DNA from: Cellulosimicrobium sp. Marseille-Q4280
Lineage (GTDB): Bacteria > Actinomycetota > Actinomycetes > Actinomycetales > Cellulomonadaceae
Assembly (NCBI RefSeq): GCF_943181405.1
Contig: NZ_CALPBY010000007.1
Coordinates: forward strand, 1-64,000
Length of the DNA stretch: 64,000 nt
Direction of reading: 5' to 3'
A program made the translations under genes and the position numbers. Below are positions 1-64,000 of this stretch, in pieces (the stretch's first letter is position 1; every line of letters starts with the position of its first letter). The notes below the pieces were generated by a model. That model saw only the letters and a list, made by a program, of their open reading frames with translations, searched no databases and was not told the origin of the DNA.

Positions 1-1726
<1,726 letters not shown>

Positions 1727-1747
1727 GGCTCGGGGCGGGACCAGCCC

Positions 1748-1793
1748 GCCGTCCGCCCCGACGTCGTGAGGGAGCGGACGGCGAGCGGACGGC
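1748..1793. terminator. Hairpin between converging guaB and amine oxidase genes
   Basis: GCCGTCCGC (1748-1756) can pair with either of two copies of GCGGACGGC (1774-1782 and 1785-1793), giving a 9-bp stem. There is no T-tract. Its position between two converging genes suggests a bidirectional terminator. Confidence 0.5.
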
Positions 1794-1797
1794 GACC

Positions 1798-3783
<1,986 letters not shown>

Positions 3784-4422
3784 ATGAAGAACCGTACGAA
3801 GGTCGTCCTCGCCGTCGCCCTCACCGCGGCCGTCGCGGTACCCGGCACCGCCGTCGCCGCCGGCAGGCTCTTCGAGCCGAAGCCCACCGAGTCCGTCTCC
3901 TTCATCACCGGCGACACCGCGTCCATCGCGGACGGTGTCGCGTTCGGGAAGAACGTCGCCTGGTACAAGTCGTCCGGTCTCGGTCCGTCGGCGTTGAACC
4001 GCGCGCCCGGCGCCACCGCGGAGCAGCGGTACATCCCGACCGACGTCTTTCCCGGCGGGACGCTCCCGGCCGGCGTGACGATCACCGAGGCGCAGGGCAT
4101 CAACGTGCTCATGCGCATCGGCGAGAACCTGGAGAAGGCCGGTCTCTCCTACGACGACGTCGTCTCGATGCGCGTGTTCCTGCAGAACCCGGCCGGTGCG
4201 GAGAAGATGGACTTCGCCGGCTGGAACCGCGCGTACCGGCAGTTCTTCGCCAACACGAACCTCGCCACCGGCGCGACGATGGACGTCCAGCTCGGCTCGG
4301 CCACGACGAAGCCGATGGTCGTCAACGAGGCGCGGCCGTCGCGCTTCGCGCTCGAGATCGAGAACCTGCCGGTCGACGGCTGGCTCGTGGAGGTCGAGGT
4401 CGACGCGGTCTACCCGAAGTGA
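3784..4422 (+). CDS. Secreted RidA/YjgF-family protein
   Basis: A 212-aa protein with a Sec-type signal peptide (Lys/Arg at residues 2-6, hydrophobic core to about residue 26) followed by a RidA/YjgF/YER057c domain. RidA proteins hydrolyse reactive imines and enamines to carbonyl compounds and ammonia. The C-terminal block RPSRFALEIENLP aligns with the family PARS.VEVA.LP segment and keeps its substrate-binding Arg. Most RidA proteins are cytosolic and about 130 aa, so the signal peptide and extra N-terminal region are unusual. TGGAGG six bases before the ATG supports the start. The divergent neighbour is an exported amine oxidase, whose immediate product is an imine; a shared role outside the membrane is an inference. 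Confidence 0.8.
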   Translation: MKNRTKVVLAVALTAAVAVPGTAVAAGRLFEPKPTESVSFITGDTASIADGVAFGKNVAWYKSSGLGPSALNRAPGATAEQRYIPTDVFPGGTLPAGVTITEAQGINVLMRIGENLEKAGLSYDDVVSMRVFLQNPAGAEKMDFAGWNRAYRQFFANTNLATGATMDVQLGSATTKPMVVNEARPSRFALEIENLPVDGWLVEVEVDAVYPK

Positions 4423-4429
4423 CGACCGC

Positions 4430-4462
4430 GGCCGGCCTCCCGGGACCCCGGTGAGGCCGGCC
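4430..4462. terminator. Bidirectional hairpin terminator
   Basis: GGCCGGCCTC (4430-4439) and GAGGCCGGCC (4453-4462) form a perfect 10-bp stem with a 13-base loop between the converging RidA-like and MurA-like genes. No T-tract, as is common in high-GC actinobacteria. Confidence 0.65.
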
Positions 4463-4484
4463 GTGGCGGGCGTCAGGTGCGTGC

Positions 4485-6020
4485 TCAGTCCCGGAAGACC
4501 TCGATCTGCGCGCCGAGCTCGCGCAGACGCTCCGTGAGCTGCTCGTAGCCGCGGGCGATGATGTCGACGCCGCGCAGCACCGAGGTGCCCTTGGCCGCGA
4601 GCATGGCGAGCAGGATCACGACGGCGGGCCGCAGCGCGGGCGGGCAGCTCACCTCGGCACCGGACCAGCGCGTCGGCCCGGTCACCTGGAGCCGGTGCGC
4701 GTCGAGCAGACGGACGTCGGCACCGAGGCGCGTGAGGTCCGTGAGGTGGATCGCCCGGCCCTCGTACACCCAGTCGTGGATGAGGGTCGTGCCGTGCGCT
4801 CCCGCCGCGATGACCGCGAAGAACGGCAGGTTGTCGATGTTGAGGCCGGGGAACGGCATGGGGTGGATCTTGTCGATCGGGGCGCGCAGCTCGCTCGGGT
4901 GCACCGTGACGTCGACGAGCCGCGTGCGGCCGTTGCGCGACAGGTACTCCGCGGACAGCGTGTACCGCTGACCCATCTCCGCGAGCGTCGCGAGCTCGAT
5001 CTCCATGAACTCCACGGGGACGCGGGAGACGGTGATCTCCGACCCGGTGACGACCCCGGCGGTGAGCAGGCTCATCGCCTCGACGGGGTCCTCGGAGACC
5101 GCGTACTCGACGTCGACGTCGATGCCCGTGCGCCCGTGGACGCGCAGCGTCGTCGTACCGATGCCGTCGATCCGGACCCCCAACAGCTCGAGGTAGAAGC
5201 ACAGGTCCTGGACCATGTAGTTGGGGCTCGCGTTGCGGATGGTCGTCACGCCGTCGCGGCTCGCGGCGGCCATGAGCGCGTTCTCGGTGACGGTGTCGCC
5301 GCGCTCGGTGAGCACGACGGCCAGGTCGCGGCCGTCGGCCGAGGCGACCGTCGCGTGGTAGTTGCCGCCGGTCGCGGTGACCGAGAGGCCGAACGGTCGC
5401 AGGGCGATCATGTGCGGCTCGACCGTGCGGGTGCCGAGGTCGCAGCCGCCGGCGTACGGGAGCTCGAAGGTGTCGCGCAGGCCGAGGAGCGGCCCGAGGA
5501 ACATGATGATCGAGCGCGTGCGCCGCGCGGCCTCGACGTCGATGGACGACAGGTCCAGCGCGGCCGGGGCGACGATCTCGAGGTCGCGCCCGTTCGGCGC
5601 CCAGGTCGCCACGACCCCGATGGAGCGCAGCACGTCGACGATCCGGTCGACCTCCACGATCCGTGCGACCCCGCGCAGGGTCGTGCGACCGCGGTTGAGC
5701 AGCGAGGCGCACAGGAGCGCCACGGCGCCGTTCTTGGACGAGTTGACCTCGATCGTCCCCGAGAGGGTGTGACCTCCCTGGACGCGCAGGTGCGAGCGCT
5801 TCGGGCCCCCGAGGCTGATGATCTCGGAGTCGAGGGCGAGGCCGATGCGGTTGAGCATCTCGAGGCTGACGTTCTGGGCGCCCTGCTCGATGCGGTGCAC
5901 GGCGCTCTGGCTCGTCCCGAGGCGCTCGGCGAGCTGTGTCTGGGTCAGTCCACGGTTCTGGCGGGCGCCACGGATGAGGGCGCCGACCTGCGTGAGGGGT
6001 GCATCGTCGATCATCGTCAT
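4485..6020 (-). CDS. XRE HTH-MurA fusion (UDP-GlcNAc enolpyruvyl transferase-like)
   Basis: A 511-aa fusion. Residues about 8-62 form an XRE-type helix-turn-helix (LTQTQLAERLGTSQSAVHRIEQG). The rest is an EPSP-synthase-fold UDP-N-acetylglucosamine 1-carboxyvinyltransferase. MurA moves enolpyruvate from PEP to UDP-GlcNAc in the first committed step of peptidoglycan synthesis. The N-terminal Lys (SSKNGAVALL) and the catalytic Cys loop (AGGCDLGTRTVEPH) are kept, so catalysis is plausible. Related fusions occur in other actinobacteria next to a normal murA elsewhere. The ATG at 6020 fits family N-termini and may be leaderless; an ATG at 6038 in the same frame is the alternative. Operator-like motifs lie just upstream, suggesting self-regulation. 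Confidence 0.8.
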   Translation of the reverse strand: MTMIDDAPLTQVGALIRGARQNRGLTQTQLAERLGTSQSAVHRIEQGAQNVSLEMLNRIGLALDSEIISLGGPKRSHLRVQGGHTLSGTIEVNSSKNGAVALLCASLLNRGRTTLRGVARIVEVDRIVDVLRSIGVVATWAPNGRDLEIVAPAALDLSSIDVEAARRTRSIIMFLGPLLGLRDTFELPYAGGCDLGTRTVEPHMIALRPFGLSVTATGGNYHATVASADGRDLAVVLTERGDTVTENALMAAASRDGVTTIRNASPNYMVQDLCFYLELLGVRIDGIGTTTLRVHGRTGIDVDVEYAVSEDPVEAMSLLTAGVVTGSEITVSRVPVEFMEIELATLAEMGQRYTLSAEYLSRNGRTRLVDVTVHPSELRAPIDKIHPMPFPGLNIDNLPFFAVIAAGAHGTTLIHDWVYEGRAIHLTDLTRLGADVRLLDAHRLQVTGPTRWSGAEVSCPPALRPAVVILLAMLAAKGTSVLRGVDIIARGYEQLTERLRELGAQIEVFRD

Positions 6021-6033
6021 GGCGCGACGATAA

Positions 6034-6141
6034 CTCATGGATGAGATATGTGAGAGGTGCGCAGTGATCGCAGCGCGCGAAGTGCGGGAGTTCTCGGTCG
6101 ACGAGCGCCGCGCGCATTCGTCTCGTGAGATATGCGAAGAG
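6034..6141. promoter_or_regulatory. Paired operator-like motifs upstream of the XRE-MurA fusion
   Basis: GAGATATG occurs twice in the same orientation, at 6043-6050 (context ATGAGATATGTGAG) and 6127-6134 (context GTGAGATATGCGAAG), exactly 84 bp apart, about eight helical turns. The inner copy is extended by the dyad CTCAT-GG-ATGAG (6034-6045), which spans the longer alternative start codon. The fused XRE domain is the obvious candidate to bind here. Confidence 0.5.
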
Positions 6142-6162
6142 CGTGAAGTCCCAGGTCGGGGC

Positions 6163-6858
6163 TCAGACGGGCCAGCGACCGTCGGCCCCGGCGCCCACGT
6201 AGGGGCGCTCGCGCCGCTCCTCGTCGAGCTCGTCCACCCAGCGGCGGTGCGCGTCCACCTGGTGGTCGTGCAGCGCGTCGAGGGTCGTCGCGGCCAGGTG
6301 CGGGTGCGCCACGACGAGCGCGTCGAGCACGGAGAGCGTCGCGAGCGCGTCGACGTCCGCGGTGTGCAGCGTGCCGGTCTCCTGCACCCCGTAGTGCTCG
6401 CACAGGTCGGTCAGCCGCCGCTTGCCCTCGCGGCCCGGGTCCGCCGCACGGTCGAGGACGAGGGGATCGAGCACGGGCCGCACGGGACGGCCGAGCCGCT
6501 CCGGGAGCGTGCGCAGCCCGTGCCGGGCCAGCTCGACGTCGAGCAGGGTCAGGTCGAAGGCCGCGTTGTAGGCGACGACGGGTACCCCGGCGTGCTGGTG
6601 GTGGACGAGCAGCGAGGCGATCTCGTCGAGAGCGACGTTCGGTGCGGCACCGTGCGCGACGACCTGGGCCGTCCCGATGCCGTGGATCGCGGTCGCGTCG
6701 GCGGGGATCGCGACGCCGGGATCGATGAGCCACGTGCGGACTCTGGTGCCAGTCGGGCCGCGCAGCACGAGGGCCGCCGTGACGATGCGCTCGACGTCGA
6801 CGTCGAGCCCGGTGGTCTCCGTGTCGAAGGCCACCAGGGGCCCCGCCGTCCAGCTCAT
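6163..6858 (-). CDS. DnaQ-like 3'-5' exonuclease
   Basis: A 231-aa exonuclease of the DEDDh group, the fold of the DNA polymerase III epsilon subunit. Exo I is FDTETTGL near the N-terminus. Exo II lies around VVAYNAAFDLTLLD, with the middle Asp in NAAFD. Exo III is HTADVDALATL, with the catalytic His and Asp. It lacks a helicase or GIY-YIG extension, so it is more likely a general proofreading or RNA/DNA-trimming exonuclease than polymerase-bound epsilon. GGAGG eight bases before ATG 6858 supports the start. It lies upstream of the MurA-like gene on the same strand, but the 142-base gap with its own regulatory motifs argues against a tight operon. Confidence 0.85.
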   Translation of the reverse strand: MSWTAGPLVAFDTETTGLDVDVERIVTAALVLRGPTGTRVRTWLIDPGVAIPADATAIHGIGTAQVVAHGAAPNVALDEIASLLVHHQHAGVPVVAYNAAFDLTLLDVELARHGLRTLPERLGRPVRPVLDPLVLDRAADPGREGKRRLTDLCEHYGVQETGTLHTADVDALATLSVLDALVVAHPHLAATTLDALHDHQVDAHRRWVDELDEERRERPYVGAGADGRWPV

Positions 6859-7068
6859 CCGTACCGCCTCCGTGCTCGTGCCTGCGCCTGCCGTCGCCTG
6901 CGGTCGTCCGCCGCCGGTCCTGCACCTGGTCGTGCACCCGGCCCTGCACGGCCGGTGGACCGCCGTCGGGCACGACCGGCCGACGGTGGCGCCACCCTCC
7001 CAGGTCCCACCCACAGCCCCTCCGCCGACCAGGGCGCGGACCGGCCCTCGTGCCGCCCTGGCCGCCGG

Positions 7069-7074
7069 TAGGCT
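7069..7074 (+). promoter_or_regulatory. -10 box of guaB3, leaderless start
   Basis: TAGGCT ends six bases before the GTG start at 7081, so transcription should begin at or next to the start codon. Confidence 0.6.
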
Positions 7075-7080
7075 GGCCCG

Positions 7081-8205
7081 GTGAGCAACGAGATCGAGAT
7101 CGGACGTGGCAAGCGCGGTCGGCGCGCGTTCTCCTTCGACGACGTCGCGGTCGTGCCCTCCCGGCGCACGCGCGACCCGGAGGAGGTCTCGGTGGGGTGG
7201 CAGATCGACGCCTACCACTTCGAGCTGCCGATCATCGCCGCCCCCATGGACTCCGTGATGAGCCCCGCGACCGCGGTCGCGCTGGGCAACCACGGCGGCC
7301 TCGGCGTCCTGGACCTCGAGGGCCTGTGGACGCGCTACGAGGACCCGGAGTCCCTGCTCGCGGAGATCGCGGAGCTCGAGCCCGTGGCGGCGACCCGGCG
7401 CATGCAGGAGATCTACGCCGAGCCGATCAAGGCCGACCTCATCACGCAGCGGCTGAAGGAGATCCGCGCGGCCGGGGTCACGGTCGCGGGCGCGCTGTCG
7501 CCGCAGCGCACCCAGGAGCACTACCAGACGGTCGTCGACGCGGGCGTCGACCTCTTCGTCATCCGCGGTACCACGGTCTCCGCGGAGCACGTGTCCGGCG
7601 TCGCGGAGCCCCTGAACCTCAAGCGGTTCATCTACGAGCTCGACGTCCCGGTCGTCGTCGGCGGCGCGTCGACGTACACCGCGGCGCTGCACCTCATGCG
7701 CACCGGCGCGGCGGGCGTCCTCGTCGGCTTCGGCGGCGGCGCGGCGCACACCACGCGCGTGTCGCTGGGCATCCACGCGCCCATGGCGACGGCCGTGGCC
7801 GACGTCGCGGCCGCTCGCCGGGACTACCTCGACGAGTCGGGCGGCCGGTACGTCCACGTCATCGCCGACGGTGGCGTCGGCCGCTCGGGCGACCTCGTGA
7901 AGGCCGTCGCGTGCGGTGCCGACGCGGTGATGATCGGCGCGGCGCTCGCGCGCGCCGAGGAGGCTCCCGGCCGCGGCTGGCACTGGGGCCCCGAGGCGCA
8001 CCACCCGCAGCTCCCGCGCGGCGAGCGGGTGCGCGTCGGCACGGCCGGCACGCTCGAGGAGATCCTGTTCGGGCCGGGTCGCCAGGCCGACGGCACGCTC
8101 AACCTCGTGGGCGCGCTGCGCCGGGCGATGGCCACCACCGGGTACTCCGACCTCAAGGAGTTCCAGCGCGTCGAGGTCGTCGTCTCGCCCTACCAGCCCC
8201 GCTGA
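7081..8205 (+). CDS. guaB3: GuaB3-family IMP dehydrogenase-related protein
   Basis: A 374-aa TIM-barrel protein of the IMP dehydrogenase/GMP reductase superfamily, without the CBS pair. The N-terminal block FSFDDVAVVPSRRTRDPEEV and the long shared barrel place it in the actinobacterial GuaB3 family. The GPGS.C.TR catalytic loop of true GuaB is not present (IRGTTVSAEH stands near that region), so IMP dehydrogenase activity should not be assumed; the family's reaction is not settled. The GTG at 7081 follows a -10 box by six bases and has no Shine-Dalgarno, consistent with a leaderless mRNA. An acetyltransferase follows 8 bases after the stop, probably co-transcribed. Confidence 0.85.
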   Translation: MSNEIEIGRGKRGRRAFSFDDVAVVPSRRTRDPEEVSVGWQIDAYHFELPIIAAPMDSVMSPATAVALGNHGGLGVLDLEGLWTRYEDPESLLAEIAELEPVAATRRMQEIYAEPIKADLITQRLKEIRAAGVTVAGALSPQRTQEHYQTVVDAGVDLFVIRGTTVSAEHVSGVAEPLNLKRFIYELDVPVVVGGASTYTAALHLMRTGAAGVLVGFGGGAAHTTRVSLGIHAPMATAVADVAAARRDYLDESGGRYVHVIADGGVGRSGDLVKAVACGADAVMIGAALARAEEAPGRGWHWGPEAHHPQLPRGERVRVGTAGTLEEILFGPGRQADGTLNLVGALRRAMATTGYSDLKEFQRVEVVVSPYQPR

Positions 8206-8213
8206 GCCGGGCG

Positions 8214-8753
8214 ATGACGGGACGTGGCGTCGACGCGCCGGCGTCCGTCGGCGGCACGATCGGCCGCGCGGCGTCGTCGAGCATGCTCGAGGTGACCGAG
8301 GTCGCCGACCGCGACGTGGACGCCGTCGTCGCGCTGTGGCGCGCGTGCGACCTCACGCGGCCGTGGAACGACCCGTACCGGGACATCGCCGACGCGCGCC
8401 TGGGCGAGACGTCGACCGTGCTCGTCGGGCGCGCGGCGTCGGGCACCGTGCCCGACGACGCGGCTGCGGCGGGCGACGCGCCGCGCCCCGGTGACCTGCT
8501 CGCCACGGCGATGGTCGGCGTCGACGGTCACCGCGGCTGGATGTACTACCTCGCCGTCGACCCGCGGGTCCAGGGCACGGGCCTCGGCCGGGAGATGGTC
8601 GTGGCCGCCGAGGCCTGGCTCGCGGCGGCGGGGGCACGTGCCGTCCGGCTCATGGTCCGGTCCACCAACGACGCGGTGCTGGGGTTCTACGCGCGCCTCG
8701 GCTACGTAGACCAGGAGTGCACGGTCCTCGGCCGACGGCTCGGCGACGCGTGA
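8214..8753 (+). CDS. GNAT acetyltransferase, YpeA-like
   Basis: GCN5-related N-acetyltransferase (179 aa from 8214). Family similarity starts at MLEVTEVADRDVDAVVALWR (internal ATG at 8283) and includes CDLTRPWNDP, typical of the YpeA group. The acetyl-CoA-binding motif A is seen in VDPRVQGTGLGREMV. The C-terminal block FYARLGYVDQE is typical of GNAT proteins. Substrate is unknown. ATG 8214 lies 8 bases after the guaB3 stop; ATG 8283 is the alternative if the Ser/Ala-rich N-terminus is not translated. It is followed after 4 bases by a second GNAT gene. Confidence 0.75.
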   Translation: MTGRGVDAPASVGGTIGRAASSSMLEVTEVADRDVDAVVALWRACDLTRPWNDPYRDIADARLGETSTVLVGRAASGTVPDDAAAAGDAPRPGDLLATAMVGVDGHRGWMYYLAVDPRVQGTGLGREMVVAAEAWLAAAGARAVRLMVRSTNDAVLGFYARLGYVDQECTVLGRRLGDA

Positions 8754-8757
8754 CGTC

Positions 8758-9831
8758 ATGAGCGGCGCCGCCTCCGCGTGGGCCCCGTGGAAGCCCACCC
8801 GCGACGAGCTCGCGGACCTCGAGGCGGAGCACCGGGCGCGGGTCGGTGCTCTCGACGGTCTCGTCGCCGTGCCCGACCTCCTCCTCGCACCGGGCGCCGG
8901 CACCGAGGGGATGCTCGGTGTGCGGCTCGCGGACGGTTCGCGCGCGGCGGGCGTCGTGACCCGGTCTGACGTCGACGCGCGCTCGCCCGCCGCGACGTTC
9001 CGCGCGCTGCGAGAGCGCCGCCTGCGGGCGCGCGCCGCGGGACCCGACGTCCCGGGTGCCGTCGCCGCTCTCGTCACCGCGTGGTTCTCCGAGGTGCGCA
9101 CCGACCACGGCTCCGGCGACGCGGCGCCGACCTGCGGCGCCGTGGACGTCGTGCCCGGCGAGGTCGTGCCAGGCGCGGTGCCCGCCGACGACGGGCTTGC
9201 CGTCGTCTGGCCGAGCCGCGACGTCGAGGCCGTCGCGGCGCTCGCGGCGTCCGGGCTGCGCCCCGTCGCGCACCTCGCGGCGCGCAGGGACGCCCGTCCC
9301 GGCGGCGCCGCGGTCAGCCTGCCGCCCGGTGTCGTGCTGCGCGACGCGGTCGCCGCCGACGTCGAGGCCGTCGTGGAGCACCAGCTGGCCGAGCTCGCGC
9401 TCGACGCGCTCGTCGGCTCGGCCCGCGTGCGCGAGGACGCGCGCGCGACGCTCGGCCCCCAGGTCGCGGCCGCCGTCGCGCGCCCGGACACGACCGTGCT
9501 CGTCGCCGAGCCGGTGCGGCCCGCCGGGGGCGCGCACGGGGTGGTCGCGGTCGAGCCGCCGCGCCTCTCGGGGCTCGTCGCGGGCGCGGTGACGCGTGCC
9601 CCTGCCGCCTACGTCGTGCTCCTGCACGTCGACGACGCACTGCGGGGGCGGGGGCTCGGGTCGGCGCTCGTCGAGGCCGCCCTCGCACGGGTGCGGCAGG
9701 GGAGCGGTGCGGAGACGACCGTGCTGCTGCACCACGGCGTGCTCAACCCGCTGTCCGCCCCGTTCTGGGCCCGGCACGGCTTCCGGCCGGTGCTCACGAC
9801 GTGGGAGCTTCCTGTCGGCGCGACGACGTAG
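8758..9831 (+). CDS. GNAT-family acetyltransferase, two-part protein
   Basis: A 357-aa protein whose C-terminal third is a GNAT domain: VDDALRGRGLGSALVEAAL is motif A, and PFWARHGFRPVLTTWELPV is the C-terminal strand. The N-terminal 200 residues are Ala/Val-rich and may be a degenerate second GNAT fold; I cannot name it. The start lies 4 bases after the upstream GNAT stop. The stop codon TAG overlaps the -10 box of the next gene. Function is unknown beyond probable acyl transfer. Confidence 0.65.
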   Translation: MSGAASAWAPWKPTRDELADLEAEHRARVGALDGLVAVPDLLLAPGAGTEGMLGVRLADGSRAAGVVTRSDVDARSPAATFRALRERRLRARAAGPDVPGAVAALVTAWFSEVRTDHGSGDAAPTCGAVDVVPGEVVPGAVPADDGLAVVWPSRDVEAVAALAASGLRPVAHLAARRDARPGGAAVSLPPGVVLRDAVAADVEAVVEHQLAELALDALVGSARVREDARATLGPQVAAAVARPDTTVLVAEPVRPAGGAHGVVAVEPPRLSGLVAGAVTRAPAAYVVLLHVDDALRGRGLGSALVEAALARVRQGSGAETTVLLHHGVLNPLSAPFWARHGFRPVLTTWELPVGATT

Positions 9832-9834
9832 CCT
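9829..9834 (+). promoter_or_regulatory. -10 box of the SSADH gene, leaderless start
   Basis: TAGCCT ends six bases before ATG 9841 and overlaps the stop codon of the upstream acetyltransferase gene. Confidence 0.6.
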
Positions 9835-9840
9835 GTCTCC

Positions 9841-11496
9841 ATGACCAGCTCCTCGGGCCCCTCGAACCCTTCGTCCGGTCCCGTCCCCGGCGACGACGCC
9901 GCGCTCGACGGTCTGCTCGACCCGGAGAACCCTGCGGCGACGTACTTCCTCGAGCCGGACGTCGTCGCCCCGCTCGTCGCCCGGATCGTGTCGAGCAGCG
10001 CAGCGGGAGCGCACCGCTCCGTCCTGCCGTTCACCGGCGCGCCCCTCGCGTCGTTCCCCACCTCGTCGCCCGACGACGTCGAGCTCGCCGTCGAGCGCGC
10101 ACGGACCGCGCAGCGCGCCTGGGCCCGGGTCCCCGTGGGAGAGCGCGCCCGTGTCCTGCGGCGGTTCGGCGAGCTCGTGCTCGCCGAGCAGTCCGACGGC
10201 CTCGACCTCGTCCAGATGGAGTCGGGGAAGTCACGACGCAGCGCGTACGAGGAGATCGGCGACGTCGCGATCGTCACGCGCCACTACGCCGTGCGCGGCC
10301 CGCGCTACCTCGCAGACCGGCGCGCGCCGGGGATGCTGCCCGTGCTCACGGGCACGCGCGTGCACCGGCGGCCGGTGGGGGTCGTCGGCGTCATCGCGCC
10401 CTGGAACTACCCGCTCACGCTCGCCTTCGCCGAGGCGGTGCCCGCGCTGCTCGCGGGCAACGGCGTCGTCCTGAAGCCCGACCCGCAGACGACGCTCACG
10501 GCGCTGTGGGGCGCGGAGCTCCTCGAGCGCGCCGGGCTGCCGGCCGACCTGTTCCTCGTCGTCGCCGGCGGCGGGGACGTCGGGGCGGCCCTGACGGACC
10601 ACGTGGACCACATCGCGTTCACGGGCTCGACGGCGACCGGTCGGAAGGTCGCCGCGCGCGCGGGCGAGCGGCTCATCGGCGCGACGCTCGAGCTCGGCGG
10701 CAAGAACCCGCTCTACGTCGCCGCGGACGCCCACGTCCCGACGGCGGCGCGCGCGGCCGTGCGTGCCTGCTTCGGCAGCTCCGGCCAGCTGTGCGTCTCG
10801 ATCGAGCGCCTCGTCCTGCACGAGGCCGTCGCGGACGCCTTCCTCGACGAGTTCGTGCCCCTCGTGCGCGCCATGCGGCTCGGCGCCGGTCTCGACTACT
10901 CCGCGGACATGGGGTCGCTCACCTCCCAGGCACAGCTCGACCGGGTGGTGGAGCACGTCGACGACGCCCTGGCGCGCGGCGCCCGCGTGCTCGCGGGCGG
11001 CGTTCACCGCGCGGACATCGGGCCGTTCTTCTACGCCCCCACCGTTCTCGACCGCGTGCCCGACGACGCCCGCTGCGCCCGCGAGGAGACGTTCGGGCCG
11101 GTGGTTTCGGTCGTCCGCGTGGCGAGCGACGAGGAAGCGGTGCGCGTCATGAACGACTCCGAGTACGGCCTGAACGCGAGCGTGTGGACCCGTGACGTGG
11201 TCCGTGGTCGGCGGATCGCCGCGCAGGTCGAGGCGGGCACGGTGAACGTCAACGACGGGTACTCGGCGACGTTCGGCTCGGTGGGTGCGCCGATGGGCGG
11301 GTTCAAGGCCTCCGGGCTGGGGCGACGGCACGGGCGGGAGGGGATCGAGGCGCTCACGGAGGCGCAGACGATCTCCGTCCAGCGCGGCGCGAACCAGGGT
11401 CTGAGCCTCGACACGCTCTACGAGCTCGGCGGCGAGCTGCCGAGCCGGGTGCTCACGACGGCGCTCGACGTCATGCGGCGGCTGCGCCTGCCCTGA
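9841..11496 (+). CDS. Succinate-semialdehyde dehydrogenase
   Basis: A 551-aa NAD(P)+-dependent aldehyde dehydrogenase of the succinic-semialdehyde group, oxidising succinate semialdehyde to succinate at the end of GABA breakdown. Visible motifs are the conserved WNYPLTLAFAEAVPALLAGN segment, the cofactor-binding FTGSTATGRKVA, the general-base Glu in LELGGKNPLY, the catalytic Cys in SSGQLCVSIERL, and EETFGPVVSV near the C-terminus. About 60 extra N-terminal and 30 extra C-terminal residues match the longer actinobacterial form. It has its own leaderless promoter and no GABA aminotransferase beside it, so the in vivo substrate is inferred from family only. Confidence 0.85.
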   Translation: MTSSSGPSNPSSGPVPGDDAALDGLLDPENPAATYFLEPDVVAPLVARIVSSSAAGAHRSVLPFTGAPLASFPTSSPDDVELAVERARTAQRAWARVPVGERARVLRRFGELVLAEQSDGLDLVQMESGKSRRSAYEEIGDVAIVTRHYAVRGPRYLADRRAPGMLPVLTGTRVHRRPVGVVGVIAPWNYPLTLAFAEAVPALLAGNGVVLKPDPQTTLTALWGAELLERAGLPADLFLVVAGGGDVGAALTDHVDHIAFTGSTATGRKVAARAGERLIGATLELGGKNPLYVAADAHVPTAARAAVRACFGSSGQLCVSIERLVLHEAVADAFLDEFVPLVRAMRLGAGLDYSADMGSLTSQAQLDRVVEHVDDALARGARVLAGGVHRADIGPFFYAPTVLDRVPDDARCAREETFGPVVSVVRVASDEEAVRVMNDSEYGLNASVWTRDVVRGRRIAAQVEAGTVNVNDGYSATFGSVGAPMGGFKASGLGRRHGREGIEALTEAQTISVQRGANQGLSLDTLYELGGELPSRVLTTALDVMRRLRLP

Positions 11497-11526
11497 CCCG
11501 ACCGGTCGCGACCCGTCGAGGGGGGC

Positions 11527-12159
11527 TCAGCGCACGACCGCGTCGAGCAGGGCCTTGACCGCAGCCGGGACCTCGCGCACGCGGTAGAGCACGGCCTTCC
11601 AGGGCTCGACGCTCGCAGCGCTCACCCCGACGCCGACCGCGTCGAGCCCCGCGACCCGGCACGAGAAGAGCGCACGGGGCAGGTGGTAGCCCTGGGTGAC
11701 GACCACGGCGTCCGCGAAGCCGAACTCGTCGACGGCGCGCGTGCACGTCGCGTGCGTGTCGTACCCACCGCGGTCCAGCAGGATCGCGTCGTCGGGCACA
11801 CCACGGTCGAGGAGCCAGGCGCGCATCGAGGCCGGTTCGTCGTAGTCGTCGTGCGCGTCCCCGCTCACGAGGATCACGGGCGCGACGCCGCGGGCGTGCA
11901 GGTCGGCCGCGGCGTCGAGCCGACGCCGCAGGTACGTCGACGGCGAGCCGTCGGGCCGCAGCCCGGCGCCCAGCACGACGACGGCGTCGCTCGCCGGGAC
12001 GTCGTCCGGAGCAGCCACGTGGGAACGGCCGACACCCTGGACGACGAGGAACGGCAGGACCGCGACGACGGCGAGCCCGGCCGCGCCCAGCACCAGGGTC
12101 CGGCGGCGCGGGCGACGGGCTCGGGGACGGCGGGGCGCTCTCGCGGACGTCTCGGTCAC
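11527..12159 (-). CDS. SanA/YdcF-type DUF218 membrane protein
   Basis: A 210-aa protein with an Arg-rich cytoplasmic N-terminus, one transmembrane helix (about residues 24-46) and an outward-facing DUF218 domain. Recognisable blocks are DAVVVLGAGLRPDGSPS.YLRRRLD, LVSGDAHDDYDEP and VVTQGYHLPRALF. This pattern matches the SanA group, linked in enteric bacteria to envelope barrier function. The GTG at 12159 is preceded by TAGGGT with six bases between, so a leaderless transcript is likely. It converges on the SSADH gene. The molecular reaction is not known. Confidence 0.75.
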   Translation of the reverse strand: MTETSARAPRRPRARRPRRRTLVLGAAGLAVVAVLPFLVVQGVGRSHVAAPDDVPASDAVVVLGAGLRPDGSPSTYLRRRLDAAADLHARGVAPVILVSGDAHDDYDEPASMRAWLLDRGVPDDAILLDRGGYDTHATCTRAVDEFGFADAVVVTQGYHLPRALFSCRVAGLDAVGVGVSAASVEPWKAVLYRVREVPAAVKALLDAVVR

Positions 12160-12165
12160 GCGCCG

Positions 12166-12171
12166 ACCCTA
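12166..12171 (-). promoter_or_regulatory. -10 box of the DUF218 gene
   Basis: On the minus strand TAGGGT (12171-12166) ends six bases before GTG 12159. Confidence 0.55.
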
Positions 12172-12302
12172 GCCGCAGGGAGCGGACCGGCGTCCGGAGA
12201 GTCCGGCGACGACACGCTGCCCCCGAGCTGCGACTCAGACCGGAGCCGTGGGCCGTGGGCCGTGAGGTGTGAGGGGCTCGCGCCGGGCCGTGCGGAGGCC
12301 GG

Positions 12303-13277
12303 TCAGCGTCCGAGGTCGATGAGTTCTGCGACGAGGTTCGCCCGCGCCCGTTCCTCCCAGCGCTCGGTGGCGAACGTCGTCCGGTAGAGCGGTCCAGCAT
12401 CCAGCAGCGAGCGCAGGACCGCGGCGCGCCCCGACCGGAACACGTCGTCGGGTACATGGGCGTACTCGGCGCGTACCTGGCGCGCGTAGCGCGCGTAGCG
12501 GTCGGGTGCGGCGGCGAGGATCGCGAGGTCGGCGTCGGAGACGAGGGCTCCGGTGGCGTCGCCCGCCGCCGGGTCGTGGTGCGTGGTGAGCAGCACGAGC
12601 CGCGCGACCTCGGCGGCCGCCGCCGTGCCGACGTGCGGCGCGAGCGCGGTCGTCGCGAGCCCGGCCGAGCGCTCCTCGTCCCGACCCGCCTCGCCGTCGT
12701 GCACGGCGTCGTGGAACCAGATCGCGAGCTGCGTGACCGAGGCGGCCGGTTCCACGGCGGGAGCGGTCGGCCCGGACCCGGCCACGCGGGGTGAGCGTGC
12801 GACGTCGGACTCCCGGGCTGCGCGCGCGACGTCGGGCACGCCCGCCGGACGGCCCTCCAGCAGCGCGAGCGAGTCGAGCGCGTGCACGAGGTGCTCGGGC
12901 CCGTGATAGACCCGGTGCGGCTCGTGCCAGCGCTCGACGAGGTCGACCCCGACGGCGCGCGCTCCCGGCAGCAGCGCGTCCCACCGCGCGAGGAGTGCGT
13001 CGGCCTTGGCCGCGCGGCGCGCCCGCCCGGGGACGCGCAGCCCCGAGGAGCCCAGCCGACGCGCGAGCTCCCGCCCGTCGACGGGCACGGCACCGGCCGC
13101 CACAGCCTCCTCGTAGCGCTCCGCCGCGACGTCGTAGTGGTCGAGGTCGAACGCCCGCCGGCTGAGCCCGATCGCCTCGGCGAGCGCGTGCAGCTCGTCC
13201 AGCGAACGGTCGGACACGAGGTGGCTGAACAGCGTCCCGTGCGCGGGCCACGCAGGCGGGTCGACGTAGACGGTCAC
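12303..13277 (-). CDS. DUF4031 domain-HD domain fusion
   Basis: A 324-aa protein in two parts. Residues 1 to about 90 are DUF4031 (MTVYVDPPAWPAHGTLFSHL...DLDHYDV). From about residue 100 comes an HD-type predicted metal-dependent phosphohydrolase: RWHEPHRVYHGPEHLVHAL has His residues, WFHDAVHDG is the HD pair, and LTTHH.PAAGD...VSDADLAIL is the third metal-binding block. Small HD proteins of this kind usually hydrolyse nucleotides or phosphoesters, but no substrate can be read from sequence. A disordered insert lies near residues 150-175. The start is GTG 13277, six bases after a weak CATGCT box. Confidence 0.75.
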   Translation of the reverse strand: MTVYVDPPAWPAHGTLFSHLVSDRSLDELHALAEAIGLSRRAFDLDHYDVAAERYEEAVAAGAVPVDGRELARRLGSSGLRVPGRARRAAKADALLARWDALLPGARAVGVDLVERWHEPHRVYHGPEHLVHALDSLALLEGRPAGVPDVARAARESDVARSPRVAGSGPTAPAVEPAASVTQLAIWFHDAVHDGEAGRDEERSAGLATTALAPHVGTAAAAEVARLVLLTTHHDPAAGDATGALVSDADLAILAAAPDRYARYARQVRAEYAHVPDDVFRSGRAAVLRSLLDAGPLYRTTFATERWEERARANLVAELIDLGR

Positions 13278-13344
13278 CCACCGAGCATGCCATCCGCCCG
13301 TCCCGCCGCGCCCTGGAGTCTCGACCCGGCGCGGACCAGCAGCG

Positions 13345-14604
13345 TCAGGAACCGGGACGTGCGCCCTCGACCACCTCGACGCACTGACGCGCGATGGCGA
13401 GCTCCTCCATGGTCGGGATCACCATGACGAGCGTCGACGTCCAGTCGGGCGAGATGACGCGCGGCTCGCCGGAGTCGACGGCGTTGCGGTCCGCGTCGAC
13501 CGACAGACCGAGCGGCTCGAGGCCGTCCACGACGGCGGCGCGCACAGCGGCGTCGTGCTCGCCCACGCCCGCGGTGAACGCCACGACGTCCACGCGGCCG
13601 AGGACCGCGTGGTACGCCCCGACGTACTTGCGCAGCCGGTGGATGTAGACGTCGAACGCCTTCTGCGCGTCCTCGTCGCCCGCGTCGATGAGGCGCCGCA
13701 GCTCGCGGAAGTCGTTCACGCCGGACAGGCCCTTGACGCCGGAGCGCTTGTTGAACAGGTCGTCGATCTCGTCGATGCTCATGCCGGCGTTGCGCGCGAG
13801 GTGGAACACGACGGCCGCGTCGATGTCGCCCGTGCGCGTGCCCATGACCAGACCCTCGAGCGGCGTCATGCCCATCGAGGTGTCGACCGCGACGCCGCCG
13901 CGCACCGCCGACGCCGACGCCCCGTTGCCGAGGTGCAGCACGATGGTGTTGAGCGACTCCATGCGGCGGCCGAGGACGCGCGCGACCTTGCCGGCGACGT
14001 ACTGGTGGCTCGTGCCGTGGAACCCGTAGCGCCGCACACCGTGCTCCGCGGCGACCTCGCGGTCGAGCGCGTAGGTGGACGCGGCGTCGGGCAGCGACGT
14101 GAAGAACGCGGTGTCGAACACGGCGACGTGCGGGACGTCGGGCAGCAGGTCGCGCGCGACACGGATGCCCGTGACGTTCGGCGGGTTGTGCAGCGGCGCG
14201 AGGGGCGAGAGCTCGTCGATCTGGCGCACCACCTCGTCGTCGACGAGGACGGGCTGCGAGAAGATCGCCCCGCCGTGCACGACGCGGTGGCCGACGGCGT
14301 ACACGTCGGCGTCCGCGAGGTTCGGCCCGACCTCGTCGAACAGCCCGAGGGCGATGCGCAGGGCCTCGCCGTGGTCGGGGACCTCCTGCTCGCGCGTCGT
14401 CGTGTTCCCGGCGAACCGGTGCTTGACGATGCCCTTCTCCTCGCCGATGCGCTCGATCGTGCCGGCGGCGATCGCCTCGCCGCCGACCGGGTTGACGAGC
14501 TGGTACTTGAGCGACGACGAGCCGGAGTTCATGACGAGCACCGACCCGTGCGCCCCGTACGCGCTGTAGGGGTTGGGGCGCTCGCCCTCGGGCAGGATCG
14601 TCAT
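13345..14604 (-). CDS. ackA: Acetate kinase
   Basis: Acetate kinase (419 aa) interconverts acetyl phosphate plus ADP with acetate plus ATP. Family signatures are VLVMNSGSSSLKYQLV, the VGHRVVHGG catalytic region, YGFHGTSHQYV and LHLGNGASASAV. About 20 extra residues precede the first strand. The start codon overlaps the pta stop as ATGA, so the two are translationally coupled. As third gene of xfp-pta-ackA it turns phosphoketolase-derived acetyl phosphate into ATP and acetate, while Pta diverts it to acetyl-CoA. Confidence 0.95.
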   Translation of the reverse strand: MTILPEGERPNPYSAYGAHGSVLVMNSGSSSLKYQLVNPVGGEAIAAGTIERIGEEKGIVKHRFAGNTTTREQEVPDHGEALRIALGLFDEVGPNLADADVYAVGHRVVHGGAIFSQPVLVDDEVVRQIDELSPLAPLHNPPNVTGIRVARDLLPDVPHVAVFDTAFFTSLPDAASTYALDREVAAEHGVRRYGFHGTSHQYVAGKVARVLGRRMESLNTIVLHLGNGASASAVRGGVAVDTSMGMTPLEGLVMGTRTGDIDAAVVFHLARNAGMSIDEIDDLFNKRSGVKGLSGVNDFRELRRLIDAGDEDAQKAFDVYIHRLRKYVGAYHAVLGRVDVVAFTAGVGEHDAAVRAAVVDGLEPLGLSVDADRNAVDSGEPRVISPDWTSTLVMVIPTMEELAIARQCVEVVEGARPGS

Positions 14605-16742
14605 GAGGTGGCTCCGGCGGTGGTCGTGTCGGGGGAGATGGCGGGGGCGTCCGGCTGCGAGGACGTCTGCGCCTGGATCGCGGTGATGGCGACCGTGTTG
14701 ACGATGTCCTGCACGAGGGCGCCGCGCGACAGGTCGTTCACGGGCTTGTTGAGGCCCTGGAGCACCGGCCCGACGGCGACCGCGCCGGCCGAGCGCTGCA
14801 CGGCCTTATAGGTGTTGTTGCCCGTGTTGAGGTCCGGGAAGATGAACACCGTCGCGCGGCCGGCGACGTCGGAGCCGGGCATCTTCGACGCCGCGACGGA
14901 CGCGTCGACCGCGGCGTCGTACTGGATCGGTCCCTCGACGAAGAGGTCGGGGCGGCGCTCGCGCACGAGCGACGTCCCGCGACGCACCTTGTCGACGTCG
15001 GCGCCCGAGCCGGACTCGCCCGTCGAGTACGAGAGCATCGCGACGCGCTGCTCCACGCCGAACTGGGCCGCGGTCGCCGCGGACGAGATCGCGATGTCCG
15101 CGAGCTGCTCGGCCGTGGGGTCGGGGATGACGGCGCAGTCGCCGTAGACGAGCACGCGGTCCTCGAGGCACATGAGGAACACCGACGACACGACGGACAC
15201 GCCCGGCTGCGTCTTGATGATCTCGAACGACGGCTTGATGGTGTGCGCCGTCGTGTGCTTCGCACCCGACACCATGCCGTCGGCGAGGCCGAGGTGGACC
15301 ATCATCGTGCCGAAGTAGGAGACGTCCTGGACGCGCTCGCGCGCCTCGTCGAGCGACACGCCCCGGTGCGCGCGCAGGCGCGCGTACTCGGTCGCGAACA
15401 GCTCGACGTGCTCCGGGTCGTGGGGGCTGAGGACCGTCGCGGCGTCGATGTCGAGGCCGAGCTCGGCCGCTCGTGCGCGCACCTTCTGCTCGTCGCCGAG
15501 GATCGTGAGGTCGGCGACCTGGCGACCCAGGAGGGTCGACGCGGCGCGCAGGATGCGGTCGTCGTCGCCCTCGGGCAGCACGACGTGCTTGCGGTCGGCG
15601 CGCGCCCGCGAGAGCAGCTCGTACTCGAACATGAGCGGCGTGACGACCTCGGGTCGCGGGACGTCGAGGCCCGCGAGGAGGGCCGCGCCGTCGACGTTCT
15701 GCTCGAACAGCGCGAGCGCCGTGTCGACCTTGCGCTGCGACTCCTTGGTGACGCGCCCGCGGGCCTGCGCGGCGGCGCTCGCGGAGCGGAACGTGCCGAG
15801 GTCGGTGCGGATGATCGGCAGGCTGGGGTCGAGGTCCGCGACGAGTCGCGCGGTCGACTCCGGCGGGAAGAACCCGCCGTTGAGGATGACGCCCGCGAGC
15901 GAGGGGAAGCCTGACGCCGCGTGCGCGGCGAGCAGCCCGATGAGGATGTCGACGCGGTCGCCGGGCGTGATGACGACGGCGCCCTCGGTGAGCCGGTCGA
16001 GCAGGTGCTCGAACGACATCGCGCCGACGAGCAGGTCCGTCGCCTCGCGCGCGAGCAGCGCCTCCTCGCCGAACGCGAGCCGTCCGCCGACGGCCTCCAT
16101 GAGGGTGCGGACGGTCGGGGCGTCGAGGAAGGGGTCCTCGGGCACCGCCCACCCGGGCACGCCGTCGGTCCCCGGCGCCGCGAGGAGTGCCCGCACGGCG
16201 TCGAGGTCCTCGGGTGCCACACGGTTCGCGACGACGCCGATCGGCTGCGCGTGCTGGGAGCGCAGCTCGGCGACGCTCACCTCGATGAGGTTCCCCACGG
16301 CGTCGGGCTGCCGGGCCTTGCCCGAGACCACGAGGAGCACGGGCGCGCCGAGGTTCGCCGCGACGCGCGCGTTGAAGGACAGCTCGGTGGGTCCGGCGAC
16401 GTCCGTGTAGTCCGTCCCGACGACGACCACGAAGTCGCAGACGCTCGCCACCTCGTGGTAGCGCGTCACGATCCGGGAGAGCGCTGCCTCCGGGTCGGCG
16501 TGCACGTCCTCGTACGTCACGCCGATCGCCTGCTCGGCGGTCAGGTCGACGCCGTCGTGCGCGAGCAGGAGCTCGAGCACGTAGTCCTGCACGTCGGGCC
16601 CCGCGGCCCGGGTGACCGGCCGGAAGACCCCGACCCGCTGGACCTTGCGGGCCAGCAGGTCGAGGACCCCGAGCGCGATCGTGGACTTGCCGGTCTCGCC
16701 CTCGGGCGAGGTGATGTAGATGCTGCGAGCGGGAACGCTCAC
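14601..16742 (-). CDS. pta: Phosphate acetyltransferase
   Basis: Long-form phosphotransacetylase (713 aa), converting acetyl phosphate plus CoA to acetyl-CoA. The N-terminal part is a P-loop-like domain ([21 protein letters not shown]), the middle a DRTGG domain (about residues 220-330), and the C-terminal ~330 residues the catalytic PTA_PTB domain ([15 protein letters not shown]...[13 protein letters not shown]...[16 protein letters not shown]). The GTG start at 16742 overlaps the xfp stop as GTGA, and its stop overlaps the ackA ATG. Confidence 0.95.
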
Positions 16743-19231
16743 TCGTTGTCTCCTCCTGTGTCCTGCACGGCGCCGCTGTACTGCGGGCCGCCCTCCTCGG
16801 TGCCGGTCTCGCCGACGTCGGGCCAGACCCAGTCGCGCACCTCGGGGATGTCCTCGCCGTGCTCGCGCGTCCACTGCCGGGCGGCGAGGCGCGCGTCGAC
16901 CATCTCCTGGCGCAGGCCCGCGTAGCGCGAGCGCAGCTCGGGGACCCGGTCGATGACGTCGACGACGAGGTGGTACCGGTCGATGTCGTTGAGCATCGCC
17001 ATGTCGAAGGGCGTGGTCGTGGTGCCCTCCTCCTTGTACCCGCGCACGTGGATGTTGCCGTGGTTCGTGCGGCGGTAGGTGAGGCGGTGGATGAGCCACG
17101 GGTAGCCGTGGTAGTTGAAGATGACCGGCTTGTCGGCGGTGAACAGCGTGTCGAAGTCCTTGTCCGACAGGCCGTGCGGGTGCTCGTTCTCGTCCTGGAG
17201 GCGCATGAGGTCGACGACGTTCACGACGCGGACCTTCAGGTGCGGCAGCCGCTCGCGGAGGATGTGCGCGGCGGCGAGCACCTCGAGGGTGGGGACGTCG
17301 CCCGCGCACCCGAGCACGACGTCCGGGTCCTCGCCCTCGACCTCGGTCCCGGCCCACTCCCAGATGCCGAGGCCGCGTGTGCAGTGCGCGATCGCGTCGG
17401 GCATCGAGAGGAACTGCGGCGCCGGCTGCTTGCCCGCGACCACGACGTTCACGTACTGGCGCGAGCGCAGGCAGTGGTCGTAGGTCGACAGCAGCGTGTT
17501 GGCGTCCGGCGGCAGGTACACCCGGACGATCTCGGCCTTCTTGTTGACCACGTGGTCGATGAAGCCCGGGTCCTGGTGCGAGAAGCCGTTGTGGTCCTGG
17601 CGCCACACGTGGCTCGACAGCAGGTAGTTGAGGCTCGCGATCGGCCGACGCCACGGGATGTGGTTGGTGACCTTGAGCCACTTCGCGTGCTGGTTGAACA
17701 TCGAGTCGACGATGTGGATGAACGCCTCGTAGCTGGTGAACAGGCCGTGCCGCCCGGTGAGCAGGTAGCCCTCGAGCCACCCCTGGCACTGGTGCTCCGA
17801 CAGCATCTCCATGACCCGGCCGGCGCGCGCCATGTGCTCGTCGACGTCGGGGCCGTAGAAGTCGGCGTTCCACTGCTTGTCCGTCACCTCGTACACGGGC
17901 TGCAGACGGTTCGACGCCGTCTCGTCAGGCCCGAAGATGCGGAAGTTGTCGGGGTTGAGCCGCACGACGTCGGTGAGCCACTGCCCGAGCACGCGCGTCG
18001 CCTCGGCGACGGACGAACCGGGGCCCGACACGTCGACGGCGTAGTCGCGGAAGTCGGGCAGGCGGAGGTCCTTGAGGAGGAGGCCGCCGTTGGTGTGCGG
18101 GTTGTCGCTCATGCGGAGGGTGCCCTCCGGGGCGAGGGCGGCGATCTCGTCGCGCAGGCGGCCGTCGTCGTCGAACAGCTCGTCGGCCCGGTACGACTCG
18201 AGCCAGCCCTTGAGGACCTGGAGGTGCTCGGGCGTGTCCCGGGCGCTCGCGAGCGGCACCTGGTGCGCGCGCCACGAGTCCTCGGTCTTCTTGCCGTCGA
18301 TCTCCGGCGGGCACGTCCAGCCCTTGGGGGTGCGGAAGACGATCATCGGCCACGCGGGGCGCTCGTCGTTCCCGGCCTCCGCGTCGGCCTTGATCTGCGC
18401 GATGTGGTTGAGCACCTCGTCGAGGAGCTTCGCGAAGCGCTGGTGCACCTCGAAGTGGTCCTCGCCGTCGAAGCCGCCGACGAAGAAGTACGGCGTGTGG
18501 CCGTAGCCGATCATGAGGTCGCGCAGCTCGTCGTCGCTGATCCGCGCGAGCACCGTCGGGTTGGCGATCTTGTACCCGTTGAGGTGCAGGATCGGCAGGA
18601 CGACGCCGTCGTTGCGCGCGTTGACGAACTTGTTGGAGTGCCAGCTCGTCGCGAGCGGTCCCGTCTCCGCCTCGCCGTCGCCGACGACGGCCGCGACGAG
18701 CAGGTCGGGGTTGTCGAACGCCGCGCCGTAGGCGTGCGAGAGGGCGTAGCCCAGCTCCCCGCCCTCGTGGATCGAGCCGGGGGTCTCCGGGGCCACGTGG
18801 CTCGGGATGCCGCCCGGGAACGAGAACTGCCGGAAGAGGCGGCGCAGGCCCTCGGTGTCCTGCGTGACGTCCGAGTAGGTCTCGGAGTACGTGCCCTCGA
18901 GGTAGGCGTTCGCGACGAGGCCCGGCCCGCCGTGCCCCGGCCCCGCGACGTAGATCGTCGACTGCCTGCGCTCCGCGATCGCGCGGTTGAGGTGCGCGTA
19001 GAGGAAGTTGAGGCCGGGCGTGGTCCCCCAGTGCCCGAGGAGGCGCGGCTTCACGTCGTCGCGTGACAACGGGGTGCGCAGCAGAGGGTTGGCCAGGAGG
19101 TAGATCTGGCCGACGGACAGGTAGTTCGCGGCGCGCCACCACGAGTCGACACGACGCAGCGTCTCCTCGTCGAGCGGGGCGACCTCGGCGGGACGCCAGG
19201 CGGTGGACTCGGTGGCGGTGGTCGTGCTCAT
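16739..19231 (-). CDS. xfp: Phosphoketolase (xylulose-5-P/fructose-6-P)
   Basis: Thiamine-diphosphate enzyme (830 aa) splitting xylulose 5-phosphate or fructose 6-phosphate with phosphate to acetyl phosphate plus glyceraldehyde 3-phosphate or erythrose 4-phosphate. Visible motifs are [26 protein letters not shown], the TPP-binding [21 protein letters not shown] region, and the C-terminal [18 protein letters not shown]. Length matches the family. GGAG seven bases before ATG 19231 sets the start. It is the first gene of the xfp-pta-ackA operon, which gives a carbon-conserving route from pentoses to acetyl-CoA or acetate. Confidence 0.95.
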
Positions 19232-19476
19232 CTCACGCTCCAGCAGGGGGAAGGGTTCGCGAACGACTACGGCTTCATACAACCCCATCCACCCTGGCCC
19301 TGCACGAGGTTCGCCGCACGGTCGAGGTGTGACGTTCGCCCGAAAGGGTAGAAAGGGTCGAAGGTCCCGGTGGTACCGGTACGCAGGGTCGGACCGGGCG
19401 CCTCGCCCGGTGTGACGTCCGTCGGACGGGCGCCACCGATTCCGGCCGGTGACCTGTGCGCGGATACGGTGGTGCC
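19232..19476. promoter_or_regulatory. Divergent promoter region between xfp and SURF1
   Basis: Two copies of GAAAGGGT sit 9 bp apart (19342-19349 and 19351-19358); read on the minus strand they contain TACCCT (19350-19345), a possible -10 for xfp with a leader of about 107 bases. The 10-bp palindrome GTACCGGTAC (19373-19382) and TTCGCGAA (19256-19263) are also here. On the plus strand TACGGT (19465-19470) is the SURF1 -10, six bases before its GTG start. Confidence 0.45.
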
Positions 19477-20370
19477 GTGCCCGAGACCGCTCCCCGCCGT
19501 TCGCTCTGGGCGGTCGCCCGTCAGCCGCGGATGATCGGCCTGCTCGTCGTGTTCCTCGTCGCGGCGGCGGTGTGCGCACGCCTCGGCGTGTGGCAGCTCG
19601 ACCGCGCGCAGCAGCGCGCCGAGCTCGCCGCCCAGCAGGAGGCGGCCGAGGTGGCCGCCGAGGGTCCGGAAGGGCTCGGGGTGCTGCTCCCGCCGCAGTC
19701 CACCTTCCCGGGCGAGCTCGTCGGGCGCCAGGCGTGGGTCGAGGGCGAGTACGACGCCTCGGAGCAGCTGCTCGTCGCCGGTCGCGCGCTCGACGGCGAG
19801 GTGGGCTACCTCGTGCTGACGCCGCTGCACGTCACGGACGACGGCACGGGCGGCGACTCGTGGGCGGACCTCTCCGGAGAGCCGGTGCTGCCGGTGGTGC
19901 GCGGGTGGGTCGCGACGCCCGACGACGCGGCCGCGCTCGAGGTGCCCGACGGCGAGGTGCGTCTCACGGGCTACCTGCAGGCGTCGGAGGCCGCGGGCGA
20001 GGAGGTGCTGCCGGACGGGCAGACCGACTCGATCTCCACGGGATCCCTCGTCAACGCGTGGGGCGGGCCGATGTACTCCGGCTACCTCGTGCTCATCTCG
20101 TCCGACCCGCCCCAGGCGTCGCCCGACGACGGCGGACCCGCCCTCCTGCCGCGCCCGACGATCGAGGGCGGCACGGGCCTCAACCTGCAGAACCTCTTCT
20201 ACGCGCTGCAGTGGTGGGTGTTCGGCGGGTTCGCCGTCCTGCTGTGGCTGCGGCTCGTGCGCGACGAGGCCACCGGTGTGCGCCGCGGGTCGCGGGGCGA
20301 CGACGACGGGATCGCCGGGCTGCCGGGTGACCGCCAGATCGACCCGAGCGCTCCGACGTCGACCCTCTGA
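19477..20370 (+). CDS. SURF1-family cytochrome oxidase assembly protein
   Basis: SURF1 proteins help insert heme a into aa3-type cytochrome c oxidase. The protein (297 aa) has an N-terminal transmembrane helix ([21 protein letters not shown]) continuing into the family signature [11 protein letters not shown], an extracytoplasmic domain with [15 protein letters not shown] and [18 protein letters not shown], and a second helix ([18 protein letters not shown]). GTG 19477 lies six bases after a -10 box; a GTG at 19456 is the alternative. The last residues, [11 protein letters not shown], are encoded by a palindromic repeat that also occurs downstream, so the original C-terminus has probably been replaced. 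Confidence 0.8.
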
Positions 20371-20404
20371 AGGTCGATCTCGCGACGTCCGGGTCGATCT
20401 CGCG
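20336..20404. repeat. Palindromic repeat, copy 1
   Basis: Nested inverted repeat: outer arms AGATCGACCCG (20336-20346) and CGGGTCGATCT (20390-20400), inner arms GTCGACC and GGTCGA around CTCTGAA. Its right half ends ATCTCGCGAC-N7-TCGATCTCGCG, the layout shared with copy 3. It contains the SURF1 stop codon and abuts the end of the DUF559 gene. Confidence 0.8.
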
Positions 20405-21385
20405 TCACAGACGCCGTCGCATCGCCTCTCGGACGCGTCGGACGAGCACCTCCGGGACGGCGAGATCCGCCCACACCACCCGGAGCACGACCCAGCCGGC
20501 CTCGACGAGGGCGTCGTGCCTCCGCTTCTCGCGCCACAGCCGCTCGCCGGCGTCGCCGAACTCTCCGCCGGTGTACTTCACGGCGCCGTCGAACTCGATC
20601 GCGACCTTCAGCTCCGGCCAGGCGAGGTCGAGCCAGCGGCGCCCGAGGCGGGTGTCGACCGCGAATCCTGGCGTCGGCGCCGGAAGGTCGGCTTCGTGGA
20701 CGATCCAGCGGACGATCGACTCACCAGGCGACTCGGCGCGGGCGTCGGCCAGAGCGACGACCGATCGCGCGCGGCGTACGCCTCTCGCGCCGGCCGCCTC
20801 CTCGAGGATCGCCTGGATGACGCCGATGTCGGCGCCGGCCCGCAGCCCCGAGTCGGCCACCACCAGCGCCTGCGCTCCCGCGATGCTGCGCGCGCAGTCG
20901 ACGACGGTGCGTTCCAGCGTCGTGACGGGCAGGCCGAGCACCTCCGTACGGTCGCGCTGAGGAAGCGTGGTCCAGTGTCGGCGCAGGCGGCGCTCGCGGA
21001 CCTGTGCCCCCTTCGGGGCGCGCAGCTGTGTCACGTGCACGACGTCGGCGAGCTGCCAGGTCCAGCAACCGTGCAGCAGCGCGGCGCTGGTATGGCTGAA
21101 CCAGTAGGTCGTCGTGAGTCGCTCGGCAACCGCCGCCACCTGCCGCAGCACTTGTTCGCGGCGAGATTCCGCGGGACCACGATCTGCGGCTGCGGGCAGC
21201 GGCAGGTAGACCCCGCGGCGGACGCGTTCGAGCGAACCGCTGTCCGTCCTGCGAGCGAGCTCGGCGCGTCGCTCCTCGGTGAAGCGGACGGTGAGCGGGA
21301 GGACGGGACCAGTTGCCGCGCACTCGTCACCGGGACGCCGGGCGGACGGGACACGTGGGTGGGCGGGCGTCGTCGGTGTCTCCAC
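20405..21385 (-). CDS. AbiEi-like/DUF559 predicted endonuclease
   Basis: A 326-aa protein. The N-terminal part (FTEERRAELARRTDSGSLERVRRGVYLPL) resembles the winged-helix of AbiEi-type antitoxins. The C-terminal ~110 residues are a DUF559 domain, a Vsr-like PD-(D/E)XK fold: an upstream Glu in SPGESIVRW, then LDLAWPELKVAIEFDG, then EKRRHDALVEAGWVVLRV. Such genes are common, scattered and often lineage-specific in actinobacteria; their role is unproven. No toxin partner is adjacent, so this is not a classical AbiE pair. The start is GTG 21385. The gene is framed on both sides by copies of one palindromic repeat and separates SURF1 from an ABC exporter, which suggests insertion as a unit. Confidence 0.75.
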   Translation of the reverse strand: METPTTPAHPRVPSARRPGDECAATGPVLPLTVRFTEERRAELARRTDSGSLERVRRGVYLPLPAAADRGPAESRREQVLRQVAAVAERLTTTYWFSHTSAALLHGCWTWQLADVVHVTQLRAPKGAQVRERRLRRHWTTLPQRDRTEVLGLPVTTLERTVVDCARSIAGAQALVVADSGLRAGADIGVIQAILEEAAGARGVRRARSVVALADARAESPGESIVRWIVHEADLPAPTPGFAVDTRLGRRWLDLAWPELKVAIEFDGAVKYTGGEFGDAGERLWREKRRHDALVEAGWVVLRVVWADLAVPEVLVRRVREAMRRRL

Positions 21386-21452
21386 GGGACAGAGCCTGCT
21401 GCGTGCCCACCAGCCGGAGACACCCCCACGAAGAGATCTGTGGACGGCCAGA

Positions 21453-21525
21453 CGCGAGATCGACCCGAGTGCTCCGAGGTCGACCCTCTGACGGTCGACT
21501 TCGGGACGCTCGGGTCGATCTCGCG
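21453..21525. repeat. Palindromic repeat, copy 2
   Basis: Perfect 17-bp outer arms CGCGAGATCGACCCGAG (21453-21469) and CTCGGGTCGATCTCGCG (21509-21525), with inner arms GTCGACC and GGTCGAC around a CTCTGAC loop. It lies between the ABC exporter's 3' end and the DUF559 start and could also act as a terminator. Confidence 0.85.
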
Positions 21526-21545
21526 AGCGGAGGGTGTCGTGAGCG

Positions 21546-23288
21546 CTACTCCTGCTGCCAGGAGTGCCACAGCCGGGCGTAGTCGCCCCCGGCCGCCACC
21601 AGCTCGTCGTGCGGGCCGATCTCGCTGATCCGTCCGCCGTCGACGACGGCGACGCGGTCGGCGTCGTGCGCGGTGTGCAGCCGGTGCGCGATCGCGACGA
21701 CGGTCCGGCCCTCGAGCACCGCGTTGAGCGACCGCTCGAGGTGACGAGCGGCGCGCGGGTCGAGCAGCGACGTCGCCTCGTCGAGGACGAGCGTGTGCGG
21801 GTCCAGGAGCACGAGGCGCGCGAGCGCGACCTGCTGCGCCTGCGCCGGGGACAGCGCGTGCCCGCCCGAGCCGACCTCCGTGGCGAGACCGTCCGGCAGC
21901 GACTCGACCCACCCGCGGGCGTCGACCGCGTCGAGCGCGGCGACCAGCGCGTCGTCGGTCGCGTCCACGTCCGCGAGGCGAAGGTTCTCCGCGAGCGTGC
22001 CGACGAACACGTGGTGCTCCTGCGTGACGAGCGCGACGTGCCGGCGCAGGTCTTCCAGCGGGAGCTCGACGAGCGGCACGCCGCCCACGGTCACCGAGCC
22101 GCCGGTGGGCGGGTGGATGCCCGCGAGCATGCGCCCGAGCGTGGACTTGCCCGCGCCCGACGGCCCGACGACGGCGAGGCGCTCGCCGACCCGGAGGTCG
22201 AGGTCGATCCCGTGCAGCACGTCGTGGCCCTCGCGGTACGCGTACCGCACGCCCCGCCCGACCACGTGCTCGTCGGCCGGGACCGCGGTGCCGGCCTCGC
22301 GGTCCGGGGAGACGAGCCCGACGCCGATGACGCGTGCGAGCGACACCGCCGCGACCTGCAGCTCGTCGAGCCAGAACACGAGGTCGAACACCGGGCCGCC
22401 CATCTGGAACCCGAAGGCCGCGACGGTCGTCACCGTGCCGACCGTGGCATGCCCCTGCGACACGAGCCAGCCGCCCCACAGCAGCACGACGATCGGCGCG
22501 AGCGCGACCGCGGCGTCGATCGACGGGATGAGGCGCATGCGCAGACGCAGCGTGTAGTCCTCGGCGGCGAACGCCTCGCGCAGGTCGGAGTCGATGCGGC
22601 GGCGCAGCCGGCCGCCGAGGTGCAGGGCGTCGACCGTGCGCGCCCCCTCGACCGTCTCGGTGATCGTGCCGTTGAGCGTCGCGTACGCCGCCGACTCGCG
22701 CAGGTAGCCCGGGGTGGCACGGGCGAGGTACCAGCGGGTCGCGACGACGACGATCGGCACGCCGACCAGCAGGCCGAGCGCGACGAGCGGCGCGGCGAGG
22801 AAGGCCGCGACGAGGGTGAGGGTGATCGTCACGACGCACACCAGGACGCGCGGGATGCCGAACCGGATCGCGTGCTGGAGCTTGTTCACGTCGTTGGTCG
22901 TCCGCGCCACGAGGTCGCCGGTCCCCGCGCTCTCGACCGTCGAGAGCGGCAGGCGCGTGACGGTGTCCATGAACTCCTCGCGGAGGTCCGCGAAGACCTC
23001 CTCGCCGAAGATCATCGACACGCGCTGCGCGAACCGCACGACGACGGCCTGCACGAGCACTGCCGCGAGGCCGACGAGCACGAGCTGGTCGACCTGCGCG
23101 ACCGTCGTGCCGGCCACGACCTCGTCGACGATCCGGCCGAGCAGGAACGGTCCGGCGAGGCCCGCGACGGCGGCGAGCGTGTGCAGCACGGCGACGCGCG
23201 TGAGGGCGCCGCGGTGCCGGCGGAACAGCGCGGCCGTGGTGCGGCGGACCTGCGCGCCGTCGGCGATCGGCAGCTTCCGGTCGCTCAT
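21546..23288 (-). CDS. ABC exporter half-transporter, ATP-binding competent subunit
   Basis: A 580-aa type IV ABC half-transporter: six predicted membrane helices in residues 1-320, then a nucleotide-binding domain. Walker A (GPSGAGKST), Walker B (TLVLDEATSLLD) and the H-loop His (AIAHRLHTAHD) are intact, but the signature is LSPAQ instead of LSGGQ. It overlaps the upstream partner by ATGA and must act as a heterodimer with it. Its intact Walker A pairs with the partner's intact signature to form the single working ATP site. Substrate is unknown; drugs, lipids or peptides are usual for this class. Confidence 0.85.
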   Translation of the reverse strand: MSDRKLPIADGAQVRRTTAALFRRHRGALTRVAVLHTLAAVAGLAGPFLLGRIVDEVVAGTTVAQVDQLVLVGLAAVLVQAVVVRFAQRVSMIFGEEVFADLREEFMDTVTRLPLSTVESAGTGDLVARTTNDVNKLQHAIRFGIPRVLVCVVTITLTLVAAFLAAPLVALGLLVGVPIVVVATRWYLARATPGYLRESAAYATLNGTITETVEGARTVDALHLGGRLRRRIDSDLREAFAAEDYTLRLRMRLIPSIDAAVALAPIVVLLWGGWLVSQGHATVGTVTTVAAFGFQMGGPVFDLVFWLDELQVAAVSLARVIGVGLVSPDREAGTAVPADEHVVGRGVRYAYREGHDVLHGIDLDLRVGERLAVVGPSGAGKSTLGRMLAGIHPPTGGSVTVGGVPLVELPLEDLRRHVALVTQEHHVFVGTLAENLRLADVDATDDALVAALDAVDARGWVESLPDGLATEVGSGGHALSPAQAQQVALARLVLLDPHTLVLDEATSLLDPRAARHLERSLNAVLEGRTVVAIAHRLHTAHDADRVAVVDGGRISEIGPHDELVAAGGDYARLWHSWQQE

Positions 23289-25033
23289 CGGGCACTCCCA
23301 GCGGTCTCGTGGTCGTCGGTGCGGCTCGTCGCCAGGTCGGTCGGGCCCGGCTCGTCGTCGGTCATGCTGCGGCCCACGACGGCGCGGTACGCGGCTCCCG
23401 CCGCGTCGTGCCGGGCGAGCAGCTCGGCGTGGGTGCCCTGCGCGACGACGCGACCGGCGTCGTCGAGCAGGTGCACCGCGTCGAGGTGGTCGAGCACGAG
23501 CGGGCTCGCGGTGACCACGAGCGTGGTGCGCCCACGCCGGGCCTCGGCGACGCGCTCGGCGATCCGCGCCTCGGTGTGCGCGTCGACCGCGCTGGTCGGC
23601 TCCACGAGGACGAGGATCTCCGGTTCGGTGAGCAGCGCCCGGGCGAGCGCGACGCGCTGACGCTGCCCGCCGGACAACGACCGGCCCTTCTCCGGCAGGT
23701 CGCCGGCGAGGCCGCCGGGCACCGAGTCGAGGACGTCCTGGGCGTCGGCCGTGAGGACTGCCTGCAGCAGCACGGCCTCGACCGACCGCCCGCGCGCGTC
23801 GAGCTCCTCGCCGAGGACGCCGGAGAACAGGTGGCTCGTCGCCTCGGCGACGACGACCCGGTGCCGCAGGTGCTCGGTGTCGAGGTCGGCGAGCAGGACC
23901 CCGCCGAGGCGCACGGGCGTGGTGGCCTCGGCGTCGTCGTCGAACCGGCCGAGGCGCGTCGCGACGCGCGCCGACGTGTCCGGGTCCGCCGAGACGAGAC
24001 CCACGACCCGACCCGGCTCGAGGACGAGACCGCTCGCCTCGTCGGTGAGAGGGGCGCCCGGCGCTGGCGCCGGCACCGGCGTGGCGGAGGGGCGCGTCGC
24101 CGCCTCGATGCGCAGGACGTCCTGGATCTTGCCCGCGGAGATCAGCCCGCGGATCGTCATCTGCAGCATCTGCGTGGCCATCTGCACGGGCCAGGCGAGG
24201 AAGGCCGCGTAGGAGTAGTAGGTGACGAGCTGGCCGGGCGTGATCTCGCCAGCGACCGCGGCGCGCGCTCCCAGCCACACCACCGCGACGGCGAGCAGGC
24301 CCGGCAGCAGCACCTGGAGCCCGTCGAGGAACGACTGCACCACGGCCACGCGGACGCCTTCGCGCCGCACGACCTGCGACTGCGCGGCGTAGCGCCCGGC
24401 GAAGACCTCCTCGCCGCCGATGCCGCGCAGGATGCGCAGGCCCGAGACCGTGTCGGCCCCGAGCGACGTGAGACGGCCCGTCGCCTCGCGCTGCGCGGCC
24501 TGCCGGGACTGCAACGGCTTGACCAGGAGCGCGAGGATCGCCGCGACCACGGGGATGCCGAGCGCGATGACGAGCCCGATCGTGAGGTTCTGGGACAGCA
24601 GCACGATCGTCACCGCGACGTAGGCGAGCACGCCGCCGAGGAACCGGCCCGCCATGGCGAAGATCTCGCCGGTGCGCAGGGCGTCGTTGGCGACGGCGGC
24701 GACCACCTCGCCCGTCGGGAGCTTGCGCGTGATCGCGTGGCCCGAGCGGGACGCCTTGTACCCGACGACCTGCGAGAAGGCGAAGGCGGACCGGAGCCAG
24801 TTCTCGACGTCGTACCGGTGGCTCAGCGCGCCCGCTCCCACCATGACGACCGCGACGGCGAGGAGCGCCCCGATGCCGAGGAAGAGGTCACGGCCGAACC
24901 CGCTCGTGAGGCCGTCGTCCACGACACGACCGAAGAGGAAGGGCGTGGCGGCCTGGCCGAGCATGGTGAGCGCACCGACGAGCAGCGCCATCGCGAGGAT
25001 GCCGCGCTGGCGCCACGCCTGCCACGCCAGCAT
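23285..25033 (-). CDS. ABC exporter half-transporter, degenerate ATP-binding subunit
   Basis: A 582-aa half-transporter from ATG 25033, with six membrane helices followed by a nucleotide-binding domain. The signature LSGGQRQRVALARALL is perfect, but Walker A is lost (VGLVSADPDTSARVATRL lacks GxxGxGKS), Walker B reads ILVLVEPTSAVD with Val for the usual Asp, and the H-loop His is missing (VVTASPLVLDHLD). Its own site is therefore dead and it lends its signature to the partner. The start is uncertain: GTG 25165 would add 44 residues, but a -10 box (TAGGGT, 25103-25098) lies inside that extension, favouring 25033. Confidence 0.8.
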   Translation of the reverse strand: MLAWQAWRQRGILAMALLVGALTMLGQAATPFLFGRVVDDGLTSGFGRDLFLGIGALLAVAVVMVGAGALSHRYDVENWLRSAFAFSQVVGYKASRSGHAITRKLPTGEVVAAVANDALRTGEIFAMAGRFLGGVLAYVAVTIVLLSQNLTIGLVIALGIPVVAAILALLVKPLQSRQAAQREATGRLTSLGADTVSGLRILRGIGGEEVFAGRYAAQSQVVRREGVRVAVVQSFLDGLQVLLPGLLAVAVVWLGARAAVAGEITPGQLVTYYSYAAFLAWPVQMATQMLQMTIRGLISAGKIQDVLRIEAATRPSATPVPAPAPGAPLTDEASGLVLEPGRVVGLVSADPDTSARVATRLGRFDDDAEATTPVRLGGVLLADLDTEHLRHRVVVAEATSHLFSGVLGEELDARGRSVEAVLLQAVLTADAQDVLDSVPGGLAGDLPEKGRSLSGGQRQRVALARALLTEPEILVLVEPTSAVDAHTEARIAERVAEARRGRTTLVVTASPLVLDHLDAVHLLDDAGRVVAQGTHAELLARHDAAGAAYRAVVGRSMTDDEPGPTDLATSRTDDHETAGSAR

Positions 25034-25096
25034 GCGCGCGGGCGTGGTGAGCGGAGGGTCCCGGGGTCGGGGAGGGGGAGGGGTCGCACGGTGTTC

Positions 25097-25103
25097 TACC
25101 CTA
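25097..25103. promoter_or_regulatory. Overlapping divergent -10 boxes
   Basis: TACCCT (25097-25102, plus) and TAGGGT (25103-25098, minus) are TAnnnT boxes on opposite strands sharing five base pairs. They would drive DUF3817 rightwards and the ABC exporter leftwards, so polymerase binding should be mutually exclusive. Confidence 0.45.
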
Positions 25104-25185
25104 GGTTCGGCGTCCGACACGGAGCCACGGAATAAGCCGTCGCGCCACCACGCGGCGCGGAGCACGACGTGAGGACACTCCCGGC

Positions 25186-25593
25186 ATGACCACCCAGGAC
25201 CCCGCCACCAGCACCGCCGCGCCGAGCAGCGAGGCCGCGCGGACGGCCATCAGGAAGGCGCGCGGCGCCCTCGCGCGGTACCGGGTCCTCGCGATCGTCA
25301 CCGGTGTGATGCTGCTGGTCCTGAGCGTCGAGATGCTCATGAAGTACGTCTTCGGCGTGAGCGACGACATCATGCGGTACCTCCTGTGGATCCCCTTCGC
25401 GCACGGCTGGATCTACGTCGTCTACCTCGTGACGGTCCTCGACCTGTGGACCAAGATGCGGTGGGGCTGGGGCCGCCTCGCGACGATGGTCTTCGCGGGC
25501 GTCGTCCCGGTCATGTCGTTCATCCTCGAGAAGAAGGTGCACGCGGAGGCCGAGGCGAAGCTCGCCGGCCTGGAGGAGCGGTACGCCGCGTGA
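25186..25593 (+). CDS. DUF3817 integral membrane protein
   Basis: A 135-aa membrane protein of the actinobacterial DUF3817 family. Three hydrophobic segments are visible (LAIVTGVMLLVLSVEMLMKYV, IPFAHGWIYVVYLVTVLDLW, LATMVFAGVVPVMSFILEKKV), with a charged N-terminus and a Glu/Ala-rich C-terminal helix. GAGGA before ATG 25186 supports the start. Its stop overlaps the GTG of the next gene as GTGA, so it is cotranscribed with the ThiF/MoeB-like gene. Function is unknown. Confidence 0.8.
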   Translation: MTTQDPATSTAAPSSEAARTAIRKARGALARYRVLAIVTGVMLLVLSVEMLMKYVFGVSDDIMRYLLWIPFAHGWIYVVYLVTVLDLWTKMRWGWGRLATMVFAGVVPVMSFILEKKVHAEAEAKLAGLEERYAA

Positions 25594-26996
25594 GCACGTC
25601 GGCACCGCACGCGGCCCGGCCGGCCCCGCTCGTCGAGCCCGGTCGTGAGCTGACGACCGCCGAGCTCGAGCGCTACGCGCGCCACCTGTCGCTGCCGGGC
25701 GTCGGTCCCGAGGGACAGCGGCGGCTCGCCGCGGCCCGGGTCCTCGTCGTCGGGGCCGGCGGCCTCGGGAGCCCGGCCCTGCTCTACCTGGCCGCCGCGG
25801 GCGTCGGCACGATCGGGATCGTCGACGACGACGTCGTCGACACGTCCAACCTCCAGCGTCAGGTGATCCACGGCGGCCCGGACGTGGGACGCCGCAAGGT
25901 CGACTCCGCGCGCGAGACGATCGCTGACGTCAACCCGCACGTGCGCGTGGTCGAGCACACGGTGCGACTCGACGCCGGCAACGCGCTCGACGTGCTGCGC
26001 GGCTACGACGTCGTCCTCGACGGCGCCGACAACTTCCCGACGCGCTACCTCGTCTCGGACGCCGCCGAGGTGCTCGGCCTGCCCGTCGTGTGGGGCTCGA
26101 TCTACCGCTTCCAGGGCCAGGTCAGCGTGTTCTGGGGTCGCCCTCGGTACGTCTCGCCCGTGCCCGACGACGGCGCCCCCACGGGGGGTCGCCTCCCCGT
26201 GGGCGCCGGCCCGGCCGGGGCGACCGGACCGGGCGACGCCGATGCCCGCGGCGCGACGTACCGCGACGTCTTCCCCGTGCCACCGCCGCCCGGCGCGGCA
26301 CCCGACTGCGCGACGGGCGGGGTGCTCGGCGCGATGTGCGGCACGGTCGGCTCGGTCATGGCGACGGAGGCGATCAAGCTCGTCACCGGCGCGGGCACGA
26401 CGCTGCTCGGCCGGCTCGCGGTGTACGACGCGCTCGACCTCACGTGGCGCCAGCTCACGGTGCGGCCGGACCCGACGCGCGCGCCGGTCACCGCGCTGCT
26501 CGCCGGCGACGACGCCTACGCCGCGTTCTGCGGCCTCGCCCCTGCCGTGCGAGCCGGGGGGTCGGGGGAGCACGCGGCGCCGGACCCGGCGGACGTGCCG
26601 GTCGAGGTGAGCGCGCACGAGGCGGCGACCCTCCTGGCGCCCGCGGAGGGGCGACGGCCGGCGTACCTGCTCGACGTGCGCGAGGACTGGGAGGCGCAGG
26701 TGCGCCCGGTCCCGGGCGCGCGGCTCGTCCCCAGCGGCACCTTCCTCGGCGGTCTGCCGGGGGCACCGGACGACGCCGCGCGCGCCGCTCTCGCGGAACT
26801 CCCGACGGACCGGCCCGTCGTCGTCGTGTGCGCGATGGGTGCGCGGTCTGCTCGCGTCGCCGACGTCGCGTGCGCCGTGGGCGTCGACGCGTGCTCCGTC
26901 GTCGGCGGCGTCCCGGCACTGCTCCCCGAGCTCGCGACGACACCGCCCTCCGCGACGACACCGCCCTCCGCGACGACACCGCCCCCCGCGAGGTAG
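25590..26996 (+). CDS. ThiF/MoeB adenylyltransferase-rhodanese fusion
   Basis: A 468-aa fusion of the MoeZ/MoeBR type. Residues about 15-330 form an E1-like adenylyltransferase that activates the C-terminal Gly-Gly of a small sulfur carrier: VLVVGAGGLGSPALLYLAAAG binds ATP, NLQRQ and DGADNFPTRY follow, and C-terminal TGGVLGAMCGTVGS is typical. A rhodanese domain follows with active-site Cys in CAMGARSA. It lacks the CxxC zinc pairs of canonical MoeB. Candidate partners are ThiS, encoded 1 kb downstream in the opposite direction, and MoaD or CysO elsewhere. The C-terminus ends in a threefold TTPPSA repeat. The start is GTG 25590, after GGAGGAG. Confidence 0.8.
   Translation: MSTSAPHAARPAPLVEPGRELTTAELERYARHLSLPGVGPEGQRRLAAARVLVVGAGGLGSPALLYLAAAGVGTIGIVDDDVVDTSNLQRQVIHGGPDVGRRKVDSARETIADVNPHVRVVEHTVRLDAGNALDVLRGYDVVLDGADNFPTRYLVSDAAEVLGLPVVWGSIYRFQGQVSVFWGRPRYVSPVPDDGAPTGGRLPVGAGPAGATGPGDADARGATYRDVFPVPPPPGAAPDCATGGVLGAMCGTVGSVMATEAIKLVTGAGTTLLGRLAVYDALDLTWRQLTVRPDPTRAPVTALLAGDDAYAAFCGLAPAVRAGGSGEHAAPDPADVPVEVSAHEAATLLAPAEGRRPAYLLDVREDWEAQVRPVPGARLVPSGTFLGGLPGAPDDAARAALAELPTDRPVVVVCAMGARSARVADVACAVGVDACSVVGGVPALLPELATTPPSATTPPSATTPPPAR
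26933..26986 (+). repeat. 18-bp tandem repeat, three units
   Basis: The unit CGCGACGACACCGCCCTC occurs three times (the last with one change) and encodes a repeated TTPPSA at the C-terminus of the ThiF/MoeB-rhodanese protein. Confidence 0.8.
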
Positions 26997-27005
26997 AAGC
27001 CGCCG

Positions 27006-27059
27006 TCGCGAGATAGAGCTCCGCGTGCTCTATCTCGCGACCGCCCGTTCTATCTCGCG
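27006..27059. repeat. Palindromic repeat, copy 3 (variant)
   Basis: TCGCGAGATAGAGC (27006-27019) and GCTCTATCTCGCGA (27027-27040) form a perfect 14-bp stem with a 7-base loop, followed by a direct copy TCTATCTCGCG (27049-27059). The right half, ATCTCGCGAC-N7-TC-T-ATCTCGCG, has the same spacing as copy 1 with T for G. It sits between converging genes and may act as a terminator. Confidence 0.7.
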
Positions 27060-27069
27060 GGCGCAGGCG

Positions 27070-28206
<1,137 letters not shown>

Positions 28207-29529
28207 TCATCTCCGGGTCGAAGGGACGGTCATCTGCGGGTCGCGGCAGTCGGTGGTGCCGCCGGCGCCACCGACCGGGTGGTCGGTGAAGCGGTCGGGA
28301 CGGGCCGCGGCGAGGGCCGTGGCGTCGTCGGCGGCGAGCGGCTCACCCGTGAGGCCCGCGACGACGGCCTCCGCCGTGAGCGGCGCGAGCAGGACGCCGT
28401 TGCGGCCGTGGCCCGCGGCGACGTGCAGCCCCGGGACGTGCGTGGCGCCGACGAGCGGCAGGTTGTCCGGCGTGGCGGGTCGTGCGCGGGGCGTGACGTC
28501 GACGAGCGCCGCCTCGTCGATCCCCGGCAGCAGCGCGCGGGCGTCCCGCAGCAGGGCGAAGACACCGCCCGCGGTCGCGCGACGGTCGTCCGGGTTCTCC
28601 TCGGTCGTCGCTCCGACCACGACCTCGCGGTGCCCGGCGCACGGGCCGTCGCGGACCGGGTCCCGCGGGACGACGTACACCGGGCGTCCCTGCACGACGC
28701 CGCGCACGACGTGCTCGAGCGCGAGCTCCGGCCCTGCGTCGAGCCGCAGCGTCTGGCCCTTCACGGGGCGTGTCGGCACGCGGACCTCGGGGACGTCGGC
28801 GAGCAGCGCGCCGGTCTGCCAGCCCGCCGCGAGCACCACGGCACCGGCGCGGTGGAGGTGCCCCGCGTCGTCGTGCACGCCGACCGCGCGACCGGACGCG
28901 TCCCGCGCGACTCTCGTCGCGGACCGCGGCACGACGACGGCGCCCGCCCCGGTCCGCGACGCCGTCAGGAGCGCCGCGTGCGTCGCGCGCGGGTCGACGG
29001 CGTTGTCGTGCGGTGCCCACGCGGCGCCAGCCACGCGCGGCCCGAGGTGCGGCTCGCGACGTCGCGCGTCGGCGAGCGTGAGCGCGTGCGAGTCGAGGCC
29101 GTGCGCGGCGTGCAGGGCGAGCACGCGGCGAACGAGGGCGAGGTCGTCGGAGTCGTACGCGACGGTGAGCGTCCCGGCCGTGCGCAGCCCGACGTCCGCG
29201 CCGGTCGCGTGCTCGAGGTCGGCGGCGAACCCGGGCCAGGCGCGCGCTGCCGCCAGGTGGAGCGCGAGGGCCTCGTCCTCGCCGAAGTCGGCCTCCGTGA
29301 CGGGCGCGAGCATCCCCGCCGCGGCGTGCGTCGCGCCGTCGCCGGGCGAGGGGTCGAGCACCGTGACGGTCAGACCGGCGCGCGCCGCGCGCCACGCCAC
29401 GGCGAGCCCCACGATCCCGCCGCCCACCACGACGACGTCGCGCGCGCCGTCGGGCACGTCGGCGTCCGCGGGCAGGACCGCTGACAGGCCGGTGGACTGG
29501 ACCGCGTTCGGGACGGCAGGGGGGTGCAT
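28207..29529 (-). CDS. thiO: Glycine oxidase ThiO
   Basis: FAD-dependent glycine oxidase (440 aa) supplying dehydroglycine (iminoglycine) for thiazole synthesis. [22 protein letters not shown] is the dinucleotide-binding motif; [22 protein letters not shown] and the C-terminal [19 protein letters not shown] are typical. Start ATG 29529 is preceded by GAAGGGAG, which is also the 3' end of the TPP riboswitch, so ligand binding can hide the ribosome site. ATG 29550 is inside the riboswitch core and less likely. Confidence 0.9.
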
Positions 29530-29531
29530 GT

Positions 29532-29620
29532 GCGCTCCCTTCGCTGGCATGACCCAGATCAGGTTCGACGGTCGGCTCCTACGCCCTCTCAGCCCCGTGC
29601 GGGGCTCCCGTGCTCTCGGC
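29532..29620 (-). promoter_or_regulatory. TPP riboswitch (THI element) of thiOSG
   Basis: On the minus strand the conserved TPP aptamer blocks are clear: GGGGCTGAGAGGG, then GTCGAACCTGATCTGGGTCA, then ATGCCAGCGAAGGGAGC. The last block overlaps the thiO Shine-Dalgarno, so repression is probably translational. A -10 box TACTGT (29627-29622) lies just upstream. High thiamine diphosphate should shut off thiO, thiS and thiG. Confidence 0.95.
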
Positions 29621-29652
29621 CACAGTACCGGCCGCGGCGACGCACCCGCCCC

Positions 29653-29658
29653 TACACT
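29653..29658 (+). promoter_or_regulatory. -10 box of thiE, leaderless start
   Basis: TACACT ends seven bases before ATG 29666. Because the transcript starts at the codon, thiE is outside the control of the neighbouring riboswitch. Confidence 0.6.
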
Positions 29659-29665
29659 CCGACGG

Positions 29666-30346
29666 ATGAGCACCGAGACCTCCGTCACGTGGGGCACCGC
29701 GGCGCGCGACCGCCTCGCCGCCGCCCGGCTGTACCTGTGCACCGACGCCCGCGAGGAGCGCGGCGACCTCGAGGACCTCCTGCACGCGGCGCTCGCGGGC
29801 GGGGTCGACGTCGTCCAGCTCCGCGACAAGACGCTCGACGTCGCGCGCGAGCTCGAGCTCCAGGAGCTCGTGGCGCGGGTGGCGGGGGAGCACGGCGCGC
29901 TGTGGGCGGTCAACGACCGGGCCGACGTCGCCGGGCTGACGGGCGCGCCCGTCGTGCACATGGGCCAGCGCGACCTGCCGGTCGGGGCGGTCCGTTCCCT
30001 GCTCGGCCCCGCCCCGGTGATCGGCCGCTCGACCCACTCGACCGAGCAGGCCGCCGCCGCGGAGGCCGACCCCGACGTCGACTACTTCTGCGTCGGCCCG
30101 CTGTGGGCGACGCCGACGAAGCCCGGGCGGGCCGCCGTCGGGCTGGACCTGCTGCGCGACGTCGCCGCGTCCGCACCGACGACGCCGTGGTTCGCGATCG
30201 GCGGGATCGACGCCGGGCGTCTCGACGCGGTGCTCGACGCCGGTGCGACGCGGATCGTGGTCGTCCGGGCGATCACGGAGGCCGCGGACCCCGAGACCGC
30301 GGCGCGGGCGCTGCGCGATCGTCTCGAGGAGCGCGCGGGCGTCTGA
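29666..30346 (+). CDS. thiE: Thiamine phosphate synthase
   Basis: ThiE (226 aa) couples the hydroxymethylpyrimidine diphosphate and thiazole phosphate to thiamine phosphate. Family blocks are [66 protein letters not shown] and [14 protein letters not shown] 29666 fits a leaderless promoter. It is divergent from thiOSG and 42 bases upstream of guaA. Confidence 0.95.
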
Positions 30347-30376
30347 CGCGGTGCCGGACGGGCGCCGCGCGGCGAC

Positions 30377-30382
30377 TATCCT
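30377..30382 (+). promoter_or_regulatory. -10 box of guaA, leaderless start
   Basis: TATCCT ends six bases before GTG 30389. Confidence 0.6.
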
Positions 30383-30388
30383 GGACCG

Positions 30389-32002
<1,614 letters not shown>

Positions 32003-32026
32003 TCCCGGCGGCGTCCAGCCGTTCGG

Positions 32027-32065
32027 CCTACGCCCGTGCCGCGATCCTCGCGGCGCGGGCGTAGG
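32027..32065. terminator. Hairpin terminator overlapping the glycosyltransferase stop
   Basis: CCTACGCCCG (32027-32036) pairs with CGGGCGTAGG (32056-32065), with further CCGCG/GCGG pairing inside. It follows guaA and embeds the last codons and the stop of the converging glycosyltransferase gene. Confidence 0.55.
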
Positions 32066-33170
32066 CGTTCTCCACGTCGGCGAGGACGCGAGGCCAGCCC
32101 GCTGACGACGGCACGTCGCGGTTGTGGGCGACGACCCGGTCGAGCAGGCCGTCCTCGGTGACGAGGCGGACGAGCGCGTCGGCGAGGCCCGCGTCGTCGC
32201 GGGCGAGGAGGGCGTCCACGCCGTCGGTGAGACGCTCGGCCACGCCCGACTGCGAGCGCGTCACGACGACGAGCCCCGCCGCCTGACCCTCGAGGGCCGC
32301 GATGCCGAACGCCTCCTCGACCGCGGGGGCGGCGAACACGTCGGCGCGCGCGTAGAGCCGCTTGAGCTCGGTCGCGGTGAGCCGGCCCGGGAGCGAGACG
32401 ATGTCGTGCAGGTCGTGCTGCGCGACGAACCGCCGGGCGGCGTCCAGCTCCGGGCCGTCGCCCGCGACCGTGGCGTGGAGTGCGCCGTCGGGAACCCGGG
32501 ACGCGGCGTCGCGCACGACCTGGAGCAGCGGGAGGACGCGCTTGCGCGGCGCGAAGCGTGTCGCCGCGACGACGTGGACGGCGGCCCCTTCCATGCGCTC
32601 GCCCCGCTCGGTGCGGGGGACGCGCCACGCGTCGAGGTCGAGACCGTTGTGCAGGACGGCGACCTCGCCGTGGTCGCCGACGATGCGGCGCAGCGGCGCC
32701 GCCGTCAGCTCGCTCACGGCGGACCACAGGACGGGCCAGCGCGACCACCGCACGACGCGGTCGAGCGCGGCGAACGCTCGCTCGGCGCCGCCCCAGACCG
32801 AGTGGACGGTCAGCACGGCGGGCAGCCCCGCCCGGACGACCGCGCGCAGCGACGCCTGGGTGGATGGGGTCAGCACGCCCATGTGGAGATGCACGACGTC
32901 GGGTCGGGCCTCGCGCAGCAGGCGCGCCACGTGGTGGGGGGCCCGGGGATGGACCGGGTAGCCACCCGGGACCCGCGCCGCGAGTCGGTGCACCGTGACG
33001 CCCTCGTCGACCTCGGTGGTGATCCCGTGCGAGCCCGGCCGCTCGGGCGTCGTGCAGACCACCGCGACGTCGTGCCCCGCCGCGGCCTGCTGCTGCGCGA
33101 GCCGCGCCACCTGGGTCTCGATGCCGCCGAGGAGCGGCAGGTAGCAGTCGGTGACGTGGGTGATGCGCAC
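32028..33170 (-). CDS. GT4-family glycosyltransferase
   Basis: A 380-aa GT-B fold enzyme. The N-terminus has THVTDCYLPLLGGIETQV (typical GG.E..V start), PDVVHLHMG and the acceptor-side region. The C-terminal donor domain shows ATRFAPRKRVLPLLQ, VAGDGPELDAARRF and EEAFGIAALEGQAAGLVVV, which carries the E-x7-E motif. It resembles mannosyl- or N-acetylglucosaminyl-transferases for phosphoinositol or wall glycans; the sugar and acceptor cannot be told. GTG 33170 with GGGAGG eight bases upstream is the likely start. Confidence 0.8.
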   Translation of the reverse strand: MRITHVTDCYLPLLGGIETQVARLAQQQAAAGHDVAVVCTTPERPGSHGITTEVDEGVTVHRLAARVPGGYPVHPRAPHHVARLLREARPDVVHLHMGVLTPSTQASLRAVVRAGLPAVLTVHSVWGGAERAFAALDRVVRWSRWPVLWSAVSELTAAPLRRIVGDHGEVAVLHNGLDLDAWRVPRTERGERMEGAAVHVVAATRFAPRKRVLPLLQVVRDAASRVPDGALHATVAGDGPELDAARRFVAQHDLHDIVSLPGRLTATELKRLYARADVFAAPAVEEAFGIAALEGQAAGLVVVTRSQSGVAERLTDGVDALLARDDAGLADALVRLVTEDGLLDRVVAHNRDVPSSAGWPRVLADVENAYARAARIAARA

Positions 33171-33373
33171 CCGGGAATCCTCCCACCCGGCGCGCCGCGC
33201 CCACGACACGCGGACCGACCTGCGGCGACACACGCCGCCTGCGCGAGCGCCACGCCCTTCCGGTCGCTACGGTGGTCTCGAATGGGTGGTTCGACCGTCC
33301 CGCGGCGGCCACGCCTCGCGGGCGGGGGCGCGCCGGACGGGCCAGGTGGGTCCTGACGAAGGAGAAGCGCCAC

Positions 33374-34189
33374 ATGTCCAGCACGGTCACCGTCACACCG
33401 GCACGAGGGGTCCGGGGCATCGGGCTCGTCTCGATCATCGCCGGCATCGTCCTCATCCTTGCGGGTATCGGCACCTGGATCGTCGTGTCGAACCAGCTGT
33501 CGGCCGAGGAGATCACCGTCTCCGACGACGCGTCGTTCATGGCGGGGCGGCACGTGAACGGACCGCTCACCGCGTACGCGCAGGCCGAGGTCATCAACAA
33601 GCACGCCCTGGAGGCGAGCGGCGGGCAGACGTACGCCGAGCTCGACCAGGACGACCCGACGCGCCAGACGGTCATGACGGCGTCGTTCCTCAGGGCCTCG
33701 CTCTTCACGTCCGTCGTCGCGTTCGGCGTCGCCGCTCTCGTCGTCGGCCTCGGCATCCTGTTCCTGCTGCTGGGCCTCGCCCTGCGCAAGCTCGCCGGCG
33801 GCCCGAGCGTCGCCGTCGAGACCCCGGCGGCGTACACCTCGGGAGGCGACCTGTCCGGCGTCGGGCGGCACGTCGACCCGGCGTCCACCCCTGCGGCTCC
33901 CGTCGCGCCGACCGCACCGCCGGTCACGCCGACGACGCCCGTGGCTCCTGGCCGCACCTCGGCCCTCTCGACACCCGCCGCCGAGGCACGGGCGGCAGCG
34001 GCGAGCACCGCCGAGCCGACCGGCGCACCCGGGACAGGCACGCCGTCGGCCCCGGGGGCGAGCCCGAAGGCGGCGCCCCAGGACCCCACACCGCCGTCGG
34101 CCACGCACCCGACGACCACGGACCCGGCGCAGCCCCGGCCCCGGTCCCAGACCCCGCCGGACGAGCGCCCGGGGACGCCCACGAGCTGA
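33374..34189 (+). CDS. Two-helix membrane protein with Pro/Thr/Ala-rich tail
   Basis: A 271-aa protein with two membrane helices (GLVSIIAGIVLILAGIGTWIV and VVAFGVAALVVGLGILFLLL) flanking an extracytoplasmic loop of about 75 residues, then a long tail rich in Pro, Thr and Ala. The loop pattern EEITVSDDASFMAG.HVNGPLTAYAQA is shared by a family sometimes mislabelled as a LigA aromatic dioxygenase; nothing here supports that enzyme. A -10 box TACGGT (33268-33273) gives a leader of about 94 bases, and GGAG supports ATG 33374. Function is unknown. Confidence 0.7.
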   Translation: MSSTVTVTPARGVRGIGLVSIIAGIVLILAGIGTWIVVSNQLSAEEITVSDDASFMAGRHVNGPLTAYAQAEVINKHALEASGGQTYAELDQDDPTRQTVMTASFLRASLFTSVVAFGVAALVVGLGILFLLLGLALRKLAGGPSVAVETPAAYTSGGDLSGVGRHVDPASTPAAPVAPTAPPVTPTTPVAPGRTSALSTPAAEARAAAASTAEPTGAPGTGTPSAPGASPKAAPQDPTPPSATHPTTTDPAQPRPRSQTPPDERPGTPTS

Positions 34190-34314
34190 CCCGGCGCGCC
34201 GGGTGCGCGCGGACCCGCCGCGCGCCCGGTCGAGACGTCCGTCCGGACGCCGGAGACCCGCTCCCGCTGAGTCGCGCCGGGGGGAGCATGCGGACCGGTC
34301 GTCGCTCGGACGAG

Positions 34315-34351
34315 CCGAGGGGTCGTGACGATGGTCGTCACGACCCCTCGG
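34315..34351. terminator. Perfect 17-bp stem terminator
   Basis: CCGAGGGGTCGTGACGA (34315-34331) and TCGTCACGACCCCTCGG (34335-34351) are exact complements around a 3-base TGG loop, between two converging genes. One of the strongest hairpins in the window. Confidence 0.75.
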
Positions 34352-34369
34352 CCTTCGAGCACCCGGGTG

Positions 34370-34930
34370 TCAGCTCTGCCCGCGCCGCCGGACGCTCGTC
34401 ACGACGGACCCGACCACGAGGGTCACGCCCGCGACCACGAGCACCACGATCGCCGCGAGGCCCAGGTCGACGTCGGCGCCCAGCGCGGCGGCGAGGACCG
34501 CTGCGCCGAGGGCGAAGAGCACGAAGCCCCAGACGATCGTCGCGACACGTGGGCCACGCGAGGGCTCGCGGCCTGCGGCCGTGCCCGGTTCCACGGCCGG
34601 CGGGGCAGTGCTCCCGGGCACGGGCGTCTCGTTCCCGGCCCGCGCCGTGGTCGTCCACGGCTCGTCGGCGGGCGATGTCCCGGCCGCCGCTCCCGCACCT
34701 ACCGCTGAGGTCGCCGCCGTGGACGTCGCCGCCGTGGACGTCGCCGCCGTGGACGTCGCCTCCGTGGACGTCGCCGCCGTGGGCGGCAGCGCCAGGGTGT
34801 CGTCCGCGAGCGCGGGGGGCAGCACCTGCGTGTCGTCCGTCGACGTGGGGAGCGGCGCCGTCGCGTCGCCGTCGAACAGCTCGTCGTGGAGCGGGCGCGT
34901 CCCGCCCGATACGTCCTTCTCGTCGCTCAT
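34370..34930 (-). CDS. Small membrane protein with Thr/Ala repeat
   Basis: A 186-aa protein of unknown function. The N-terminal two thirds are acidic and disordered with a TSTAA-type repeat encoded by a 15-bp minisatellite. The C-terminal third has two membrane helices (IVWGFVLFALGAAVLAAAL and LAAIVVLVVAGVTLVVGSVV). The ATG at 34930 shares one base with the stop of the upstream PspC C-terminal frame (TGATG), so it belongs to the pspC transcription unit and may take part in the same envelope-stress response. Confidence 0.7.
   Translation of the reverse strand: MSDEKDVSGGTRPLHDELFDGDATAPLPTSTDDTQVLPPALADDTLALPPTAATSTEATSTAATSTAATSTAATSAVGAGAAAGTSPADEPWTTTARAGNETPVPGSTAPPAVEPGTAAGREPSRGPRVATIVWGFVLFALGAAVLAAALGADVDLGLAAIVVLVVAGVTLVVGSVVTSVRRRGQS
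34710..34784. repeat. 15-bp tandem repeat, five units
   Basis: Five units of GTCGCCGCCGTGGAC, with single changes in the last two, encode the TSTAA/TSTEA repeat of the overlapping minus-strand gene. Copy number is likely to vary between strains. Confidence 0.85.
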
Positions 34931-35637
34931 CAGTTCTCCTCGATCGTGACCTGGCCGGCGCCGACGACGACGTCGAGGACCAGCAGCGGGTCCTCGCCTG
35001 CCTCGACCTCGGCGTTCTCGAACGTGACCGGTCGTGTGCTCACGCCGCCGATCTCGCGGTCCTCGCCGTCGACACGCCACCGCGCGCTGCCCGCGAGGAC
35101 CTGGACGTCCGCGCGGACGGGGACGTCGTCCGGCACGATCACCGTCACGTCGCCGGCGCCCAGCTCGACCGGCACCTCGACCGGTGACGTGCCCGACGCG
35201 TCGGACAGGTCGAGCTGGGACAGGTCGATCGTCGGGTCGCCCCACCGCACGGCGAAGCCCGCCTCGGCGACGTCCTGCTGCGTCACGGTGTAGGTCCCGT
35301 CGGACACGGTCCGCGCGTCGCCGTCGCCGAGGACCAGCCGGGTCGAGTCGTCCTGCCAGACCGCCGTCGGCACGCCGACGACGAGACCGAGCACGGCCAG
35401 CCAACCGAGTGCGCCGCTGGTGCGACCCCGCAGACCGCTCACGACGATCGCGAGACCTGCGAGCACGACCGATCCGCCGATCCACGTGAGGAACACGGGC
35501 CACGCCAGGTCACCCTGGCGCTCGACCACGAGCAGGAGCGCGCCGAGCAGGAGGCTCAGGCCGACGACGATCCCCACCGCCGCGGAGCCGGGACCTCGCG
35601 GTCGGCGCGGCTTCGGAGGGCGGGGCGTCGGCGGCAC
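34930..35637 (-). CDS. C-terminal half of frameshifted PspC-type protein
   Basis: This 235-aa frame (GTG 35637) holds three membrane helices (GIVVGLSLLLGALLLVV, WIGGSVVLAGLAIVVSGL, GWLAVLGLVVGVPTAVW) and an extracytoplasmic beta-rich domain (GDVTVIVPDDVPVRADVQVLAGSARW) like the C-terminal sensing domain of LiaF and actinobacterial PspC proteins. It has no promoter or ribosome site of its own. Its frame continues upstream as a proline-rich linker (HVRPPPVPPVPPTPRPP) that joins the PspC frame if one G is added near 35665, so the two frames are most likely one gene. Confidence 0.7.
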   Translation of the reverse strand: MPPTPRPPKPRRPRGPGSAAVGIVVGLSLLLGALLLVVERQGDLAWPVFLTWIGGSVVLAGLAIVVSGLRGRTSGALGWLAVLGLVVGVPTAVWQDDSTRLVLGDGDARTVSDGTYTVTQQDVAEAGFAVRWGDPTIDLSQLDLSDASGTSPVEVPVELGAGDVTVIVPDDVPVRADVQVLAGSARWRVDGEDREIGGVSTRPVTFENAEVEAGEDPLLVLDVVVGAGQVTIEEN

Positions 35638-36548
35638 GGGCGGGACAGGGGGCGGGCGGACGTGCCCGCGGCCCAGGCCGGCGCCGCCGAGGTGCTCGCT
35701 GCGGGGGCAGCGGCGTACGGGCTCGCGTGCGCCGTCCAGGTGGCGTCGGAGGCCGCGTCCGCCGTCCGTACGTCCCCACCGGAGGTCGCCAGGTGGGGAG
35801 GCACCGGGGCCGGGGAGCCCCAGGGGGCGTCGGCCGGGCCGCGCCCGGGAGCGGCGGCACCGGGGACGGGTCCCGGCGTCGTCGGACCCTCGGGGCCGTT
35901 CCCGCCGGACCAGCCGGGACCGCCCTGCGGTCCGGACCAGCCGTTGCCGCCTCGCGTGCCGTCACGCCGCAGGACGGAGACCGCCACCACCGCCACCACG
36001 ACGATCGCCGCGACCCAGAACAGGCCCGTGAGCCAGCCGAGGTGCAGGTAGTCCCACCAGGACCACCAGCCGCCGCCCCACGAGAGGCCGACGACGACCG
36101 ACGCGATCGCACCGAGCATCGCGACGTCGAAGTTCCCGCGGACGGCCTCCTGCAGGTGGATCCGCCCGTCCCGTCGCTCGGGCAGGAGCGCCCACGCCGC
36201 GCCGTACAGGACGAGGCCGGCGCCGGAGAGGAAGAACGTGACGAAGAGGATGCCGCGCACCAGCAGCGGGTCGATGCCGAAGCGCTCCGCGACGCCTGCC
36301 GCCACGCCGCCGACCCAGCGGTCGTCCGACCGGGCGATGCCGATGCGGCGCACGCCGTCGAAGAACCCGTCGGCGCCCGTGCCGGGCGCTCTGCTCGGCG
36401 CAGGGGGCGCTGTCGGCGGCACCTCGGTGCCGGGTCCGGCCGTCGGTGCCGGTCCACCGGTCGTCGCCGGGCCGCCGTCGGGACCGGGCCCGGCCGACGG
36501 GCGGGAGCTGCCGCCGGGCGGCTCAGGAGGGAGGGGCGTTGTGCTCAT
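35556..36548 (-). CDS. PspC-domain protein, frameshifted C-terminus
   Basis: From ATG 36548: a Pro/Gly-rich N-terminus (about 60 residues), a PspC domain (GIARSDDRWVGGVAAGVAERFGIDPLLVRGILFV), and two or three further helices (VAMLGAIASVVVGLSWGG, LTGLFWVAAIVVVAVVAVSV), then a Gly/Pro-rich linker. After WAAG (about 35665) the frame turns into Arg-rich nonsense and stops at 35556, while the proper continuation is in the neighbouring frame. PspC proteins sense or buffer envelope stress. It is divergent from a kinase that itself begins with a PspC domain. Confidence 0.75.
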   Translation of the reverse strand: MSTTPLPPEPPGGSSRPSAGPGPDGGPATTGGPAPTAGPGTEVPPTAPPAPSRAPGTGADGFFDGVRRIGIARSDDRWVGGVAAGVAERFGIDPLLVRGILFVTFFLSGAGLVLYGAAWALLPERRDGRIHLQEAVRGNFDVAMLGAIASVVVGLSWGGGWWSWWDYLHLGWLTGLFWVAAIVVVAVVAVSVLRRDGTRGGNGWSGPQGGPGWSGGNGPEGPTTPGPVPGAAAPGRGPADAPWGSPAPVPPHLATSGGDVRTADAASDATWTAHASPYAAAPAASTSAAPAWAAGTSARPLSRPCRRRPALRSRADREVPAPRRWGSSSA

Positions 36549-36684
36549 GCCTCCATGCTGGCCGCCCGGGGCGTACCGGGGTATCGGGAGGCACCCTGAG
36601 CCGACCCTGAAACAGCGCCCGTCCGCACCCTGGTTCGGCCCCCGGACGACGCCCAGGGGGTCCGCGACGTGTGACGATCGGGGG

Positions 36685-38049
36685 GTGACACCTCGAACCG
36701 GCGCTCCCGCCGCCGCCCGCACCGGGTACGCGGTGCTGCCCCTGCGCCGCCCCGAGCGCGGTCGCTGGGTAGGTGGCGTGTGCGCCGGGATCGCCGCGCA
36801 CCTCGGCGTCCCCGTCGGGCCGGTGCGGCTCGTGATGGGCCTGCTCGGGCTCGCGGGAGGCGCCGGCCTCGCGCTGTACGTCTTCTGGTGGCTCACCATC
36901 CCTGCCGGCGACCCCCGCACGGCGCGCGACGAGCAGCGACCGGCGTCGCTCTCGCGCCTCGCGCCGCGCCTGCAAGGCCGGGTCTCGCGGTTGCCGGTCC
37001 GGGACGTCGCGATCGGCGTCGTGCTGCTCGGCGGCGCGGCGCTCCTCGTCGCGCTGCGCGCGGGCATCGACATCGAGGTGTCGTGGGTCATCCCGGTGCT
37101 CATCGCGCTCGCGGGCGCGGCGCTCGCGTGGAGCCAGCTCGACGCCGCGGAGCGCGGACGGCTCGTGAGCCGTGCGGGCGGGCGCACGCCGGCCGGTGTC
37201 GTGCGCATCGCGGGCGGGGTGGTCCTCGTGCTGGTGGGCATCGTGCTGCTCGTCGGGCAGGACGCCCGGCCGTCGTCGATCGTGCGGGCCGCGGTCGCGT
37301 CCGTCGCGGTGCTCGGCGGCGTGGCGATCGTGCTCGCCCCGTGGTGGTTGCGGCTCGTGCGCGAGCTCGGCGACGAGCGTGCCGCCCGTGCCCGCGAGGC
37401 CGAGCGCGCCGACATCGCGGCACACCTGCACGACTCCGTGCTCCAGACGCTCGCGCTGATCCGTGCCCGGGCGTCCGACGCCGACACCGTCGCCCGCCTC
37501 GCGCGCGCCCAGGAGCGTGAGCTGCGCGAGTGGCTCTACGACGACCGGCCGTCGCCGGGGACGTCCCTCGCGGCCGAGCTGCGCGGGCTCGTCGCCGAGG
37601 TCGAGGACGAGCGCGTGGGGCGCCGCGCCGAGGCGCTCGGCGGCTCCGCCGAGGGGACCGACGCCGGACCGGTCGTGGTGGACCTCGTCGTCGTCGGCGA
37701 CTGCGTCCCCACGCAGGAGACCGCCGCGCTGCTCCAGGCGACGCGAGAGGCGCTCGTCAACGCCGTCGCGCACGGGGCACCGCCCTACTCCGTGTACCTC
37801 GAGGTGAGCGCGTCGGCCGCCGAGGTGTTCGTGCGCGACCGTGGCAACGGGTTCCGCATGGCCGACGTCGCGCCCGACCGGTTCGGGGTGCGCGAGTCGA
37901 TCCTCGGCCGGGTCCAGCGGCGCGGCGGCACGGCGGAGATCATCAGTCGTCCCGACTGGGGGACGGAAGTACGGTTGCGGGTGCCGCGCGGGGCTGCCCC
38001 GGAGCCCGCCGGCGCACCTGCGCAGGAGAGCCTCGAGGAGACGACGTGA
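36685..38049 (+). CDS. PspC-domain sensor histidine kinase
   Basis: A 454-aa kinase. It opens with a PspC domain (GRWVGGVCAGIAAHLGVPVGPVRLVMGLLGLAGGAGLALY), followed by four or five membrane helices, then a HisKA_3-type core: phosphoacceptor His in ADIAAHLHDSVLQTLALIR, the N-box REALVNAVAHG and the G-box VRDRGNGFRM. Architecture is as in actinobacterial LiaS/PspC-like sensors of cell-envelope stress. GTG 36685 is the likely start. Its stop overlaps the response regulator's GTG (GTGA). The divergent PspC gene is a plausible target of the pair. Confidence 0.85.
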   Translation: MTPRTGAPAAARTGYAVLPLRRPERGRWVGGVCAGIAAHLGVPVGPVRLVMGLLGLAGGAGLALYVFWWLTIPAGDPRTARDEQRPASLSRLAPRLQGRVSRLPVRDVAIGVVLLGGAALLVALRAGIDIEVSWVIPVLIALAGAALAWSQLDAAERGRLVSRAGGRTPAGVVRIAGGVVLVLVGIVLLVGQDARPSSIVRAAVASVAVLGGVAIVLAPWWLRLVRELGDERAARAREAERADIAAHLHDSVLQTLALIRARASDADTVARLARAQERELREWLYDDRPSPGTSLAAELRGLVAEVEDERVGRRAEALGGSAEGTDAGPVVVDLVVVGDCVPTQETAALLQATREALVNAVAHGAPPYSVYLEVSASAAEVFVRDRGNGFRMADVAPDRFGVRESILGRVQRRGGTAEIISRPDWGTEVRLRVPRGAAPEPAGAPAQESLEETT

Positions 38050-38741
38050 CGACGATCCCCAGCCCGGCCGCCTCGGGCGACGGGACCCGCCCGGTGCCCG
38101 TCGTCCTGGTCGACGACCACCACATGTTCCGCGCCGGCGTCCGCGCGAGCCTCGACCCCGCGCTCGTCGAGGTCGTCGGCGAGGCGGACTCCGTGGACTC
38201 GGCCGTCGAGCGCGTGCACGCGCTGCGACCGCCCGTCGTGCTGCTCGACGTGCACCTGCCCGGCGGGAACGGTGGCGGTGGTGCCGAGGTGATCCAGCGG
38301 TGCGCCGACGTGCTGGCCGACGTGCGCTTCCTCGCGCTGTCGGTGTCCGACGCCGCGGAGGACGTCGTCGCGGTGATCCGCGCCGGCGCGCGGGGCTACG
38401 TGACGAAGGCGATCTCCGGCCCGGACCTCTCGGCGGCCGTCGCCCAGGTCGCGGGCGGCGACGCGGTGTTCTCGCCGCGCCTCGCCGGGTTCGTGCTCGA
38501 CGCGTTCGGCACGGGGGCGGGCGACGTCGCCGTGCGCGACGACGAGCTCGACCGGCTCTCGGCGCGCGAGCAGGAGGTCATGCGGCTCATCGCGCGTGGC
38601 TACACGTACCGGGAGGTCGCGTCGGAGCTGTTCATCTCCATCAAGACCGTCGAGACCCACGTCTCGGCGGTGCTCCGCAAGCTCCAGCTCTCGTCGCGCC
38701 ACGAGCTGACGCGCTGGGCCGCGCAGCGCCGCCTCCTCTAG
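38046..38741 (+). CDS. NarL/LuxR-family response regulator
   Basis: A 231-aa regulator. The receiver domain has the acidic pair in VVLVDDHHMFRAGV, the phosphoacceptor Asp in VVLLDVHLPGGNG, the Ser position in FLALSVSDAAED and the Lys in GYVTKAISG. The C-terminal LuxR helix-turn-helix is LSAREQEVMRLIARGYTYREVASELFISIKTVETHVSAVLRKL. It is coupled to the PspC-type kinase by a 4-base overlap and is its obvious partner. Confidence 0.9.
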   Translation: MTTIPSPAASGDGTRPVPVVLVDDHHMFRAGVRASLDPALVEVVGEADSVDSAVERVHALRPPVVLLDVHLPGGNGGGGAEVIQRCADVLADVRFLALSVSDAAEDVVAVIRAGARGYVTKAISGPDLSAAVAQVAGGDAVFSPRLAGFVLDAFGTGAGDVAVRDDELDRLSAREQEVMRLIARGYTYREVASELFISIKTVETHVSAVLRKLQLSSRHELTRWAAQRRLL

Positions 38742-38778
38742 AGGACTGTGGCCGACGCGCTGGCGAGGGGTGAGCGTG

Positions 38779-39294
38779 TCAGCTGGAAACTATGGCGTTG
38801 GTGATGATCTCGGGCTCCCCGTCGTCTGGCTGCCACACCATCTCGATGTCGTCGGCAACTATCAGCCAGCGGCCTGTGTCTTGCTCCCGGCACCACTCGA
38901 CCTCGTGGACGAGGTGCCCAGCCTCGTCGAGACGCAGCTCGTCGTATCGCCAGTCCGCGTGCCCGCTCTCCACAGCGAACCCGTCGAGCGTGTACGAGTG
39001 CACGGTCGGGTATCGCAGCACGATGTATCCGTCGTCGTAGGCGCCGCGAAGCGTGAGATCCAGGGACACCTGACGGTTGTGCCAGTGCTGCTCACCAGGC
39101 CCAGGCCGTTCGATGATCGACATGGTCTCCAGACGGCTGTCGTGCGGACCGCGGTGATCGTAAGAGGCGTAGTACCAGTCCGACAGGATGAGGCGAAGCG
39201 CGCCGCCTGGGAACCGACCTTCGTTGTCAGCGACGTATCGGTCGTAGGCGGCGAAGCCCTCGGCGGTGCGGCCATCCGACTGAAGCAAGTACAT
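38779..39294 (-). CDS. Orphan low-GC hypothetical protein
   Basis: I do not recognise this 171-aa soluble protein. It is rich in aromatic and acidic residues (LILSDWYYASYDHRGPHD, HADWRYDELRLDEAGHLVHE, WLIVADDIEMVWQPDDGEPE) and has no signal peptide or membrane helix. Base composition is clearly less GC-rich than its neighbours, with many A/T-ending codons, and a transposase remnant lies just upstream, so recent acquisition is likely. ATG 39294 is used; an upstream start at 39363 would add 23 residues. Confidence 0.55.
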   Translation of the reverse strand: MYLLQSDGRTAEGFAAYDRYVADNEGRFPGGALRLILSDWYYASYDHRGPHDSRLETMSIIERPGPGEQHWHNRQVSLDLTLRGAYDDGYIVLRYPTVHSYTLDGFAVESGHADWRYDELRLDEAGHLVHEVEWCREQDTGRWLIVADDIEMVWQPDDGEPEIITNAIVSS

Positions 39295-39406
39295 GCGGAG
39301 CAGTGTGCCAGTTCGCCGCGCGGCCTCTCGGGCGACCGTCGAACAAGTCTTGAGACCGGACACAGTCCCGACTACTTGTCCTTGCCAACTGGTCTGCGAC
39401 CGATCC

Positions 39407-39575
39407 GTGCCACGTGATACGCGAACGCGACAAGGATGAGCGAGGACGGCGCCGCGGTTTACCCGCGTTCGACGGCAGCTACGGCTCGATCCGCTCCCAC
39501 TGCTCGTCCGACAAGACCTGGAACCGACTCACGGCCGCGAGTCTGCCGCCCGCCTGACCTAAGAGTTGGGAGATG
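39407..39575 (-). pseudogene. Remnant of an IS5-type transposase
   Basis: From GTG 39532 the minus strand reads VSRFQVLSDEQWERIEP and a stop (39481-39479), the typical N-terminus of IS5-family transposases, which continue LLPS. The same frame goes on LPSNAGKPRRRP before losing similarity, consistent with a nonsense mutation and an internal deletion. About 40 bases upstream (to 39575) look like the leader of such an element. No catalytic domain or clear terminal repeats remain. The rest of 39295-39694 holds nothing else I can identify. Confidence 0.7.
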
Positions 39576-39681
39576 CGCCCTAGGCGAGCTGTGGACCGAG
39601 CGCGGTCGGCGCGGCTCGGGACCGGACCCCGCGGCCCTCGGCCCGGAATGGTCGCCGGCTCGGGGGCGGGCGGTCGCGGCG

Positions 39682-39687
39682 TAGTCT
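39682..39687 (+). promoter_or_regulatory. -10 box of a small membrane protein gene
   Basis: TAGTCT ends seven bases before GTG 39695, a leaderless arrangement. Confidence 0.5.
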
Positions 39688-39694
39688 TCCGGCC

Positions 39695-40117
39695 GTGACG
39701 TCGAGGCCCGGGACGACGCGCACCGGCCGGCGCGTCGTGGGGGACACGGAGGCCGCCTGGCGAGCGGCGTGGAAGACCACCTTGGTGGGACTGGTGGTGA
39801 CGGCCATGCCGGCACTCATCCCCGGAGAGTGGGCACTCGCTCAGGCGACGCGAGCGACGCGTTCGCGCGGGGGCTTCGAGTACGGAGACCCGTTCCCCTG
39901 GTGGTTCGTGGTCGTGGTCGTCGTCGTCGGATGGCTCATGCTCCTCGCCATCGGGCAACGATGGGCGCTGTACCGAGCGCTCAGGGCCGACGACCGCCGG
40001 GTCACGGCGCTGAACCGAGCGCGCGCTGCCGGTCACCTGGAGCGGGTCGGCGAGGAGACTGGACCGAGACGCCCGTCCAGGCGGGGGAGAGGCGCACGAC
40101 GTCGCCCACGACCGTGA
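39695..40117 (+). CDS. Small hypothetical membrane protein
   Basis: A 140-aa protein with two hydrophobic segments (TTLVGLVVTAMPALI and WWFVVVVVVVGWLMLLAIG) and an Arg-rich C-terminus. No family recognised. The GTG start fits a leaderless promoter, which supports it as a gene. Its last 116 bases overlap the 3' end of cysG on the opposite strand; the Arg-rich tail is a by-product of reading antisense to cysG, so the true C-terminus may have been shorter. Confidence 0.5.
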   Translation: MTSRPGTTRTGRRVVGDTEAAWRAAWKTTLVGLVVTAMPALIPGEWALAQATRATRSRGGFEYGDPFPWWFVVVVVVVGWLMLLAIGQRWALYRALRADDRRVTALNRARAAGHLERVGEETGPRRPSRRGRGARRRPRP

Positions 40118-41438
40118 CGGCGGGCGGGCGGACGCCGGCCTCGCGCGCGCGGTCGGCGATCGTCGCGAGCGTGCCGACGGTGGTGCGCTGGCGCGGGCCG
40201 TAGCCGTCCTCGACGACGGCCACAGGGGTCTCGGGCGAGTGGCCCTGCGCGACGAGCGCGTCCGCGGTCTCCGCGAGACGGGACACGCCCATGAGCAGCA
40301 CGACCGTGTGGTCGGTCGCGGCCGGGACCTTGCCCACGTCCTCGTGGCCCGTGAGCACGGTGAACCCGCGCGACACGCCGCGGTGCGTCACCGGGATCCC
40401 TGCAGCGGCGGGGACGGACACCGCGCTCGTCACGCCCGGCACGACCTCGACGGGGATGCCGTGTTCGCGGCACGCGTCGAGCTCCTCGCCGCCACGGCCG
40501 AACACGTAGGGGTCGCCGCCCTTGAGCCGCACGACGCGACGCCCGACGAGTGCGTGGTGCACGAGGATCGCGTTGATCTCCGACTGCGGCACCGGGTGGT
40601 GGCCCGGGGTCTTGCCGACGTCGACCACGACCACGTCGTCGGCCAGCTCGTCGAGCAGGCCGCGCGGACCGAGCCGGTCCGCGACGACGACGTCCGCCTC
40701 CGCGAGCAGACGCCGGCCGCGCACCGAGATGAGCCCGAGGTCGCCCGGACCGCCCCCGACGAGCGCGACGGAGCCGACCGGGCGCACGAGCGGCGTCGTG
40801 ACCGGGCCCGCGTTCGCGAGGAGCGCGTCGGCCGTGTCGGCGCTCGCAGCACCGACCGGTGCAGGGACGCTCCCGCGCACGCCCCGCAGCGGCAGCTCGC
40901 CGGTGTCGAGGAGCGCCGCGACGGCGTCTCGGACGCGCTGCGCCCGACGCGGGTCGCGCCCGGCGTTCACCGCGACGCTCACCTCGGCGTCCGAGCCCTC
41001 GGGACCGAGCGGGCCGGGGACGCGCGTGCGCGCGACGGCCGGGACCCACGCCGTCCCTGCCTCGGCGTCGCCCGCGGTGACGCAGAAGACCCGGTCGGCC
41101 TCGGCGTCGGCGGCGACGAGCGCGTCGACCTCGCGGTCGCCCGTCGCGGTGTGGACGAGCCACGCGCCGTCGAGGTCGCCGGTGAGGTAGTCGCGGCGCA
41201 CCCACCGCACGTGCTGCTCCTCGACGAGGGCGCCCAGGTCCTCGCACACGAACGGCGCCACGACCTGGACGCTCGCACCGGCCGCCACCAGACCCCGCGC
41301 CCGGCGCGCGGCGACCGGACCGCCCCCGACCACCACGGTCAGCCGACCCGCGACGCGCAGGCCGAGCGGGTACGTCTCGTGGTGCGACGCAGCAGCGTCG
41401 TCACGGTCGTCGGCGCCGGTGGCGCGGGTCCTGGTCAT
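40002..41438 (-). CDS. cysG: Siroheme synthase (CysG-type, two domains)
   Basis: A 478-aa protein. The N-terminal domain (about 1-200) is precorrin-2 dehydrogenase/ferrochelatase-like (LTVVVGGGPVAARRARGLVAAGA). The C-terminal domain (about 220-465) is uroporphyrinogen-III C-methyltransferase (SVALVGGGPGDLGLISVRGRRLL, LKGGDPYVFGRGGEE, GIPVTHRG, HTVVLLMGV). Together they make siroheme, the cofactor of the sulfite reductase encoded in the same operon. GAGGG precedes ATG 41438, 7 bases after the cysN stop. The last residues run into a region overlapping a convergent gene. Confidence 0.9.
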   Translation of the reverse strand: MTRTRATGADDRDDAAASHHETYPLGLRVAGRLTVVVGGGPVAARRARGLVAAGASVQVVAPFVCEDLGALVEEQHVRWVRRDYLTGDLDGAWLVHTATGDREVDALVAADAEADRVFCVTAGDAEAGTAWVPAVARTRVPGPLGPEGSDAEVSVAVNAGRDPRRAQRVRDAVAALLDTGELPLRGVRGSVPAPVGAASADTADALLANAGPVTTPLVRPVGSVALVGGGPGDLGLISVRGRRLLAEADVVVADRLGPRGLLDELADDVVVVDVGKTPGHHPVPQSEINAILVHHALVGRRVVRLKGGDPYVFGRGGEELDACREHGIPVEVVPGVTSAVSVPAAAGIPVTHRGVSRGFTVLTGHEDVGKVPAATDHTVVLLMGVSRLAETADALVAQGHSPETPVAVVEDGYGPRQRTTVGTLATIADRAREAGVRPPAVTVVGDVVRLSPAWTGVSVQSPRRPAPGDRQRALGSAP

Positions 41439-41445
41439 CGTGCCC

Positions 41446-42858
41446 TCAGATCGTGTACGCGCCGGGGCGCTCGGCCGGCCGGCGGGCCGCCGCGAGCGCG
41501 TCGCCGACCATGCCGGCGGCGAGGGTGCCGCCGTCCTGGGCGTCGACCAGGAGGAACGCGCCCGTGCGGCGCGCGACGACGTACTCCTCGGCGGCGATCG
41601 GGGACGCGAGGCGCAGCGTCACGCGGCCGATGTCGTTGAGCTCGAGCCGCTCGGCGGGCTCCAGCTCGGCGGAGTCGAGGTCGAGGCGCCCGACGACGTC
41701 GCGCACCACGGCCTGCACCGTGCGGGTCGTGTGCTTGAGGAGCACGCGCGACCCGGGGAGGAGCGGGCGGTCGGCGAGCCACGCGACCGTGCCCTCGACG
41801 TCCTGGCTGACCTCGGGCGCCTCGTCCGCGGCGGCGATCAGGTCGCCGCGGGCGACGTCGACGTCGTCGGTCAGGCGGATCGTCACGGACTGCGGTGCGA
41901 ACGCCTCCGTCAGCTCCTCGCCGCTCGCGAGCGAGTCGGCCGTGTCGATCCCCGCGACCGTCGTGCGGCGGCCCGAGGGCAGCACCACGACCTCGTCGCC
42001 CACCCGCACGACGCCGGACGCGACCTGGCCCGCGTACCCGCGGTAGTCGCGGTACCGGTCGGCGTCCTCGGCTGCGGCCAGCCCTGTCTGCGGGCGGATG
42101 ACCACCTGCACGGGGAACCGGAAGGACTCCGTGTCCGGGTCGTCGCCCGTGGGGAGGGACTCGAGCAGCTCGAGCAGGCTCGGGCCGTCGTACCAGGGGG
42201 TGTTCGGGCTGCCGTGGTCCACGACGTTGTCGCCGACGAGCGCGGACACCGGCAGGGTGTGCACGTCGGCGACGCCGAGCGCAGCCGCCGCCGCGCGGAT
42301 GTCGGCGGCGAGCTCGTCGTAGCGCTCGCGCGAGTAGTCGACGAGGTCGATCTTGTTCACCGCGACCACGACGTGCGGCACGCGCAGCAGGCTCGTCACC
42401 GCGAGGTGGCGGCGCGTCTGCTCGAGCAGGCCCTTGCGCGCGTCGATGAGCAGCACGACCACGTCGGCCGTCGACGCGCCCGTGACCGTGTTGCGCGTGT
42501 ACTGCACGTGCCCGGGGCAGTCCGCGAGGATGAACGAGCGCCGGGCCGTGGCGAAGTACCGGTACGCGACGTCGATCGTGATGCCCTGCTCGCGCTCGGC
42601 ACGCAGGCCGTCGGTGAGCAGCGCGAGGTCGGCCGTCTCGAGGCCGCGGTCGCGCGACACGCGCTCGACGGCGTCGAGCTGGTCCGCGAGGACGGACTTG
42701 GAGTCGTAGAGCAGGCGGCCGACGAGCGTCGACTTGCCGTCGTCGACCGAGCCCGCGGTCGCGAGGCGCAGCAGCGTCCCGCGCCGGTCGTCGTCGAGCG
42801 CACGGTCAGCCGATGTGGCCGCCGCGGCGTCGTCTGTCCATGTGGTGTGGGCGCCCAT
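41446..42858 (-). CDS. cysN: Sulfate adenylyltransferase subunit 1
   Basis: CysN (470 aa) is the GTPase subunit that drives APS formation by CysD. It is an EF-Tu-like GTPase: P-loop GSVDDGKST, switch motif DCPGHVQY, NKID, then two beta-barrel domains. There is no C-terminal APS kinase domain, in line with direct reduction of APS by CysH. The ATG shares one base with the cysD stop (TGATG), implying coupled translation. Confidence 0.95.
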   Translation of the reverse strand: MGAHTTWTDDAAAATSADRALDDDRRGTLLRLATAGSVDDGKSTLVGRLLYDSKSVLADQLDAVERVSRDRGLETADLALLTDGLRAEREQGITIDVAYRYFATARRSFILADCPGHVQYTRNTVTGASTADVVVLLIDARKGLLEQTRRHLAVTSLLRVPHVVVAVNKIDLVDYSRERYDELAADIRAAAAALGVADVHTLPVSALVGDNVVDHGSPNTPWYDGPSLLELLESLPTGDDPDTESFRFPVQVVIRPQTGLAAAEDADRYRDYRGYAGQVASGVVRVGDEVVVLPSGRRTTVAGIDTADSLASGEELTEAFAPQSVTIRLTDDVDVARGDLIAAADEAPEVSQDVEGTVAWLADRPLLPGSRVLLKHTTRTVQAVVRDVVGRLDLDSAELEPAERLELNDIGRVTLRLASPIAAEEYVVARRTGAFLLVDAQDGGTLAAGMVGDALAAARRPAERPGAYTI

Positions 42859-43844
42859 CAGAAGTACCCCTCCTTCTTGCGGTCTTCCATGGCGGCCTCG
42901 GAGAGGCGGTCGTCGGCGCGGGTCGCGCCACGCTCGGTGATGCGCGTGGCCGCCACCTCGGCGATGACGTCCTCGACGCCCGTCGCGTCCGAGCGCACGG
43001 CCCCGGTGCACGACATGTCGCCGACGGTCCGGTACCGCACGGTCTCGGTGCGGAGCGACGCGGTCTCGGCGTCCGTCCGGGGGAGCGAGTACGGCCCGAC
43101 GGCGAGCAGCATGCCGTCGCGGTCGAACACCTCGCGCTCGTGCGCGTAGTAGAGCTCCGGCAGCTGGATGTTCTCGCGCGCGATGTAGCGCCACACGTCG
43201 AGCTCGGTCCAGTTCGACAGGGGGAACACGCGCACGTGCTCGCCCGGCCGGTGGCGGCCGTTGTAGAGGTTCCACAGCTCGGGACGCTGGTTGCGCGGGT
43301 CCCACTGGCCGAACTCGTCGCGCAGCGAGAAGACACGCTCCTTCGCGCGCGCCTTCTCCTCGTCGCGCCGCCCGCCCCCGAACACGGCGTCGAACTTGTG
43401 GCCCGTGATCGCGTCGAGCAGCGGCTGCGTCTGCAGCGGGTTGCGCGTGCCGTCGGCGCGCTCGCGCAGGCGGCCGTCGTCGAGGTAGTCCTGCACGCTC
43501 GCGACCTCCAGCCGCAGGCGCAGGCGCTCGGCCGTCGCGTCGCGGTACTCGAGGACCTCGGGGAAGTTGTGGCCCGTGTCGACGTGCAGCACGGGGAACG
43601 GCACCGGGCCGGGCGCGAACGCCTTGACCGCGAGGTGCAGCATCACCACGGAGTCCTTGCCGCCGCTGAACAGCAGCACGGGGCGCTCGAACTCGGCCAC
43701 CACCTCGCGGATGATGTGGATGCCCTCGCTCTCCAGCGCGTCGAGCTGGGTGAGCCGCCGACCCACGGGGAGCGCGGCGTCGGGCGCGACCTCCGTGTGC
43801 GCAGCGTCTGTCGTCGGGCCGGTCGTCAGGTCGATGGTCGTCAT
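42858..43844 (-). CDS. cysD: Sulfate adenylyltransferase subunit 2
   Basis: CysD (328 aa) transfers AMP from ATP to sulfate, making APS. The PP-loop motif is FSGGKDSVVMLHLAVKAF; HVDTGHNFPEVLEYRD, FGGGRRDEEKARAKER and FPLSNWTELDVWRYI follow. The C-terminus ends RLSEAAMEDRKKEGYF, as in the family. ATG 43844 with GAGGA five bases upstream is preferred; ATG 43856 overlaps the cysH stop as ATGA and is the alternative. Confidence 0.95.
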   Translation of the reverse strand: MTTIDLTTGPTTDAAHTEVAPDAALPVGRRLTQLDALESEGIHIIREVVAEFERPVLLFSGGKDSVVMLHLAVKAFAPGPVPFPVLHVDTGHNFPEVLEYRDATAERLRLRLEVASVQDYLDDGRLRERADGTRNPLQTQPLLDAITGHKFDAVFGGGRRDEEKARAKERVFSLRDEFGQWDPRNQRPELWNLYNGRHRPGEHVRVFPLSNWTELDVWRYIARENIQLPELYYAHEREVFDRDGMLLAVGPYSLPRTDAETASLRTETVRYRTVGDMSCTGAVRSDATGVEDVIAEVAATRITERGATRADDRLSEAAMEDRKKEGYF

Positions 43845-43852
43845 GCCCGTCC

Positions 43853-44692
43853 TCATACGTGGAGTCCGCACTCTGTCTTGTCGAGCCCCGCCCAGCGGCC
43901 GGCCCTCGGGTCCTCGCCCGGCGCGACGCGCCGGGTGCACGGCAGGCAGCCGATCGAGGGGTATCCGTCGTTCAGCAGGGGGTTGAGGATCACCTGGTGC
44001 TTCGCGGCGTAGGCGAGCAGGTCGTCGAACGACCATGCCGCGAGCGGGTTGATCTTCACGAGCCCGTTCTTCTCGTCGAACGTGACGAGGGGTGTGCTCG
44101 TCCGGGTCGGCGCCTCGTCGCGGCGGACCCCGGTCACCCAGACCTCGTACCCCGCGAGCGTGCGGTGCAGCGGCTCGACCTTGCGCATCTGGCAGCACAG
44201 GGCCGGGTCGCGCCCGAACAGGTCCTTGCCGTGCGCGGCGTCCTGCTCGGCCACCGTGAGCTCGGGCTTCACGTCGACGATCGTCACGTCCATCTGCTGC
44301 TCGACGGCGTCGCGCGTGCCCACCGTCTCGGCGAAGTGGTAGCCCGTGTCGAGGAACAGCACGTCGACCCACGGGACCTGCTGCGCCACGACGTGCGGCA
44401 GCACGGCGTCGGCCATCGAGCACGCGACGGCGACCGACGTGCCGAACTCGCGCGCGGCCCAGGCGATGACCTGCTCGGCCGTCGCCTCGTCGTCGGCGCC
44501 GATGCCCGAGCCCGCGAGCTCGGCCGCGCCGCGCCGCGCGATCTCGCGCAGCTCGTCGAGCGAGCGCTTCTCGCGCCCGTGCTCGACCCGCTCCGCGTGG
44601 TGCGCCGCCTTCGACGCCTCGCGCTGCTCGGCCTTCGCCCGGGCGGCCGCGCGCAGCGCGGCCAGCGGGTCCGTGGTCGTCTGCTCGCTCAC
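43853..44692 (-). CDS. cysH: Adenylyl-sulfate (APS) reductase
   Basis: CysH (279 aa) reduces APS to sulfite with thioredoxin. The cysteine pattern CCQMRKVEPL...GCLPCTRR (CC plus CxxC) binds a [4Fe-4S] cluster and marks it as an APS rather than PAPS reductase; ECGLHV at the C-terminus carries the catalytic Cys. The absence of an APS kinase in the operon agrees. GTG 44692 overlaps the sulfite reductase stop (GTGA). Confidence 0.95.
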   Translation of the reverse strand: MSEQTTTDPLAALRAAARAKAEQREASKAAHHAERVEHGREKRSLDELREIARRGAAELAGSGIGADDEATAEQVIAWAAREFGTSVAVACSMADAVLPHVVAQQVPWVDVLFLDTGYHFAETVGTRDAVEQQMDVTIVDVKPELTVAEQDAAHGKDLFGRDPALCCQMRKVEPLHRTLAGYEVWVTGVRRDEAPTRTSTPLVTFDEKNGLVKINPLAAWSFDDLLAYAAKHQVILNPLLNDGYPSIGCLPCTRRVAPGEDPRAGRWAGLDKTECGLHV

Positions 44693-46449
44693 TGGAGTGC
44701 CTCCTCGTCGGCCCGGTGCGCCCACTCGGCGAAGGTCTCGGTCCCGTCCTTGTCGGACTCGTAGCGGCGTACGACGCGCTCGACGTAGTCCGGCAGGTCG
44801 GTCGCGGTGACCTTGAGCCCGCGCACGGTCCGGCCCATGCCCGCGGTCTCGCGGTCGTCCGAGGCCAGCCCGCCGCCCAGGTGGACCTGGAAGCCGGGGA
44901 CCTGCTCGCCGTCGTCGTCCAGGACGAGCTGGCCCTTGAGCCCGATGTCCGCGGTCTGGATGCGCGCGCACGAGTTGGGGCACCCGTTGACGTGCAACGA
45001 CAGCGGCTTCATGCCGGACAGGTCGCCGAGGCGCTTCTCGAGCGCGTCGATCGTCGCGGTCGCGGTGTCCTTGGTGTCGACGATCGCGAGCTTGCAGTAC
45101 TCGATCCCGGTGCACGCGATGGTGCTGCGGCGGAACGGGCTCGGGTTCGCGTCGAGGCCGTTGGCCTTGAGCGTGCTCACGACCTGCTCGACGCTCTCGT
45201 CCGGGACGTCCAGCACGAGCAGCTTCTGGTGGGGCGTGAGCCGCACGCGGCGCGAGCCGACCGACTCGGCGAGGTCGGCGACGTTCGCGAGGATCGTGCC
45301 GGACACGCGGCCCACGTAGGGCGCCGCGCCGACGTAGTTGAGCCCGTCCTTCTGCTTGTGCACGCCCACGTGGTCGCCGGGGACCGGCGGCTTCGGCGCG
45401 GGCGGGCCGTCGGGGAGGCGGTACCCGAGGTACTCCGTCTCGAGGACCTCGCGGAACTTCTCCGGCCCCCAGTCGGCGAGGAGGAACTTCAGGCGCGCCT
45501 TGTTGCGCAGCCGGCGGTAGCCGTAGTCGCGGAAGATCTGCACGACGCCGTGCCACACGTCGGGCACCTGCTCCTCCGTGCAGAACGCGCCGAGGCGCTC
45601 GCCGAGGCGCGGGTTGGCCGAGAGCCCGCCGCCGACCCACACGTCGAATCCGACGCCGAGCTCGGGGTGGCGGTGCGCGACGAACGCGACGTCGTTGATC
45701 TCGTGCACGACGTCCTGGCTCGGGTGGCCCGTGAGCGCGGTCTTGAACTTGCGCGGGAGGTTCGCCAGCTCGGGGACACCGATGTACTTCTGGGTGATCC
45801 CGGCGATCGCGGGGCCGATGTCGATGAGCTCGTCCGCGGCGATACCCGCGACCGGGCTGCCGAGGACGACGCGCGGGACGTCGCCGCACGCCTCCGTCGT
45901 CTGCAGGCCCACCGACTCGAGCCGGCGCCAGATCTCCGGGACGTTCTCGACCTCGACCCAGTGGAGCTGGATGTTCTGCCGGTCGGTGATGTCGGCGGAG
46001 TCGCGGCCGAAGTCCTTCGAGATGTCCGCGATGACGCGCAGCTGCTCGGTGGTGAGCGCCCCGCCGTCGACGCGGACCCGGAGCATGAAGTACTTGTCCT
46101 CGAGCTCGTGCGGCTCGAGCGTCGCCGTCTTGCCGCCGTCGATCCCGGGCTTGCGCTGCGTGTACAGGCCCCACCAGCGGAAGCGCCCGTGCAGGTCGTC
46201 GCCGGTGATGGAGTCGAAGCCGTCGCGGGCGTAGATCGTCTCGATGCGCTCGCGGACGGAGAGCCCGCCGTCCTCCTGCTTCCACTTCTCGTTCGCGTTG
46301 AGCGGCTCGGTGCCGTCCACCTTCCACTGCCCGTTGGGGCGCGCGGCGCGTGCCGGTCGGGCCGGGCGCTCGCCCGCGGCGCGGGCCGGGCGCTCGGGCC
46401 CGGCCGTCGCGTCGCCGGTGGTGTCAGGCGCAGTCGTGGCCTGCGTCAT
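44689..46449 (-). CDS. sir: Sulfite reductase (ferredoxin-type)
   Basis: Siroheme-[4Fe-4S] sulfite reductase (586 aa) taking sulfite to sulfide with six electrons, probably from ferredoxin. After a Pro/Ala-rich N-terminus of about 40 residues come the two repeats of the nitrite/sulfite reductase fold: FMLRVRVDGGALTTEQL, TDRQNIQLHW, TTEACGDVPR; then the cluster ligands CTGIEYC and NGCPNSCAR. GAGGAA precedes ATG 46449. It is the first structural gene of sir-cysH-cysD-cysN-cysG and is preceded by a cysteine-rich leader peptide. Confidence 0.9.
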   Translation of the reverse strand: MTQATTAPDTTGDATAGPERPARAAGERPARPARAARPNGQWKVDGTEPLNANEKWKQEDGGLSVRERIETIYARDGFDSITGDDLHGRFRWWGLYTQRKPGIDGGKTATLEPHELEDKYFMLRVRVDGGALTTEQLRVIADISKDFGRDSADITDRQNIQLHWVEVENVPEIWRRLESVGLQTTEACGDVPRVVLGSPVAGIAADELIDIGPAIAGITQKYIGVPELANLPRKFKTALTGHPSQDVVHEINDVAFVAHRHPELGVGFDVWVGGGLSANPRLGERLGAFCTEEQVPDVWHGVVQIFRDYGYRRLRNKARLKFLLADWGPEKFREVLETEYLGYRLPDGPPAPKPPVPGDHVGVHKQKDGLNYVGAAPYVGRVSGTILANVADLAESVGSRRVRLTPHQKLLVLDVPDESVEQVVSTLKANGLDANPSPFRRSTIACTGIEYCKLAIVDTKDTATATIDALEKRLGDLSGMKPLSLHVNGCPNSCARIQTADIGLKGQLVLDDDGEQVPGFQVHLGGGLASDDRETAGMGRTVRGLKVTATDLPDYVERVVRRYESDKDGTETFAEWAHRADEEALQ

Positions 46450-46499
46450 CGGTGTTCCTCGTGTCCTCGTTCGGGGGCGGGGACGCGCGACGGCGAGAG

Positions 46500-46572
46500 C
46501 TCAGCGAGGGTGCGAGATGCTGAGGACCGACGGCGCGCGCCGGTTCTCAGGGGGGAGCGAGCCAGGGCTCGC
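46500..46572 (-). promoter_or_regulatory. Attenuator-like region with mutually exclusive hairpins
   Basis: Between the leader peptide and sir lie three stems (plus-strand coordinates). C: GCGAGCC/GGCTCGC at 46557-46563 and 46566-46572. A: CTGAGGACCG (46520-46529) with CGGTTCTCAG (46541-46550), 9 of 10 paired. B: CTCAGC (46500-46505) with GCTGAG (46519-46524). A and B share bases 46520-46524, so only one can form at a time, as expected for attenuator control. Confidence 0.5.
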
Positions 46573-46589
46573 GCTGAGTCGGGCGCGGT

Positions 46590-46676
46590 TCAGCGACAAC
46601 AGCTGAGACACGTGAGCGCGCACGCCGGCATCCCGTGACGCGAGGTCACGAGGAGGGTGCGGGTTGCCGTGGTCAT
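46590..46676 (-). CDS. Polycysteine leader peptide of the sulfate operon
   Basis: A 28-codon frame on the minus strand: ATG 46676, ending in CALTCLSCCR and a stop at 46590, with four Cys codons (all TGC/TGT) among the last ten sense codons. A -10 box TACTGT (46689-46684) ends seven bases before the ATG, so the peptide is read from a leaderless mRNA. It lies 141 bases upstream of sir, with alternative hairpins between. Polycysteine leaderless short ORFs that attenuate sulfur operons in response to cysteine are known from mycobacteria; this one has the same layout. When cysteinyl-tRNA is scarce, stalling here should raise expression of sir-cysHDN-cysG. Confidence 0.8.
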   Translation of the reverse strand: MTTATRTLLVTSRHGMPACALTCLSCCR

Positions 46677-46683
46677 GGGCAGA

Positions 46684-46689
46684 ACAGTA
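46684..46689 (-). promoter_or_regulatory. -10 box of the sulfate assimilation operon
   Basis: TACTGT on the minus strand (46689-46684), seven bases before the leader peptide's ATG. Confidence 0.6.
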
Positions 46690-46819
46690 ACCCCGGTCAC
46701 GCGCCGTGGACACCCCTCGTCCGCATGGTGGGAAACCGAGAAGAGTAGACCGAATCAGTCGAGTTTTTCAAGGTTCGCCCTGTCGCGCGTCGTGCGAGGC
46801 GGGCCGGGCGCACCTCACC

Positions 46820-46859
46820 TTGTGCAAATTTTCACGACACGCGTGTCAGCAAATATGCT
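46820..46859 (+). promoter_or_regulatory. Promoter with palindromic operator
   Basis: A -10 box TATGCT (46854-46859) ends six bases before ATG 46866; TTCACG (46831-46836) is a possible -35 with a 17-base spacer. The perfect 12-bp palindrome GACACGCGTGTC (46836-46847) fills the spacer. Just upstream GTG-N8-CAC within TTGTGCAAATTTTCACGA resembles a Crp/Fnr-type dyad. The region is notably AT-rich for this genome. Confidence 0.5.
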
Positions 46860-46865
46860 GGCCCC

Positions 46866-47234
46866 ATGGAGTACCTCTACAACGTCTTCGTCGCGCTGCA
46901 CTTCGTCGGATGGGCCATCGTCCTCGGCGGCTACCTCGCCTCGCTCCGCTCGCCCGGGCTGTACAAGGGCGTCTTCCACGGCGCGCTCACCGCGCTCGTC
47001 GCCGGCGTCGCCATGGTCGGGATCGGGGAGACGTCGTTCTGGTCGGAGGATGAAGCCCCCGTCATGGCCAAGATCGGCGTCAAGCTCGTCGTCGCCCTCG
47101 TGATCGCCGTCCTCGCGTTCGTCGCCAAGCGTCAGGCGGCCAAGGCGTCCGACGGCGCCGTCGCCCCGGGCGTGAAGCACGCCATCGGCGGTCTCACGCT
47201 CGTCAACATCCTCGTCGCGGTCTTCTGGAACTGA
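46866..47234 (+). CDS. Four-helix integral membrane protein
   Basis: A 122-aa hydrophobic protein with four helices (FVALHFVGWAIVLGGYLASL, GALTALVAGVAMVGIG, IGVKLVVALVIAVLAFVAKR, AIGGLTLVNILVAVFW). A His in the first helix and Tyr/Trp at the ends recall small heme- or quinone-linked membrane proteins, but no family motif is certain. It has its own leaderless promoter with a palindrome and a strong terminator directly after it, so it is transcribed alone. Confidence 0.65.
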   Translation: MEYLYNVFVALHFVGWAIVLGGYLASLRSPGLYKGVFHGALTALVAGVAMVGIGETSFWSEDEAPVMAKIGVKLVVALVIAVLAFVAKRQAAKASDGAVAPGVKHAIGGLTLVNILVAVFWN

Positions 47235-47250
47235 CGCTCGCGTCCCGACC

Positions 47251-47283
47251 GGGCCCGCCGACGGACGATCCGTCGGCGGGCCC
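47251..47283 (+). terminator. Perfect 15-bp stem terminator
   Basis: GGGCCCGCCGACGGA (47251-47265) and TCCGTCGGCGGGCCC (47269-47283) flank a CGA loop, right after the membrane protein gene. Confidence 0.75.
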
Positions 47284-47334
47284 TCGTCATGCCCGGCCGT
47301 TGACGGACAACTATGTGCATGGTCCACTAGTCGC

Positions 47335-47895
47335 ATGGTCCTCCGACATCTCGTGCTGGGGCTGCTCACGATCCAGCCCATGACCGGCTACGACCTCAAG
47401 CGCGCGTTCGACTCCTCCGTGAACCACTTCTGGGCGGCCGACCGCTCGCAGCTGTACCGCACGCTGGCGGCGCTCGTCGACGACGGGCTCGCGGAGGTCG
47501 AGGTCGTGCCGCAGGAGAGCTACCCCGACCGCAAGGTCCACCGGATCACCGCGAGCGGACGTGCGGCCCTGCGCGACTGGCTCGCGTCGCCCCTCGAGCC
47601 GGAGGACTCCCGGGAGCCGTTCCTCGGCAGGCTCTTCTTCGCCGACCAGCTCGACGAGGACGGCGTCGCGACGCTCCTCGCCTCCCGTCGCGCGCAGGCG
47701 GAGGAGGCGATCGCCGTCCTGACGGCCGAGGAGGCGAGGATAGCTGCGGTCATGGCGGAGGGCGGGGCTCTCGCGTCCCGCGTCCGCGGCTCCCGGGGCC
47801 TCGCGCTCCGGATCGCGACCCTGCGCCACGGGCTCGCGCACGCACGCGCGGAGATCGCATGGCTCGACGAGACCGAGCACGAGGGGATCTCGTGA
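47335..47895 (+). CDS. PadR-family transcriptional regulator
   Basis: A 186-aa PadR regulator. The winged helix (LVLGLLTIQPMTGYDLKRAFDSSVNHFWAADRSQLYRTLAALVDDGLAEVE...YPDRKVHRITASGRAALRDWL) fills the first 85 residues and a helical Vir-type dimerisation domain follows. GCATGGTCC occurs twice around the start (47318-47326 and 47333-47341), and TTGACG (47300-47305) may be its -35; self-regulation is likely. Its stop overlaps the hydrolase start as GTGA, so the hydrolase is its co-regulated partner. Confidence 0.85.
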   Translation: MVLRHLVLGLLTIQPMTGYDLKRAFDSSVNHFWAADRSQLYRTLAALVDDGLAEVEVVPQESYPDRKVHRITASGRAALRDWLASPLEPEDSREPFLGRLFFADQLDEDGVATLLASRRAQAEEAIAVLTAEEARIAAVMAEGGALASRVRGSRGLALRIATLRHGLAHARAEIAWLDETEHEGIS

Positions 47896-48698
47896 CCGCG
47901 CCGGGCGCCGTCGGGCACCACCCCGCCGCGCGTGCGGGCGGGCCGGGCGCGGACCGCGCGTCCGTCGTCCTGCTCCACGGCGGGAACGTCGCGTCGTGGA
48001 TGTGGGAGCCGCAGGTGGAGCACCTCGACGACCTCGACCTGTGGACGCCCGACCTGCTCGGCTTCGGCAGCCGCGCGACCGAGGTCCCGGCGTCGCTCGA
48101 CGCGGTCGTCGACGACGTGGCCGCGACCGTCTCGGCGATCCCGGCCGGGCGATCGGTGCACGTCGTCGGGCTGTCGCTCGGCGGCATCGTCGCGCTGCGG
48201 CTCGCGGCGCGGCACCCGGGCCTCGTCGCCTCGGTCCTGGCGTCCGGCGCGGTGGTCGACGGCGTGCCCGGCCTCGCCGGCGCTGTCGGCCGCGCTCAGC
48301 TGCGCGTGTGGGACCGCACCTGGTACTGGCGGGGGCAGACGCGCGCCATGGGCATCCCGGCGGACGCGCGGGACCTCTTCGTGCGATCGGGGCTCGCGAT
48401 CCGCCGCGAGACGATGGAGCGGTTGCTGCCCGACGTCTACGGCGGGCGCTGGCCGGACGGGCTGGCGGAGTCCGGCGCCCGCGTGCTCGCGGTCGCGGGC
48501 GGCCGGGACCTGCGCGCCGCCCGCAGGGCCCTGGCGACGATCGAGCGGCGCCTGCCGGAGGCCGTCGTGCGCCTCGCGCCCGGCATGCACCACCAGTGGA
48601 GCGCGGAGGACCCGGAGCTGTTCAGCGCGATGATCCGCGCGTGGGTGGTCGACGGCGCCGCGCACCCCGCGCTCGTGCCGCTCGCTCCCCGCGCGTGA
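47892..48698 (+). CDS. Alpha/beta-fold hydrolase
   Basis: A 268-aa hydrolase. Oxyanion region VVLLHGGNVASWMWEPQ, nucleophile elbow VGLSLGG with catalytic Ser, an acid candidate in VAGGRDLRAA, and catalytic His in APGMHHQW. Substrate is unknown. Start GTG 47892 overlaps the padR stop, so the PadR protein most likely controls this enzyme in response to a small molecule the enzyme modifies. Confidence 0.8.
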   Translation: MTAPGAVGHHPAARAGGPGADRASVVLLHGGNVASWMWEPQVEHLDDLDLWTPDLLGFGSRATEVPASLDAVVDDVAATVSAIPAGRSVHVVGLSLGGIVALRLAARHPGLVASVLASGAVVDGVPGLAGAVGRAQLRVWDRTWYWRGQTRAMGIPADARDLFVRSGLAIRRETMERLLPDVYGGRWPDGLAESGARVLAVAGGRDLRAARRALATIERRLPEAVVRLAPGMHHQWSAEDPELFSAMIRAWVVDGAAHPALVPLAPRA

Positions 48699-48790
48699 GC
48701 GCCGGCGACCGGACGTGAGCGCCGGCCGGTGCTCCGGCCGGCTCGGGGGCGAATGGTCACCGCTCGGTCGCCCGTGCCAGAGTTGCGCGC

Positions 48791-49273
48791 GTGAGCGTGG
48801 GTGGAGAGGTGCTGGTCGGGCTGGCGATCCTCGTCGGGCTCGTGGGGATCGTCGTGCAGGTCCTGCCCGGGAACGTGCTCGTGCTCGGGGCCGTCCTCGT
48901 GTGGGCGATCGTCACCGGGGGTGCGGCGGCGTGGGTGGTCTTCGCTGTCGCCGCCGTGTTCGTCGTCGCCGCGGAGGTCGCCCAGTACGTCCTCGCCGGT
49001 CGGCACATGCGACGGGCCGAGGTGCCGTGGTCGACGCTCGTGTGGGGCGGGATCGCGGGCGTCGTCGGGTTCTTCGTCATCCCGGTGGTCGGGCTGTTCG
49101 TCGGCTTCGTGCTCGCGGTCTTCGTCGCCGAGCTGCTGCGCCGGCGCGACCGCCGCGCCGCCTGGCGCGCGACGGTCGCCGCGATGCAGGCCACCGGGAT
49201 CACGATCGTCGTCCAGCTGCTCGGCGGCCTGCTCGCCGCCGCGGTGTGGGGCGTCGGGCTGGCGCTCACCTGA
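48791..49273 (+). CDS. DUF456 membrane protein
   Basis: A 160-aa membrane protein of the DUF456 family, built from Gly-rich helices (LVGLAILVGLVGIVVQVLPGN, VVFAVAAVFVVAAEVAQYVLAG, GGIAGVVGFFVIPVVGLFVGFVLAVFVAELL). The GTG at 48791 is the likely start. Function is unknown; the glycine-zipper-like repeats suggest tight helix packing. Confidence 0.75.
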   Translation: MSVGGEVLVGLAILVGLVGIVVQVLPGNVLVLGAVLVWAIVTGGAAAWVVFAVAAVFVVAAEVAQYVLAGRHMRRAEVPWSTLVWGGIAGVVGFFVIPVVGLFVGFVLAVFVAELLRRRDRRAAWRATVAAMQATGITIVVQLLGGLLAAAVWGVGLALT

Positions 49274-49294
49274 GCCGGACCCGGGGCGCCGGGT

Positions 49295-49669
49295 TCAGCC
49301 GGGCGTCTGCGTGACGTAGATCGTGTTCGCGTCGGGGTCGCGGAACGAGAACATCGGCGGGACGCCCTCCCAGAGCAGGAGCTCGTCGACGTCCGCCCCC
49401 GCACCGGCGAGGAGTGCGTGGTCGCCCGCGGCGTCCGCCGTGGCGAGCCGGATCCCGGTGTCGACTCCCGACGGCAGACCGTCGCCCGCCGCGACGAGGG
49501 CGACGGACGTCGCGGCGCCGGGCGGGGCGACCTCGATCCATCGGAGGCCCTCCTGGAGCTCGGCGTCCAGGCGGAGCTCGAAGCCGAGCGTGCCGGTGTA
49601 GAACGCGAGCGCGCGGTCCTGGTCCGCGACCGGGATCGCGACGGTGTGCACGCCTGTGAGGCTGGTCAT
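49295..49669 (-). CDS. VOC-superfamily (glyoxalase-like) protein
   Basis: A 124-aa vicinal-oxygen-chelate protein. The N-terminal module has VHTVAIPVADQDRALAFYTGTLGFELRLD with a metal-binding His; the C-terminal module ends PPMFSFRDPDANTIYVTQ. Such small VOC proteins include glyoxalases and antibiotic-binding proteins; the substrate cannot be told. GGAGAAGA precedes ATG 49669. Confidence 0.8.
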   Translation of the reverse strand: MTSLTGVHTVAIPVADQDRALAFYTGTLGFELRLDAELQEGLRWIEVAPPGAATSVALVAAGDGLPSGVDTGIRLATADAAGDHALLAGAGADVDELLLWEGVPPMFSFRDPDANTIYVTQTPG

Positions 49670-49841
49670 GACTCTTCTCCTCGGAGGGTCGGACGGTGAG
49701 CCTGCAGCGCCGCGCTCGCACGGCCACCGGTACCGACGGCCCGGGTGGGTCGAACTCATCGATCGGGGCCGTCACCCGGTCGGGCGGGCACGGCGGGGGT
49801 GGGCGCCGGGTGTTGGTCGTGGCGCCTACGCTGGGAGGGCT

Positions 49842-52541
49842 ATGGCTTCACTCTTCGAGAATCTCCCGCTGCCCGGCCTCGACACGCTGTTCGACGGCCC
49901 GCGCGTCGACCACGGCGGCGAGTCCCGCCTCCCGCGGACGACCCCGCGCTGGACCGACGACCCGGCCGTGCCCGACGGCGGGGGGTCACCCGTGCCGGGC
50001 CCGGGGCGGGCCGGCAACCCCGACGACCCCGCGTCGTCGGGCCCGGTGCCCGGTGCCGCGGAGGGAACGGGGGAGCGGCGCGGACGGTACGCGCACATCG
50101 ACCCCGACGCGCTGCTCGACGGCATGAACCCCCAGCAGCGCGAGGCGGTCGTGCACGCCGGTGGGCCGCTGCTCATCGTGGCCGGCGCCGGGTCCGGCAA
50201 GACGCGCGTCCTCACGCACCGCATCGCGTTCCTCCTCGCGACGGGTCGCGCCCGCTCCGGGCAGATCCTCGCGATCACGTTCACCAACAAGGCCGCGGCC
50301 GAGATGCGCGAGCGCGTCGAGACGCTCGTCGGGCCGGCCGCGCGGAACATGTGGGTCTCCACGTTCCACTCCGCGTGCACGCGCATCCTGCGGCGCGAGG
50401 CGAAGACGCTCGGGCTGCGGTCGAGCTTCTCCATCTACGACGCCGCGGACTCCCAGCGGCTCATCACGCTCGTCACGCGCGAGCTCGACCTCGACCCGAA
50501 GAAGTACCCCGCGCGGTCGCTCGCGAACAAGATCTCCGACCTGAAGAACGAGCTCATCGACCCGGAGACGTACGCGCGCGAGTCCGGCGCCCACGCGACA
50601 GCCGACGGTCTCGGTGCCCGCGGTGCGAACGTGCCCGAGTTCGACCAGGTCCTCGCCGACGTCTACACCCGCTACCAGGCGCGTCTCGTCGCGGCGAGCG
50701 CGCTCGACTTCGACGACATCATCATGACCACGGTCAACCTGCTCCAGGCGTTCCCGGCCGTGGCCGAGCACTACCGCCGCCGGTTCCGCCACGTGCTCGT
50801 CGACGAGTACCAGGACACCAACCACGCGCAGTACGTCCTCGTGCGCGAGCTCGCGGGCGTGGGCGAGGACTCGGCCGCGACGGACCCTGCGACGAGCGGC
50901 ACGGGCGAGGCCCAGGTGCCCGCCCTGGACCCTGCCGAGCTCACCGTCGTCGGCGACGCCGACCAGTCGATCTACGCCTTCCGCGGCGCGACGATCCGCA
51001 ACATCCTCGAGTTCGAGGCCGACTACCCCGACGCGCGCACGATCCTGCTCGAGCAGAACTACCGCTCGACGCAGAACATCCTCTCCGCGGCCAACGCCGT
51101 CATCTCGCGCAACCCCGACCGCAAGCCCAAGCGTCTGTGGACCGACTCCGGCGCCGGCGCGAAGGTCATCGGCTACGTCGCGGACAACGAGCACGAGGAG
51201 GCGCGGTTCGTCGCCGAGGAGATCGACCGCCTCGGCGACACCGACGGCGTGCGGCCCGGCGACGTCGCCGTGTTCTACCGCACCAACGCCCAGTCCCGCG
51301 CGCTCGAGGAGGTGCTCATCCGCGTCGGCCTGCCGTACAAGGTCGTCGGCGGCACGCGCTTCTACGAGCGACGCGAGGTCAAGGACGCCGTCGCGTACCT
51401 GCGGGCCATCGACAACCTCGACGACGACGTCAACCTGCGCCGCGTCCTCAACACCCCCAAGCGCGGCCTCGGCGACCGGGCCGAGGGCGCCGTCGCGGCG
51501 CTCGCGGACCGCGAGCGGATCTCGTTCGGCGCCGCGCTCGACCGGATCGACGAGATCCCGGGCCTGACCAACCGCACGCTCAACCCGCTGCGCGGCTTCG
51601 TCGAGCTGATGGCCGGGCTGCGCGAGCTCGCCGACTCCGGCGCGACGCCGTCAGACGTGCTCGGGGCCGTCCTCGACCGCACGGGCTACCTCGCCGAGCT
51701 GCGCGCGAGCGACGACCCGCAGGACGCGACGCGCGTCGAGAACCTCGCCGAGCTGCACGCGGTCGCGACCGAGTTCACCGAGCTCGAGCCCGAGGGCACG
51801 CTGTCCGACTTCCTCGAGCGCGTCTCGCTCGTCGCCGACGCCGACCAGATCCCCGCCGACGACGTCGCGGACGGCGACGAGGGCACGGCCGAGGAGAAGG
51901 TCGACCCCGGGGTCGTCACGCTCATGACCCTGCACACCGCCAAGGGCCTCGAGTTCCCCGTCGTGTTCCTCACCGGCATGGAGGACGGGACGTTCCCGCA
52001 CATGCGGTCCCTGCACGACGACGCCGAGCTCTCCGAGGAGCGCCGCCTCGCCTACGTGGGCATCACCCGCGCGCGCGAGCGGCTCTACGTCTCGCGCTCG
52101 GCCGTCCGGTCCGCGTGGGGCATGGCGAACGAGTTCCCGCCGAGCCGGTTCCTCGAGGAGATCCCGGAGGAGCTGTGGGACTGGCGGCGCCGGGAGTCGT
52201 CGATGGCCACGCTGCGCGCCGGGGGTTCCGTGTGGGGTCGTGGGTCCGGCTCCGGGTCGTGGTCCGGGGGTCGGTCCGGGTACGGGTCGCGGTCCGGGTC
52301 GCCCGGCCGCGCGTCCCGGGGGAGCGCGTCCGGGGGTGCGACGTTCGGGTCGGCGACGCCGCGGCAGGACACCGACATCCCGAACCTGTCGCTGGGGGAC
52401 AAGGTGACTCACGACGCCTACGGGCTCGGGACGGTCGTGGCGCTCGAGGGGGCCGGGCCGAACGCCGTCGCGAAGATCGACTTCGGGGCGGACGGGACGA
52501 AGCGGTTGTTGCTGCGCTACTCGCCGGTCACGAAGCTCTGA
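49842..52541 (+). CDS. pcrA: ATP-dependent DNA helicase PcrA/UvrD
   Basis: Superfamily 1A 3'-5' helicase (899 aa) for repair and clearing of replication or transcription blocks. Motifs in order: Q-motif GMNPQQREAV, Walker A AGAGSGKT, Ia ITFTNKAAAEMRER, II VDEYQDTN, III GDADQSIYAFRGA, IV EQNYRSTQNIL, V MTLHTAKGLEFPVVFLTGME, VI YVGITRARERLYV. An N-terminal extension of about 85 disordered residues and a Gly/Ser/Arg-rich linker (about 790-830) lead to a C-terminal Tudor-like domain (GDKVTHDAYGLGTVVALEG), the RNA-polymerase-binding module of PcrA. TACGCT (49827-49832) is a likely -10. Confidence 0.95.
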   Translation: MASLFENLPLPGLDTLFDGPRVDHGGESRLPRTTPRWTDDPAVPDGGGSPVPGPGRAGNPDDPASSGPVPGAAEGTGERRGRYAHIDPDALLDGMNPQQREAVVHAGGPLLIVAGAGSGKTRVLTHRIAFLLATGRARSGQILAITFTNKAAAEMRERVETLVGPAARNMWVSTFHSACTRILRREAKTLGLRSSFSIYDAADSQRLITLVTRELDLDPKKYPARSLANKISDLKNELIDPETYARESGAHATADGLGARGANVPEFDQVLADVYTRYQARLVAASALDFDDIIMTTVNLLQAFPAVAEHYRRRFRHVLVDEYQDTNHAQYVLVRELAGVGEDSAATDPATSGTGEAQVPALDPAELTVVGDADQSIYAFRGATIRNILEFEADYPDARTILLEQNYRSTQNILSAANAVISRNPDRKPKRLWTDSGAGAKVIGYVADNEHEEARFVAEEIDRLGDTDGVRPGDVAVFYRTNAQSRALEEVLIRVGLPYKVVGGTRFYERREVKDAVAYLRAIDNLDDDVNLRRVLNTPKRGLGDRAEGAVAALADRERISFGAALDRIDEIPGLTNRTLNPLRGFVELMAGLRELADSGATPSDVLGAVLDRTGYLAELRASDDPQDATRVENLAELHAVATEFTELEPEGTLSDFLERVSLVADADQIPADDVADGDEGTAEEKVDPGVVTLMTLHTAKGLEFPVVFLTGMEDGTFPHMRSLHDDAELSEERRLAYVGITRARERLYVSRSAVRSAWGMANEFPPSRFLEEIPEELWDWRRRESSMATLRAGGSVWGRGSGSGSWSGGRSGYGSRSGSPGRASRGSASGGATFGSATPRQDTDIPNLSLGDKVTHDAYGLGTVVALEGAGPNAVAKIDFGADGTKRLLLRYSPVTKL

Positions 52542-52631
52542 GCGCCTGCCCGGGTCTTCGGCGACGCGGGCCGCGGAGGGTGCCCGGTCGGGTCGACACC
52601 CGGCGGCGAGAGCGACGCGCTGGCGACGTCG

Positions 52632-53204
52632 TCAGGACGCGGCGCGGCCGCGGTCGCCCGACGACCCCTGTCCGGTGAGCACCGCACGCAGGGCGGCGGG
52701 GTCGGAGCCCCTCTCCGCGAGGGCAGCGACGAGGGTGCGACAGGCAGACGTGTCCTCGTCGTGCAGGAGCGCGAGCAGCACGTGCCCCGAGTCGATCGCG
52801 GGTGCGCGCAGGGCGAGCGCCTCGCGCAGCGAGCGCTCGAGCACCTTCGCGGCCTCGTTCGTGAACGTGAGGTGCCCCCGGCGCCGTCTCCGGCCCGCAC
52901 GCTCGAGCGCGCCCGTGCCGAAGGCGGCGTCGGTCCTGGCGCGCACGGCGTCGAGGTCGATGCCCAGCGCGGCGAGCGCGTCGCCGTCGAAGGCGTCCGC
53001 AGACTCGGTCGCCGTGGCCAGGCGGTCCAGCGCCGGTGCCGTCAGTCCGACCGCGTCGAGCCCGCGGACGGCCGCGCCGTCTTCCTGCTCGGACACGGCG
53101 AGCAGCAGGTGCACCGCCTCGATCGACCCTGCACCGCGACGCCGCGCGACCTCCTGCGCACCGATGACGGCCGCGCGGGCGTCGGACGAGAAGCGTTCGA
53201 ACAT
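52632..53204 (-). CDS. Clp N-domain protein without ATPase (ClpC2-like)
   Basis: A 190-aa protein made of one double Clp_N domain: MFERFSSDARAAVIGAQEVARRRGAGSIEAVHLLLAV, then FTNEAAKVLERSLREALALRAPAIDSGHVLLALLHDED. There is no Walker motif. In ClpC the N-domain binds adaptors, phosphoarginine and antibiotics such as cyclomarin. Mycobacterial ClpC2 is a stand-alone Clp_N protein with an N-terminal DNA-binding part that titrates such drugs and represses its own gene. Here the two parts are separate genes: GGAGG inside the end of the HTH gene serves ATG 53204, which overlaps the HTH stop (TGATG). ATG 53207 is the alternative. Confidence 0.8.
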   Translation of the reverse strand: MFERFSSDARAAVIGAQEVARRRGAGSIEAVHLLLAVSEQEDGAAVRGLDAVGLTAPALDRLATATESADAFDGDALAALGIDLDAVRARTDAAFGTGALERAGRRRRRGHLTFTNEAAKVLERSLREALALRAPAIDSGHVLLALLHDEDTSACRTLVAALAERGSDPAALRAVLTGQGSSGDRGRAAS

Positions 53205-53422
53205 CATGACCTCCGGTTGCGGGGTGTGCCGTGCTTCTTGTGGACGGCCTGCCGGCTCACGCCGAGACGCTCGGCGATCTCCTGCCACGACCAGCCGAGC
53301 GCCCGGGCGTTCTCCACCTGCAGCACCTCGAGCCGCTCGGCGAGGGTGCGGAGCGAGCGCACGGCGCGCAGTCCCACGTCCGGGTCCGTGCTGCTGGCGG
53401 CGTCCATGTCGACGGGATCCAT
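53204..53422 (-). CDS. Small helix-turn-helix protein, partner of the Clp_N protein
   Basis: A 72-aa basic protein with a C-terminal helix-turn-helix (ALGWSWQEIAERLGVSRQAVHKKHG) after an amphipathic helix (AVRSLRTLAERLEVLQVENAR) that could dimerise it. The ATG at 53422 lies six bases after TAGATT, giving a leaderless mRNA. Two matching dyads cover its -10 and -35, so it very probably represses itself and the Clp_N gene. HTH plus Clp_N together equal the size and order of a fused ClpC2. Confidence 0.8.
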   Translation of the reverse strand: MDPVDMDAASSTDPDVGLRAVRSLRTLAERLEVLQVENARALGWSWQEIAERLGVSRQAVHKKHGTPRNRRS

Positions 53423-53425
53423 GCC

Positions 53426-53468
53426 GTCAATCTAGGTTGACGCACACGAGGTGTCAACTTGCGTTGAC
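53426..53468 (-). promoter_or_regulatory. Promoter with two GTCAAY-N4-GTTGAC operators
   Basis: The minus-strand promoter is near consensus: TTGACA (53457-53452), 17-base spacer, TAGATT (53434-53429), six bases to ATG 53422. O1, GTCAATCTAGGTTGAC (53426-53441), covers the -10. O2, GTCAACTTGCGTTGAC (53453-53468), covers the -35. Both are 16-bp dyads of one pattern, with starts 27 bp apart. Confidence 0.8.
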
Positions 53469-53515
53469 GCCCGTTCCGCGCCGCGGACGCCGACGGCGCG
53501 TCCGTCGCTCACCGC

Positions 53516-53610
53516 TAAGGTCGTCCGGGCCGTACGCGGCCGGGGTTGCCGGACGGGCCGGCACGAGAGCCGCGGGCGGCACGAGAGCCGCGGGACGACG
53601 AGGGGAACCC
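53516..53610 (+). promoter_or_regulatory. Promoter and leader of the OmpA-like lipoprotein gene
   Basis: TAAGGT (53516-53521) is a likely -10. The leader contains a 17-bp direct repeat GGCACGAGAGCCGCGGG (53560-53576 and 53578-53594) directly before the ribosome site GAGGGGA. Confidence 0.45.
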
Positions 53611-55242
53611 ATGACGAGCACCGACCACGGACGTGACGACCGCGCACGAGGCGACCAGGGACGGGTCGTCCCGGCCCGACGAGGGTTGCGCCGCGCGCAC
53701 GTGGCGGTGGCCGCCGCGCTGGCGGCGGCGTTCCTCGCCGCCTGCTCGCAGGGCGCCGCCGAGGCTCCTGCCGAGCCGTCGGCCACGGAGCGCCCCGTGC
53801 TCTCGACCGATCCCGCACCCGTCGTCGTGCCCGTGAACCTGTACGGGGCCGAGGCGGACGTGCGGGTCGGTCCCGTCGCCGTGCACGGCGATCTCGCCGT
53901 CCTGCGAGTCGAGGTCGAGGGCACCGCCGGCGAGAGCACGGTCATGCTGGGCTACGAGCTCGCCAACCGCACGCTGAGCCAGGACGAGTCGTTCTCCGGC
54001 GTCCGGCTCGTCGACCTCGACACGGGCGTCGTCCGGGAGGCCGCGCACACCGCCTCCGGTGAGCCCGTCGGCCTCCTCGAGGGCGGCTGGCAGCTCGGTG
54101 CCGGGAAGGAGCCGAGCGTGGGCTACGTCGCGTTCGACCCGCCGACCACCGCGACCACGTCCGTCCTGGTCCCGTCCGTCGGGCTGGTCGAGGACGTGCC
54201 GGTGGTCGAGGCCGACGACGCAGGCGGGCTGACCGTCGCCCCGACCGAGCTGGACGGGGGGCAGGGCGCCGACGTCGTCGCGCCCGTCGCGTTCCTCGAG
54301 TCCTACAGCACACAGGCCTCCGGCGCCGTCCGCACGCGTCAGGACGAGGAGACGGTGACGATGGCCGTCGACTCGGACGTCCTCTTCGCGGTCGACTCCG
54401 CCGACCTCGGCGCGGGTGCCGACGACGCCCTGGGTGTCGTCGCCGAGCAGGTGGCGCTCGCCGAGGGCGGCGAGCTCGTCGTCGTCGGCCACACCGACGA
54501 CGTGGGCGACGAGGCGGCGAACCAGGAGCTCTCCGAGCGTCGCGCACAGGCCGTCGCGGACCGTCTGTCGACGCTCGCCGACCTCGGTGCCCTCGACGTC
54601 CTCGTCGAGGGCCGGGGCGAGAGCGACCCGGTCGCCGAGCAGGCCTCGGAGGAGGCCCGTGCGCTCAACCGGCGCGTGACCGTCGAGTTCACGCCCGAGG
54701 CGCCCGAGCCCAGCGCGCTCCCCGAGGAACCGCAGCCCGGGGCCGCTCCCGCCGCCTCGGGCCCGACCGTCGACGGGCTCGGTGCGGCCACCCTCGACCA
54801 CCCGGACGGTCTCGGCGCGACGCACCGGCTCGACGTCGAGCTCGTCGACGTGCGCCGCGTGGGCGGCTACCTCGTGGGGGACCTCAGGGTCAGCAACGTC
54901 GGCACCGAGCACGCCTCGCTGGTGTCGGTGCTCGGGTCGACGTACGACGGGCGCGGCGACCTCACCGGCAACCACCTCGGTGCCGGCAACGTCACGCTCC
55001 TCGACGGCGGCACGCGCGTCTACCCGGCGGACTACCTCGTCGACCCCACGCTGTACACGGACGTGGTGCGCAACCCGCTCGCCGAGGCCATCGTGGGCTC
55101 TCTCGACCCGGGCCTCGGCACCGCGGTCACCGTCGTGTGGCCCGACACGGGTGCGGACGTCGTGGTGGTCGACGTGCCGGACGCCACCGCGACCGACGGC
55201 AGCTCGCCCGTGCGGTTCGACGAGGTCCCCGTCACGGGCTGA
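53611..55242 (+). CDS. OmpA-domain lipoprotein
   Basis: A 543-aa predicted lipoprotein: charged N-terminus, hydrophobic stretch and lipobox LAAC (VAAALAAAFLAACSQG), so the mature protein is anchored by Cys about 45. A middle region of unknown fold (about 70-240) is followed by an OmpA-like peptidoglycan-binding domain (DVLFAVDSADLGAGADDAL...VVVGHTDDVGDEAANQELSERRAQAVADRL, ending ALNRRVTVEF), then another beta-rich region of about 190 residues. OmpA domains in Gram-positive bacteria tie membrane proteins to peptidoglycan. The exact role is unknown. Confidence 0.8.
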   Translation: MTSTDHGRDDRARGDQGRVVPARRGLRRAHVAVAAALAAAFLAACSQGAAEAPAEPSATERPVLSTDPAPVVVPVNLYGAEADVRVGPVAVHGDLAVLRVEVEGTAGESTVMLGYELANRTLSQDESFSGVRLVDLDTGVVREAAHTASGEPVGLLEGGWQLGAGKEPSVGYVAFDPPTTATTSVLVPSVGLVEDVPVVEADDAGGLTVAPTELDGGQGADVVAPVAFLESYSTQASGAVRTRQDEETVTMAVDSDVLFAVDSADLGAGADDALGVVAEQVALAEGGELVVVGHTDDVGDEAANQELSERRAQAVADRLSTLADLGALDVLVEGRGESDPVAEQASEEARALNRRVTVEFTPEAPEPSALPEEPQPGAAPAASGPTVDGLGAATLDHPDGLGATHRLDVELVDVRRVGGYLVGDLRVSNVGTEHASLVSVLGSTYDGRGDLTGNHLGAGNVTLLDGGTRVYPADYLVDPTLYTDVVRNPLAEAIVGSLDPGLGTAVTVVWPDTGADVVVVDVPDATATDGSSPVRFDEVPVTG

Positions 55243-55356
55243 CCGGACGAGCGGTGCGCGCTGGCCCGGCCCGCGGCCCGCCCGACGTGACCAACGGAAC
55301 AGCGGCGGTCGAGCACCGTTCGCCTGGCCCGGATAGGTGCCGTCGCCCGCGAGGGC

Positions 55357-55391
55357 TACCCTGTACGGGGATGTCTTGATGTCGAGACATC
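55357..55391 (+). promoter_or_regulatory. sucCD promoter with dyad at the transcription start
   Basis: TACCCT (55357-55362) is a likely -10. GATGTCT (55370-55376) and AGACATC (55385-55391) form a perfect 7-bp dyad beginning where transcription should start, so it could be an operator or a hairpin at the mRNA 5' end. The leader to GTG 55435 is about 65 bases. Confidence 0.5.
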
Positions 55392-55434
55392 GGTCATGCC
55401 GCACACGGCGCATCAGACGGAAGGACGCAGCAGG

Positions 55435-56613
55435 GTGGACCTGTTCGAATACCAGGCGCGTGACATCTTCGAGAAGCACGGCGTGCCCGTGCTGGGCGGC
55501 GTCGTCGCGACGACCCCCGACGAGGCCCGGGCGGGCGCCGAGCAGCTCGGCGGGGGCACCGTGGTCGTCAAGGCCCAGGTGAAGACCGGCGGCCGCGGCA
55601 AGGCGGGCGGCGTCAAGCTCGCCCACTCGCCCGAGGAGGCGGCCGAGAAGGCGTCCGAGATCCTCGGCATGGACATCAAGGGCCACACGGTCCACCGCGT
55701 GATGATCGCCGCGGGCGCGCGCATCGCGGAGGAGTACTACTTCTCCGTCCTGCTCGACCGGTCGAACCGCTCCTACCTCGCGATGGCGAGCGTCGAGGGC
55801 GGCATGGAGATCGAGCAGCTCGCGGTCGAGCGTCCCGAGGCGCTCGCGCGCGTCGCCGTCGACCCGACAGTCGGGATCGACGCGGCGAAGGCCGCGGAGA
55901 TCGTCGAGGCGGCCGGTTTCGCCGCAGACGTCAAGGAGGCGGTCGCCGAGACGATCCAGAAGCTCTGGACGGTCTACCAGGCCGAGGACGCGACGCTCGT
56001 CGAGGTCAACCCGCTCGTCAAGACCGAGGACGGCCAGGTCGTCGCGCTCGACGGCAAGGTCACGCTCGACGAGAACGCCGGGTTCCGCCACGCGGACCAC
56101 GCCGCGCTCGAGGACAAGGCCGCGGCGGACCCGCTCGAGGCGAAGGCCAAGGAGAACGACCTCAACTACGTCAAGCTCGACGGCGAGGTCGGCATCATCG
56201 GCAACGGCGCAGGGCTCGTCATGAGCACGCTCGACGTCGTCGCGTACGCCGGCGAGGCGCACGGCGGCGTGAAGCCCGCCAACTTCCTCGACATCGGCGG
56301 CGGCGCGTCCGCGGCCGTCATGGCCGCGGGTCTCGACGTCATCCTCAACGACCCGCAGGTCAAGAGCGTGCTCGTCAACGTCTTCGGCGGCATCACCGCG
56401 TGCGACGAGGTCGCCAACGGCATCGTCCAGGCGCTCGCCATCCTCGGCGACGAGGCGAACAAGCCGCTCGTCGTCCGCCTCGACGGCAACAACGTCGAGG
56501 AGGGACGTCGCATCCTCGCGGAGGCGAACCACCCGCTCGTGACGCTGGCCGAGACGATGGACGGCGGCGCGGACCGGGCTGCTGAGCTCGCCGCCGCCTC
56601 CACCGCCGCCTGA
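55435..56613 (+). CDS. sucC: Succinyl-CoA synthetase beta subunit
   Basis: SucC (392 aa) forms with SucD the TCA-cycle enzyme that makes ATP or GTP from succinyl-CoA. The ATP-grasp part begins [18 protein letters not shown] and has [19 protein letters not shown]; the C-terminal CoA-ligase part shows [11 protein letters not shown] and [12 protein letters not shown]. The start is GTG 55435 after GGAAGGA. sucD follows after 38 bases. Confidence 0.95.
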
Positions 56614-56651
56614 GCCCGCCCGAGACGACCCGAGAGAGAACAGACACAGAC

Positions 56652-57530
56652 ATGGCAATCTTCATCAACGAGGACTCCAAGGTCATCGTCCAGGGCATGA
56701 CCGGCTCGGAGGGCATGAAGCACACGACGCGCATGCTCGCGTCGGGCACGAACGTCGTCGGCGGCGTGAACCCCCGCAAGGCGGGCCAGAGCGTCGAGTT
56801 CCCCGGTGACGTGACCGTCCCGGTGTTCGGCTCCGTCGCGGAGGCGATGAAGCAGACCGGCGCGGACGTGTCGGTCATCTTCGTGCCGCCGGCGTTCACG
56901 AAGGCCGCCGTCGTCGAGGCGATCGACGCGCGCATGCCGCTCACGGTGATCATCACCGAGGGCGTCCCCGTCGCGGACTCCGCCGAGTTCTTCACGCTCG
57001 CGCAGCAGGCCGGCGTGCGCCTCATCGGCCCGAACTGCCCCGGCATCATCAGCCCCGGGAAGTCGAACGTCGGCATCATCCCGGCGAACATCACGGGCCC
57101 CGGCAAGATCGGCCTCGTGTCCAAGTCGGGCACGCTGACCTACCAGATGATGTACGAGCTGCGGGACTTCGGCTTCTCGACGGCCATCGGCATCGGTGGC
57201 GACCCGATCATCGGCACCACGCACATCGACGCGCTCGCCGCGTTCGAGGCGGACCCGGAGACCGAGGCGATCGTCATGATCGGCGAGATCGGCGGCGACG
57301 CCGAGGAGCGTGCCGCGGCCTTCATCCAGGCGAACGTCACGAAGCCGGTCGTCGGCTACGTCGCGGGCTTCACGGCCCCCGAGGGCAAGACGATGGGCCA
57401 CGCGGGCGCCATCGTGTCCGGCTCGTCCGGCACCGCGCAGGCGAAGAAGGAGGCCCTCGAGGCCGCCGGCGTCAAGGTCGGCAAGACGCCGTCCGAGACC
57501 GCCGCGCTCATGCGCGAGATCCTCTCCTGA
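56652..57530 (+). CDS. sucD: Succinyl-CoA synthetase alpha subunit
   Basis: SucD (292 aa) binds CoA and carries the phosphorylated His. The CoA-binding part has [15 protein letters not shown] and [29 protein letters not shown] and [16 protein letters not shown] follow. The active-site His lies in [14 protein letters not shown] perfect terminator hairpin lies 30 bases after the stop, closing the sucCD operon. Confidence 0.95.
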
Positions 57531-57560
57531 CCCGCGGGGCGCGCTGCGCCCCGACGGTCC

Positions 57561-57599
57561 ACGACGCCCCGCCTCCGCTCGCCGGAGGCGGGGCGTCGT
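57561..57599 (+). terminator. Perfect 17-bp stem terminator of sucCD
   Basis: ACGACGCCCCGCCTCCG (57561-57577) and CGGAGGCGGGGCGTCGT (57583-57599) with a 5-base loop. Confidence 0.8.
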
Positions 57600-57735
57600 C
57601 GTGCCGGGCTCGACCTGCGTGCGGCGTGGGTGCTCCCGCGCTCGAGCAGCGCGGGGGGCCGACGACCCGGCGGGTACGCTGGCGCGCCGGGCCGGTTCAC
57701 CCGATGCACGCGCCCGATCGACGACGATGAGGACC

Positions 57736-59013
57736 ATGAGCACCACCAGCACGACCGGGAGCCGCCCGCGCACCGTGGAGGGCACCGCGCCCCCCGTGCC
57801 GGTCGCTCCGCGCCGCGCGGCCTCCGGGGTCGTCGCGGCGCTCCAGGCCCTCGTCCTGTCGCTCCTCGTGGTCGTCCTTCCCGGGCTGGCAGCCTTCGTC
57901 GCCGCGTCGACCGGGACGCCGTCGGACGGCTGGGGCCAGTCCGTGACCGTCGCCGCGGGCCTGTGGCTGCTCGGGCACGGCGTGCCGCTCGTCGCGAGCG
58001 GAGCGACCGTCACCCTCGTCCCGCTGGGGATCACCGCGCTCGCGCTCTTCTGCTGCTTCGCCTCGGCCCGACGCTCCGCGCACACGACCCTCTCCGCGTG
58101 GGTCGCGGGAACGGTGACCTACGGGGTCGCGACGCTCGGCGTCGCGCTGATCGCCGGGACCACCCCGGTGTGGGGCCTGCCCGTGGCGCTCGTCGGGGGC
58201 GCGCTCGTCGGAGGCGTCGGTCTGGGGGCCGGGATGCTCGTGCGCCCCGACGCCCCGTTCGTCGCAGACCTCGCACACCGGGCCGACGCGTGGCTCCCGC
58301 CGACGGTCCGGCTCGGGCTGCGCGGAGGGCTGCTCGGGGTGAGCCTCCTCGTCGGGGTCTCGGCGATCGTCGTCGGCGCCTGGGTGGTCGCCGGTCGGGC
58401 GACGTCGGGCGACATCGTCACGGGGCTCGCCCCGGGCCCGGTCGGTGGCGTCGTCCTGGCGGTGGCGCAGCTCGCGGTGCTCCCGAACCTCGTGCTGTGG
58501 GCGGCCGCCTGGCTCGTCGGGCCGGGCTTCGAGGTGGGGGAGGGCAGCACCTTCGCGGCGTCCGGTTCGGAACCGGGTGCGCTTCCCGCGATCCCGCTGC
58601 TCGGCGCGCTGCCCGGGGACGACTGGACCAATGCGCTGACGGCCTGGCTCCCCGCGGTGGTCGTCGTGCTCGGGGTCGTGGCCGGCGTCTTCGTCGCGAG
58701 CCGCCTGCCGGAGGTCGCGGGCGACCGGGACGGTGAGGTCCGCTGGTCGGACGTCGCGCTCGCGGCCGGCGGCGTCGCGGCGGCGGCCGGTCTGCTGCTC
58801 GGGGTCGCGGCCTGGCTGGGCAGCGGCGCGGTCGGGCCGGGGCGGTTCGCCGTTGTCGGGACGGACGGCCTCCTCGTGGGCCTGCTCGCCGCGGCCGAGA
58901 TCGGCGGGGGTGCGGCGCTCGCGCTCGTGTGGGCGCGCCTCGACCCGCTCGGGCGTCGTCACGCGGAGCGGGACGAGGACGCCGAGGACGCGGTGCTCGG
59001 CTCCGGCGCCTGA
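57736..59013 (+). CDS. DUF6350 polytopic membrane protein
   Basis: A 425-aa protein with about ten predicted helices (for example VVAALQALVLSLLVVVLPGLAAFVA and LVPLGITALALFCCF) and an acidic C-terminus. This family lies between sucCD and purN-purH in many actinobacteria and is sometimes called cell-division protein PerM-like; no activity can be read from sequence. TACGCT (57675-57680) is a likely -10. GAGGA supports ATG 57736; ATG 57727 is three codons upstream. Confidence 0.75.
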   Translation: MSTTSTTGSRPRTVEGTAPPVPVAPRRAASGVVAALQALVLSLLVVVLPGLAAFVAASTGTPSDGWGQSVTVAAGLWLLGHGVPLVASGATVTLVPLGITALALFCCFASARRSAHTTLSAWVAGTVTYGVATLGVALIAGTTPVWGLPVALVGGALVGGVGLGAGMLVRPDAPFVADLAHRADAWLPPTVRLGLRGGLLGVSLLVGVSAIVVGAWVVAGRATSGDIVTGLAPGPVGGVVLAVAQLAVLPNLVLWAAAWLVGPGFEVGEGSTFAASGSEPGALPAIPLLGALPGDDWTNALTAWLPAVVVVLGVVAGVFVASRLPEVAGDRDGEVRWSDVALAAGGVAAAAGLLLGVAAWLGSGAVGPGRFAVVGTDGLLVGLLAAAEIGGGAALALVWARLDPLGRRHAERDEDAEDAVLGSGA

Positions 59014-59039
59014 GCCCGCGGCCCGCGCCGGGGCGCGCG

Positions 59040-59606
59040 TCAGGGTTGCGGGACGAGCCCGTTCACCTGGCTCTGGATCCCCTGGATCCGGGCCGTCTCG
59101 CACCGCTCCTCCGCCGCGACCGTGATCGCCCCGTCGAGGCACCGCTGGTGCTCCATCGCCACGTCCCACGTCACGAGGACCGCGAGGAGCTGGAACGTCA
59201 GAAGGACCGCGAGCCCGACGCCGATCGCCAGCGCGGGCACGAGCGCACCCCGCACGCGGGCCCGCCACGCGGCGACGAGGGCTCGCACGCCGCCGACGAC
59301 CGCCGCGACGGCGACCGCGAGGCTGGCCATCTGCCAGGGGAAGGGCAGCGCGCTCAGGACGATGACCAGCAGGAGGAGCAGCCCGAAGTGCAGGACGCGT
59401 CGTGTGGCGAGGCGCGCGGTCTCGGGGTCGACGGGTTCCGGCTCGGGCGTCGGCCGTGGCGGGGGTGTCGGTCCCTGTGGCGGCAGGGGCGGCGGGGTCT
59501 CGCGGTCGGGCCGCGGCGGGCCCGATCCGGGAGCCGATGGCGGCGGGTCGCCGGGTCCGGGACGCGGCGGGGCGTCCGGGCGGGGCGGGGCGTACGGGTT
59601 GCCCAA
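59040..59606 (-). CDS. Proline-rich three-helix membrane protein
   Basis: A 188-aa protein: about 60 Pro-rich residues beginning (M)GNPYAPPRPDAPPRP, then three helices (VLHFGLLLLLVIVLSALPF, MASLAVAVAAVVGGVRALV, LVPALAIGVGLAVLLTFQLLAVLVTW), then a short extracytoplasmic tail with two Cys (HQRCLDGAITVAAEERCETA) that could form a disulfide. TTG 59606, five bases after GAGGAG, is the likely start; ATG 59642 is the alternative. Function is unknown. It lies antisense between DUF6350 and purN. Confidence 0.65.
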   Translation of the reverse strand: MGNPYAPPRPDAPPRPGPGDPPPSAPGSGPPRPDRETPPPLPPQGPTPPPRPTPEPEPVDPETARLATRRVLHFGLLLLLVIVLSALPFPWQMASLAVAVAAVVGGVRALVAAWRARVRGALVPALAIGVGLAVLLTFQLLAVLVTWDVAMEHQRCLDGAITVAAEERCETARIQGIQSQVNGLVPQP

Positions 59607-59705
59607 GGCGACTCCTCGGTTGCGTGCGTGCTCGGGGTACATTCTCTCCCATCGGGCGGGCGGGTCGCGGACCCTTCGCGCCCGGCCGCCGACCCAGGGA
59701 GCACA

Positions 59706-60347
<642 letters not shown>

Positions 60348-60929
60348 CGCCTGCGGCGCGAGGACCGCGAGCAGCTGGTACGTCTCGCGCCGGGCTCGCG
60401 GCGCGGCGCGCGCCGCCTCGAGCGACCGTTCCGACCAGCGCTCGAGCACGTCCTGGAGCTCGGTGACCAACGCGGCCGCCTGCTCGTCGTCGAGCAGGAA
60501 CGTGCTCAGGGCCAGGATCCGGTCGTCGCGCGACTCGCCGGAGGCGTTCGCCCGGCGGAACGTCTCCTCGGCCCACCGGAGGGCGGGGACCACGACGTCG
60601 CGCATCGCCGCCGGCGTACCGGGCTCGACCGCGTAGCTCTTCGCGACGTTGGTCCAGACCCGGTCCCGACGGTCGCGCGCGTGCTCCGGCGCCTCGACGA
60701 TCATCCCGGCCTTCGCCAGGACGCGGAGGTGGAAGCTCACCGCGTTGGCGGGCTCGTCCGTCGCGCGGGCGAGGTCGGCGGCACGGGCGTGGCCGAGTGC
60801 GGCGAGCTCGATGAGGATCCGCTGCCGCAAGGGGTGGGCGATCGCCCGCAGCGCGGCGGGGTCCTGGACGCGGAAGGTCTCGAGCACACGACGAGGCTAG
60901 CAATGCTCCTCCCGAGGGCAACCGTCGGT

Positions 60930-60984
60930 GCGCAAGAGCAAGCGCGCAAGAGTCATTGCGCAATAAGCGCTGCGCACCTACTGT
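60930..60984 (+). promoter_or_regulatory. MFS promoter with ArsR-type operator
   Basis: TTGCGC (60956-60961), 17 bases, TACTGT (60979-60984), six bases to ATG 60991. The palindrome ATTGCGCAAT (60955-60964) covers the -35. Two direct copies of GCGCAAGAG (60930-60938 and 60944-60952) lie just upstream and share the GCGCAA core. Confidence 0.75.
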
Positions 60985-60990
60985 CCTGCC

Positions 60991-62331
60991 ATGACCACGA
61001 GCCAGGACCCGGGCCTCCGGGAGACACTTCCCCTGCCGACCGACCGCGCCGACGCCGCGCCCGTCGCCGACGCCCCCTCGCCCGCGCGCCTGCTCCGCAA
61101 CCGGTCGTACATGCTCCTCATGACGGGGCTCACCGCCGAGACGCTCGGGGCGGGGGTCGCGCTGTTCGCCGTGCCGCTCGTCGCGTACGGGCTCACGGGC
61201 TCGGTGGTCCAGGCGGGCGTGGTCGCCGCCGTCGGGCAGGTCGGCGCGCTCCTCGCGACCCTGCCCGCCGGCGTGGTCGCCGACCGGGTGGATCGCCGTC
61301 GGCTCGTGGTCGCGGCGGCAGGCGTGGGGACGCTGCTGTGGACGACGGTGGCGGTCGCGGCCGGGCTCGGTGCGCTCACCACCTGGCACCTCGCGGCCGC
61401 CCTCTTCGGGGCGTCCGTGGTCGGCGCGCTCGTCGACCCGGCGACGAGCGGTGCGTTCCGCTCGGTCGTCCCCGTTCCCCAGCTGCCGACCGCGCTCGCC
61501 GCGGCGCAGGGGAGGGACGCCGCGGCGGGCCTCCTCGCCGGCCCGCTCGGCGGCGTGCTCTACGCGGTGTCGCACGCGATCCCGCTCGCCGCGGCAGCCG
61601 TGGGGCACCTCGCCACCGCCGTGTGCACGTGGCTCGTGCGCGAACCGCTGAACGGTGACGTCGCCGAGGCGCGCGCGACCCGTCCGGTGGCGGCGCTGCG
61701 CGAAGGGCTGCTCTTCGTCTGGTCGGTGCCGCTCTTCCGCGCCCTGCTCGGTCTGTTCGTCGTCGTCAACGTCGCGTTCGGCGGTCTCATGATCGGCATC
61801 AACCTCGAGCTCGTGCGCACGGGCACGACGCCGGTCCTCATCGGTCTCGTCGACCTCGCCGTCGGGCTCGGGGTGCTCGTCGGCGCCGTGCTGGCCCCGC
61901 GCCTCGTGGGGCGGTTCCGCGCGGGAGCGCTCGTCGTCGTCGCGCTCGGGGTGCTCGCGACCGGTGCCGTGGCGATGGCCCTGCTGCAGTCGTACGTCGC
62001 CTATCTCGTCGTCCTCCCGCCCGCGGTCCTGCTCGTCCCCGCCGTGAACGCGGGTCTGTCCGGCTACGCCGCGGCGATCACGCCGGCCCAGATGCAGGGC
62101 CGCCTCGCGTCCGTCCTGGGCCTCACCGGCCTCGCAGCAGGCCCGCTCGTCCCGCTCGTCGGGAGCGGGCTGCTCGCGCGGTACGGGATCGGGACGGCGC
62201 TCGCGGTGCTCGCCGGTCTCCTCGTCGTGACCGTCGCCGGCCTCAGCACCTCGCGCTCGCTGTGGCGCGTGGGCACACCCGACACGTGGGCGGACGACGC
62301 CCGCGCGCTCGCCGAGGCGGCGCCCCGGTAG
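60991..62331 (+). CDS. MFS transporter, exporter type
   Basis: A 446-aa major facilitator with about twelve helices. The first cytoplasmic loop signature is AGVVADRVDRRRLVVAAAG, and the layout (RNRSYMLLMTGLTAETLGAGVALFAVPLV at the start) resembles MFS_3 efflux proteins of the enterobactin/macrolide-exporter kind. Substrate is unknown. The divergent ArsR-type gene probably represses it. Its stop codon TAG lies inside the -10 box of purH. Confidence 0.85.
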   Translation: MTTSQDPGLRETLPLPTDRADAAPVADAPSPARLLRNRSYMLLMTGLTAETLGAGVALFAVPLVAYGLTGSVVQAGVVAAVGQVGALLATLPAGVVADRVDRRRLVVAAAGVGTLLWTTVAVAAGLGALTTWHLAAALFGASVVGALVDPATSGAFRSVVPVPQLPTALAAAQGRDAAAGLLAGPLGGVLYAVSHAIPLAAAAVGHLATAVCTWLVREPLNGDVAEARATRPVAALREGLLFVWSVPLFRALLGLFVVVNVAFGGLMIGINLELVRTGTTPVLIGLVDLAVGLGVLVGAVLAPRLVGRFRAGALVVVALGVLATGAVAMALLQSYVAYLVVLPPAVLLVPAVNAGLSGYAAAITPAQMQGRLASVLGLTGLAAGPLVPLVGSGLLARYGIGTALAVLAGLLVVTVAGLSTSRSLWRVGTPDTWADDARALAEAAPR

Positions 62332-62334
62332 ACT
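62329..62334 (+). promoter_or_regulatory. -10 box of purH, overlapping the MFS stop
   Basis: TAGACT (62329-62334) contains the MFS stop codon; transcription should start near 62341, right before the ZTP riboswitch. Confidence 0.6.
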
Positions 62335-62344
62335 CGGCGGCGGC

Positions 62345-62422
62345 CGCGACTGGCGAGGGTGGGAACGACCACCGGGGAGCGGCCGGAACTACCTGCTGGT
62401 GCGTCGACCGCCTGGGCGCCTG
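62345..62422 (+). promoter_or_regulatory. ZTP (pfl) riboswitch of purH
   Basis: The leader shows GGTGG-N6-CCACC (62358-62373) with GACCACCGGGGAGCG, then the diagnostic ZTP core CCGCCTGGGC (62408-62417). ZTP riboswitches sense ZMP/ZTP, which build up when 10-formyl-tetrahydrofolate is short. PurH uses ZMP (AICAR) and 10-formyl-THF, so the placement fits. The region from 62423 to the AGAGGAG before ATG 62497 can fold and is the probable expression platform. Confidence 0.85.
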
Positions 62423-62496
62423 GGTTCTGCCACTCGGCACCGGTACCGCACCCGCGGGACCGACGCACCGACCGCGACCCAGAGGAGCCCCTCGTC

Positions 62497-64000
62497 ATGT
62501 CCGCACCCTCGGCCCCCGACGTCCAGCTCGCCGACGACGCACAGCGCCCCGTGCGCCGCGCGCTCCTGAGCGTCTACGACAAGACCGGGCTCGCCGAGCT
62601 CGCCACCGCGCTGCACGCCGCGGGCGTCGAGCTCGTCTCCACCGGCTCGACCGCCGCCACGATCGCCGCGGAGGGCATCCCCGTCACGCGGGTCGAGGAC
62701 CTCACCGGCTTCCCCGAGTGCCTCGAGGGGCGCGTCAAGACGCTGCACCCGCGCGTGCACGCCGGCATCCTCGCCGACTCGCGCAAGCAGGACCACATGC
62801 AACAGCTTGCCCAGCTCGACATCTCCCCGTTCGAGCTCGTCGTCGTCAACCTCTACCCGTTCGCCGCGACCGTCGCGTCGGGCGCAGGCCCGGACGAGGT
62901 CGTCGAGCAGATCGACATCGGCGGACCGTCCATGGTCCGCGCCGCGGCGAAGAACCACCCGAGCGTCGCCGTCGTCGTCGAGCCGGCCGCCTACGACGCC
63001 GTGATCGACGCCGTCCGCGCCGGCGGCTTCACCTACGCGCAGCGCAAGGCGCTCGCGGCCGCCGCCTTCGTGCACACGGCGACCTACGACGTCGCCGTCG
63101 CGTCCTGGATGGGCAACGTCGTCGCGCCCACCGACGAGCTCGTGCAGGCGGACGGTGCGACGGTCTCCAGCGGCTTCCCGGCCTGGATCGGCGGGACGTG
63201 GGACCGGTCCGACGTGCTGCGCTACGGCGAGAACCCGCACCAGCGCGCGGCGCTCTACACGACCGGGCACGGCCCGGCCGGGCTCGCGCAGGCGACGCAG
63301 CTCCACGGCAAGGCCATGAGCTACAACAACTACGTCGACGCCGACGCCGCCTGGCGCGCGGCGCACGACCACGCCGAGCCGGCCGTCGCGATCATCAAGC
63401 ACGCGAACCCGTGCGGCATCGCGGTGGGCACCGACGTCGCGGACGCGCACGCCAAGGCGCACGCGACCGACCCCGTGTCGGCGTACGGGGGCGTCGTCGC
63501 GGCCAACCGCGTCGTGACCCGCGCCGCGGCGGAGCAGATCGCCCCGGTGTTCACCGAGGTCGTCGTCGCGCCCGGCTTCGAGCCCGACGCGCTCGAGGTG
63601 CTGCAGGCGAAGAAGAACCTCCGGCTCCTCGTGGTCGACGGCGCGCCCTCCGCCACGGTCGAGACGCGCCCGATCAGCGGTGGTCTCCTCGTGCAGGGCG
63701 TCGACCGCGTCGACGCGGTCGTCACCGACGCCGACGGCACGGTCACCGGCGGTGACGACCCGCAGCACTGGACCCTCGTCACCGGCGCCGCCGCGGACGA
63801 GGCGACGCTCGCCGACCTCGCCTTCGCGTGGCGCGCGGTGCGCGCCGCGAAGTCCAACGCGATCCTCCTCGCCGCCGACGGCGCCGCCGTGGGCGTCGGG
63901 ATGGGGCAGGTCAACCGCGTGGACTCGTGCCGCCTCGCGGTCGAGCGGGCCAACACCCTCGCGGACGGTCAGGAGCGGGCGCGCGGTGCCGTCGCGGCGT
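62497..64000 (+). CDS. purH: Bifunctional AICAR transformylase/IMP cyclohydrolase (cut by window end)
   Basis: PurH carries out the last two steps to IMP. The N-terminal IMP cyclohydrolase (MGS-like fold) has [27 protein letters not shown] and [15 protein letters not shown]; the AICAR transformylase part follows with [27 protein letters not shown] and [14 protein letters not shown], where the Lys-His pair is catalytic. About 501 codons are in the window and no stop is reached; a few dozen C-terminal residues are missing. AGAGGAG precedes ATG 62497. Control is by the ZTP riboswitch just upstream. Confidence 0.95.

What the first reader, a model, noticed from the sequence alone, without database searches (positions are those of the whole stretch)
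52632..53468. Split ClpC2-like module: HTH repressor plus Clp_N decoy with a two-dyad operator
Seen: a 72-aa HTH gene and a 190-aa Clp_N-only gene overlap by one base. Their promoter carries two dyads of one pattern (GTCAAY-N4-GTTGAC), one over the -10 and one over the -35. Known: mycobacterial ClpC2 joins a DNA-binding part to a Clp_N domain, binds ClpC1-targeting compounds and represses its own promoter. Inference: here the sensor and the DNA-binding part are separate proteins. A drug, phosphoarginine protein or adaptor bound by Clp_N could then release the HTH protein and induce a decoy that protects ClpC.
Basis: partly seen in the sequence, partly recalled or inferred. Interest (0 to 1): 0.75.

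Follow-up and report, generated by a model that had tools for sequence, protein, structure and literature searches.

The report
Two-protein ClpC2-like repressor and decoy operon
A small DNA-binding protein and a free copy of the drug-binding domain of the ClpC protease share one self-controlled operon in Cellulosimicrobium and many other actinobacteria; it looks like a sister of the mycobacterial ClpC2 antibiotic sponge in which switch and sponge are two proteins, and the switch also appears to control a pump gene.

Summary
A 72-aa HTH gene and a 190-aa Clp_N-only gene overlap by one base, and two exact GTCAAY-N4-GTTGAC dyads cover the -35 and -10 of a leaderless-looking promoter. The pair belongs to a separate, widespread actinobacterial lineage rather than being a broken ClpC2: it is in tandem in 25 of 25 related loci, and at least nine sampled genomes carry both split and fused forms.

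The operator spacer separates the two forms. Split loci have 4 bp (31 of 40; 5 bp in 0). Fused loci have 5 bp (17 of 19; 4 bp in one doubtful row). HTH-only loci keep 4 bp, so the HTH alone probably reads the operator. The predicted recognition helix of ClpC2 falls between its two solved fragments (4-72, 94-252).

In Cellulosimicrobium the same twin operator also lies 3 nt before an ABC half-exporter gene (11 of 17 genomes). This link is lineage-specific.

That Clp_N acts on the HTH protein, and that a ClpC-binding compound is the inducer, remain inference. Phosphoarginine has no support here.

The parts
53204..53422 (-). 72-aa HTH protein, predicted repressor: long helix 14-41, then helix-turn-helix 46-53 / 57-64
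   Evidence: AlphaFold2 model pLDDT 88; counterpart in 25 of 25 related loci
52632..53204 (-). 190-aa stand-alone Clp_N protein (no ATPase modules), predicted sensor and decoy
   Evidence: PDB sequence matches to ClpC1 NTD (best E 5.6e-15) and ClpC2 C-terminal domain (4.9e-6); model pLDDT 92, best Foldseek hits ClpC and ClpC1 NTD
53426..53441 (.). proximal operator dyad GTCAAT-CTAG-GTTGAC, over the -10, 3 nt before the HTH start codon
53453..53468 (.). distal operator dyad GTCAAC-TTGC-GTTGAC, over the -35
53452..53457 (-). -35 hexamer TTGACA
53429..53434 (-). -10 hexamer TAGATT

Best explanation
The operon is a two-protein relative of mycobacterial ClpC2. The 72-aa HTH protein, as a dimer, binds the two 4-bp-spaced dyads over its own promoter and over the promoter of an ABC half-exporter and represses both (operators shown by sequence and conservation; binding inferred). 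The co-encoded Clp_N protein has the fold and key ligand-contact residues of the ClpC N-terminal domain. It probably works with the HTH protein as sensor: when a peptide natural product or an unfolded client fills Clp_N, the HTH protein lets go of DNA, more Clp_N is made as a sponge that spares ClpC, and the exporter removes the compound (inferred from fused ClpC2, the shared operon and the shared operator).
For: Pair: 25 of 25 related loci in tandem, 4-bp dyads in 25 of 25 with a relaxed pattern. Named loci, chosen by likeness to the split HTH: 79 of 80 split and 1 cut at a contig end; 4-bp dyad in 76 of 80, 5-bp in 0 of 80. Operator goes with the HTH: 36 of 38 exact twin 4-bp sites in 296 phylum genomes lie beside an HTH-profile hit (lists compared by eye); reversed control 0. 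Spacer rule. HTH-only loci: 4-bp dyad in 6 of 21, 5-bp in 0. Second target: twin 4-bp dyad 3 nt before the exporter start in 11 of 17 genus genomes; of the 12 genus exporters with an intact 5' side 11 have exact dyads and 1 has dyads with 1 and 2 mismatches. The same in three genomes of another genus at 61-63% exporter identity. The window Clp_N keeps F2, F80 and E89 of ClpC1, named for cyclomarin binding in PMC10030653 (passage). There fused ClpC2, with the same half-sites, is shown to repress its own promoter and to be released by cyclomarin A (sections 10 and 11 read).
Against: Interaction of HTH and Clp_N was neither tested nor modelled. Six HTH-only genomes keep the dyad without a stand-alone Clp_N, so the HTH may sense by itself. 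The exporter link is lineage-specific: 4 of 26 examined exporter rows in 61 family genomes have a 4-bp dyad, and three 81-82% identical ones in another genus have none. The window Clp_N has A where ClpC1 has K85. In the tuberculosis germ desoxycyclomarin raised ClpC2 but an ecumicin analogue and an ilamycin did not (PMC12913811, passages).
Confidence: 0.5

Rival explanations
1. The HTH protein senses a signal by itself and Clp_N is only a regulated output: a decoy or holdase with no part in sensing.
For: Six genomes keep the HTH gene and a 4-bp dyad without a stand-alone Clp_N of this type; in two of them, of one genus, the HTH gene is followed by an ABC half-exporter gene.
Against: A 72-aa protein modelled as a long helix plus an HTH has little room for a ligand pocket; in fused ClpC2 the same two parts are one chain and the ligand binds the Clp_N half (PMC10030653, section 7 read).
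Confidence: 0.25
2. The HTH protein is a ClpC-ClpP substrate and its turnover reports ClpC activity: misdirected or hyperactive ClpC removes it and opens the operon.
For: It is a small HTH repressor encoded with a ClpC domain; HTH-only genomes still have ClpC-size Clp_N proteins.
Against: No degron was looked for; blocked ClpC would then tighten repression.
Confidence: 0.1
3. General protein-stress operon: Clp_N soaks up unfolded clients or adaptors, and antibiotics are incidental.
For: ClpC2 is also induced by heat (section heading of PMC10030653) and is said to be released by unfolded proteins (PMC12913811, passage).
Against: The extra genes next to such operators are an exporter, a hydrolase and a flavin-enzyme gene rather than chaperones, but these are few and lineage-specific.
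Confidence: 0.15

Closest known systems
ClpC2 (Rv2667 and actinobacterial orthologues; Taylor et al. 2023, PMC10030653)
   Same: HTH-type N-terminal part plus Clp_N; twin GTCAAC...GTTGAC operators over -35 and -10; leaderless start; Clp_N with F2/F80/E89-type contact residues
   Different: ClpC2 is one chain with a 5-bp operator spacer (CGTCAAC-n5-GTTGACG) and forms its own clade; here two proteins and a 4-bp spacer, in some genomes beside a fused form
RelI antitoxin of RelS-RelI (Rv2664; PMC13284704, passages)
   Same: Short HTH protein; best PDB sequence match to the HTH profile (9sdc, E=2.7e-5)
   Different: Encoded next to a RelE-like toxin, not next to Clp_N
ClpC / ClpC1 N-terminal domain
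   Same: Clp_N fold and contact residues
   Different: Here a free domain without the AAA+ modules

Membership tests
ClpC2 (fused) | HTH part and Clp_N in one polypeptide | tested here: not met
   Two frames in the window; separate in 25 of 25 related loci
ClpC2 (fused) | Operator GTCAAC-N5-GTTGAC | tested here: not met
   4-bp spacer in the window; split 4 bp 31/40, 5 bp 0/40; fused 5 bp 17/19
ClpC2 (fused) | Twin operators over -35 and -10, leaderless start | tested here: met
   (leaderless by position, not by transcript mapping)
ClpC2 (fused) | N-terminal part homologous to that of ClpC2 | tested here: met
   HTH profile of split proteins hits fused frames at E about 1e-11 to 1e-7; the solved fragment 8ADA itself only at E=0.0065
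ClpC2 (fused) | Clp_N falls in the ClpC2 clade | tested here: not met
   The clade of 14 of 19 fused rows (SH-aLRT 98) excludes the window, which sits among split rows; deep order unsure
ClpC2 (fused) | Cyclomarin-contact residues F2, F80, E89 | tested here: met
   F, F, E in the window
ClpC2 (fused) | Represses its own promoter and is released by cyclomarin | not testable with these tools
   needs protein and cells
RelS-RelI toxin-antitoxin | Short HTH protein next to a RelE-like toxin gene | tested here: not met
   The partner gene is Clp_N in the window and in 25 of 25 related loci
ClpC ATPase | AAA+ modules after Clp_N | tested here: not met
   190-aa protein with Clp_N only; a ClpC-size frame of 862 aa lies elsewhere in the genome, C5

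The most novel reading that the evidence does not exclude
A second, widespread ClpC-guard system of actinobacteria. Sensor and decoy (free Clp_N) and switch (small HTH) are two proteins. The switch carries the guard response to lineage-specific detox genes (exporter, hydrolase). A one-base-pair change of operator spacer insulates it from fused ClpC2 in the same cell.
Probability: 0.35. Interest if true: 0.8.

Novelty: new variant of a known kind. Interest (0 to 1): 0.62.

Why it matters
ClpC1 is the target of several peptide antibiotics, and ClpC2 is the self-inducing sponge described against one of them. A separate two-protein version, in some genomes next to a fused one, would let switch and sponge be studied apart. 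It also bears on where ClpC2 binds DNA: the likely recognition helix falls between the two solved fragments, while the published model puts DNA binding on the Clp_N half. The spacer rule (4 against 5 bp) and the exporter operator are simple, directly testable predictions. I found no paper that describes the split pair, the 4-bp operator or a ClpC2-type operator before an exporter in my searches (open-licence PMC papers only, read as listings except the three papers cited).

Tried and rejected
Sequencing frameshift of a fused ClpC2: rejected. The genes are separate in 25 of 25 related loci, with the Clp_N start from 1 base inside the HTH stop to 35 bases after it.

TetR operator near the exporter: a divergent TetR-type gene (named by eye from its translation) lies there with what looks like a dyad of its own. 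The twin 4-bp dyads are nevertheless beside HTH-profile hits in 36 of 38 cases and absent from 22 of 26 exporter rows (of 28 rows I left out two that are second halves of split matches).

Full report
What is there. On the minus strand a 72-aa HTH gene (53422..53204) and a 190-aa Clp_N-only gene (53204..52632) overlap by one base. Their promoter, TTGACA-N17-TAGATT, carries one exact dyad on each hexamer, and the start codon lies about 7 nt after the -10, so the message should be leaderless. The genus is probably Cellulosimicrobium: two same-genus contigs (G006:C4, 238,883 bases; G008:C12, 388,535 bases) have the lengths of named contigs of C. cellulans NBRC 15516 and C. arenosum (inference from equal lengths).

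Conservation. In 25 loci of the order the pair is in tandem in 25 of 25 and 4-bp dyads are present in 25 of 25, with a relaxed pattern that also allows GTCAG and CTGAC. All 17 genus genomes have at least one exact twin site; in the family sample 78 of 150 genomes do, the reversed control 0 of 150. An HTH-profile search (E up to 1e-4) hit 97 of 296 phylum genomes. From its capped list I picked and fetched 80 matches: 40 split, 19 fused, 21 HTH without neighbouring Clp_N. The 80 best named loci, chosen by likeness to the split HTH and so biased to it, were 79 split and 1 cut by a contig end; a 4-bp dyad was present in 76, a 5-bp dyad in 0. Streptomyces, Kitasatospora, Actinomadura, Promicromonospora and a few Mycobacterium and Mycolicibacterium records are among them.

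Spacer rule. Upstream of split genes the spacer is 4 bp in 31 of 40 loci and 5 bp in 0. Upstream of fused genes it is 5 bp in 17 of 19 and 4 bp in 1; that row, L114, has one site of each kind and may be a frameshifted draft sequence. Other spacers from 0 to 12 bp gave one site in all 105 loci. The shorter core CAAY-Nk-RTTG as a twin gave split 28 of 40 at k=4, fused 14 of 19 at k=5 and HTH-only 4 of 21 at k=4, nothing at other k from 1 to 9, and 0 of 704 control stretches. Of nine split loci without the strict dyad five still have the 4-bp twin core and four do not. Nine sampled genomes hold both a split and a fused form; in five both sides show their own spacer, in four one or both sides lack a strict dyad, in none is the rule reversed. 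The fused forms in two of the nine (L134, L145) lie outside the main ClpC2 clade. The published operator of ClpC2 is CGTCAAC-n5-GTTGACG (PMC10030653, section 10 read), in agreement with the fused class.

Which part reads DNA. HTH-only loci keep 4-bp dyads (6 of 21) and never 5-bp ones. In the six genomes with them, the Clp_N profile finds only frames of 834 to 1241 aa (ClpC or ClpB by size), apart from one weak match (E=3e-4) in a 429-aa frame of G236. So the HTH protein most likely recognises the operator without Clp_N. The ClpC2 paper solved residues 4-72 and 94-252 and from the latter proposed DNA contact through R185 and R189; the double mutant bound DNA less well, and a dimer mutant of the N-terminal part also lost repression (sections 7 and 11 read). 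The HTH profile matches 8ADA only up to its last residue, 72. In fused frames the conserved ...SW..IG..MGV ends at residue 72 in 8 of 16 printed rows (67, 71 or 76 in three, five missed by the script; start codons chosen by the script), and TKQAAQKRF or similar follows. In the window protein that stretch is the second HTH helix, residues 57-64. I infer that the recognition helix of ClpC2 lies in residues 73-93, absent from both solved fragments. The position equal to R189 is R in 14 of 19 fused rows; in split rows it is A in 27 and R in 20 of 65, and A in the window; the R185 position is R in 49 of 65 split rows and in 18 of 18 ClpC rows. This weakens, but does not exclude, a DNA role of Clp_N in the split system. 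A 2026 paper already noted an HTH region in ClpC2 by comparison with RelI (PMC13284704, passages).

A regulon. The other exact sites of this genome form a twin 28 bp apart on contig C1, 3 nt before the start of a 631-aa ABC half-exporter (PF00664 and PF00005; NCBIfam matches stay below their cut-offs in the 25 rows shown, so its cargo is unknown). Eleven of 17 genus genomes have this second twin, each before the same gene. Thirteen have the exporter (E up to 1e-80): 12 with its 5' side, of which 11 carry exact dyads and 1 dyads with 1 and 2 mismatches; one is cut by a contig end. Three genomes of another genus have it too (61-63% identity), and one of a further genus has one exact site and one with 1 mismatch (L344). 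Counter-evidence: in 61 family genomes only 4 of 26 examined exporter rows have a 4-bp dyad, and three 81-82% identical ones in one genus have none. Elsewhere a 4-bp twin lies 3 nt before an alpha/beta-hydrolase gene (G212), and 5-bp twins lie beside FAD-enzyme genes of the monooxygenase type in two genomes of one genus. In two genomes of one genus an HTH gene with a 4-bp twin is followed by an ABC half-exporter only 35-36% identical to this one. Of 19 twin 5-bp sites in 296 genomes 16 lie beside HTH-profile hits, two are the FAD-enzyme sites and one (G318) is unexplained (lists compared by eye).

Evolution. With ClpC N-terminal domains as outgroup (18 rows, support 99), 14 of 19 fused rows form one clade (98) and the split rows lie outside it, with several long and unsure branches. 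The tree does not settle which form is older or how often fusion or fission happened.

How it most likely works. Repression by the HTH protein at both promoters is the firmest step (about 0.8). Clp_N acting on the HTH protein rests on the fused relatives and the shared operon (about 0.5). A ClpC-binding natural product as inducer rests on conserved contact residues F2, F80 and E89 (F, F, E in the window; 56, 49 and 49 of 65 split rows) and on ClpC2 (about 0.4). In the tuberculosis germ desoxycyclomarin raised ClpC2 but an ecumicin analogue and an ilamycin did not (PMC12913811, passages), so the inducer may be narrow.

Verdict. Real, conserved, ClpC2-like in working and homologous in both parts, but not a member of the fused ClpC2 family as defined by its single chain and 5-bp operator. 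New, as far as the searches reach (open-licence papers only): the two-protein lineage with its spacer rule, its coexistence with fused forms, and the exporter target.

Noticed in passing
G000:C1:325328-325371 (L067 4329-4372): Twin 4-bp dyad 3 nt before an ABC half-exporter gene, with a divergent TetR-type gene; same genome, outside the window.
   Followed up: yes
L245 3860, L246 4114: Twin 5-bp (ClpC2-type) dyads beside FAD-enzyme genes in two genomes of one genus: a possible second target of fused ClpC2.
   Followed up: partly
L244 3997-4039: Twin 4-bp dyad 3 nt before an alpha/beta-hydrolase gene.
   Followed up: partly
L249 3531 and L250 2961: HTH-only loci whose 4-bp twin dyads also face a divergent LD-carboxypeptidase (S66) gene or a GNAT acetyltransferase gene.
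   Followed up: no
L252 2815 (G318:C176): Twin 5-bp dyad without a listed HTH-profile hit beside it.
   Followed up: no
window 49644-57530: The operon sits between a UvrD/PcrA-type helicase gene and an OmpA-like lipoprotein gene followed by sucC and sucD; some relatives show the helicase end or sucC nearby (L020, L083; names from reading the translations).
   Followed up: partly
L127-L130, L165: HTH-profile hits in five genomes of one unnamed genus (g44) as larger frames with no Clp_N and no dyad: another branch of this HTH family.
   Followed up: no
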